A DNA stretch of 35,677 nt from Acidobacteriota bacterium (lineage in GTDB: Bacteria; Acidobacteriota; UBA4820; DSQY01): the NCBI GenBank assembly GCA_021778515.1, contig JAJYCJ010000024.1, positions 1 to 35,677 on the forward strand, written 5' to 3'. Positions 1 through 35,677 of this stretch are shown piece after piece; within the stretch, counting starts at the first letter, position 1; each line of letters starts with the position of its first letter. A program made the translations under genes and the position numbers. The notes beneath the pieces were generated by a model. That model was not told the origin of the DNA, did no database searches, and saw nothing but the letters and a program-made list of their open reading frames with translations.

Positions 1-17
1 AATCCTTCCTTTCGCTC

Positions 18-47
18 TTCGCCTTCCGCGTTCGTCTTGGGTATACT
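18..47 (+). promoter_or_regulatory. Putative sigma70-type promoter for the receiver-asparaginase gene
   Basis: A TATACT -10 box lies at 42-47, 45 bases before the ATG at 93. A weak TTCGCC -35 match lies at 18-23 with an 18-base spacer. The same -10 form occurs before other genes in the window (8491-8496 minus strand, 11320-11325), which supports it modestly. The bases before it are a pyrimidine-rich TTCGC-type spacer with no gene. Confidence 0.4.
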
Positions 48-92
48 TCCAATGCCGCCGCGGATTCTGCCTGCGGCGCTGGGGGTCTGGTC

Positions 93-1730
93 ATGGGCAG
101 GCGTTTCACCATCCTCTTCGCGGATGACGACCTCGGAGCCCACCGGCGCGAGCTCCAGGGGTATTTCGCCGGGGCCGAGCCCCAATGGGACCTCCGCTTC
201 GCAACCAGTCTGAAGGAGGCCCTGGCCTGCCTCTCCGCCGAGCGCGTGGACGCGGTCGTGCTGGACGTGGAGCTGACGCCGGGCGGCAAGGAGGGCATCC
301 AGCTCCTGGTCCACCTGAGGCGCTACCAGGTCAATACCCCCATCATCGTGCTCACGGACGTCTCCGACGCCCGCGTGATCCGGGATGCCTTCCTCTCCGA
401 AACGCTGACGGAGGATTTCCGGCGCCAGGAGGTGGATCCCGACGGGTTCCTCTTCAAGGAGGAGATCCTCGCCAACCGGCGCTACGACATCCTTCACTGG
501 AAGCTGTCCCGAAGCCTCCACCACTACGGGCGGGTGGCCAACGCCAGGGGCATCCTCGTGACGCACGGCACGGACACCATGGCGTGGGGGCTCTGCTACC
601 TGCGGTACGCGCTGAAGAACCTCACGGCCAACGTGGCGGTGACGGGCTCCCAAGTCCCGCTGGAGGGCTACTACTCCCTCTCCGACGCGCTCGGCAATCT
701 CAAGACCTCCCTCTACCTCCTGACCCGCCTCCGTCCCGCGCACCTCTTCGCGGTCTTCAACAACGGGCAGAGCATCTTCTCGGGGAGGCTCACCAAGTAC
801 CGGAAGTGGCACACCGACGCCTTCGACGGCCGGGTGGCCGCCAGCGCCGGCCCCGAGGGCGTCCACACGCTCCGCAAGGACTGGGTGATCATCCCCTACG
901 AGGACCAGCGTTTGGAGGAGCTGCACCTGCTCCGCACGGGCGGCACCATCGAATCCCAGCGGGATTCCCAGGCCGAGGGGGCCCTCAAGCCCACCGGCGA
1001 CTTCGTGTGGAAGTACCTGAACGACGCCCTCTCCGAGTTCTTCGTCACGGCCCTGCGTCACGATCTGTTCGCGCTCGACTCCTCCAACATGTCTTTCGAG
1101 GAGTGGGCCGGCGTGGCCGGAGAGATCGAGCGGATCGGCGTGGCCTCCGCCGACACCCGATTCGACCTCTCCGTGAAGCCGGTCTACGCCAACCCCCTCT
1201 TCACCACCGAGGACTACCGCCGCCAGTTCTCGGCCTGCGGGCGCGGCGCCGTCTTCGCCGGATACGGGGGAGGCAACGCCAACACGCTGGAGCAAAGCGC
1301 CCGCTCCGTCCTTCCGGCCCTTCGTGAAGCCGTTCGGGCGGGCACCTTCGTGGGGATCACCTCCCAGGTGCCCCTGGAACCCTACGACGCCGACTACGAC
1401 GCCGGCCTGAGCCTGCTGGAGGCGGGGGGGGTTCCCTGCGGAGACCTTCCCATGGCGGACGCGCAGGTCAAACTGAGCTACATCCTGGGCCATCCCGAGG
1501 AGCTTCGGTCCGCGGCGGCCGAGTCGGGGCTGCCGGAGGTCCTTCTCGTGACCGCCGGGTTCCTCTCCGGCGTCAGCATGCGCCGCGCCCTGGGCATGCA
1601 GACCTTCATCAAGCTCAAGGAGAGCCAGGGCATGCCCCTGCGCCTGCTCCCCGACGACCCCTTCGTCTCCAAGCCCTTCGATGTGGGATTGCGGACCGTG
1701 GTCGAGGCCTGCGCCACCTGCCCGCGCTGA
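93..1730 (+). CDS. Receiver domain fused to a segment-rearranged L-asparaginase-like protein
   Basis: This 545-residue cytoplasmic protein begins with a response-regulator receiver domain (about 5-125: acidic DDD 11-13, phosphoacceptor D58, T88, K122). An asparaginase/glutaminase type I/II domain follows. All the family's catalytic motifs are visible: HGTDT 158-162, TGSQ near 184, GRLTK with K235, TGGTI 282-286, DSSNM 329-333 and AGYGGGN 389-395. In ordinary asparaginases TGGTI comes first, about 80 residues before HGTDT; here the HGTDT-to-AFDG block (about 150-247) precedes the TGGTI-to-DSSNM block (about 278-345), and the C-terminal domain follows as usual. The frame is uninterrupted, so this is not an obvious assembly break. 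The start is the ATG after GGGGGT. Inferred role: amide hydrolase or amide sensor under phosphorylation control. Retention of the catalytic residues suggests activity, but this is untested. Confidence 0.85.
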   Translation: MGRRFTILFADDDLGAHRRELQGYFAGAEPQWDLRFATSLKEALACLSAERVDAVVLDVELTPGGKEGIQLLVHLRRYQVNTPIIVLTDVSDARVIRDAFLSETLTEDFRRQEVDPDGFLFKEEILANRRYDILHWKLSRSLHHYGRVANARGILVTHGTDTMAWGLCYLRYALKNLTANVAVTGSQVPLEGYYSLSDALGNLKTSLYLLTRLRPAHLFAVFNNGQSIFSGRLTKYRKWHTDAFDGRVAASAGPEGVHTLRKDWVIIPYEDQRLEELHLLRTGGTIESQRDSQAEGALKPTGDFVWKYLNDALSEFFVTALRHDLFALDSSNMSFEEWAGVAGEIERIGVASADTRFDLSVKPVYANPLFTTEDYRRQFSACGRGAVFAGYGGGNANTLEQSARSVLPALREAVRAGTFVGITSQVPLEPYDADYDAGLSLLEAGGVPCGDLPMADAQVKLSYILGHPEELRSAAAESGLPEVLLVTAGFLSGVSMRRALGMQTFIKLKESQGMPLRLLPDDPFVSKPFDVGLRTVVEACATCPR

Positions 1731-1744
1731 ACCCCGGCCCCACG

Positions 1745-1763
1745 GAGCCCCGGGGGCTCTTCT
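1745..1763 (+). terminator. Weak terminator-like hairpin after the asparaginase fusion
   Basis: GAGCCCC at 1745-1751 and GGGGCTC at 1753-1759 form a near-perfect inverted repeat, followed by TTCT. The loop would have to open to about five bases and the T-run is poor, so this may be only the first hairpin of the cluster that follows. Confidence 0.3.
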
Positions 1764-1869
1764 ATTCCCCAGATTCTGCGATCGAAATGCGGGTGGGTCC
1801 GGCCGGGTCTCGGGCACACGGGGGAAAGGCATGGTCTCTCGGACGGAGAGGACCAAGGGCTTCTCTCTC

Positions 1870-2034
1870 CGATTCGCAGGCCAAGCCTGCCGAATCGTCG
1901 CGTTGCCTTCCGGGGCCCCGCCCCACGGGCAAAGCCCGTTGGGGCCCCACCCCACCCTTGGCGCTTCCTCCCCCGGATCAAGTCCGGGGTCGGAGGCAAC
2001 CCAAATCCCTTGGGGGGTGAAAGTCGGCTTTCAC
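1870..2034. repeat. Cluster of four intergenic palindromes (REP-like)
   Basis: Four hairpins lie in a row in the gene-free stretch 1731-2098. They are 1870-1897 (CGATTCG/CGAATCG with an inner CAGGC/GCCTG), 1912-1948 (outer GGGGCCCC arms, inner ACGGGC/GCCCGT around AAA), 1971-1989 (CCCCGGA/TCCGGGG) and 2017-2034 (GTGAAAG/CTTTCAC around TCGG). The rest of 1731-2098 contains no gene I can support. The cluster lies between two genes that converge on it, so it could end transcription from both sides. The third palindrome resembles a short palindrome I remember as common between alphaproteobacterial genes; that is recall, not a search. Confidence 0.6.
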
Positions 2035-2098
2035 GGAAACTACCTTCCAGCTGCCTTTCGGCGCCACTTCCACGTCCAATCGCGGGATTTGGGTATTC

Positions 2099-3115
2099 CT
2101 ATTCCCCCAGCTCCTCGCGCTCCTGGCTGTTCAGCCGGGCCAGGGCGGAGCGGTAGGGCCAGTCCTCCAGGAATCCCTCCTCCTTCAGGATGCCGAGCTT
2201 CGAGCGGTGGAATTCCCAGTAGTCCTCCGTGCTCAGCGCTTCGAGGCGGTCCGCCAGGTGTACCAGGCGGGCGAACCACTGGAGGATGGACTGGAGCTGC
2301 GCCCTCTGCCACCAGGGCATGAAGGGGGTGCGGATGGGGGTGCCCTGAACGGGCAGCTGGACGGCTATAGCCAGTCTCGCCACGGCGAAGAGGACGAAGG
2401 CGAGGCTGGCCCCGGCCAGGGCCAGAAGCGCGTGCCAGAGGGTCGGGTCGCGCCCGGCCACCCCCTCGACCAGCAACCCGAGAACCAGGAATCCCGAGGC
2501 GGCCGCTCCGCCGAGGCTCACCCACGGCACCCGCCACACGAGCCGTATGGGTGGCTCCAGGGCCATGAGGGAGTAGTACTCCCGGCGCACCTGTCCCGCG
2601 ATTCCCTTCCACTCCAGGACCAGCCGGTCGTAGACGAAAGAGCAGCGCCACCTTCTGGCCCGCCCGGTCCACTCGCAATGGCCCAGGTCGAGGGCTTCGA
2701 AGACGCTCTGCAGCGGATACCGCTTCTGCTCGACTCTCCGCTGCAGCTCGGCGATGAAGGAGCTGAACTCCCTACCGGGCAGACCGTGAAGCGAAAACAG
2801 CTCCTCCCCTTCGTATCCGTAGGCCCAGACCGAGAGGAGGGATGCGCGCCAGAGCAGGAGGAGCCAGGCGGCTGTCATGGCCACTCCGGCGACCGCCATG
2901 GTGGCGTAGTCCACGGCCACCAGGAGGGCCGCCGCGGCGAAGGCTACGCTCGCGGCCGACAGGACCAGGAAGGTCCGCAGCGGGAAGGTCTGGCGGTGGT
3001 AGGTATCCCAGATCTCGTCGTAGTACACCATCTCGCTGTGGGTTTGCACCCCGGAGGTGTACTCCTCCTCCACCGCGCCCTCGGGCATGAGGGTGAAGCA
3101 GACGCGCGTCCCCAT
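2099..3115 (-). CDS. Four-helix integral membrane protein of unknown function
   Basis: I do not recognise a family. The 338-residue product has four hydrophobic segments, at about 48-68, 71-94, 199-219 and 227-251. Between the second and third is a charged cytoplasm-like region (about 100-195), and the C-terminal tail is hydrophilic, rich in Trp, Glu and Arg. The frame can be extended to a TTG at 3142, but the ATG at 3115 has GAGGAG nine bases upstream and is preferred. It follows lptE closely and is third in the leuS-lptE set, so it is probably co-transcribed. Association with LptE might hint at an envelope role, but this is position only. The hairpin cluster at 1870-2034 lies downstream of its stop. 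Confidence 0.7.
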   Translation of the reverse strand: MGTRVCFTLMPEGAVEEEYTSGVQTHSEMVYYDEIWDTYHRQTFPLRTFLVLSAASVAFAAAALLVAVDYATMAVAGVAMTAAWLLLLWRASLLSVWAYGYEGEELFSLHGLPGREFSSFIAELQRRVEQKRYPLQSVFEALDLGHCEWTGRARRWRCSFVYDRLVLEWKGIAGQVRREYYSLMALEPPIRLVWRVPWVSLGGAAASGFLVLGLLVEGVAGRDPTLWHALLALAGASLAFVLFAVARLAIAVQLPVQGTPIRTPFMPWWQRAQLQSILQWFARLVHLADRLEALSTEDYWEFHRSKLGILKEEGFLEDWPYRSALARLNSQEREELGE

Positions 3116-3146
3116 GTGGGGGCGCTCCTCGTGGCGGAACAACGGC

Positions 3147-3662
3147 TCAGGGCCCAGGGCTTCCCTCCAGGATGGAGGCCACCAGGGAGCGCGCGAAGTC
3201 CCTGGCCACCACGTCGTAGGCGACCACCTCCTGGTTGTAGTAGGAGGCTGGATTGGGAGAGGTCTCGTAGACCTCGTTGAAGCGGTACCCCGAGGATTCG
3301 AAGAGGACCTTGCCTTCGGCGGTGACCAGGCGGACCCGGGCCGTCATGGTCACCTGGTAGCGGTTCGCCCGCCCGGCGGCGTCGTAGGACAGGGGCGCCA
3401 CGCCGTAGCCGGTGATGGCCCCGCTCAGGATGGCGTCGGCCCCGGCCTTGGTGGACTGGACCCGGACCCTGGCGCGCTGGACCAGCTCCCGAGTGACGGC
3501 CTCGGTGACCCGCTGCTCCAACTGGACCACGGGCACCTGCCGCTCAAAGGGGAGCACCGCCACCGTCTTCACCGTGGGCGGAAGGGCTCCCGAGGCACCC
3601 AGGAGCTGATAGCCGCAGCCGCCGAGCAGCCCCAGAAAGGCGAGCCCGAGAACGAACCTCAT
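3147..3662 (-). CDS. lptE: LptE-like outer-membrane assembly lipoprotein
   Basis: A 171-residue lipoprotein precursor. The N-terminus is a short basic start, a hydrophobic stretch and the lipobox LGGC with lipidation at C16, followed by GYQL, the characteristic opening of the LptE/RlpB family (CGYxL). The body keeps the family's pattern: TVAVLPF, a TEAVTRELVQR helix, and repeated beta strands ending in YNQEVVAYDVVARDFARSLVASI. LptE plugs the LptD barrel and helps deliver lipopolysaccharide to the outer leaflet, which implies a diderm envelope. The gene lies directly after leuS, an arrangement also seen in proteobacteria (leuS-lptE-holA). Here holA is elsewhere, at 13169-14161. A longer frame starts at 3695, one base after the leuS stop; I chose the ATG at 3662 because it puts the signal peptide at the true N-terminus. 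Confidence 0.8.
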   Translation of the reverse strand: MRFVLGLAFLGLLGGCGYQLLGASGALPPTVKTVAVLPFERQVPVVQLEQRVTEAVTRELVQRARVRVQSTKAGADAILSGAITGYGVAPLSYDAAGRANRYQVTMTARVRLVTAEGKVLFESSGYRFNEVYETSPNPASYYNQEVVAYDVVARDFARSLVASILEGSPGP

Positions 3663-3696
3663 TGGACGCCGCACCACAACATTCGGTAGAGCCATT

Positions 3697-6153
3697 TCAT
3701 CGCACCACGAAATTCACGATCCGCTTGGGCACCACCAGCTCCTTGACCACCGTCTTTCCCTCCAGTTGAGCACAGACCTTCTCGAGGGCCCTTGCCATCC
3801 GGAGCACCTCCTCGTCCGGCGCCTCCGCGGGCACCCTGATCTGCCCCCGCACCTTGCCGTTGACCTGGACGGCCATGGTCACCTCCTCCTCGCGGGCGAT
3901 GACCGGATCGAAGCAGGGCCAGCCGCTGTCCACCAGAAACTCCCGGTGACCGAGGAGCTCCCACAGGGCATCGGCGGCGTGCGGACAGAAGGGCGAGAGC
4001 ATGCGGACGAGGCTCTCCACCGCCTCCTTCACCACGAACCTCTGGGCCGGGGTGCCCCGGTAGGCGGGCAGGTAGCCCTGCAGGGCGTTGGTCAGCTCCA
4101 TGAGGCTGGCGATGGCGGTGTTGATCTTCAACCGGTCCGAGAGCTCCGCCGTCACCTTCGCGATGGTCTGGTGGGTCTTCCGGCGCATCGCGTCCACCTC
4201 TTGGCCGGCCGGCTCCTCGACGGGACCGGCCAGATCGCCGGCGAGCTCCTCCACGGTGGCGTAGATCCGGTTCAGGAACCGGTAGGCGCCCTCGGCGCCG
4301 GCCTCCTTCCAGTCCAGCCGGTCCCAGGGCGGCGAGAGGAAGAGGATGTTGAGGCGCACCGAGTCGGCGCCGTACTTTCCGATCATCTCGTCCGGCTCCA
4401 CCAGGTTTCCCAGGCTCTTGCTCATCTTGGCGCCGTCCTTGATGACCATGCCCTGGCACATGAGGCGCTTCACGGGTTCGCCGAAATCCAGCAGGCCCAG
4501 ATCCCTCAGCACCATGGTGAAGAAGCGGCAGTAGATGAGGTGCATGGTGGCGTGCTCGATGCCCCCGATGTAGAAGTCGATGGGGTTCCAGTATCGGACG
4601 GCGGACCGGTCGAAGGGCGCCTCCGCCTCTTTCGGGCTGCAGTAGCGCAGGAAGTACCACGAGGAGTCCACGAAGGTGTCCATCGTGTCCGTCTCCCTCC
4701 GTGCCCTCCCCCCGCACTTCGGACACGTCGCGCTGAGGAAACCCTCGTGCCCGGCCAGGGGACTCTCGCCCTTGCCCGTGAAGGTCACGTCCATGGGCAG
4801 GAGGACGGGCAGCTCGGACTCGGGCACCGGCACGGTGCCGCACGTCTCGCAGGTGACCATCGGTATGGGCGTCCCCCAGTAGCGCTGCCGGGAGATGCCC
4901 CAGTCCTTCAGCCGGTAGGTCACCGTCAGCTCCCCCATACCGCGCTTCCTCGCCTCCTCGGCCATGGCCTTGAGGGCCTCGCGGTTGGGCATGCCATCGT
5001 AGGGGCCGCTGTTCTCCATGATGCCGTCCGCGGCCGCGGCCTCGGTCAGGTCGTCGCTCTTCAGGAATCCGCTCTGCACCACGATCCGGATAGGCAGCCC
5101 GTAGGCCTTCGCGAATTCGAAGTCCCGCTGGTCGTGCGCCGGTACGCTCATGATGGCGCCCGTGCCGTACTCCATGAGGACGAAATTAGCCAGGTAGATG
5201 GGGATGGCCTCGCCGGAGAAGGGATTCAGCGCGTAGGAGCCCGTGAAGACGCCCACCTTGTCCCTGGAGGTCGTGCGGTCGTGCGTGCTCTGGGAGCGAA
5301 CCTGCGCCCGGAACGCCTCCACCTCCGTCCGCCGCTCCCGGGTGGTGACCGCCTCCGCCTCGGGATGCTCCGGGGCGAGGACCAGATAGGTGGCGCCGTA
5401 GATGGTGTCCAGGCGGGTGGTGAAGACCCGGATCTTGCGCTCCTTTCCGGCCACGGGGAAATCCACGAGGGCCCCCTCCGACCGGCCGATCCAGTTGCGC
5501 TGCATGGTCACCACCTCGGGGGGCCAGTCGGTGAGATGGTCCAGGCCGTCCAGCAGCTCCTGGGCGTAGTTGGTGATGCGCAGGAACCACTGGTCCATCT
5601 CCCTCGTGACCACTGGGTTGTGGCAGCGCCAGCAGGTGCCGCCTTCCACCTGCTCGTTGGCCAGAACGGTGGCGCAGTCGGGGCACCAGTTCACGGCGCG
5701 CTTCGCCTTGTAACAGAGGCCCCTCTCGAACATCTTGAGGAAGAACCACTGGTTCCACCGGTAGTACTCGGGCTCGCAGGTCCGGACCTCCCGCTCCCAG
5801 TCGTAGAGGAACCCCAGCCGCTGGAGCTGCCCCTTCATGGTCGCGATGTTGGCGTCGGTCCAGGCCTTCGGGTGCGTGTGGCCCTTGATGGCGGCGTTCT
5901 CCGCCGGCATGCCGAAGGCATCGAACCCCATCGGATGAAGGACGTTCTCGCCCCTCATCCTCCGAAACCGCGCCACCACGTCGCCGATGGTGTAGTTTCG
6001 GACGTGGCCCATGTGGATCTTGCCGGAGGGATACATGAACATCTCCAGGCAGTAGAACTTGCCGCCTCCCTCCCTTTCCTCCATTCGGGCCACGCCCGCC
6101 TCCTGCCAGAGTTTCTGAAAGCGGGTCTCGATGGCGCGCGGATCGTAGGCCAT
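3697..6153 (-). CDS. leuS: Leucyl-tRNA synthetase
   Basis: Class I aminoacyl-tRNA synthetase charging tRNA-Leu in the cytoplasm. At 818 residues it is within the usual bacterial range. The HIGH motif appears as HMGH, within YPSGKIHMGHVRN near residue 47. The KMSKS loop is intact (GAKMSKSLGN). Zinc-binding cysteines occur as CPDC/CWRC and CETC/CPKC pairs. The CP1 editing domain carries the expected threonine-rich segment (FTTRLDTIYGATY). The C-terminal domain ends in the usual QVNGKVRG and KTVVKELVVPKRIVNFVV pattern. The start ATG has AGGAGG eight bases upstream. It leads an operon with lptE and a membrane protein. Identification is secure. Confidence 0.98.
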   Translation of the reverse strand: MAYDPRAIETRFQKLWQEAGVARMEEREGGGKFYCLEMFMYPSGKIHMGHVRNYTIGDVVARFRRMRGENVLHPMGFDAFGMPAENAAIKGHTHPKAWTDANIATMKGQLQRLGFLYDWEREVRTCEPEYYRWNQWFFLKMFERGLCYKAKRAVNWCPDCATVLANEQVEGGTCWRCHNPVVTREMDQWFLRITNYAQELLDGLDHLTDWPPEVVTMQRNWIGRSEGALVDFPVAGKERKIRVFTTRLDTIYGATYLVLAPEHPEAEAVTTRERRTEVEAFRAQVRSQSTHDRTTSRDKVGVFTGSYALNPFSGEAIPIYLANFVLMEYGTGAIMSVPAHDQRDFEFAKAYGLPIRIVVQSGFLKSDDLTEAAAADGIMENSGPYDGMPNREALKAMAEEARKRGMGELTVTYRLKDWGISRQRYWGTPIPMVTCETCGTVPVPESELPVLLPMDVTFTGKGESPLAGHEGFLSATCPKCGGRARRETDTMDTFVDSSWYFLRYCSPKEAEAPFDRSAVRYWNPIDFYIGGIEHATMHLIYCRFFTMVLRDLGLLDFGEPVKRLMCQGMVIKDGAKMSKSLGNLVEPDEMIGKYGADSVRLNILFLSPPWDRLDWKEAGAEGAYRFLNRIYATVEELAGDLAGPVEEPAGQEVDAMRRKTHQTIAKVTAELSDRLKINTAIASLMELTNALQGYLPAYRGTPAQRFVVKEAVESLVRMLSPFCPHAADALWELLGHREFLVDSGWPCFDPVIAREEEVTMAVQVNGKVRGQIRVPAEAPDEEVLRMARALEKVCAQLEGKTVVKELVVPKRIVNFVVR

Positions 6154-6177
6154 GATGAAAGCCTCCTAAAGCCTTCT

Positions 6178-6207
6178 ATGATAGGACTTTTCCGCGCATG
6201 GTCGCAA
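6178..6207 (-). promoter_or_regulatory. Putative sigma70-type promoter for leuS
   Basis: On the minus strand TTGCGA (6202-6207) is followed after 18 bases by TATCAT (6178-6183), which matches the -10 consensus at five of six positions. The leuS ATG is about 25 bases downstream, with AGGAGG between them. The remaining gene-free bases 6208-6450 hold a GGGATC/GATTGGGGA-type spacer and a small GGCCG/CGGCC hairpin, but no gene I can support. Confidence 0.55.
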
Positions 6208-6450
6208 GGGGAGGATTGCGATTGGGGATCGGGATCAAACAAGAGCAAACCACAGGGGCACGGGGACACCGAGGAAACGGCGACTCGGGAAGAGGCGCGA
6301 AGTGGAGGTCGGCCGGCTGAAATCGGCCCCTACCGCTCTCCCCCGTCCCGGGATTTCGCGATGAGAAGATGCCAAGGAAGCACTCGCATCGTGCGCCTGG
6401 CTCTCGTTGTGCCTTGTCCCCAGAATCCTGAGCGGAGGGCGAGAAGGGCA

Positions 6451-6493
6451 CCGCCCACGGGGCGGTTATCACCTCTCACTCCGCCGCAGGCGG
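6451..6493 (-). terminator. Two short hairpins after the PKD-protein gene
   Basis: CCGCC/GGCGG (6481-6485 and 6489-6493, three-base loop) abuts the TAG stop of the PKD gene. A second hairpin CCGCCC/GGGCGG spans 6451-6465. Neither is followed by a clear T-run on the minus strand, so the call as terminator is tentative. Confidence 0.35.
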
Positions 6494-8467
6494 CTATCGG
6501 GTGTAGCTGAAGCAGGCCGATTCCAGCCCGCCCGGGTTCTTGACCGTCACGCAGACGGTCGTGCCCGCGGGCACCATGGCTTTGAGCGCCCCGCCCTTCT
6601 TGGCCACGAGCACGTTGCCCGACTTGTAGGCCACCTGCGGAACCGACACGCCGTTGACGAGCACCTGGCAACCCGCCACGAAGCCCTGGCCGCTGACCTT
6701 GAGCCGGAACGGACTGGGCATCTTCTGAACACCCGTCACCACAGGGGTCCCCGGCACGTTGCCCACGTGGATGACCAGATGCGTGTCGCTGGCCGCGTGG
6801 CCCGCCGAGTCGGAAGCGGCCAGGGACACGGGATAGTCGCCATCGGAGGCATAGGTATGAGTGGGTGCCTGGGCGGTCGAGGTCCCTCCGTCACCGAAGT
6901 CCCAGGAATACTGGTACGGAGGGGTTCCACCCGAGGCCGTGGCGGTGAAGGCGACCGCCAGGGGGGACGATCCCACCGTGGGCACGGCGGCGGCCACGAC
7001 ACCGAAGTTGGAGTTGGCGCTGATCTGCAGATGGCCGTCGCTGGCCGTCCCTCCCGCCGAGTCGTGCACCGTCAGGGTCACGGCAAAGGTACCTTCTGCC
7101 GCATAGGTATGCTGAGCATTCTGCGCCGTCGCGGGGGCGGAACCGTCTCCGAAATCCCACGACCAGGTGTAGGGCGCCGTGCCGCCCGAGGCCGCGCCCG
7201 TGAAGTTGACCGTCAGGGGGATGGGCCCCGAGCTCCTGTCCGCCTGGGCGAAGGCGGCCAGCGCACCGGGGGCGCTCACCTGGACCACCAGATGGGAATC
7301 CGTGGCGGTCCCCGAGGCCGAATCGGTGAGGGTCAGGGTGACGTGGAAGGTGCCGGCCTGGGCGTAGGTGTGGCTCACCGTCTGGCCCGATCCGGTGGTC
7401 TGGTCCCCGAAATCCCAGGCGTAGGTATAGGGCGGAGTCCCTCCCGAGCCGGTGGCGGTGAAGGCCACGGCGAGGGGTGCGTTCCCCGTGAGCGGGGTTC
7501 CCGCGGCGACCACCGCCAGGGTCCCCGAGACGGTGATGGAGAGGCTCTTGTCCTGGCTCTGCGCGCCGGCCGAATCGGTGACCGTCAGGACCGGCTGGAA
7601 GGTGCCCGCGCTCTGGTACGTATGGCTGGGGTTCTGGACGGTCTTGTGGGCCGTCCCGTCACCGAACTTCCAGTCCCACGTGTAGGGCGGACTTCCGCCC
7701 GAAGCCTTGCCGGTGAAGGCCACGGCCAAGGGCGCGACCCCGCTGGTGGGATCGGCCTGGGCCGAGGCGGACAAAGGCACGGGGGCGGTCACCTCGTAGT
7801 CGAAATTGATCCCGCCCGTGAAGAGGGTGTAGGCGCCCAGGAGGTTGCTCCCGGGGCCGTTCAGCCCGAACACCGTCTTGGTGGGACTGCAGCAAGTCGT
7901 TCCCGAACAGGCCGGAACCGAGGGCGCGGCGACGGTGCTGTGGCCCGTGGCCAGGGTGTAGGGCAGGCTGCCGCTTGCGGTGGCCACGACCGACGCGTAG
8001 GAGCCTATCTGGACCGAACTCGCCGAGGCCGATTCCATCAGGAGGCTGTACTTCTGGTCCGTCAGGACGACGACCGGTCCGAACTGGCCGGTGCCGCAGA
8101 TGGGGCCGCCCGTGGTTCCCACGATGGCGCCGCCGTAATAGATCTGAATCCCGGTCGCCTGCGAGTAGAGGTCGAACGGGCTTCGGGCGGCCGGCAGGAG
8201 GAGCAGGTCGCCCGCGCTGAAGTAGAGGCCCACGCTCGTGTCCCCGTACCCGTCGTGCAGGATGACGTTGCCCTGCCCGGAATTGACGATCAGGAACAGA
8301 TACTGCGGGGTCGGGCTGCTGGTGCCCGCCGTGAAGCGGACGTGGTCCCCGCTCACGAGTGCGTAGCTCCCGTCACACCGGCCGCCGTTGAAGATCGCCT
8401 GCCCGAGGGTGGCGAGCGGAAAGGCGGCCAGGAGGAGGGTGGCCGCAACCATGAGACAGCGCTTCAT
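6494..8467 (-). CDS. Secreted protein with four PKD domains and a TIG-like C-terminal domain
   Basis: A 657-residue exported protein. It has a cleavable signal peptide (MKRCLMVAATLLLAAFPLAT, cleavage near residue 22), then a unique N-terminal domain of about 210 residues with several cysteines (including a CCSP near 193). Four PKD domains follow, at about 235-315, 320-400, 405-485 and 490-570. Each has the hallmark W-D/K-FGDG or FGD core and a HTY...AGTF...LTVTDSAG tail. The last 85 residues form an IPT/TIG-like beta domain that is also found at the end of the C25 peptidase at 27672-31865. PKD domains usually mediate extracellular protein or polysaccharide contacts; no enzymatic domain is visible. 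Start: ATG with GGAGGTGATCCG just upstream. Likely a cell-surface or secreted adhesion or structural protein (inferred). Confidence 0.85.
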   Translation of the reverse strand: MKRCLMVAATLLLAAFPLATLGQAIFNGGRCDGSYALVSGDHVRFTAGTSSPTPQYLFLIVNSGQGNVILHDGYGDTSVGLYFSAGDLLLLPAARSPFDLYSQATGIQIYYGGAIVGTTGGPICGTGQFGPVVVLTDQKYSLLMESASASSVQIGSYASVVATASGSLPYTLATGHSTVAAPSVPACSGTTCCSPTKTVFGLNGPGSNLLGAYTLFTGGINFDYEVTAPVPLSASAQADPTSGVAPLAVAFTGKASGGSPPYTWDWKFGDGTAHKTVQNPSHTYQSAGTFQPVLTVTDSAGAQSQDKSLSITVSGTLAVVAAGTPLTGNAPLAVAFTATGSGGTPPYTYAWDFGDQTTGSGQTVSHTYAQAGTFHVTLTLTDSASGTATDSHLVVQVSAPGALAAFAQADRSSGPIPLTVNFTGAASGGTAPYTWSWDFGDGSAPATAQNAQHTYAAEGTFAVTLTVHDSAGGTASDGHLQISANSNFGVVAAAVPTVGSSPLAVAFTATASGGTPPYQYSWDFGDGGTSTAQAPTHTYASDGDYPVSLAASDSAGHAASDTHLVIHVGNVPGTPVVTGVQKMPSPFRLKVSGQGFVAGCQVLVNGVSVPQVAYKSGNVLVAKKGGALKAMVPAGTTVCVTVKNPGGLESACFSYTR

Positions 8468-8490
8468 CGGATCACCTCCGTGCTACCTAC

Positions 8491-8520
8491 AGTATAGGCC
8501 CATTCCCGGCGGTGGTGGAA
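8491..8520 (-). promoter_or_regulatory. Putative promoter for the PKD-protein gene
   Basis: On the minus strand a TATACT -10 box occupies 8491-8496, 24 bases before the ATG. The -35 region (around 8515-8520, TTCCAC) is weak. It lies back to back with the promoter of the divergent MshEN gene, so both genes are read from a 105-base region. Confidence 0.4.
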
Positions 8521-8525
8521 CAGGG

Positions 8526-8554
8526 TTGCCGCCGCGGTTGTGGAACGCTACACT
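8526..8554 (+). promoter_or_regulatory. Putative sigma70-type promoter for the MshEN gene
   Basis: TTGCCG (8526-8531), a 17-base spacer and TACACT (8549-8554). Transcription would start near 8561, leaving a very short leader with GGGGAGGAAG just before the ATG at 8573. Confidence 0.5.
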
Positions 8555-8572
8555 TCAGGCGGGGAGGAAGTC

Positions 8573-9175
8573 ATGTCCAAGGCCAGGCTCGGTGATCTTC
8601 TGCTGGAGGCCAATCTCATCGACGAGGTGCAGCTCCGCATCGCCCTGGAGGAACAGAAGCGGAGGGGAACGAAGTTCGGCTCCACCCTCATCGCCCTCAA
8701 TTTCATCGACGAGACGGTGCTCAGCGCCTTTCTCTCCAGGCAGCTCGACATGCCTTGCGTCTCGCTGAGCAACATGGAGATCTCCCCCCGGGTCCTCTCC
8801 AAGGTCGGCCGGGATCTGGCGTGGGAGCAACAGGCCGTCCCCATCCGGCTGGAGAGGGAGAAGCTCTACGTGGCCATGGCGGACCCGCTGGACGTGGAGG
8901 CCATCGAGACCATCGAGCGCGCCTCGGGCTTCAGCGTGGTGCCGATGATCGCCCCCCAATCCAGCATCCGAAGCTGCCTGGCGCGGCACTACCCCGACCC
9001 CGAGCACACCCTTTCCGAGGTCCAGAGCGCGGTGGTGGGAGTCTTTCCCGAGCTGGTCCGCGAACTCAACGAGATGGACGTGTTCGAGCCCCACTTCCAG
9101 AAGATCCTCGAACGCCTCGACCACCTGGAGGAGCGCCTCGACCGCATCGAGGCCCTCCTGCTGAAGGGCCGCTGA
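8573..9175 (+). CDS. Stand-alone MshEN (GspE N-terminal) domain protein with C-terminal coiled coil
   Basis: A 200-residue cytoplasmic protein consisting mainly of the domain found at the N-terminus of type II secretion and type IV pilus ATPases. Two tandem copies of the MshEN pattern are visible: RLGDLLLEANLIDEVQL..AL..Q (about 5-28) and KFGSTLIALNFIDETVLSAFLSRQ (about 34-57). A sub-domain with VPIRLEREKLYVAMADPLDVEAIE follows, then a short C-terminal coiled coil (HLEERLDRIEALLL). In MshE this two-motif domain binds cyclic di-GMP. No ATPase domain follows, so it may be a free cyclic di-GMP-responsive adaptor (inferred). The start was moved from an ATG at 8540 to the ATG at 8573 because GGGGAGGAAG lies directly before it and MSKARLGDLL matches family N-termini. 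Confidence 0.85.
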   Translation: MSKARLGDLLLEANLIDEVQLRIALEEQKRRGTKFGSTLIALNFIDETVLSAFLSRQLDMPCVSLSNMEISPRVLSKVGRDLAWEQQAVPIRLEREKLYVAMADPLDVEAIETIERASGFSVVPMIAPQSSIRSCLARHYPDPEHTLSEVQSAVVGVFPELVRELNEMDVFEPHFQKILERLDHLEERLDRIEALLLKGR

Positions 9176-9211
9176 CGACAGGCGCCCCGGGCCTTCCGCC
9201 CCGACATCGCC

Positions 9212-10009
9212 CTATTTGCCGCAGTGTTTCTGCTCTCCCGCCGGCTTCTGCATGAACTGGCCGTCTTCCAGAACGATCTCGTCCTCGTAGCAGTGGGTCA
9301 GGACGGGCACGTCGGGGACGCTCGTCAGCGAGTCGACCCCGTCGGAGCCCGTGCAGATGAGCACGAAGGACTGGTTGTCCTGGCTCACGCCGTACTGGTA
9401 TTGGTGCCCCCACGGGTCCTTGGGCAGAGCCTTGATGTACTGCGGCACCAAGTCCTTGTCCAGGCTCGAAAGGTCCACGATGCTGTAGTAGCTGTCGGCG
9501 TTGTGGCCCGGAGCCGGGTAGCCCCCGCTGGCGTTCTTGTAGCTCTCCAGGGCGCCCGCCACCGCCTGCATGGTCACCATGGCCTGGGCCTGGCGCGCCC
9601 GATCAGCCGCCTGGCCGAACTTCGGCTTGAGGTAGAAGTAGCCCACCACGGCCGCCAGGATGCAGAAGAACAGCAGGGCCACGAGGCCGACGAGAGACCC
9701 GATCAGCCACCCCCGCTTCTTGCCGGCCTTAGCCGCGGGCTGAGGCGGGCCAGCGGCCACGGGGGCACCGGGCGGCACTGCCTCGGCGGGCGGTGCCGGC
9801 GGCGAGGGCGGCGGAGGCTCCGGCCCATCGGGAGCGACCCTCAAAGGCTCCGGAGGCGGAGCCGGCGGAGCTTGCGCGGGCGGCGGTTCCGACTCCACTT
9901 CGCCGGGCGGCGTCTGCCCGCCCCCAGGCGCGGGCCTGGGCGCACCGCACTGGTTGCAGAATTGGCCCGTCTCCGGATTCTCGGCGCCGCACTCGCAGGT
10001 CCATTCCAT
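9212..10009 (-). CDS. Zinc-ribbon, proline-rich, single-TM protein with pseudopilin-G-like C-terminus
   Basis: The 265-residue product begins with a zinc ribbon (CECG...FCNQCG, cysteines near 5, 7, 18 and 21). A long Pro/Ala/Glu-rich linker (about 28-95) and one transmembrane helix (about 103-126) follow. The outer domain of about 140 residues resembles the C-terminal part of GspG-type major pseudopilins: an ARQAQAMVTMQAVAGALESYKNASGGYP helix, ALPKDPWGHQYQYG, and SFVLICTGSDGV. The prepilin leader and GFTLxE motif are absent, so it should stay anchored rather than be assembled as a pilin. Start: ATG at 10009 with GGGAGG six bases upstream; a TTG at 10024 is less likely. It converges on the MshEN gene, whose product also belongs to the pilus/secretion world. 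Function unknown. Confidence 0.75.
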   Translation of the reverse strand: MEWTCECGAENPETGQFCNQCGAPRPAPGGGQTPPGEVESEPPPAQAPPAPPPEPLRVAPDGPEPPPPSPPAPPAEAVPPGAPVAAGPPQPAAKAGKKRGWLIGSLVGLVALLFFCILAAVVGYFYLKPKFGQAADRARQAQAMVTMQAVAGALESYKNASGGYPAPGHNADSYYSIVDLSSLDKDLVPQYIKALPKDPWGHQYQYGVSQDNQSFVLICTGSDGVDSLTSVPDVPVLTHCYEDEIVLEDGQFMQKPAGEQKHCGK

Positions 10010-10084
10010 GCCAACCTCCCGCAAGGTCCTTGCCCCTGGTTCATGGTCCAGCCTTGATGCCCGGCCAGTCTAACCCATGCCCGC

Positions 10085-10123
10085 GCAAAAGGAAAGGCCG
10101 CGGGGGCTTGCGCTCCCGCGGCC
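10085..10123 (-). terminator. Rho-independent terminator after the TPR gene
   Basis: Arms GGCCGCGGG (10096-10104) and CCCGCGGCC (10115-10123) form a strong GC stem. On the minus strand it is followed by a T-rich tail (10085-10095, TTTCCTTTTG). It sits 25 bases after the stop of the TPR gene. Confidence 0.8.
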
Positions 10124-10148
10124 GTTGGGTCTGATTCGGAGGGGCGCG

Positions 10149-11126
10149 CTACTTCTTGCCCTTGATCTCCTTCAGGAGCTTGGCCACTTCCTTTTTCTTG
10201 GCCTCGTCCTGCGAGACCTTCATGTAGTTTTCGAGGATCGGCGTGGCCTTCGCGTAGTCCTTGAGCTCCAGGTAGCACTGGGCCTTCCCGAGCAGGGCGC
10301 GCTCCTCGTTGGGCCGCAGGGCCAGGATCTGGTCGTAGGTGGCCACGGCATCGTCGTACTTCTTCAGCTTCATCTGGCTGACGGCGATGTTGTGAAGGAC
10401 CGCGGGCTTGTAGAGGTCGCTCTTGGTCACCTTCACGTAGTCCTGCAGGATGGGGATCGCCTTGTCGTACTTCTCCTGCTTCAGATACAGCTGGGCCAGG
10501 GCGAGCTTGGGGGTGTCCTCGTCCGGCTTGGCGGCCACGGCCTTCTGGAGATAGGGCTCGGCCTTGTCCAGCTCGCCCTTCTGGAGGAGCATGACGCCCA
10601 CGTCGCACGCCACGTCCTTGAAGCCGGGGTTGGTGGAAACGAGCTGGTCATACTGCTGCATGGCCTCCGGCATCTTGCCCATCTTCTCGTACAGGTGGCC
10701 CAGGTTATAGCGGACCTCATCCTGCGTGGGATTGATGGCCAGGATCTTCTGGTAGGTATCGACGACCTTGTCCTCCTGGTTCATCTCGTGGTAGCAGGTG
10801 GCCTCATACTCCAGGGCCTTGATGCCGAAAGGATTCAGCTCGGCCGCCTTCTCGAACGCGGCGAGGGCGTCCGGGTACTGCTTGAGACTGAAGTGCGCCA
10901 CACCCAGATCGATGTAGAGCCCCTCGGTGACCTGCTTGGCCGCGATGAACTTATTGGCCAAATCGATGGCCTTCTGGTATTCACCCTTCGCGATCAGGTC
11001 CTCGATCTTCACGCTCTCCTTGCTCTGCTTCTCTTTCTCTTTGTCGCTTTTGCCCGTCTGGGCCCAACAGAGTGATGCGGAGAGGGCGAGAGCAACCACC
11101 AGAAAAACCGAAAGAAAACGACGCAT
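10149..11126 (-). CDS. Exported tetratricopeptide-repeat protein
   Basis: A 325-residue protein with a signal peptide (MRRFLSVFLVVALALSASLCWAQ, cleavage after WA near residue 22), then a short Lys/Glu-rich stretch and about eight TPR units from residue 40 to the end. Examples include YIDLGVAHFSLKQYPDALAA, VRYNLGHLYEKMGKMPEAMQ and ALLGKAQCYLELKDYAKATP, each with the W/L-G-Y-A-F-A-P spacing typical of the repeat. TPRs build right-handed superhelices for protein binding; this one would act in the periplasm. The TTG/ATG starts upstream are poorer: the ATG at 11126 has GAGGAGG seven bases before it. It has its own promoter (11166-11195) and terminator, so it is probably monocistronic. The partner is unknown. 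Confidence 0.85.
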   Translation of the reverse strand: MRRFLSVFLVVALALSASLCWAQTGKSDKEKEKQSKESVKIEDLIAKGEYQKAIDLANKFIAAKQVTEGLYIDLGVAHFSLKQYPDALAAFEKAAELNPFGIKALEYEATCYHEMNQEDKVVDTYQKILAINPTQDEVRYNLGHLYEKMGKMPEAMQQYDQLVSTNPGFKDVACDVGVMLLQKGELDKAEPYLQKAVAAKPDEDTPKLALAQLYLKQEKYDKAIPILQDYVKVTKSDLYKPAVLHNIAVSQMKLKKYDDAVATYDQILALRPNEERALLGKAQCYLELKDYAKATPILENYMKVSQDEAKKKEVAKLLKEIKGKK

Positions 11127-11165
11127 ACACATTCCTCCTCTTTGCCCCCCTGGGCACAAGAGCCT

Positions 11166-11195
11166 AAAGTACACCCCCTTTCGACGCGCTGTCAA
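11166..11195 (-). promoter_or_regulatory. Putative sigma70-type promoter for the TPR gene
   Basis: On the minus strand a perfect TTGACA -35 (11190-11195) is followed after 18 bases by TACTTT (11166-11171). The gene's ribosome site GAGGAGG and ATG lie about 40 bases downstream. Confidence 0.55.
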
Positions 11196-11295
11196 ATCCA
11201 GGCCCAGTGGACCTTAGCCGTCTCCACTCGTCCCCCGGGCAAGACCGCGGCCCGCCCGCGGCCTCGAAGGCGGACTGATCGTGAATGGGCTGGAA

Positions 11296-11325
11296 TTATC
11301 CTGGCCGGAGGTGTTGCGATATACT
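11296..11325 (+). promoter_or_regulatory. Putative promoter for the Hpt/receiver protein
   Basis: A TATACT -10 box lies at 11320-11325, 24 bases before the ATG at 11350. A weak -35 (TTATCC, 11296-11301) precedes it by 18 bases. Confidence 0.4.
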
Positions 11326-11349
11326 GATCGCGTTTTGAAGGGGAAGCGC

Positions 11350-12993
11350 ATGGCGACGGACACCACCCGCAGAGAGGAGCTCTGGCGTCGCTATATCGAG
11401 GAGAGCCGTGCCAGGCTCGACGACGCCGAGAACTGGATCGCAGAGCTGAGGACCCGGCACGAGGACCCGGCCCCGCTGGAAAAGCTCCACGTGGTCTTTC
11501 ATGATTTCGCGGGATCGGGTGCCCTGTATGCCGCCCCCCGCGTCAGCTCCCTCGGGGGCGACGGCGAGTACATGTGCTACAGCATCTCCATGGCCGGGCG
11601 GTCGCCTTCCGAGGCTGAGCTCGAGGAGCTTTCCGGCCTGGTGCGGCGGCTCCGGATCGAGTTCCAAGACCTGATCACGCGGACCGCGGGTTTCTCCCCG
11701 CAGGTGCTTCGCAGCCGCGTAACCCCGCTGATGCTCGCGGTGGCTCCGCCCTTCGAAGGCGAGGAGGCCTTCCAGGCCTACTTCGCCAAGAGGGGCGTGA
11801 AGCTGGAGCGCACCCACTCCCTGGAGGAGGCCAGGCAGAGACTGAGGACCGAGCTCCCCGACATGGCGCTCGTGGCGGGCCGCCTCCCCGATGGCAGCGG
11901 CTACGAGTTCGTGGGCGACCTGCGCGTGGCGGAGGGGGGTCGGACCATACCGGTTCTTCTGCTGGGCGACCAGGCGGGATTCACGGACAAGGTGGAGGCG
12001 ATCCGCTCCGGCGTGGACGCCTTCGTTCCCAGTCCTCCCGAGGCTCCCGAGGTCTACCGGAAGGTCAAGAGCCTGCTCGGGCGCAGGCGAGTGGCCCAGT
12101 CGCGGGTCCTCGTGGTGGAGGACGACCCCGCCCAGGCCCGCCTCATCGAGCAGTGTCTGCAAAGCGCCGGCTATTCGGTGCACGTCCTGGCGGATCCCAA
12201 ACAGTTCGACCGGGTGCTGCGCACCGCGCACCCCCACCTGATCCTCATGGACGTGCTCCTCCCCAGCGTCAGCGGCTACGACCTGGTGCGGTATCTCCGG
12301 CAGGAGGAGGGCTTCTCCGTGGTGCCCGTGATCTTCCTGACAACGGAGGGCCAACGAAAGGCGCAGATCCTCGGCTCCGAGGCGGGCGGCGACGACTACC
12401 TGGTGAAACCCGTCTCCCCGGAGGATCTCCTGGTCGCGATTCGATCGCGGCTGATCCGCTATCGAAGCCTGCAGGAGATGATGGAGCGGGACGAGCTCAC
12501 GGCGCTCCTCGCGCCCGGGCCGTTCCTCCAGCAGGCGAGGCTCTGCCTCAACCGGTACGCGAGGCGGCAGGTACCCTACGCCCTGGTGCTGATGCAGGTG
12601 GACGGCATGGTCGGGCACGTGGCGAGCTTCGGCCCCTCCGCGCGGGACCACCTGCTGCAGACCCTCTCCCGCTTCCTTCAGCAAAGGCTGCGGCAGACCG
12701 ACATCCTGGGGCGCCACGGCGCCGAGGTGGTGGGCGCCGTGCTCGAGCACCTCTCGGACGATGACGCCGTGCGGCTCATGCGACGGATCCAGAAGGAGTT
12801 CGAGGCCAGGGAGATGCCGCTGGGGCTGGGGCATGCGGTGCGGACCTCGTTCTGCGCGGGCATCGCCATGGTGGCGCCCAGCTACAAGACCCTGAAGGAC
12901 TGGCTGGGCGCGGCCACGGACGCGCTCACCCAGGCCAGGAGCTACGGCCCCGGCCGGACCTTCGTGGCCGGCCGCTCCATCCCCGAGGAATAG
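11350..12993 (+). CDS. Hpt - pseudoreceiver - receiver - degenerate GGDEF signalling protein
   Basis: A 547-residue cytoplasmic protein with four signalling modules. Residues about 8-110 look like a histidine phosphotransfer domain (LHVVFHDFAGSGALY, candidate phospho-His H51). About 120-235 is a receiver fold lacking the phosphoacceptor (the LDLxLPDGSG position reads AGRLPDGSG). About 250-370 is a complete receiver: E257, D258, D259, D301, T332 and K353. The rest matches a GGDEF domain by length and secondary pattern, but its signature is R-H456-G-A-E-V460, so diguanylate cyclase activity is unlikely. The start is the ATG at 11350, preceded by GAAGGGGAAG; the frame is open further upstream from 11281. 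Possible role: phosphorelay hub or PleD-like scaffold without catalysis (inferred). No cognate kinase is adjacent. Confidence 0.8.
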   Translation: MATDTTRREELWRRYIEESRARLDDAENWIAELRTRHEDPAPLEKLHVVFHDFAGSGALYAAPRVSSLGGDGEYMCYSISMAGRSPSEAELEELSGLVRRLRIEFQDLITRTAGFSPQVLRSRVTPLMLAVAPPFEGEEAFQAYFAKRGVKLERTHSLEEARQRLRTELPDMALVAGRLPDGSGYEFVGDLRVAEGGRTIPVLLLGDQAGFTDKVEAIRSGVDAFVPSPPEAPEVYRKVKSLLGRRRVAQSRVLVVEDDPAQARLIEQCLQSAGYSVHVLADPKQFDRVLRTAHPHLILMDVLLPSVSGYDLVRYLRQEEGFSVVPVIFLTTEGQRKAQILGSEAGGDDYLVKPVSPEDLLVAIRSRLIRYRSLQEMMERDELTALLAPGPFLQQARLCLNRYARRQVPYALVLMQVDGMVGHVASFGPSARDHLLQTLSRFLQQRLRQTDILGRHGAEVVGAVLEHLSDDDAVRLMRRIQKEFEAREMPLGLGHAVRTSFCAGIAMVAPSYKTLKDWLGAATDALTQARSYGPGRTFVAGRSIPEE

Positions 12994-13143
12994 ACTCGGA
13001 GAACGGGCGCGGAGGGAGGACGGGGTTGCGGTTGGCGGCCCCCCCGCGCCGGAGCCTCTGCGTTTCCGTCGCGGTTCACGGTTTCCAATTCACGGCTTCA
13101 GGCTGCCCGGCCTGCTCCGCGCAGTCCCCCCTCGGCGGAGAAT

Positions 13144-13165
13144 GCCTCTTCCCGGCCGCAGAGGC
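13144..13165 (-). terminator. Possible terminator after holA
   Basis: Perfect six-base arms GCCTCT (13144-13149) and AGAGGC (13160-13165) lie just after the holA stop on the minus strand, followed by ATTCTCC. The ten-base loop and weak T-run make this tentative. The remaining bases 12994-13143 hold a degenerate TTCACGG-repeat spacer and no gene. Confidence 0.35.
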
Positions 13166-13168
13166 GTG

Positions 13169-14161
13169 TCAGATCAGGTGGAGCAGGTGGCGCTCCAGGA
13201 TGGACCAGGGCTCCCCCGGCTCTCCCTTGAGGGCCAGGTCCAGCTCGTAGAGGGCCCCGAGGGCCGAGCGGACGCGGGCCTCTGGCCAGCGCGGGGCGAC
13301 CTTCAGGAGCTTCTGCAGGGGCAGGGGGTGCCCCTGGCCCACGTCCCTGGGCGACAGGTCCGAGGCGCGCCTGCCGCGGGCGAGTTGGCCGTGGAGCAGG
13401 AGGAGGCTCCGCATCTGCTTGCCGAGCATGCCGGCAAAGGCGAGCGGCGCCGCGGCAGAATCGCGGCGGATGCCCTCCAGCAGGGACACGAACCGGTCCC
13501 GCCGCCCCTCCAGAAAGGCGTCCTGCAGGTCCCATTGGCGGGGCGTGCCCCCGGCGCCCAGGAGGCGGTCCAGATCCTCCGCCTCCACGGAACGCTCGTC
13601 GATCCGGTAGAGGAAGAGCAGGTCGAGGGCCGAGGCCAGGAGGCCGAGGTCTCCGGAGGCCCACTCCTCCAAAGCCCTCACCGCCTCAGGAGCAACTCGG
13701 TAGCCCTCGGCCCTGGCCCGGTCCTGGATGAAGGATCGGGCCCCCTTCGGGTTCAGGTCCCTCCACTCCACGGAAGAGAGGAGGGCCGCCCAAGCCGCCG
13801 GCGGCTTCCTGAAATCCATCTCCCCCTCGTACTCGACGAGCAGGGCCGTGGTGGCCACGGGATGCTCCAGGTAGCCGGCGAGGTCCGCGAGCAGTTCGGG
13901 GGCGGCCGCCTCGGCGTGGCGGAGGCGCACCACCTGGCGCTCCTGCCACATGGGCACGGAACGGAGTTCCGCCATGAGCGCCGACGGGGCGAGCCCGGCG
14001 GCGTCCAGCAGCGCGGCGCCCTCCGCCCCGCCCCACTGGGCGGACCACTGTACGGAGGCGGCCCCGATGAACCGCCCGTCGCGGGCCAGCAGGAGCAGGT
14101 TCTGCGGCCAGGTTCGCGACGGCCTTCCCGTGACGCTTTGCGGTGTGCGTTTGTCCATCAT
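13169..14161 (-). CDS. holA: DNA polymerase III, delta subunit
   Basis: A 330-residue protein of the clamp-loader delta family, which opens the beta clamp during replication. It shows the family layout: an N-terminal AAA-like region with LLLLARDGRFIGAA and a MWQERQVVRLRHAE strand/helix (the RNSxF-like clamp contact is not exact). Then comes LVEYEGEMDFRK (family LVLxxxxxDxRxK), a lid region with AVRALEEWASGDLGLLASALDLLFLY (family LxxxxxGDLxxLxxEleKL), and the all-helical collar (AFLEGRRDRFVSLLEGIRRDSAAAPLAFAGMLGKQMRSLL). The N-terminus is short compared with E. coli HolA and the Walker A loop is absent, as is usual for delta. It starts one base after the permease gene stop, so translation is probably coupled to the ABC transporter operon, an arrangement without obvious functional logic. 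Confidence 0.85.
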   Translation of the reverse strand: MMDKRTPQSVTGRPSRTWPQNLLLLARDGRFIGAASVQWSAQWGGAEGAALLDAAGLAPSALMAELRSVPMWQERQVVRLRHAEAAAPELLADLAGYLEHPVATTALLVEYEGEMDFRKPPAAWAALLSSVEWRDLNPKGARSFIQDRARAEGYRVAPEAVRALEEWASGDLGLLASALDLLFLYRIDERSVEAEDLDRLLGAGGTPRQWDLQDAFLEGRRDRFVSLLEGIRRDSAAAPLAFAGMLGKQMRSLLLLHGQLARGRRASDLSPRDVGQGHPLPLQKLLKVAPRWPEARVRSALGALYELDLALKGEPGEPWSILERHLLHLI

Positions 14162-14162
14162 T

Positions 14163-15278
14163 TCAGCCCGCCGAATGGGGATCCAGGGCCTCCCGCAGGC
14201 CCTCTCCCACCAGATTGTACGACAGCACCGAGAGGAAGATGGCGGCCCCCGGGAAGAGGCCGAGCCACCAAGCGGACCAGTAGCGCGTCACGAGGCTGAG
14301 GATGTTTCCCCAGGAGGGCTCCGGGGGCTGGACCCCCACGCCCAGGAAGGAGACCGCCGACTCCAGGAGGATGCTCCCCGCTACGGCGAAGGTGGCGTTC
14401 ACCAGCAGCGGGGTGAGGGCATTGGGCAGGAGGTGGCGGAAGGCCACGCGCACCGGGCCGGCACCCGCTGCCAGCGCCGATGCGGCCATGTCCGAATCCT
14501 TCAGCCGCATGAATTCCGCCCTGGTATAGCGCGCCAGGCCGGGCCAGCTCGTGAGGCCGATCACCAGCATCACGGTCCAGGCGTTGAGGTAGCGGGGGTC
14601 CATCACCGCCACCACGGCCAGGAGGAGGAAGAAGGTCGGGAAGCACATCATCACCTCGATGAGGCGCGAGACCACCACCATGTCCACCCATCCTCCCGCG
14701 TAGCCGCCCAAGGCCCCGACGGCCACCCCGATGAGAAGGGCCACGCCCACGGCGAGAAAGCCCACGAGGAGGGAGACCCGGGCGCCGTACAGCATCCGGG
14801 CGCAGACGTCCCGTCCGCCGTCGTCGCACCCGAAGGGATGCCGCAATCTCAGCGAGGGCCCCAGATTGACGTCTCTCAGGCGCGTCTGGTAGGGCGAATA
14901 GGGCACGGGCGGAAGCAGGAAGAAGCCCACCCGAGGATCTGGCTTCGCCGGGAGGTCCAAGAGCCAGTCGGGGTCCGCCGCCAGCCTCAGGTCCACCGCA
15001 TCCATCGGGAGCAGGTGGTTGAGCGGCGGAAGCTCCCGGAAGGCAGGGAAGCTCCAGCGGCCTTCGTACCGGATGAGGAGCGGCTTGTTGTTGGCGATGA
15101 GCGGGGCGAAGTAGGCGGCGACGAGAAGGAATCCCACGAAACCGAGACCGGCCATCGCGCCCTTGGAGCGCCTGAACCGGGCCCAAAGTGTGCCGGCGGA
15201 ATCTCCGCGAGGTCCTGGACGCGCCACGGTCCGGGTCTCCGGCCCGGTCTTCACCACGCCCCGATCGCGCCCGCTCAC
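14163..15278 (-). CDS. Peptide/oligopeptide ABC transporter permease (DppC/OppC/YejE type)
   Basis: A 371-residue inner-membrane permease. The first transmembrane helix is at about 42-60. A long extracytoplasmic insertion (about 62-170, IANNKPLL...HPFGCDDGGRDVCARM) follows, then five more helices. The ABC-ATPase-contacting EAA loop reads ALAAGAGPVRVAFRHLLPNALTPL. The insertion and the HPFGCDDGGRDV motif resemble the YejE/OppC subgroup, whose proteins are longer than DppC. The longest frame would start at 15434 and overlap the preceding gene heavily. I chose the GTG at 15278, which overlaps the upstream permease stop as GTGA and has GAGG eight bases upstream. It works with the neighbouring DppB-type permease and binding protein. 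No ATPase gene lies in the window. Confidence 0.88.
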   Translation of the reverse strand: MSGRDRGVVKTGPETRTVARPGPRGDSAGTLWARFRRSKGAMAGLGFVGFLLVAAYFAPLIANNKPLLIRYEGRWSFPAFRELPPLNHLLPMDAVDLRLAADPDWLLDLPAKPDPRVGFFLLPPVPYSPYQTRLRDVNLGPSLRLRHPFGCDDGGRDVCARMLYGARVSLLVGFLAVGVALLIGVAVGALGGYAGGWVDMVVVSRLIEVMMCFPTFFLLLAVVAVMDPRYLNAWTVMLVIGLTSWPGLARYTRAEFMRLKDSDMAASALAAGAGPVRVAFRHLLPNALTPLLVNATFAVAGSILLESAVSFLGVGVQPPEPSWGNILSLVTRYWSAWWLGLFPGAAIFLSVLSYNLVGEGLREALDPHSAG

Positions 15279-16336
15279 GTCAGCCTCACCCGCGGATCGG
15301 CCGCCGCGCAGGCCAGGTCCGCGGCCAGCGTGCTCAGCAGGACGGCCACGGCGCCCACCACCGACTCCGCCAGGATGACGGGATAGTCTCGGGCGTAGAT
15401 GGCCTGCACGAAGAGCCGCCCCAGACCCGGCCACGCGAAGATCTCCTCGATGATCACGCTGCCCGAGACCAGCGAAGGCAACAGGAGACCGGACAGCGTC
15501 AGCAGGGGAATGAGGGCGTTCCGAATGGCGTGGCGCCCGAGGACCGCCCGCTCCGTGAGGCCCTTAGCCCTGGCCGTGCGCACGTAGTCCTGGTTCAGGG
15601 CATCCAGGACGGTGCCCCGTGTGAACCGGGCCACGAAGGCCAGCCCGCCGTAGGCCAGGCAGAGCGCCGGCAGTGCGGCGTGCCGCAGAAAGTCCCAGGC
15701 CTGGGCCAGCGGCCCCATGGCCCCGGACCCGTCCGAGTGCATGCCGATGAAGGGCAACAGGCGCCAGTGGACACCCACGAGGACGATCAGCAGCACCGCC
15801 ACCCAGAAGTTGGGCAGGGAGTAGAGGCCGTAGAGGAGGACCGAACTGATGCGGTCGAAGGCGCTTCCGCGCCGGGCGGCGGCCCACAGGCCCACCGGAA
15901 ACGCCACGGCCACCATCAGCAGGAGGGCCAGGAGGTTGAGCTGGACGGTGGCCCCGAAGGGGCTCTGTGCGAGCCTGCGGAGAAAAGTCGAGGCCGCCGC
16001 GGCGGGGGGCAGCCCCGCGGAGAAGGCCCGCTCCGCTCCCCCGAACAGCACGTCCGAAACGGGCCGCCTCTGCGAGAAGGACTCCCCGAGGGAACCCGAC
16101 GCGAGGGTCCTCAGCCACCGCCAGTACTGGACCGGCCAGGGCCTGTCCAGGCCGTATCGGTGGAGCATGGCCTGGTAGTCCTCCGGGTTCATCTGGCGGC
16201 TGGGGCCCTCGCCGGGAACCTGAAGGACGGAGAAGGGGTTCCCGGGGGCGAGCTTGACCACGGCGAAGACCACCACCGTGATGAGCAAGAGCGTCGGGAC
16301 CATCAGCAACAGGCGCCGGACGGTGTAGGCCAGCAT
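15275..16336 (-). CDS. Peptide/nickel ABC transporter permease (DppB/OppB type)
   Basis: A 353-residue inner-membrane protein with the DppB signature opening (MLAYTVRRLLLMVPTLLLIT) and six hydrophobic segments. The EAA loop is YVRTARAKGLTERAVLGRHAIRNALIPLL, and the family ending is IIEEIFAWPGLGRLFVQAIYARDYPVI. A hydrophilic insertion between helices one and two (about 33-125, including GSLGESFSQRRPVSDVLF) is longer than usual. It pairs with the DppC-type permease, whose start overlaps this stop. The gene lies 74 bases after the binding-protein gene. Substrate: peptides most likely, but nickel or sugars are possible in this superfamily. Confidence 0.9.
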   Translation of the reverse strand: MLAYTVRRLLLMVPTLLLITVVVFAVVKLAPGNPFSVLQVPGEGPSRQMNPEDYQAMLHRYGLDRPWPVQYWRWLRTLASGSLGESFSQRRPVSDVLFGGAERAFSAGLPPAAAASTFLRRLAQSPFGATVQLNLLALLLMVAVAFPVGLWAAARRGSAFDRISSVLLYGLYSLPNFWVAVLLIVLVGVHWRLLPFIGMHSDGSGAMGPLAQAWDFLRHAALPALCLAYGGLAFVARFTRGTVLDALNQDYVRTARAKGLTERAVLGRHAIRNALIPLLTLSGLLLPSLVSGSVIIEEIFAWPGLGRLFVQAIYARDYPVILAESVVGAVAVLLSTLAADLACAAADPRVRLT

Positions 16337-16410
16337 GCCTCAGCCCGCCGGGCTTTGCCCGTGACGATGCCGCCCCCGGGCGGGCGGGCGCCGACGCCGC
16401 GCCCTGCCGG

Positions 16411-18147
16411 TCATGGCTTCTGGAGCTCCTTCGGCACCCACCAGTCCAGCAGCGAGGGGTACCAGGTGAACATGCCGTATCCCGCCCGGCTCACCCGCAC
16501 GTCCTGAAATCGGTTCTTCACGGCCACCATCTGGGTCGGCCAGAAGAGGAAGGTCATGGGCTGATCCTCCGCCACCAGCCTCTGGATCTGCCAAAAGAAG
16601 GTCTGGCGCGCCTTGAGGTCGAAGGTCCTCTCCTCCTCGCCGATGAGGCGGTCCACTTCGGGGTTCACGTAGGAACAGTCGTTCTGGCCGACGGCCATGC
16701 CCGAGGGCAGGATCCTGGCCTGAGAGGAATCCAGCAGCGGGTACGGGTCCGGGTCATCGCCCAGGCCCCAGCCCGAGAGATAGGCCTGGAACTGGTGCCG
16801 GTGGGTGCGGTCCAGAAAAACGCTCCACTCGGCCTTCCGGATCCGCATGTCCACCCCGACGCGCTTCAGGTCCTGCTGGAAGACCTCCAGCCAGCGCGAG
16901 AACATGTCCACCTCGGCGGGAACCAGGCACTCGAAGGAGAAGGGCTTGCCGTCCTTCTCCCGGATGGTCTTGCCGGGCGGCAGCTTCCAGCCCGCTTCGT
17001 CAAGCAGCGCCGCGGCCTTGGCGGGGTCGTACGGATAGGGCTTCACCCGCGGATCGCTCGACCAGCTCATGGGGTAGAAGGGCCCCGCGGCCACGGCGCC
17101 GTGGCCCCCCAAGATGCTGTCCACCACCCCCTGGCGGTTGAGCGCGTAGGTCATGGCCTGCCGGACCCGCCGGTCGGCGAAGAAGGGGTTGGAGCCATCC
17201 ATGTTCCATCCCAGATAGAAGAACTGCCTGGCGTAGTACTCGAAGATGGAGGCCCCCGCCGCGAAGGCAGGATCGGTACGGAGCTGATCCCACTGCTCCG
17301 ACGAGAGGCCCGCCATGTCCAGCTGGCCCGTCTCGTAGGCCGCGAGCTGCGTCTGCCCCTTGGGGATCACCTTGAGGATCAGGCGATCCAGGTGCGGCCG
17401 CCCGCGCCAGTACTGGTCGTTGGCCGTGAGGACCAATCGGTCCCCGCGCTTCCACTCCTCGAGCCGGAACGGGCCCGTGCCCACGGGGGCCTGGTTCGCC
17501 GGGCTCTGGTTGAAGGAGGCCCCCTTCCCCTTGGCGTAACCGTAGACGTGCTCGGGGATGATGTAGAAGACCCAGGCCGCCAGACCCGGAGCGTAGGGTT
17601 CCTTCCAGGTGACGCGCACGGTGTAGTCGTCCACCTTCTCCACCTTGGCCACCTGGTCGAAGGCGGGGCGGAGCTGGACGGCGTCCACGGCCGGGTCCAT
17701 GGCGGCGCGGTAGGAAAAGAGCACGTCGTCGGCGGTGAAAGGTTTCCCGTCCTGCCACAGCACGCCCTTGCGAAGGTGGAAGGTGGTGGTCCGGTTGTCC
17801 GGGCTGTTCTCCCAGGACTGGGCCAGGACGCCGACGGGCTTCATGTCGGCATCCATGTCGATGAGCGGGTCGAAAATCCACTTGTAGGCCATGTAAGAGA
17901 CGCGGTCGCTGGCCAGGATCGGGTTGAGCGTCACGGGGTCCACGGGCAGCGCCATGGTGAAGGTGCCGCCGTTCTCCGGAGGCTCGTGCTCGTACTGGGG
18001 CAGAAAGGCCACCGTGCGATCCAGAGGAGAGACGGAGACGGCGGCGGCCGGCGCGGCCGGCTTCGGCTGCCCGCCGGAGCACCCGCACAAACCTCCGGCC
18101 AGCAGCAGGACCGCCCCCCACGCCAGACCACGCCACCGTGCACCCAT
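16411..18147 (-). CDS. Peptide ABC transporter substrate-binding lipoprotein (SBP family 5)
   Basis: A 578-residue extracytoplasmic binding protein of the DppA/OppA family (SBP_bac_5). The N-terminus is a lipoprotein signal ending LLLAGGLCGC, with C22 as the likely lipidated residue, followed by a Ser/Ala/Pro linker. Family motifs are clear: FTMALPVDPVTLNPILASD, FHLRKGVLWQDGKPFTADDV, GTGPFRLEEWKRGDRLVL, RRVRQAMTYALNRQGVV and AAALLDEAGWK. Start: ATG at 18147 with GGGAGG five bases upstream; the longer frame from 18321 would bury the signal peptide. It is first in the operon with two permeases and holA. The cargo cannot be told from sequence alone. Confidence 0.93.
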   Translation of the reverse strand: MGARWRGLAWGAVLLLAGGLCGCSGGQPKPAAPAAAVSVSPLDRTVAFLPQYEHEPPENGGTFTMALPVDPVTLNPILASDRVSYMAYKWIFDPLIDMDADMKPVGVLAQSWENSPDNRTTTFHLRKGVLWQDGKPFTADDVLFSYRAAMDPAVDAVQLRPAFDQVAKVEKVDDYTVRVTWKEPYAPGLAAWVFYIIPEHVYGYAKGKGASFNQSPANQAPVGTGPFRLEEWKRGDRLVLTANDQYWRGRPHLDRLILKVIPKGQTQLAAYETGQLDMAGLSSEQWDQLRTDPAFAAGASIFEYYARQFFYLGWNMDGSNPFFADRRVRQAMTYALNRQGVVDSILGGHGAVAAGPFYPMSWSSDPRVKPYPYDPAKAAALLDEAGWKLPPGKTIREKDGKPFSFECLVPAEVDMFSRWLEVFQQDLKRVGVDMRIRKAEWSVFLDRTHRHQFQAYLSGWGLGDDPDPYPLLDSSQARILPSGMAVGQNDCSYVNPEVDRLIGEEERTFDLKARQTFFWQIQRLVAEDQPMTFLFWPTQMVAVKNRFQDVRVSRAGYGMFTWYPSLLDWWVPKELQKP

Positions 18148-18169
18148 GGCCACCTCCCTGTGTGGGGCC

Positions 18170-18198
18170 AGTGTACGCGATGGGAGCGGAAATGGCGA
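18170..18198 (-). promoter_or_regulatory. Putative promoter for the peptide-transporter operon
   Basis: On the minus strand TCGCCA (18193-18198), a 17-base spacer and TACACT (18170-18175) precede the binding-protein ATG by 22 bases. The neighbouring bases 18215-18275 are a degenerate GCCTCG/CTCTCGC-type repetitive spacer. Confidence 0.45.
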
Positions 18199-18309
18199 GT
18201 TGCTCTCGCTCCCCGGGAGGGGGCGCCTGGCGCCTCGTCTCTCGCGCCTCGTGCCTCGCCTTTCGCCTCTGGAGGGATCCGCCGGCTGGCATTCCAAGTG
18301 CGGGGATCT

Positions 18310-18315
18310 TACAAT
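18310..18315 (+). promoter_or_regulatory. Possible -10 box for the acetyltransferase gene
   Basis: TACAAT at 18310-18315 matches the -10 consensus at five of six positions and lies 71 bases before the ATG. No convincing -35 box is seen. Confidence 0.3.
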
Positions 18316-18386
18316 CTCCAAGAGTGCAAACCTTAAGGAGTCCGGCGCTTGCGGCGTGATCGACCCAGGTGAACGAGGAGGGGCCC

Positions 18387-18983
18387 ATGAAGCTGGAGAA
18401 TTACTCGGAAGCGGTGACCCTGAAGAACGGATCCCATATCCTGATCCGCTCCCTCAAGCAGACCGACGGACCCTCCCTGCAGGCCTTCTTCAGGGGCCTG
18501 CCCGAGGAGGACAGGCTGTTCCTCGACGACGACGTCACGGCCCCCAGCTTCATCGACCGCTACCTCGCCTCGGCCGACTTCGAAACCAGCATTCCCCTGG
18601 TGGCCGAGCATGAGGGCAAGGTCGTGGGAGTGGGCACCCTGAGGCGCCCGAGATACGGCTGGATGTCCCACGTCGGGACCATTCGCATGGTGGTGGCCAG
18701 GGCCATGCAGCACCGGGGCCTCGCACAGCGGCTGGTCAAGGCCCTCTCCGGGATCGCCGTGAATCTCGGCCTCGACAAGATGGTGGCCGAGGTGGCCGAG
18801 AACCAGGCCGGCGCCCGCCGCGCCTTCGAGCGCCTCGGCTTCAAGGCCGAGGCCACCCTCAAGGGACACATCCGCGACCTGTACGGGCGTCCCAGGGACA
18901 TGGTCATCATGGCCAACGACGTCACCCACCTCTGGGAGAGCTACCGGGACCTGGCGGAGGAGTTCCTCCCCCCCGTGGAGTGA
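18387..18983 (+). CDS. GNAT-family N-acetyltransferase
   Basis: A 198-residue cytoplasmic enzyme of the Gcn5-related family, transferring an acyl group from acyl-CoA to an amine. It shows the expected order: TLKNGSHILIRSLKQTDGPSL (beta-1/alpha-1), PLVAEHEGKVVGVGTL (beta-3/4), and GTIRMVVARAMQHRGLAQRLVKAL, where the Q/RxxGxA-like loop binds the CoA pyrophosphate. NQAGARRAFERLGFKAEATLKGHIRD is the typical C-terminal half. The opening resembles GNAT domains of protein-lysine acetyltransferases (Pat-like), but no nucleotide-binding domain is attached. The start is the ATG at 18387, with GAGGAGGGG just upstream; an in-frame GTG at 18369 is less likely. Substrate unknown. It lies alone between the transporter and sucC. 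Confidence 0.88.
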   Translation: MKLENYSEAVTLKNGSHILIRSLKQTDGPSLQAFFRGLPEEDRLFLDDDVTAPSFIDRYLASADFETSIPLVAEHEGKVVGVGTLRRPRYGWMSHVGTIRMVVARAMQHRGLAQRLVKALSGIAVNLGLDKMVAEVAENQAGARRAFERLGFKAEATLKGHIRDLYGRPRDMVIMANDVTHLWESYRDLAEEFLPPVE

Positions 18984-18994
18984 GCGGGATCGGG

Positions 18995-19056
18995 GAGTTG
19001 GGATTGGGGACGGACAGACCCGGCGGACCTCGTCCCCCGTCCCCTATCCCCCCGTC
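18995..19056. repeat. Long inverted repeat between the acetyltransferase gene and sucC
   Basis: GGGATTGGGGACGG-like bases (around 19000-19013) pair imperfectly with CCGTCCCCTATCCC (around 19038-19051), enclosing a CCCGGCGG loop. It may end acetyltransferase transcription; there is no T-run. Similar GATTGGGGA bases occur near 6223. Confidence 0.4.
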
Positions 19057-19059
19057 AGA

Positions 19060-19088
19060 TTGACACAAACCCGTGGCTGTGAAATACT
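19060..19088 (+). promoter_or_regulatory. Strong sigma70-type promoter for sucC
   Basis: A perfect TTGACA (19060-19065), a 17-base spacer and AATACT (19083-19088, four of six). The leader is about 60 bases long and ends in CAGGAG before the GTG start at 19152. This is among the best promoters in the window. Confidence 0.65.
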
Positions 19089-19151
19089 TTTTCGCCTTGA
19101 TGATGATCCCTGCGACCGTGTCCTACACACGCTTTTCTCAGGAGAATTGAA

Positions 19152-20330
19152 GTGAAAGTGCATGAGTACCAAGCCAAGGAGATCCTCAGCCGGTACAACG
19201 TGGCGGTCCCGCGCGGCAAGGTGGCCTTTTCGGCCGATCAGGCCTACGCCGCCGCCAAGGAGCTCAACGGGACCGTCGTCGTGAAGGCCCAGATCCACGC
19301 CGGGGGGCGCGGGAAGGGCACCTTCAACGACGGCTTCAAGGGCGGCGTGAAGCTGGCCAAGACCGCGGACGAGGCGGCCGAGTACGCGAAGAAGATGCTC
19401 GGCAACGTCCTCGTCACCCACCAGACGGGCCCCGCCGGCAAGGAGGTCCAGAAGGTCTACATCACGGAAGCGAGCGACATCCAGAAGGAGTACTACCTCG
19501 GCATCGTCCTGGACCGCGCCCGCCAGATGAACGTGATCATGTCCTCCACCGAAGGGGGCGTGGAGATCGAGAAGGTCGCCGCCGAAGCGCCCGACAAGAT
19601 CCTGAAGACCTGGGTGGACCCGCTCCTGGGCCTGCAGCCCTACCAGGCCCGGCAGGTCGCCTTCGGGCTCGGCTTCACGGGCGAGGCCTTCAAGGAGTGC
19701 GTGAAGCTCGTCTCGGCCCTCTACAAGGCGCACGAGGAGACCGACTCCACCCTCACCGAGATCAACCCCCTCGTCCTGACCAAGGAGGGCCACGTGGTGG
19801 CGCTGGACGCGAAGATGAACTTCGACGACAACGCCCTCTACCGCCACCCCGACATCCACGAGATGCGAGACCTCTCGGAGGAAGACCCGCTGGAGATCGA
19901 GGCGAGCAAGTTCGACCTCAACTACATCCGGCTGGACGGGGACATCGCCTGCATGGTCAACGGCGCCGGCCTCGCCATGGCCACCATGGACGTCATCAAG
20001 CTGGAGGGCGGCGAGCCGGCCAACTTCCTGGACGTGGGCGGCGGCGCCACCACGGAGCGGGTGAAGAATGCCTTCCGCATCCTGCTCTCGGACAAGCACG
20101 TCAAGGCCGTGCTCATCAACATCTTCGGCGGCATCGTCCGCTGCGACGTGATCGCAGAGGGGGTCATCGCGGCCGCCAAGGAGATCGGCGTGAAGCTGCC
20201 CGTCGTGGTCCGCCTGCAGGGCACCAACGTGGACAAGGGCAAGGAGATGCTCAAGGCCTCGGGCCTGAAGTTCTCCGTGGCCGACAACCTGAAGCAGGCG
20301 GCGCAGATGGCCGTCGCCTCTGTGAAGTAG
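19152..20330 (+). CDS. sucC: Succinyl-CoA synthetase, beta subunit
   Basis: A 392-residue beta subunit of the ADP- or GDP-forming succinyl-CoA ligase. It interconverts succinyl-CoA and succinate with nucleotide phosphorylation in the TCA cycle. The ATP-grasp domain begins with [20 protein letters not shown] and includes [14 protein letters not shown] and TEINPLVLT (metal/nucleotide residues). The C-terminal ligase domain carries [30 protein letters not shown], and [11 protein letters not shown]. Length is typical. The start is GTG, with AGGAG seven bases upstream. The partner sucD follows after an unusually long 116-base gap. The neighbouring Kor genes make succinyl-CoA from 2-oxoglutarate or run the reverse, giving a coherent metabolic block. 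Confidence 0.98.
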
Positions 20331-20338
20331 AAAATGAT

Positions 20339-20425
20339 TCACCACACAGACACAGAGGCAGAGAGAGAAAGTCGTCTTGGTCAAGAGGTGATATCTCCTC
20401 TGCGTCTCGGTGCCTCCGTGGTTAG
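20339..20425. repeat. Imperfect inverted repeat separating sucC and sucD
   Basis: The arm at about 20339-20366 (ACCACACAGACACAGAGGCAGAG-type bases) pairs with the reverse complement of about 20398-20425 (CTCTGCGTCTCGGTGCCTCCGTGG), roughly 20 of 28 positions. The loop is about 30 bases. The wording resembles the ACCACAGAGGCACAGAG-type spacers I recall from many GC-rich genomes; this was not searched. Confidence 0.5.
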
Positions 20426-20446
20426 TCCTAATGTGATGAGGGTAAG

Positions 20447-21322
20447 ATGAGCATTCTGGTGGATAAGAACACGCGCGTTGTGGTTCAGGGCATCACGGGC
20501 AAGGAGGGCTCCTTCCACGCCAAGCAGTGCCTCGAGTACGGGACGCAGGTCGTGGCGGGCGTCACCCCCGGCAAGGGCGGCACCCGATGGGAGGAGAAGG
20601 TTCCCATCTACAACACGGTGGCCGACGCGGTACAGGCCCAGGCGGCCGACGCCGCGCTGATCTTCGTTCCGCCGCCCTTCGCCGCGGACGCCATCCTGGA
20701 GGCGGCCTTCGCCGGCGTGAAGCTGGTGGTGTGCATCACCGAGGGCATCCCGGCCAGGGACGAGGCGCGCGTGAAGGCGGGCCTGCGATCCACCGGGGCC
20801 AGGCTCATCGGACCCAACTGCCCAGGCGTCATCACACCGGGCGAGTGCAAAATGGGGATCATGCCCGGCTACATCCACAAGCCCGGCAGGGTCGGCGTCA
20901 TCTCCCGCTCGGGCACCCTCACCTACGAAGCCGTCTGGCAGCTCACCGATTGCGGCCTGGGCGAGACGACCTGCATCGGCATCGGCGGCGACCCGGTGCC
21001 CGGGACCTCCCACACCGAAACCCTGGAGCTGTTCAACGCCGATCCGGCCACCGAGGGGGTGGTGCTCATCGGCGAGATCGGCGGCACTTCGGAAGAGGAG
21101 GCTGCGGCTTACATCAAGGCCCACATGAAGAAGCCCGTAGTGGCCTTCATCGCTGGCCAGACGGCCCCTCCCGGCCGGAGGATGGGCCACGCGGGGGCCA
21201 TCATCGCGGGCGGCAAGGGGACGGCGGCGGAGAAGATGGCGGCGCTGACCGATGCCGGCGTGGTCGTCGTGAAATCCCCCACCGAGATCGGCGCGGCCAT
21301 GACCAAGGCCCTCAAGGCCTAG
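20447..21322 (+). CDS. sucD: Succinyl-CoA synthetase, alpha subunit
   Basis: A 291-residue alpha subunit with the CoA-binding Rossmann fold at the N-terminus ([36 protein letters not shown]) and [21 protein letters not shown]. The phospho-histidine loop is [17 protein letters not shown], with the catalytic His in RMGHAGA, phosphorylated during the reaction. Length is typical. Start: ATG with GAGGG four bases upstream. It forms the heterodimer or heterotetramer with SucC. Its own Shine-Dalgarno plus the repeat in front suggest some independence from sucC translation. Confidence 0.98.
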
Positions 21323-21343
21323 CCTTCCGTTGAGAGAGGCCCG

Positions 21344-21384
21344 AGGCGGCCAGCGGATGCCGAGAGCGCACCCGCCGGCCGCCT
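21344..21384 (+). terminator. Possible stem-loop after sucD
   Basis: Perfect eight-base arms AGGCGGCC (21344-21351) and GGCCGCCT (21377-21384) enclose a 25-base loop shortly after the sucD stop. There is no T-run, so termination is only suggested. Confidence 0.3.
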
Positions 21385-21430
21385 TCCAGGGCCATATCAC
21401 CCAAGCCCGCGCGCCGGGGAAGGCCGTGCG

Positions 21431-21459
21431 TGGACGCGGCCTGCGAGAGGCCCTATGCT
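21431..21459 (+). promoter_or_regulatory. Putative promoter for the korDABC genes
   Basis: TGGACG (21431-21436), a 17-base spacer and TATGCT (21454-21459), each four of six to consensus. A GGGGC/GCCCC hairpin with a TTCGC loop (21478-21492) would lie in the leader. Confidence 0.4.
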
Positions 21460-21525
21460 GTTGGGCTTACCGGCTGCGGGGCTTCGCGCCCCCGGGAAAC
21501 GTACCAGACATAGGGGAGAATGACG

Positions 21526-21837
21526 ATGCCCACCTCATCCCAACCATTGAGCGGCGTGTTCCACGAGGGCTCGGACGTGGGGTCCCCGCGGCTCAAGGAG
21601 GTACATAAGGACAAGTTCGCCGTCTCGGGCCACGGCCAGAAGGTCAAGAAGGACGTGCTCATCACGGTGATCCCCGGCCACTGCAAGGGGAACCTGTGCA
21701 ACATCTGCGTGAACTACTGCCCCGAGAAGGTCCTCTCCATGGGCTTTCGGCACGTGGAGGTGATCAACGTGGATGCGTGCACCAAATGCATGCTGTGCGA
21801 GATCCGGTGCCCGGATTTCGCCATCTTTGTGGATTGA
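21526..21837 (+). CDS. korD: 2-oxoacid:ferredoxin oxidoreductase, ferredoxin-like delta subunit
   Basis: A 103-residue protein with two [4Fe-4S] sites: HCKGNLCNICVNYCPEKV (spacing C-x4-C-x2-C-x3-CP, the first gap longer than usual) and CTKCMLCEIRCPDFAI (C-x2-C-x2-C-x3-CP). It carries electrons from the catalytic subunits to ferredoxin. An N-terminal extension of about 45 residues precedes the clusters. Two candidate starts exist, ATG at 21520 and 21526; GGGGAGA sits seven bases before the second, which is preferred. It leads the korDABC operon, and the order delta-alpha-beta-gamma is common for 2-oxoglutarate-specific enzymes. Confidence 0.9.
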   Translation: MPTSSQPLSGVFHEGSDVGSPRLKEVHKDKFAVSGHGQKVKKDVLITVIPGHCKGNLCNICVNYCPEKVLSMGFRHVEVINVDACTKCMLCEIRCPDFAIFVD

Positions 21838-21847
21838 AGAGGATCCC

Positions 21848-23002
21848 ATGAGCGATGAAGCGACCAAACCATCGGGCACCGTGAAGTTCCTCTCCGGAAA
21901 CGAGGCCTGCATGGAGGGGGCCATCGCCGCGGGCTGCCGGTTCTTCGCCGGCTACCCCATCTCCCCCTCCTCCGAGATCGCCGAGAAGATGTCCGGGCGC
22001 CTGCCAAAGCTGGGCGGGAAGTTCATCCAGATGGAGGACGAGATCGCCTCCATGGGCGCCATCATCGGCGCGAGCCTGGCGGGCCAGAAGACCATGACTG
22101 CCACGTCGGGCCCCGGCTTCTCCCTCATGCAGGAGAACCTCGGCTTCGCCATGATGGCCGAAGTCCCCTGCGTCGTCATCAACGTCATGCGCGGCGGCCC
22201 TTCCACGGGCAACCCCACGGGTCCGTCGCAGTCTGACGTCATGCAGTGCCGGTGGGGCACTCACGGCGACCACCCGGCCATCGCGCTGAGCCCCTCCACC
22301 ATCCGCGAGGTCTTCGACACCACGGTGGCCTGCTTCAACTTCGCCGAGATGATGCGCACCCCAGTGGTGCTGGCCATGGACGAGATCACGGCCCACATGC
22401 GCGAAAAGATCGTCATCCCTCCGGCTGCCGAGATCGCCCTGATCAACCGGCGCAAGCCCGCGCTTCAGGCCGGCGAGACCTATTACCCCTACGAGGCCGG
22501 CGAGGATCTGGTCCCGCCGATGATGAACTTCGGCGAGGGCGCCCGCTACCACGTCACGGGGCTCGACCACGACCGGACCGGCTTCCCGTCCGCCGCCGCC
22601 GAGGTGCAGGAGTCGCTCCACCGCCGCCTCGTGGACAAGATCGAAAGGCACCTGGAGAAGCTCCTCCTGTTCGAGCACCACCGCACCGAGGACGCCGAAG
22701 TGCTCGTGGTGGCCTACGGCTCCACCGCCCGCTCGGCCAAGCGCGCCGTGGAAGAGGCCAGGGCCAAGGGCGTCAAGGCCGGGCTCTTCAGGCCCATCAC
22801 GCTCTACCCCATCCCCGAGAAGCAGATCGAGGCGGCGGCCGCCCACGCCAAGCGCGTCGTAGTCCCGGAGATGAACCTCGGCCAGTACAAGCTCGAAGTG
22901 GAGAGGATCCTGGGCAAGGGCCCGGCCATCACGGGCGTCAACAGGGTCAACGGCGAGCCCATCGCCCCCTCCCTCATCCTTTCGGCCATCCTGGGAGACT
23001 GA
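21848..23002 (+). CDS. korA: 2-oxoglutarate (2-oxoacid):ferredoxin oxidoreductase, alpha subunit
   Basis: A 384-residue subunit holding the pyrimidine-binding half of the thiamine-diphosphate site and the substrate loop. It opens with FLSGNEACMEGAIAAGCRFFAGYPISPSSEIAE. It also has EDEIASMGAIIGASLAGQKTMTATSGPGFSLM and the NVMRGGPSTGNPT substrate motif. The C-terminal domain has VLVVAYGSTARSAKRAVEEAR and the VVVPEMNLGQYKLEVERI ending. No gamma domain is fused, unlike some Kor alpha subunits. Pairing with sucCD suggests 2-oxoglutarate rather than pyruvate as the substrate (inferred). Start: ATG at 21848 after GAAGAGGATCCC; the open frame reaches further back into korD and is not used. Confidence 0.93.
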   Translation: MSDEATKPSGTVKFLSGNEACMEGAIAAGCRFFAGYPISPSSEIAEKMSGRLPKLGGKFIQMEDEIASMGAIIGASLAGQKTMTATSGPGFSLMQENLGFAMMAEVPCVVINVMRGGPSTGNPTGPSQSDVMQCRWGTHGDHPAIALSPSTIREVFDTTVACFNFAEMMRTPVVLAMDEITAHMREKIVIPPAAEIALINRRKPALQAGETYYPYEAGEDLVPPMMNFGEGARYHVTGLDHDRTGFPSAAAEVQESLHRRLVDKIERHLEKLLLFEHHRTEDAEVLVVAYGSTARSAKRAVEEARAKGVKAGLFRPITLYPIPEKQIEAAAAHAKRVVVPEMNLGQYKLEVERILGKGPAITGVNRVNGEPIAPSLILSAILGD

Positions 23003-23005
23003 GCC

Positions 23006-23827
23006 ATGTCCATGGACTATTTCCAGTACCTGCGCAAGGAAAAGATGCCCCACATCTGGTGCCCGGGCTGCGGCCACGGCACCATCATGAAGTCCATCCT
23101 GAGGGCCCTGGACAAGCTCAAGTGGAACCAGGACGACGTGGTCGTCGTCTCGGGCATCGGCTGCTCCAGCCGCACGCCGGGCTACCTGGACTTCAACACC
23201 CTCCACACCACCCACGGCCGGGCCCTGGCCTTTGCCACGGGCATCAAGGTGGCCAACCCCAAACTGCACGTCATCGTGGTCTCCGGGGACGGCGACGCCA
23301 TGGCCATCGGCGGCAACCACTTCATCCACGCCTGCCGCCGCAACATCGAGATCACCCTCATCGTCTTCAACAACAACATCTACGGGATGACCGGCGGCCA
23401 GGCCTCTCCCACCACCTTCACCGGGTTCAAGGGGACGACCGCACCCTACGGGGCCATCGAACAGCCCTTCAACGTCTGCTCCATGGCCCAGGCCGCCGGC
23501 GCCACCTTCGTGGCCCGCGCCCTGGACCTGGACGCGGTAGCCATGGACCGCCTCATCGTCCAAGCCATGCAGAACAAGGGTTTCTCAGTGGTAGACGCCT
23601 GGTCCCAGTGCACCACCTACTTCGGCCGTCCCAACAAGTGGGGCGACGCCTCCGACATGATGGAGCACTACAAGGCCCTGACTTACAACGTGCGCCTCTC
23701 GGACAAGATGACCGAGGAGGAGAAGGCCGGCAAGTACCCCGTCGGAGTTCTCCATCAGGCCACAAGGCCGGAGTTCTGTGCGGAGTACGACAAGCTCATC
23801 GAACGCGTCAGACCGGTGGAGAAATAA
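23006..23827 (+). CDS. korB: 2-oxoglutarate (2-oxoacid):ferredoxin oxidoreductase, beta subunit
   Basis: A 273-residue subunit with the thiamine-diphosphate pyrophosphate-binding motif GDGDAMAIGGNHFIHACRRNIEITLIVFNNNIYGMTGG. Cys residues for a proximal [4Fe-4S] cluster lie in WCPGCGHG and GIGCSS, with another in FCAEYD. HTTHGRALAFATGIKVANP is typical of the family. Three bases separate it from korA. Start: ATG after GGGAG. With korA, korD and korC it forms the cytoplasmic CoA-dependent, ferredoxin-linked oxidative decarboxylase (or the reductive carboxylase, if run backwards). Confidence 0.95.
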   Translation: MSMDYFQYLRKEKMPHIWCPGCGHGTIMKSILRALDKLKWNQDDVVVVSGIGCSSRTPGYLDFNTLHTTHGRALAFATGIKVANPKLHVIVVSGDGDAMAIGGNHFIHACRRNIEITLIVFNNNIYGMTGGQASPTTFTGFKGTTAPYGAIEQPFNVCSMAQAAGATFVARALDLDAVAMDRLIVQAMQNKGFSVVDAWSQCTTYFGRPNKWGDASDMMEHYKALTYNVRLSDKMTEEEKAGKYPVGVLHQATRPEFCAEYDKLIERVRPVEK

Positions 23828-23828
23828 C

Positions 23829-24392
23829 ATGAGCAAGCGATACGAAGTCCGCCTGGCGGGGTCGGGGGGCCAGGGCCTCGTGCTTGGCGGGGTGATTCTC
23901 GCCGAGGCGGCCTCCATCTTCGACGGCAAGAACGCCACGCAGAGCCAGTCCTACGGCCCGGAGTCCCGCGGGGGAGCCAGCAAGAGCGAGGTCATCATCT
24001 CTGAGGGGGAGATCGACTACCCCAAGGCCACCCACATCGACCTCCTCCTTCTCATGACCGAGGCCGCGGCCGAGAAGTACCTCAAGGACGTTCCCGAAAC
24101 GGCCCTCGTGGTCGCCGACCTGGACCTCGTGCCCACGGCCATCCCGGATAAGCTCCGTTCCGTGAAGATTCCCATCACGCGCCTGGCCCGGGAGACGGTG
24201 GGCAAGGAGTTCGTGGCCAACATCGTGGCCTTGGGCGCCCTGCAGGAGCTGACCGGCATCGTGAGCTTCGAATCGCTCAAAAAGGCCGTCCTGGCCCGGG
24301 TGCCCAAGGGCACCGAGGAGCTCAACCTGAAGGCACTCTCCGTGGGTCAGGAGGCGGCCAGGGAATACGACGGGAAAAACATCCCCCATTGA
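23829..24392 (+). CDS. korC: 2-oxoglutarate (2-oxoacid):ferredoxin oxidoreductase, gamma subunit
   Basis: A 187-residue subunit with the glycine-rich opening VRLAGSGGQGLVLGGVILAEAA and YGPESRGGASKSEVIIS, both hallmarks of the gamma/CoA-binding domain. The start ATG lies one base after the korB stop, so translation is coupled. The ending AAREYDGKNIPH is shorter than in some homologues but complete. It completes korDABC. Confidence 0.94.
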   Translation: MSKRYEVRLAGSGGQGLVLGGVILAEAASIFDGKNATQSQSYGPESRGGASKSEVIISEGEIDYPKATHIDLLLLMTEAAAEKYLKDVPETALVVADLDLVPTAIPDKLRSVKIPITRLARETVGKEFVANIVALGALQELTGIVSFESLKKAVLARVPKGTEELNLKALSVGQEAAREYDGKNIPH

Positions 24393-24407
24393 GTGAGGGC
24401 CCGACGA

Positions 24408-24824
24408 ATGAGGCAACGGACGCTGACCATCATCAAACCGGACGCCATGAGAAACAGGGTGGAGGGCCACATCCTCCAGCGCCTGCTTGACGAGGGCTTC
24501 GAGCTGAAGGGCCTGAGGATGCTCCACCTCTCAGAGACCCAGGCCGAGGGTTTCTACGCCATCCACCGGGAGCGCTCCTTCTACCCGGAGCTGGTTCGGT
24601 TCATGACCTCCGGTCCGGTGATCGTGGCCTGCCTGGAGCGCGAAGACGCCGTAGCGCGTCTCCGCGACGTGATGGGCCCCACCGATTCCACCAAGGCGCC
24701 CCAGCAGACGTTGCGCGGCCAGTTCGGCACCAACATCCAGGAGAACGCCGTCCACGGCTCCGACTCGCCCGAGAACGCCGCCAACGAAATCAAGTTCTTC
24801 TTCCCCGGCGCCAAGTTCGATTGA
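24408..24824 (+). CDS. ndk: Nucleoside diphosphate kinase
   Basis: A 138-residue enzyme equilibrating nucleoside tri- and diphosphates. It has the family opening RTLTIIKPDAMRNRVEGHIL and the GPVIVACLEREDAVARLRDVMGPTDSTKA segment. GQFGTNIQENAVHGSDSPENAANEIKFFF follows, where the His in AVHGSDS is the phosphorylated residue. The start is the ATG at 24408 with GAGGG eight bases upstream; a GTG at 24393 also exists. It directly follows korC and is the last gene before the terminator. A substrate-level phosphorylation partner (SucCD makes NTP) is nearby, so the placement is metabolically sensible. Confidence 0.97.
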   Translation: MRQRTLTIIKPDAMRNRVEGHILQRLLDEGFELKGLRMLHLSETQAEGFYAIHRERSFYPELVRFMTSGPVIVACLEREDAVARLRDVMGPTDSTKAPQQTLRGQFGTNIQENAVHGSDSPENAANEIKFFFPGAKFD

Positions 24825-24849
24825 GTCTCCACTCAAGATTTCAACCCGA

Positions 24850-24880
24850 GGGCCGGAGGCAACTCCGGCCCTTGTTGTTT
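24850..24880 (+). terminator. Strong rho-independent terminator after ndk
   Basis: Nine-base perfect stem GGGCCGGAG (24850-24858) and CTCCGGCCC (24863-24871), loop GCAA, followed by the T-rich tail TTGTTGTTT. It closes the korDABC-ndk transcript. The stretch 24881-25038 beyond it holds no gene I can support. Confidence 0.9.
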
Positions 24881-25038
24881 GCTCGAGTCCAGCCGAGGCG
24901 CAGGGTCTGTAACCGCTTCCATTTTATCACCAGCGAGTCACCACCCATCACCGGCAGGTTACACCTGGAACCTCCGCCTCCGAAGATCCCATGGATTCAG
25001 GGCCGTCGCAGACAAGAAAATGGCTCCGCTCTTGCTTA

Positions 25039-25047
25039 TGCTATCCT
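25039..25047 (+). promoter_or_regulatory. Putative extended -10 promoter of the peptide-modification operon
   Basis: TGCTATCCT at 25039-25047 fits an extended -10 (TGnTATnnT). Transcription would begin near 25054, immediately before the inverted repeat at 25058-25092. No good -35 is seen. Confidence 0.4.
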
Positions 25048-25057
25048 CGGACGAGCG

Positions 25058-25092
25058 CCGGAGCGAGCCGGATTCGAGCCGGCTCGCTCCGG
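25058..25092 (+). promoter_or_regulatory. Perfect 14-bp inverted repeat in the leader of the peptide-modification operon
   Basis: CCGGAGCGAGCCGG (25058-25071) and CCGGCTCGCTCCGG (25079-25092) are exact reverse complements around a seven-base ATTCGAG centre. It could be a leader hairpin (attenuator or stabiliser) or an operator. It is followed by AAGAAAGG, not T's, so it is not an ordinary terminator. Confidence 0.65.
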
Positions 25093-25152
25093 AAGAAAGG
25101 CCTCCGGTTGGATGTTGTTGGCCACGTGGGGAAAGCCTTGAGGGAGCTGAGG

Positions 25153-26040
25153 GTGGACCACCTACCAAGCTTCGGACATTTCAGGGATCTGCCTCGTCCG
25201 ATGGGATCAGGGGGATTCTCCCTGTCCATTGCGGAGCTCTGCGTGCGCTTCGAGGGATTGGACCCGGATTTGCTCGAATCGGCCCGGGGCCGTTACGGCC
25301 CCTTCCTCTGCGAGGAGCAGCCCCAACACACCGTGACTCTGTATCCCGGGGCCGCCGCCTACTTGGATCCGGCCGCGGATCACTTCCTTCGCGTGCTGGA
25401 ATGCCCGATTGAGGGGGCGCGGCTCTACCTCTCCACGGACTTCGCGGCATTGTGGGCCGACGGAACCGAGACGGGCATCCTGAGGGTATCGAGTCCCGAA
25501 GACAGCGAGGCCACCCTCCGCGCGATGGAAAACTATTTGCGGTGGGTGACAGCGGGCCTGGCCCTGCGCCGCGAGGCCTTCGTACTCCACGCCGCGGGCC
25601 TGGTTCGAGATGGTAAGGCCTACGTCTTTTTCGGCCCTTCGGGCGCCGGCAAATCCACCGTCGCCGCTTTGAGCCCGGGATGCGGCCTCCTCTCAGACGA
25701 CCTCGTCCTCCTGCTGCGGCGGGAGGACCGCTGGATGGCCGCCGCAACACCATTCAAGGGCACCCTCTCCCAATCGGCGAAGAAAGCGGGGACGTTTCCT
25801 CTGGAGGGTCTCTTCCGCCTCGTGCAGGCTCCTCGGCATGCATCGAAGATTCTGACTTCTGCTCGAGGCTTGGCCACCCTCCTGGCGAGCTGCCCCTTCA
25901 TCACCGACCCCGCCGCCCGCCACGACAGGCTGATGCCTCTTGCGGCGGACTGTTGCCGCCAGACGGGCGTTCAGGAACTACAGTTCGCGAAGGATCCGGG
26001 GTTCTGGGAATCCATCGCCGGAGAGAAGCGAGATGGCTAG
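25153..26040 (+). CDS. HprK-like serine kinase-type protein of a RiPP cassette
   Basis: A 295-residue protein related to the C-terminal kinase domain of HPr kinase/phosphorylase. The Walker A loop is GPSGAGKST (161-169 from this start), preceded by LHAAGLVRDGKAYVFF. The second HprK signature is LLSDDLVLL (D182-D183). A less conserved N-terminal half (about 20-130) is typical of the HprK-like proteins found beside peptide-modifying genes. The start is uncertain: the open frame reaches 24991. I chose the GTG at 25153 because AGGGAG lies six bases upstream; an ATG at 25201 also fits homology. It overlaps the next gene by eight bases. Related kinases in lasso-peptide clusters phosphorylate the peptide; here it may phosphorylate Ser or Thr of the peptide at 27491 (inferred). 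Confidence 0.8.
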   Translation: MDHLPSFGHFRDLPRPMGSGGFSLSIAELCVRFEGLDPDLLESARGRYGPFLCEEQPQHTVTLYPGAAAYLDPAADHFLRVLECPIEGARLYLSTDFAALWADGTETGILRVSSPEDSEATLRAMENYLRWVTAGLALRREAFVLHAAGLVRDGKAYVFFGPSGAGKSTVAALSPGCGLLSDDLVLLLRREDRWMAAATPFKGTLSQSAKKAGTFPLEGLFRLVQAPRHASKILTSARGLATLLASCPFITDPAARHDRLMPLAADCCRQTGVQELQFAKDPGFWESIAGEKRDG

Positions 26041-26305
26041 CCCCGAGAACTTCAAACGAAATCCCGACGTCTCCTGGCGCACCATCGAGGGGCAGTCGGT
26101 CCTCGTCTTCAACCGCGAGGGAGAGATCCAGGTCCTCAATGAAGTCGGCACTTACGTCTGGGAGCACATGGGCGAACCCATCGAGATCATGGCGCGAGGA
26201 ATCGCGTCGGAATATGATGTTTCCGAGGAGGAAGCCTTGAAAGATGTGGAGGCCTTCCTCGAAGAGCTCAAGGGATCCGGAGCTATTCTCCCTGCGGAGG
26301 AGTGA
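26033..26305 (+). CDS. PqqD-like RiPP recognition protein
   Basis: A 90-residue protein of the PqqD family, whose winged-helix RRE fold binds the leader of a ribosomal precursor peptide and presents it to a radical SAM enzyme. It has the typical spacing: FKRNPDVSWRTIEGQSVLVF, then an EIQVLNEVGTYVWEHM segment (family xxLNxxgxxiWxxl), an ASEYDVSEEEALKDVEAFLEEL helix and GAIL. The start overlaps the kinase stop (ATGGCTAG) with GGAGAG upstream, so the two are coupled. The radical SAM gene starts one base after this stop. The tight order kinase, PqqD, radical SAM supports a peptide-modifying cassette. Confidence 0.88.
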   Translation: MASPENFKRNPDVSWRTIEGQSVLVFNREGEIQVLNEVGTYVWEHMGEPIEIMARGIASEYDVSEEEALKDVEAFLEELKGSGAILPAEE

Positions 26306-26306
26306 G

Positions 26307-27410
26307 TTGGACACGCCCCTCTCTCTGCTTCTCAATCGAGCCATGGGGAAGGCCCATCCCGTCTACGCCTCCATGGAACTCACCTACACCTGTAACTTGG
26401 CTTGCCGATTCTGCTATAACCCGGTCCAGCGCAAGAACCAACCGAGGACCATTCCTCCACCCGCGCCCTCCGGCGAGCCGCTCCGCTTCGAGGAGATCAT
26501 CCGGCTGCTGGACGACCTTCGGGAGATGGGCGTTCTCTACCTTACCCTAACCGGCGGCGAACCCATCCTCCACCCCGATTTCTGGGCCATTGCCTACGCC
26601 GCGAAGGAGCGCTCCTTTGCGCTGAGAGTCTTCACCAACGGCGCCAGTCTGACGGAGCGGACTGTGGAACGCCTCGCCCATCTTGCACCCAACTGCCTGG
26701 AGATGTCCCTCCACGGGGCCACTCCCGGCACGGCCGAAGCGCTCACCCAGACCAAGGGCTCCTTCGAACGCCAGATTCGCGCACTGGAATGGCTCCGCGC
26801 CCGTGATCTCAGAGTCTTTCTTAAGGTCGTAGTGACCCGTCTCGTGGAACACGAATTGGAGACCATCAAGGCCATCGGGAGCCGGTTCGGGTACCCCGTT
26901 TTCTATGATCCGGTCCTGACTCCCTCGGACGACGGTCAGGAGTACCCTCTCGAATTGAAACCCTCGGATGAGGCCATCCAGCGGCTCTACAGCGCCTCCG
27001 GCCTCAACATCGGCAACTCACCCTTCGAACGCGAGCCGGGTCAGTATCACTGCGGAGTGGGCTCGGGGACCATTGCCGTCGATCCATACGGCAACATTTA
27101 CCCGTGTGTGCAATGGAAGGAACCCGTGGGGAACGTCCGCCATGGCTCTCTTCGTGAGATGTGGGAGCACGCTCCGCTCCTGGAGCAGGTTCGCGCCGTG
27201 AGCCGCGCTCTCCCAACACAGCTGATGACTAGCGTGAGAGACCAAGCTTACTGCTTCCACTGCCCTGGCTTGGCACGTCTTCAGACTGGGGATCCCAGCA
27301 AGCCCTACACACAAGCTCTTCGCGTCGCGCGGATACGGCGCGAAGTGGCTGAAAAGGAGATACCTCTTAACGGGATTGAAACCGTGAGTGCGGCTGCGCA
27401 CTCGGATTGA
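26307..27410 (+). CDS. Radical SAM/SPASM peptide-modifying enzyme
   Basis: A 367-residue radical S-adenosylmethionine enzyme. The cluster motif is CNLACRFC (C29, C33, C36) after MELTYTC-like bases. The SAM-binding GGE follows (LTLTGGEPILHPDF). The C-terminal region has SPASM-type cysteines: HCGVGSGTIAVDPYGNIYPCVQW (C249, C267) with VGNVRHGSLREMW, then YCFHCPG (C316, C319), suggesting at least one auxiliary cluster. Such enzymes install thioether, C-C or other crosslinks on RiPP precursors. The start is a TTG at 26307, seven bases after GGAGG and right after the PqqD-like gene's TGA; the open frame reaches back to 26244, and an ATG lies at 26343. The substrate is most likely the peptide encoded at 27491, but the chemistry cannot be read from sequence. 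Confidence 0.88.
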   Translation: MDTPLSLLLNRAMGKAHPVYASMELTYTCNLACRFCYNPVQRKNQPRTIPPPAPSGEPLRFEEIIRLLDDLREMGVLYLTLTGGEPILHPDFWAIAYAAKERSFALRVFTNGASLTERTVERLAHLAPNCLEMSLHGATPGTAEALTQTKGSFERQIRALEWLRARDLRVFLKVVVTRLVEHELETIKAIGSRFGYPVFYDPVLTPSDDGQEYPLELKPSDEAIQRLYSASGLNIGNSPFEREPGQYHCGVGSGTIAVDPYGNIYPCVQWKEPVGNVRHGSLREMWEHAPLLEQVRAVSRALPTQLMTSVRDQAYCFHCPGLARLQTGDPSKPYTQALRVARIRREVAEKEIPLNGIETVSAAAHSD

Positions 27411-27415
27411 CTTAT

Positions 27416-27448
27416 TCTCCCCTCCTTCATAATTTTAGGGAGGAGAGG
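27416..27448 (+). promoter_or_regulatory. Imperfect hairpin before the precursor gene
   Basis: TCTCCCCTCC-type and AGGGAGGAGAGG-type arms surround an AT-rich TTCATAATTTT loop. It could stabilise the precursor message or limit read-through from the enzyme genes; precursor transcripts often need to exceed those of the enzymes. Evidence is base pairing only. Confidence 0.35.
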
Positions 27449-27490
27449 AATCGTCTGGGCCACGTGGGGCCCGAAGAGGAAAACCGAGGA

Positions 27491-27613
27491 ATGGGTAACT
27501 GTAAAAAGCCTTATGAGAAACCTGCCGTCGTGTACCGAGAGAAGATCGAAGCCCGAGCCGGCACGTGCAGCAAAGCTGACCAGCTTACGTGTTCGTCAGG
27601 AGCTGTGAGCTAA
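27491..27613 (+). CDS. Candidate RiPP precursor peptide
   Basis: A 40-residue peptide, Lys/Glu-rich at the N-terminus (KKPYEKPAVVYREKIEARAG, about 5-24), then a Ser/Thr/Cys-rich tail (TCSKADQLTCSSGAVS, 25-40). Cysteines are at 4, 26 and 34; Ser at 27, 35, 36 and 40. The KPYEKPxV leader followed by an (A)xAGxC junction resembles short peptides recalled beside PqqD/radical SAM genes in other bacteria (recall, not searched). The open frame extends to 27407, but GAGGA lies before the ATG at 27491. Two cysteines in the tail are plausible crosslink sites; the serines are possible kinase targets. A hairpin-like stretch (27416-27448) lies in the 80-base gap after the radical SAM gene. Function is inferred from context. 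Confidence 0.75.
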   Translation: MGNCKKPYEKPAVVYREKIEARAGTCSKADQLTCSSGAVS

Positions 27614-27671
27614 CACGCTCAATCTCGATGAACTCCATGGCTTTCCTAAGCCGGTCAGGAAGCAGGTTGTT

Positions 27672-30600
27672 ATGAAACCGTTGAGGCGTTCTAGTGCTTC
27701 ACCGTTAGCATCCGGCTGGGTCAGGCTCTCCTTGCGGGCGGCAGGGTTTGTAGCCTTAGCATTTCTGCTAAGCTCTTCCTGCTCTATGTGGGGTTCTGCG
27801 GCTGTCCTGACACACCGGATCTTAGTCCGATGGTCTCCCTCTCCCTCCCAGATAGCGGCCTGGAAAGCGCGCTTCGCCGAGGAACCTTCCCGACCTGCGC
27901 CAGAGGTCTCGCTTAAAGTGGCTCTCCCGCCTGATGCCACCTCGTGCAGAATTAGTGTCCAAAGCTGTATGTGGCTGACTCTGCAGCTAGCGCCGACGCC
28001 CGCCTTCAGCGGACCTGAGATCCGTTTGGGGGCGCGCGGCACTTGGCACGGCATCTCCTATCAAGAGATAGTGGTGCGCCCCGTCAGGCCGGCCAGAGGA
28101 TCTCGCCCCGCGCAGCTTCTTCAAGGGCTCTCCATTGTTCTTCACTATGTTAGCACCAGCGGGAGAAGCGAAAGCCGCTCCTTGAACGCCACAAGCCTTC
28201 CCCCGGAGGCATCTCTTTTCGTGAATCCTGCCCAGGCAGCTCTTTTCGCCAGAGTCTCCGGTTCGTTGACTGGTGAAGCGGTGGCTGCGGGGACACCAAA
28301 AAGCCTGCCTCCCCGACTGCGGATCTCCGTAAGTCGAGATGGCATCTACCGTCTGGATTCCTCCTTCCTGTCGAGCGCCGGGTTGGACCTCGTAGGCGCG
28401 CCCCTGAGTTCGATTCACCTCATGAGCAGAGGGGTTCAACTTCCCTTCTTGGTAGATGGCCCTGCGTCGCTAAACTTCGGGTCACAAAACGCCATCGTCT
28501 TCTACGGCCAACACCTCCACATCACCAACAGACCTCTCTGGCAGGGCGGAGACTTTACCCCTACAAACATGTACTGGCTTTACCTTGATCCGTCCTCCTC
28601 TGGCCTACTGATGGGGAGCGCTCCGGCGACTTCAACCTCGGGCTTCCCGACCGTCACCTCCTTCGAGCAAACCGTTCATGAAGAGGTGAATAATGCCCTG
28701 GACACCGTGGACCACTTTCGTGCCAACGGAGACAACTGGTTCTGGGTTCCTCCCTTTCTGGCTCAGGCTGGAAGTTCCAGTCCGCCTTACACCTATTCCG
28801 CCGTTCTGCCTCACGCCCTTGGAGGAGCGGCCACTCTCACCGCCGTCATTGCAGGAGCGAGCACAGGGGACCACGCCATCAATGCACAGCTCAACGGCCA
28901 AAATCTTGCTTCAGGCGGAACGCCTTGGAGCGGCAAAGCCCTTACGACTCAGCAGTGGAGCTTTTCTTCGGGTGCAGTACCGGGGACTAACACCGTCACC
29001 TTCTCGCTACCCGGGTTTCCTTCGGAAATGGACTTTCAGGCCCTAGATTATTTTGAAGTCACTTTTGCGAGAACCTTTTCCGCCGATGCGAACTCTCTCC
29101 TCTTCACGGACGCGAACGCCAACGCGCAGTACAGCTCCTCCGGTTATTCGGCGGCTCCATACATCCTGGATCTTTCCCAGTCGGACAGCGCCACGGGTCT
29201 CTATCTTCCCGTTCTCTTGACCGGCGCCACCTTCTCTAGCGGCACGGTGACCTTCCAGATGCCGCAGAATCCCAACGTGTCGGGCCGGACGGTGGCCATT
29301 TCTTCGGCGCCCCTCCTGCCCGATTCGGCCGCCATGTCGAGCGGAGTGGACCTGGCTTCGCCCCAGCAGGGTTGCGACCTTTTGATCATCACCCATCCCT
29401 TCTTCCACCCCACTGGCCAGGACCAGATCTGGCAGGCTTTCCTGGCAAGGCGGGAAGCCCAGATGTCGGTTCGGGTCGTGGACATCCAGGACATCTACGA
29501 CAACTTTTCCTATGGGATCTTTGATCCGACGGCGATCCACAGCTTCATTCAGTCGGTGGCCGCCAACTGGAGCCCGGTCCCCAAGTACCTGTTGCTGATC
29601 GGCGACGGGACCTACGACTATTACAACTACAAGCAGGACCCGACCATCCAGAACTGGGTCCCGACCATGATGTTCGACGACTTGGGCGACAGTACCTACA
29701 TGGGCCGCTACCCTTCGGACGCTTGGTACGCCGACGTGAACGGGGACGGCTACCCGGATATGGCCGTGGGGCGCATGCCCGCGCGCAGCTACGCCCAGCT
29801 CGCGGGCATGCTCACCAAGATCATGGCCTACGAGGATCAGACCCTGCAGGGCTCCTGGTACAAGACGGGCCTCTTCGTGGCGGACACCTGGACGCAACCC
29901 TGGGAGCAGGTCTTCGAGACCTTCAACAACCAGCTTCAGGCCACCTACATGCAGGCGCCCTGGCAGACGCAGCACGTCTACTTCCACGACCCGCCCTACA
30001 ACGGCACGGATGCCGACGCCTGCGCCTCCGACATCCGGACCGACTGGCCCGGCTCCGCCATCGTCCACTACGACGGCCACAGCGGTGTAGGTTTCTACGG
30101 GAAGAATTGCGACATTTTCGGCTCCCTTCCCCTGAATTTGGCGAATTGCCGGACGGGCTCGGCGAGCGATACGGACGTCAGCCTTCTCGCACCCATCACC
30201 CTCCCGCCTTCGTCGCCCTTCGCCCCCCTGCCTTTCGTTTTGAACGCCGGCTGTTACAGCTCGGCCTTCGACGAGCCGGGAGACCCCTGCCTGATGGAGG
30301 CGCTCCTGGACCGCCCCGACGGGGGCGACGTCGGCTCCACGGGCTTCTCCACCATCGCCTATCCCGACGAGGAGGAGACCTTCAACTCCTCCATTTTCGA
30401 CCTGGCCTTCCTCACACCGAAGGTGCGGACCCTGGGCGACCTGGTCGACGCGGGCCGATTTTCCCTTCCCTCCACCGACGCCCGCAGCGTCATGGGCAAC
30501 ATCCTCCTGGGCGATCCGACCCTCCGCCTGAGACTGCCCGCGCCGGCGCCGCCGACCCAGCTTTCAGCCACGCCCGGCGACGCCTCGGTGGCGCTCGCCT

Positions 30601-31865
30601 GGTCGGCCCCGGCCACCGCTGTCGCGAGCTACAACCTGTACAGGAGCCAGGACGGCGGCGCCACCTGGGCTCTCGTCTCGGGGGCCAACCTCGGGGCCAG
30701 CAGCACCGCCTATACGGACACCGGCCTCACCAATGGCGCCACCTACAGCTACTACATCACCACCCTGGACTCGGGGGGCTTCGAGGGGGCACCGAGCAAC
30801 ATTGCGTCGGCTACGCCCGGTGCGCCACCCTGCACGCTGGCCTGCACCGCGTCCGTGCCCACCAGTGCGGCGGTCAACCAGACCTTAGCCTTCTCGGCCA
30901 CCGCCACCCCCTCCAACTGCTCCTCCTCGACGGTCACCTACGACTGGGGCTTCGGTGACGGCTCGCCCCATTCCTCCAGCCAGAATCCGACCCACGCCTA
31001 CACTTCGGCCGGGACCTACACCTGGACCATGACGGCCTCCGACTCGGGGGCCACGTGCACCCAATCCGGGACCGTCCAGGTGGATGCCTGCTCTCTGACC
31101 TGCTCCGCCACCGTGCCCCCCTCGGGAACAGCGGGCGTTCCCCTGACCTTCGTCGCCGCGTCGGCCTCCGACTGCACGGCCGGCCCAACCTTCCAGTGGG
31201 ACTTCGGGGACGGAACCGGTGGTGCGCAGGGATCCATCGTCTCCCACGCCTACGCGCAGGGCGGAACCTACCGGTGGACGCTGACCGTGACGGCGGGAGG
31301 GCAGACCTGTTCACAGAGCGGTGCGGTGACCGTGTGTTCGATCACCTGTTCGGCGAGCGTCCCGTCCCGAGGCCAAACCGGCGGAGCCGTGAGTTTCTCC
31401 GCCACGGCATCGCTGGGGGCGGGATGCCCGGGCAGCCCCATCTTCACCTGGATCTTCGGCGATGGGAGCCAAGCCTCTGGAGCCTCCACCACGCACACGT
31501 ACGCCTCCTCCGGCACCTACACTTGGCTGCTGACCGCTTCGGCGGATGGCCTGACCTGCTCCCAGGAGGGCTCCATCACCGTCGTGGACCCGCCCGTCAT
31601 CACTTCGGTGGGCAAGGCCTCTCCTCCTTTCCGGCTGGTCCTCAAGGGTGCTAACCTCCAGGCAGGCGCTCAGGTGAGCATCAATGGGAGCTCATGGGCA
31701 CGGGTCTCCGGGAAGGGGACCGGCAAGCTCGTGCTCAAGGGGAGGGGTCTCAGGGCCCTGTTCCCGGGCGGAATCTTCGTGCCCATTCGCGTGGTCAATC
31801 CGGACGGCGGGGAGGTGACCGTGTCCTACGACCGCCGCTCCAACAGCTGGCATCCCGCCGGTTGA
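27672..31865 (+). CDS. Secreted C25 (gingipain-type) cysteine peptidase with FN3, PKD and TIG-like domains
   Basis: A 1397-residue exported protein. The N-terminus is a signal peptide (hydrophobic stretch about 22-38). The N-terminal C25-associated domain includes PPRLRISVSRDGIYRLDSSFL (about 212-232) and VFYGQHLHI. The peptidase domain has LLIGDGTYDYYNY, then the catalytic His H803 (VHYDGHSG) and the catalytic Cys C861 (NAGCYSSAFDEP). A fibronectin III domain (about 957-1050), three Cys-bearing PKD domains (about 1055-1140, 1145-1225 and 1230-1310, each with FGDGS or FGDGT) and a C-terminal TIG-like domain (about 1315-1397) follow. The TIG-like domain is shared with the PKD protein at 6494-8467. 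The start follows AGGAAGCAGG. It lies 58 bases after the precursor gene and may be co-transcribed. Role in the peptide system is unproven. Its 5' third is less GC-rich than its 3' part. Confidence 0.9.
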   Translation: MKPLRRSSASPLASGWVRLSLRAAGFVALAFLLSSSCSMWGSAAVLTHRILVRWSPSPSQIAAWKARFAEEPSRPAPEVSLKVALPPDATSCRISVQSCMWLTLQLAPTPAFSGPEIRLGARGTWHGISYQEIVVRPVRPARGSRPAQLLQGLSIVLHYVSTSGRSESRSLNATSLPPEASLFVNPAQAALFARVSGSLTGEAVAAGTPKSLPPRLRISVSRDGIYRLDSSFLSSAGLDLVGAPLSSIHLMSRGVQLPFLVDGPASLNFGSQNAIVFYGQHLHITNRPLWQGGDFTPTNMYWLYLDPSSSGLLMGSAPATSTSGFPTVTSFEQTVHEEVNNALDTVDHFRANGDNWFWVPPFLAQAGSSSPPYTYSAVLPHALGGAATLTAVIAGASTGDHAINAQLNGQNLASGGTPWSGKALTTQQWSFSSGAVPGTNTVTFSLPGFPSEMDFQALDYFEVTFARTFSADANSLLFTDANANAQYSSSGYSAAPYILDLSQSDSATGLYLPVLLTGATFSSGTVTFQMPQNPNVSGRTVAISSAPLLPDSAAMSSGVDLASPQQGCDLLIITHPFFHPTGQDQIWQAFLARREAQMSVRVVDIQDIYDNFSYGIFDPTAIHSFIQSVAANWSPVPKYLLLIGDGTYDYYNYKQDPTIQNWVPTMMFDDLGDSTYMGRYPSDAWYADVNGDGYPDMAVGRMPARSYAQLAGMLTKIMAYEDQTLQGSWYKTGLFVADTWTQPWEQVFETFNNQLQATYMQAPWQTQHVYFHDPPYNGTDADACASDIRTDWPGSAIVHYDGHSGVGFYGKNCDIFGSLPLNLANCRTGSASDTDVSLLAPITLPPSSPFAPLPFVLNAGCYSSAFDEPGDPCLMEALLDRPDGGDVGSTGFSTIAYPDEEETFNSSIFDLAFLTPKVRTLGDLVDAGRFSLPSTDARSVMGNILLGDPTLRLRLPAPAPPTQLSATPGDASVALAWSAPATAVASYNLYRSQDGGATWALVSGANLGASSTAYTDTGLTNGATYSYYITTLDSGGFEGAPSNIASATPGAPPCTLACTASVPTSAAVNQTLAFSATATPSNCSSSTVTYDWGFGDGSPHSSSQNPTHAYTSAGTYTWTMTASDSGATCTQSGTVQVDACSLTCSATVPPSGTAGVPLTFVAASASDCTAGPTFQWDFGDGTGGAQGSIVSHAYAQGGTYRWTLTVTAGGQTCSQSGAVTVCSITCSASVPSRGQTGGAVSFSATASLGAGCPGSPIFTWIFGDGSQASGASTTHTYASSGTYTWLLTASADGLTCSQEGSITVVDPPVITSVGKASPPFRLVLKGANLQAGAQVSINGSSWARVSGKGTGKLVLKGRGLRALFPGGIFVPIRVVNPDGGEVTVSYDRRSNSWHPAG

Positions 31866-31937
31866 GCCCGTCCGAAGGGAGGAGGGAATTCGGGTGCACA
31901 GTCATGGCCGGGCCCATCAAGTCCCTTCCGGCTGCTA

Positions 31938-32468
31938 GTGCGCGATCCGGGGGCGGTCCACGCCTGGCTTGCCGCCGCCAAGGCGGGGGATGAGGAGGCC
32001 TTCCGGAGCCTCCTGACTCTCTATTACCCCATTCTTTTTCGACTCGTATTCCAGATGGTTCCGCGCGCCGAGGATGCGGAGGAGATCCTCCAGGACGCCT
32101 TCTACCGCTTCTACCGCGCCCTCGCGAGGGTGCGGGCCGAGGAGGACCCCTTCCCCTTCCTCCGCACCATAGCGGTCAGGACGACCTACAGCTTCCTCAA
32201 GCGCCACCGGCGACAGCCCCTCAGCCTGGAGCAGCTGCCGGAGGAACTGGCGCACCTGCCCGTGCAGGAGCTTCAGGTGGAGGTCGCCACCCTGTACCGA
32301 TGGGCCGAGAGACTCCCACCCCAGCAGCGGATGGTCTTTCTTCTGAGGGACGTTCTGGGCGTGGAAGACGCCGCCATCGCCGGCATGCTCGGCATTCGGG
32401 AACCCACCGTGCGCCGTCACGCATCGCTGGCGCGGGAGGCCTTCAAGCGGGACTTCGGTTCACTCTAG
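31938..32468 (+). CDS. ECF-type RNA polymerase sigma factor
   Basis: A 176-residue sigma-70 family protein with region 2 (AWLAAAKAGDEEAFRSLLTLYYPILFRLVFQMV ... EDAEEILQDAFYRFYRAL) and region 4 (LPPQQRMVFLLRDVLGVEDAAIAGMLGIREPTVRRHASLAREAF). The two are joined by the usual Ser/Leu-rich linker, with no sigma 1.1 or 3 region. It would direct polymerase to a regulon outside the housekeeping set. The GTG start at 31938 has no good Shine-Dalgarno. Instead, GGGAGGAGGG precedes a GTG at 31894 that opens a 14-codon frame ending TAG at 31936-31938, overlapping the sigma start as TAGTG; coupled translation is possible. No anti-sigma gene lies next to it. It may control the C25 peptidase or the upstream cassette (inferred from position only). 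Confidence 0.85.
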   Translation: MRDPGAVHAWLAAAKAGDEEAFRSLLTLYYPILFRLVFQMVPRAEDAEEILQDAFYRFYRALARVRAEEDPFPFLRTIAVRTTYSFLKRHRRQPLSLEQLPEELAHLPVQELQVEVATLYRWAERLPPQQRMVFLLRDVLGVEDAAIAGMLGIREPTVRRHASLAREAFKRDFGSL

Positions 32469-32536
32469 CGGGTGAATCGCCGGCCGCCCGGGCATGGTGA
32501 CGGTGCACGCTCTCCTTTCCATCCGGAGCGGCCTCC

Positions 32537-32552
32537 GAAGCCCTCAGGCTTC
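32537..32552. other. Short palindrome in the intergenic stretch after the sigma-factor gene
   Basis: GAAGCC (32537-32542) and GGCTTC (32547-32552) around CTCA. The gene-free stretch 32469-32740 otherwise shows no gene, repeat or recognised RNA; a T-run is absent, so termination is only a possibility. Confidence 0.3.
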
Positions 32553-32740
32553 TGTGAGATCGAGGAGCGCCACCCTTCCCTCCCCTCCGGTAATGCTTGG
32601 CCATCGCCTATCCACCTCACATCGGGTGCATCAATCCCGCCACCAACCCCCGGCCACGGGTGCGAGTTGAGGCGGCCCGCCAGGAATGAGCCGGCGGAAG
32701 GGGAGGGGCGGTCCGGGCTTCGGAGCGCACCGAGCCGCCG

Positions 32741-32769
32741 TTGCCCTCGGCTTCGCGCTCACGTATAAT
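32741..32769 (+). promoter_or_regulatory. Strong sigma70-type promoter for the CheW gene cluster
   Basis: TTGCCC (32741-32746), a 17-base spacer and a perfect TATAAT (32764-32769). The leader is only about 16 bases with GGAGGA at 32781-32786, so the gene has a compact, strong start. Confidence 0.7.
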
Positions 32770-32791
32770 CGCTCTGTTACGGAGGAAACCC

Positions 32792-33451
32792 TTGGACCTG
32801 GCCAAAATCCGCAAGAAGGCGCGCCTCGAGAAGGGCGGTCGGGCCTCCCAGGAACCCGAGGAGCGCCGCGAGGCGCCGACGCCCCCTCCTCCCTCCTCCC
32901 CTGAAACAGCCGGCCTCGAAATCCCCCCCCCGCCCTCCGGACTTTCTGCGGACTCCTCCGGCGCCAGGGAAACCGAGGACATATCCGTTGCGGCGGGGAC
33001 CGACACCGCCGCGTCTGCTTCCTCCAAGAGAGAGCGGCTCCTGATCTTTACCATCGAGACCGAAAAATACGCCATTCCGATCCACGAGATTTCCCTCATC
33101 ATCGAGCCGCCGCCCATTACCCCCATACCCAACTGCCCCGACTATCTCCTCGGGATCGTCTCCCTTCGGGGAAAGGTGGTGAGCATCATCGACGTGGCCT
33201 CGCGCTTGAGATTGCAGCGCCTCTCCGTACCGACCGCGCCGAAGATCGTCATCCTGGATCTGGGCGCCGACCAATTCGGCCTCTTCGTGGACGGGATCGA
33301 CCAGCTCGTGGAGGTGGCGCTGACTTCCCTGGAAACACCGCCCGAAGGGTTCACCCAGAAGGCCCAGGACTTTGTCGAAGGCGTGTTCCATCACAAGGAC
33401 AGGGCGGTGGCCTATCTGAACCTGCCCGCCTTTCTGTCGTTCCGTCTCTGA
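32792..33451 (+). CDS. CheW-like scaffold protein
   Basis: A 219-residue cytoplasmic protein. Residues about 80-219 form a CheW domain, with LLIFTIETEKYAIPIHEISLIIEPPPITPIPNCPDYLLGIVSLRGKVVSIIDVASRL matching the family. CheW couples chemoreceptors to the CheA kinase. The first 78 residues are a Pro/Ser/Glu-rich disordered extension, not seen in classical CheW (about 165 residues). The start is a TTG at 32792: the ribosome site GGAGGA sits five bases upstream, and the perfect TATAAT promoter falls just before it, so an earlier start is unlikely. It heads a group with the pseudoreceiver and HEAT proteins. No CheA, CheR or methyl-accepting protein is within the window, but more may lie beyond 35677. 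Confidence 0.88.
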   Translation: MDLAKIRKKARLEKGGRASQEPEERREAPTPPPPSSPETAGLEIPPPPSGLSADSSGARETEDISVAAGTDTAASASSKRERLLIFTIETEKYAIPIHEISLIIEPPPITPIPNCPDYLLGIVSLRGKVVSIIDVASRLRLQRLSVPTAPKIVILDLGADQFGLFVDGIDQLVEVALTSLETPPEGFTQKAQDFVEGVFHHKDRAVAYLNLPAFLSFRL

Positions 33452-33468
33452 CCGCAAGGAGTGGCCGG

Positions 33469-34230
33469 ATGCTCGTCCAGTGTCCCAACTGTCTCAAGCG
33501 GTACCGTCTCCAACAGACCCAGGCCAGGCTCCTGAGGGTCCGGTGCAGAGGTTGCGGCAGCGAGTTTCTGGTCTCCCCCACGACCGACCAGCGCCACGAG
33601 ATCCTGGGCCGCGAGGAGCGGACGACGGCCGTGGTGGCCGACATCCAGCGCGACTTCCGAAACCTGGTCATCAACCTCCTGAACGATCAGGGGTTCCACC
33701 TCTTCATCGTGGAGGAAGGGGATCGCGCCCTGGCGACGGTGATGGAACAGAAGCCCCGCCTCCTCCTGGTCAACCCCTACCTGCCGGGCCTCTTGGGCGT
33801 GGACCTCATCGCACGAATCAGGGCCGAGGCCTCCGTGGCTCCGATCATCATCCTGATGGGCGCCATCCACAGCTCCCGGAGATACCACCGCAGGCCGCAG
33901 TCCCTATACGGTGCCGATGACTACCTGGACGAGGGCAGCAGCGAGGCGGTCATCCTTCGCAAGCTCGCCTTCCACCTGGAGATCGCCCTGGCGGGAAATC
34001 ACCTGGGCGAGGGCATCGACGCCGAGTCCCTGCGCTTGGCGCGCAGCGTCTTCGCGGACCTTCTGGTCTACGATCCGGGCCGGATGGTGCAGGTTCGGGA
34101 CGTTCCGGACTTTTTCCGCCTCTTCGCCGATGAAGCGGCCGAGGGCCGCCGCTATTTGGAGCACCGCCGGCCCGGAGCCGGCGAGTATCTCAGCCGAGTC
34201 GTTCAGCATTACCTCCGAAAGAGGGAGTAG
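33469..34230 (+). CDS. Zinc-ribbon protein with degenerate receiver domain
   Basis: A 253-residue protein. It opens with a zinc ribbon of the MJ0042 kind: CPNC (5, 8) and CRGC (26, 29). A receiver-like domain at about 50-175 follows, with VVADIQRD, LLLVNPYLPG (N102 where the phosphoacceptor Asp normally lies) and YGADDYLDEG (no catalytic Lys). It should therefore not be phosphorylated in the normal way. A C-terminal helical region (about 180-253) contains a degenerate zinc- or DNA-binding-like pattern that I do not recognise. Start: ATG with AAGGAG seven bases upstream. It follows the CheW gene by 17 bases and is probably co-transcribed. Likely role: adaptor in a chemosensory-type complex (inferred). 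Confidence 0.75.
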   Translation: MLVQCPNCLKRYRLQQTQARLLRVRCRGCGSEFLVSPTTDQRHEILGREERTTAVVADIQRDFRNLVINLLNDQGFHLFIVEEGDRALATVMEQKPRLLLVNPYLPGLLGVDLIARIRAEASVAPIIILMGAIHSSRRYHRRPQSLYGADDYLDEGSSEAVILRKLAFHLEIALAGNHLGEGIDAESLRLARSVFADLLVYDPGRMVQVRDVPDFFRLFADEAAEGRRYLEHRRPGAGEYLSRVVQHYLRKRE

Positions 34231-34326
34231 GGGCAGGGCCGGGCGGAAGCGGCCCTCGCCGAAGAAGACAGGAGAGCCGCCTGGCCTTCCTGAGTCCTCC
34301 GGCAGGAATCGAGAAGGAGGCCAACC

Positions 34327-35677
34327 ATGGCCCAAGACCTGGCCAGCCAAGCTGCTTCGCCCGACGTGGAGACCCGGCGCAAGGCCGCCCTGGCCCTCCC
34401 CGACCTGCCTGCCGATCAGGCCCTTTCCATGCTGGATTCGCTACTGGGCGACGCCAACTGGCGGGTCCGCAAGGCCTCCGTCGAGTCCCTCCTGGCGCTG
34501 CCGGGGGAACGGGTCCTGCCCATCCTCTTCGACGCCCTCTACGATCCCGAGAACGCCGGGAAGAGGAACTCGGCCATCGAGACCCTCATCAAGCTGGGCA
34601 AGCCGGTCCTTCCTCACGTCTACGACCACCTCGTGGAGGGAGACCTGGACGTCAAGCTTGCCCTCATCACCCTTCTGGGGGAAATCCCGGACAAGAGCTC
34701 CACCCCGCACCTGATCTACTACCTGAGCCACGAGAACAAGAACATCAGCTCCGCGGCCATCACGAGCCTGGGCCGGCTGAGAGATACGGGCAACCTGCCC
34801 GTGCTCTTCGACATCTTCCGGCGCCAGGACGACTGGCTCTGCTTTCATCTCATCGACGCCCTCAGCAGCATCGGCGGCCCGGTGGCCACCGCCAAGCTCA
34901 CGGAATTGTACGAGACGTCGAAGTACCGCAAGGCCGTGCTGAAGGCCTTCGGCGCCATGGGTGACCCGCAGGTCCTTCCCTTCCTCCTGGAGAGGGCTTC
35001 CGCTTCCGGGACGCCCCTGCGGGACATTCTGGACACGGTGGCCCGCATCTATCACGCCAACATACCGGCGGCGCTGCTCCCGCGGCACCAGCGGGAGGTG
35101 GCCCGCCTCATCCGTCAGCACTTTCCCATGGAGATCCTCGGCGAGCTGGAGGAGGCCTGGGAAGAGATGAAGGTCTCGGAGCGTCGCGGCTTCATCGTGC
35201 TGGCCGGGTCGCTGGCGGACCTCTCCCTGCTGGACAGGGTCCTTAGCGAGCTCGAGAACCCGTACCTCCAGCGGGACGCGTACGAAGCCGCACTGGCTTA
35301 CGGCCCCATCGCCAGCCGGGCCGTGGTCGAGAGGCTCCACAGGGGGCCCCAGCTCGAGCAGAAGGTCCTCCTGATCCGCCTGCTCGGCGCCCTGGGCGGA
35401 CCCGAAGCGGTGGTGCCCCTGCTCAACCAGGCGAAGGAAGACGACCTCCAGATCCGGATGGAGGCCCTCACCGCCCTGGGGGAGGTGGAGGATCTCCGCT
35501 GCATCGACGAGCTGACCAACGTACTCCGGGAAACCGATCCCACCTTTCACGAGACGGCGCTCAGGGCCATCCAGACCTTCGCCAGCAAGTTCCCCGCCCA
35601 TCGGGAGAAGATCTCAGGGCTGGGTGAGCGGATGGCGGGGGACGAGGAGGAGGGCGTCCGCCGGTCCGGCTACGCCC
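34327..35677 (+). CDS. HEAT-repeat protein (3' end outside the window)
   Basis: The open frame runs 450 codons to the window end without a stop, so the protein is partial. It is made of about a dozen helical HEAT-type repeats, for example DANWRVRKASVESLLALPGE, DVKLALITLLGEIPDKS and DLQIRMEALTALGEVEDL, with a variable region around 200-300. HEAT solenoids mediate protein contacts; similar proteins are often encoded in chemosensory or Frz-like operons. The start ATG follows GAAGGAGG by seven bases. It lies 96 bases after the zinc-ribbon pseudoreceiver gene, still on the plus strand. Confidence 0.8.
   Translation, partial: MAQDLASQAASPDVETRRKAALALPDLPADQALSMLDSLLGDANWRVRKASVESLLALPGERVLPILFDALYDPENAGKRNSAIETLIKLGKPVLPHVYDHLVEGDLDVKLALITLLGEIPDKSSTPHLIYYLSHENKNISSAAITSLGRLRDTGNLPVLFDIFRRQDDWLCFHLIDALSSIGGPVATAKLTELYETSKYRKAVLKAFGAMGDPQVLPFLLERASASGTPLRDILDTVARIYHANIPAALLPRHQREVARLIRQHFPMEILGELEEAWEEMKVSERRGFIVLAGSLADLSLLDRVLSELENPYLQRDAYEAALAYGPIASRAVVERLHRGPQLEQKVLLIRLLGALGGPEAVVPLLNQAKEDDLQIRMEALTALGEVEDLRCIDELTNVLRETDPTFHETALRAIQTFASKFPAHREKISGLGERMAGDEEEGVRRSGYA

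Follow-up and report, generated by a model that had tools for sequence, protein, structure and literature searches.

Phosphorylated lasso peptides such as paeninodin and pseudomycoidin come from systems in which an HprK-like kinase (for example, PadeK or ThcoK) accompanies a stand-alone PqqD-type RRE (B1), a precursor with a YxxPxL leader motif, a B2 transglutaminase-like leader protease (PF13471) and an asparagine-synthetase-like cyclase (C protein). The lasso kinases have the catalytic residues H-G-G-G-K-S-D-D in common (PMC10368454) and target a conserved C-terminal Ser (PMC9266682), with BsfK as one lasso kinase that targets Ser3 rather than the C-terminus (PMC10368454). SPASM-type radical SAM enzymes act on Cys-containing precursors in sactipeptides and ranthipeptides (SkfB, AlbA and PapB), and C25 cysteine peptidases with a His/Cys dyad include the gingipains and PorU, the sortase of the type IX secretion system (T9SS). 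An HprK-like protein, a PqqD relative and radical SAM/SPASM enzymes presumably occur in one cassette in SynChlorMet (ScmA-F; TIGR04249, 04250, 04251 and 04248), for which we know of no C25 peptidase and no C-terminal Ser rule. Within the literature searched, which included few subscription journals, no paper links a C25 peptidase with a radical SAM RiPP, and no description was found of a cassette joining an HprK-like kinase to a radical SAM RiPP.

The locus analysed here lies in a 35,677-nucleotide stretch of an Acidobacteriota genome (the window). Inspection of frames and starts confirmed a unit of co-directional genes for a kinase, a PqqD-type protein, a radical SAM/SPASM enzyme, a 40-residue Cys-containing peptide and a 1397-residue C25 peptidase (Table 1), as the preliminary description had proposed from the sequence, and the cassette recurs in other genomes. 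That description spoke of four tightly packed genes; edge-to-edge packing holds for three, in that the PqqD ATG (26033) overlaps the kinase stop codon TAG (26038-26040) by 8 bases and 1 base separates the PqqD stop from the TTG start of the radical SAM gene, followed by 80 bases between the radical SAM stop and the peptide start and 58 bases between the peptide end and the C25 start. The putative promoter assigned to the unit was not recovered: the scan for sigma-70-like promoters gave nothing upstream of the kinase, and its sole match (28043), at chance level, was rejected. A strong terminator-like hairpin separates ndk from the kinase gene. Neither a lasso cyclase nor a dedicated transporter is present among the cassette genes of the window, in agreement with the first reading.

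Table 1. Features of the cassette and its borders, in window coordinates.
Feature	Position	Strand	Remarks
Terminator-like hairpin, 12 pairs, after ndk	24847..24874	+	upstream boundary of the unit
HprK/PEPCK-fold kinase	25201..26040	+	catalytic set H130, G145, G148, G150, K151, S152, D166, D167
PqqD-type RRE, 90 aa	26033..26305	+	closest solved relative is the lasso RRE TfuB1 (6jx3)
Radical SAM/SPASM maturase, 367 aa, TTG start	26307..27410	+	CxxxCxxC and C-terminal Cys conserved
Precursor peptide MGNCKKPYEKPAVVYREKIEARAGTCSKADQLTCSSGAVS, 40 aa	27491..27613	+	
YxxPx[VIL] motif, residues 8-13	27512..27529	+	resembles lasso leader YxxPxL
Cys26...Lys28...Cys34 core region	27566..27592	+	both Cys and intervening Lys conserved
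C-terminal Ser40, predicted phosphorylation site	27608..27610	+	
Secreted PorU-like C25 peptidase, 1397 aa	27672..31865	+	fn3 and three PKD domains toward C-terminal side
C25 catalytic His (30078-30080) and Cys (30252-30254)	30078..30254	+	invariant in 23 aligned relatives
ECF sigma factor, possible regulator	31938..32468	+	directly 3' of C25; order common to many Acidobacteriota C25 loci

The front end of the cassette is closest to that of the phosphorylated lasso peptides. Profile searches yield only weak HprK-type family matches for the kinase (32 bits against HPr kinase-related kinase A, TIGR04352, for which the cut-off is 200 bits), and its sequence matches the PDB only at the P-loop and PEPCK level; the comparison was therefore made by fold. 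The predicted structure is a confident model (pLDDT 93.9) with a PEPCK/HPr-kinase fold, PEPCK ranking first and HPr kinase second, and all residues of the lasso-kinase motif (PMC10368454) are retained. The PqqD-type protein (PF05402, 2.5e-14) has lasso RREs, TfuB1 and others, as its nearest relatives, and all 65 distinct precursors carry [YW]xxP, which together suggest the lasso combination of a stand-alone RRE with a YxxPxL-type leader. Common to both systems are also the pairing of an HprK-like kinase with a precursor ending in Ser, and the occasional presence of an NTP_transf_5 nucleotidyltransferase nearby. By contrast, where lasso systems have the B2 protease and cyclase, the cassette has a radical SAM/SPASM enzyme and a secreted C25 peptidase: no asparagine-synthetase-like cyclase is found among its genes, and membership of the paeninodin type is rejected because PF13471 is missing from the window's genome (97% complete; controls positive in two genomes).

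The maturase (Radical_SAM PF04055, 1.2e-24; SPASM PF13186, 1.9e-7) has SkfB as its nearest solved relative and, as in sactipeptides and ranthipeptides, accompanies a Cys-containing precursor. It nevertheless belongs to another subfamily by every NCBIfam cut-off, falling below those of SkfB, AlbA, StsB and PapB and scoring 119.8 bits against mycofactocin MftC (TIGR03962; cut-off 265 bits), and the cassette adds a separate RRE and a kinase. The likeness to SynChlorMet lies in the HprK-like protein, PqqD relative and radical SAM/SPASM enzyme of a single cassette; all scores stay far below the respective cut-offs for ScmC (26.5 of 125 bits), ScmD (18.1 of 100), ScmE (84.7 of 400) and ScmF (58.4 of 400).

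The precursor has no match in Pfam or NCBIfam, nor in the plasmid collection searched. The last residue is Ser in 64 of the 65 distinct precursors and Thr in the remaining one (background for the genes of the same loci, 7.5% Ser and 1.5% Thr), and the penultimate residue is of ten kinds. A divergent second precursor family beside C25, retrieved by YxxP alone with the last residue ignored, ends in Ser in 9/9 cases. The peptide, earlier called possibly phosphorylated, gains a specific predicted site in this near-invariant C-terminal Ser. A near-invariant Ala stands 15 residues after the Tyr (63/65 precursors); in BsfA-type lasso leaders the YxxPxL motif covers positions -17 to -12, and the Ala therefore falls at -2. 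A simple Arg-gingipain cut at this Ala (EAR/A) was rejected as a general mechanism because the preceding Arg is not a conserved residue in Proteobacteria, nor is it in order-level relatives.

The large peptidase was assigned at the outset to the gingipain type. Membership of family C25 stands (PF01364, 4.2e-65, plus three PKD domains and one fn3), with the GH and Cys of the His/Cys dyad invariant in 23 relatives; it is, however, nearer PorU than gingipain R and has a PorU-like N-terminal region, and it is better termed a PorU-like C25 (178.5 bits against the T9SS sortase PorU model NF033707, whose cut-off is 420 bits). Unlike PorU and the gingipains, it has a PKD tail and resides beside a RiPP cassette in a genome without SprA. 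A T9SS explanation was rejected because this translocon gene is missing from the window's genome (G000 and G307 negative) while three Bacteroidetes positive controls worked.

The cassette occurs in many Acidobacteriota and some Proteobacteria. Specifically, 53 of the 297 Acidobacteriota genomes sampled have the peptide family, and these also encode the kinase (52/53, p 1e-33), the same radical SAM subfamily (48/53, p 5e-47) and a C25 peptidase (at least 43/53). The preliminary description had named two observations that would undo it, and neither was made: the small reading frame is kept in 48 of the 50 genomes having the radical SAM subfamily, and the C25 peptidase is again a neighbour of the cassette in remote Acidobacteriota families as well as Proteobacteria, and also accompanies a divergent radical SAM clade that has another precursor. 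Precursor genes with a C25 gene in the locus lie less than 400 bp from it in 44/46 cases and on the same strand in 45/46. The neighbourhood survey proposed earlier was also run on a second collection, anchored on the radical SAM enzyme, where, of 18 loci of the subfamily, 16 had the kinase, 16 PqqD, 12 the precursor and 9 C25; the same scan of the next-best 62 radical SAM loci returned zero kinase, zero precursor and zero C25 genes. Around half of the cassettes show no C25 gene within 10 kb among the matches listed, a figure that understates the linkage because contigs end. The cassette is not a chance grouping, because the peptide keeps the company of the same enzymes in numerous families and phyla, and a short precursor that is conserved and linked to the radical SAM and PqqD genes is as expected of a RiPP with a radical SAM/SPASM maturase and an RRE.

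Some variation accompanies this core. In one clade, some cassettes without C25 contain genes for an S24-like peptidase, a nucleotidyltransferase or an ABC-2 transporter instead; certain copies of the precursor gene come after genes for other secreted proteins, distant from the radical SAM gene; and the kinase is found outside the cassette in several Acidobacteriota families. Kinase, PqqD and radical SAM genes are present in Thiocapsa marina 5811 (L073). UvrB/C and Phosphodiest neighbours at some distant loci were dismissed as chance housekeeping genes. Radical SAM and C25 distances correlate (r 0.84), with the species tree uncontrolled, and we give this figure no weight.

With gene content, conservation, linkage, motifs and predicted folds established, we consider it reasonably probable that this RiPP cassette combines a lasso-type front end (RRE and C-terminal Ser kinase), a radical SAM cross-linker and a secreted PorU-like peptidase partner; it seems made for a phosphate on the last residue, a radical cross-link and pairing with a large secreted cysteine peptidase. 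The PqqD-type protein would bind the YxxPx[VIL] leader in the manner of a lasso B1 protein, the HprK-like kinase would, like PadeK and ThcoK, add phosphate to the hydroxyl group of the C-terminal Ser, and the radical SAM/SPASM enzyme would cross-link the C-terminal half, the two conserved Cys being the likeliest sites and the intervening Lys perhaps taking part. Removal of the leader would take place near the conserved Ala, and the C25 peptidase would be a dedicated extracytoplasmic partner, its likeliest role being to complete the processing of the peptide or to release it. We infer the order of these steps, the export of the peptide and the direction of its relation with the peptidase.

The main alternative is that the peptidase is inhibited or activated by the peptide, which would be a dedicated regulator of the C25 and of neighbouring secreted proteins, produced inside the cell and secreted along with its partner. 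We hold this possible, if on balance unlikely: two double loci (L050 and L071) hold two C25-precursor pairs each, one precursor per C25, with a single kinase/radical SAM set; the pairing is tight and co-directional in either gene order; and precursor copies directly follow non-peptidase secreted proteins (L043, L052 and L175), so that a ligand fits better than a leader-peptidase substrate. However, tandem precursors stand beside a single C25 at three loci (L034, L037 and L044), and the cassette has no export route for the peptide, whose binding to C25 is putative. It is improbable that the C25 is instead a PorU-like transpeptidase or peptide-gated enzyme using the phosphorylated, cross-linked peptide, the RiPP then being attached covalently to neighbouring secreted proteins as a tag, or serving them as an essential modified subunit, rather than a free natural product. 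Little credence is also given to a signalling role, in which C25 would mature the peptide outside and the message would reach the neighbouring ECF sigma factor and so control the operon. The sigma factor gene does lie directly 3' of C25, co-directionally, in many Acidobacteriota families, but neither an anti-sigma factor nor a receptor was recognised, and Proteobacteria, the second precursor clade and several families all lack a sigma gene next to C25.

That the HprK-like protein acts on another substrate or as a scaffold, the C-terminal Ser being kept so that, say, the radical SAM enzyme or the peptidase can recognise the C-terminus, appears rather doubtful. Its weak sequence similarity to known kinases and the rank of PEPCK ahead of HPr kinase would suit such a role, whereas the complete set of lasso-kinase catalytic residues, Thr as the sole substitute for Ser among 65 precursors and the near-constant company of kinase and precursor argue for a peptide kinase. 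Finally, the absence of C25 from some cassettes and the conserved surrounding order (ndk, sigma, CheW) within the nearest families might suggest a chance or merely syntenic neighbour retained through common descent. This is very unlikely, given that the pairing survives rearranged order and strands across Acidobacteriota families and in Proteobacteria, and that C25 recurs with a divergent radical SAM clade and a different precursor.

The precursor rule (YxxPx[ILV], Ala 15 residues beyond the Tyr, a pair of Cys flanking a Lys, and Ser as the last residue) is simple, can be tested and allows these short genes to be detected in genomes where they are unannotated. If the favoured reading is true, C-terminal Ser phosphorylation extends beyond lasso peptides, as part of a portable RRE and kinase module that lasso peptides share with radical SAM RiPPs, and a RiPP would be directly connected with a large secreted cysteine peptidase, for which no precedent was found in the literature searched. 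It would also assign a function to a cassette present in about one-sixth of the sampled Acidobacteriota genomes.

The same reading-frame check that fixed the starts of the five cassette genes bore out the eight-base overlap and the one-base gap of the preliminary description; 80 bases separate the radical SAM gene from the peptide start. A 68-aa version of the peptide beginning at TTG 27407 was unsupported, because most relatives begin at an ATG just 5′ of the KKxY motif. Pfam cut-offs were passed by PqqD, by the radical SAM and SPASM domains and by the Peptidase_C25, fn3 and three PKD domains of the peptidase, the kinase gave only weak HprK-type family matches, and the peptide was without any match in the family searches. 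The kinase structure was predicted confidently (pLDDT 93.9), with a fold matching PEPCK and HPr kinase, and the closest solved structures to PqqD are lasso RREs (TfuB1, 6jx3; 9x90). A lasso cluster was rejected (PF13471 is absent from the genome and a cyclase from the cassette), as were SynChlorMet, mycofactocin and the named sactipeptide and ranthipeptide families, all below curated cut-offs.

Genes of the cassette, with starts checked by frame
Gene	Coordinates	Start
Kinase	25201-26040	
PqqD	26033-26305	
Radical SAM	26307-27410	TTG
Precursor peptide	27491-27613	
C25	27672-31865	

A peptide-only search placed the precursor in 26 of 100 relatives and a profile search in 53 of 297 genomes of the phylum, the genomes compared being mostly incomplete MAGs. 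The same 297 genomes contain the radical SAM subfamily (>300 bits) in 50 cases, C25 in at least 103 and kinase relatives in 86, the distant kinases including paralogues outside cassettes because the profiles were built from members collected stepwise. Among the 53 precursor genomes, 52 also have the kinase (Fisher p 1e-33), 48 the radical SAM enzyme (p 5e-47) and at least 43 C25 (p 2e-14), all values uncorrected for phylogeny. An independent scan of a second collection, with the radical SAM enzyme as anchor, yielded 18 loci of the cassette’s subfamily, from Acidobacteriota, Aminicenantes, Gammaproteobacteria, a Desulfobulbaceae bacterium and a Deltaproteobacterium; several are truncated by contig ends, and the kinase occurs in 16, PqqD in 16, the precursor in 12 and C25 in 9. 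Kinase, precursor and C25 were each absent from all of the following 62, clearly lower-scoring, radical SAM loci. A cultured isolate, Thiocapsa marina 5811, carries kinase, PqqD and radical SAM genes of the cassette family on a short contig with no visible precursor.

The last residue of 65 distinct precursors is Ser in 64 and Thr in one, despite ten kinds of penultimate residue and tails of varying length; the 469 long genes in these loci give a background of 7.5% Ser and 1.5% Thr at the last position. A more distant radical SAM clade (loci L140-L148) likewise has kinase, PqqD and C25, and its precursors, a different family with mostly three Cys, picked by the YxxP pattern with the end residue unconstrained, end in Ser in 9 of 9. 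The lasso kinase PadeK phosphorylates the C-terminal Ser of its precursor, and the presence of a homologous kinase gene always goes with conservation of this site (PMC9266682), although the lasso kinase BsfK acts on Ser3. All the H, three G, K, S, D and D residues required in the lasso kinase family (PMC10368454) are kept in the cassette kinase. BsfA-type lasso leaders carry YxxPxL at −17 to −12; applied to the same motif in the cassette precursors, this numbering puts a near-invariant Ala (63/65) at −2, which suggests, by analogy, a leader/core border two residues ahead of the first conserved Cys. Two Cys follow the YxxP motif in 64/65 precursors, with Lys between them in 60/65; these conserved residues are the candidates for a putative cross-link, the kind of which the sequences do not determine.

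Where the locus includes C25, 44 of 46 precursor genes lie within 400 bp of it and 45 share its strand (three places are duplicate contigs, and distances were measured to stop-to-stop frames). Most Acidobacteriota have the order radical SAM, precursor, C25; a second group, including Proteobacteria, has C25 then precursor, often on the opposite strand to the radical SAM gene. Loci L050 and L071 each hold two C25-precursor pairs with a single kinase/radical SAM set. Counting the C25 matches listed for the 297 genomes, at least 33 of the 66 precursors and 28 of the 55 radical SAM genes have a C25 no more than 10 kb away, lower bounds partly owing to contig breaks. When 69 radical SAM enzymes were placed in a maximum-likelihood tree, C25-linked members occurred in both main parts, a pattern of repeated loss or missing data. 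Near the cassette of one clade without C25 are genes for an S24-like peptidase, an NTP_transf_5 nucleotidyltransferase or an ABC-2 permease; the NTP_transf_5 nucleotidyltransferases adjoining two C25-less cassettes (L161 4863-6062, L163 10014-11174) recall some kinase-bearing lasso clusters.

Other arrangements were also observed. Some precursor copies apart from the enzymes (L043 9941-10057, L039 9998-10117, L175 6195-6308 and L052 7225-7332) lie immediately 3′ of ORFs for other secreted proteins, of 397, 506, 508 and 1643 aa, with the radical SAM gene far off or absent from the locus. In a locus from the window’s genus, a 984-aa secreted-looking ORF lies between precursor and C25 (L031 6932-9883). 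L046, L061 and L062 have three kinase and two radical SAM genes per cassette, and neither precursor nor C25 is recognisable in the stretch examined of the last two. Downstream of C25 the window encodes an ECF sigma factor, a CheW-like protein and a zinc-ribbon/receiver protein (31938-34230), the sigma factor being immediately 3′ of C25 in many Acidobacteriota families. The window’s genome, an incomplete Acidobacteriota assembly in which the window is contig G000:C45, has a second RRE cassette (G000:C116:1-4379). It combines PqqD and two radical SAM genes with a 75-aa peptide with four Cys that ends in GSSA, its last residue not Ser, and with an HprK-like gene whose P-loop is altered; the arrangement resembles SynChlorMet.

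By sequence and fold, PorU is the closest match to the C25 region across its full extent and gingipains are closest in the catalytic domain; the catalytic His and Cys are unchanged in 23 relatives. The identity of a T9SS sortase was ruled out; the SprA translocon was found neither in the window’s genome nor in one close relative, with three Bacteroidetes controls positive. The peptidase is probably an extracytoplasmic maturase. A role of the peptide in regulating the peptidase would account nearly as well for the one-to-one pairing of C25 with precursors and for the orphan precursors paired with other secreted proteins.

Searches of the open-access literature, outside whose scope many journals lie, turned up no paper that brings C25 together with a radical SAM RiPP and none that places an HprK-like kinase in a radical SAM RiPP cassette; the novelty of the cassette is stated within that limit. 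Genomic linkage and motif analogy point to the precursor as the likely substrate of the RRE, the kinase and the radical SAM enzyme. The best-supported interpretation is that a lasso-type front end, consisting of an RRE and a C-terminal-Ser kinase, would be combined with a radical SAM cross-linker and would have the secreted PorU-like C25 peptidase as its dedicated partner.
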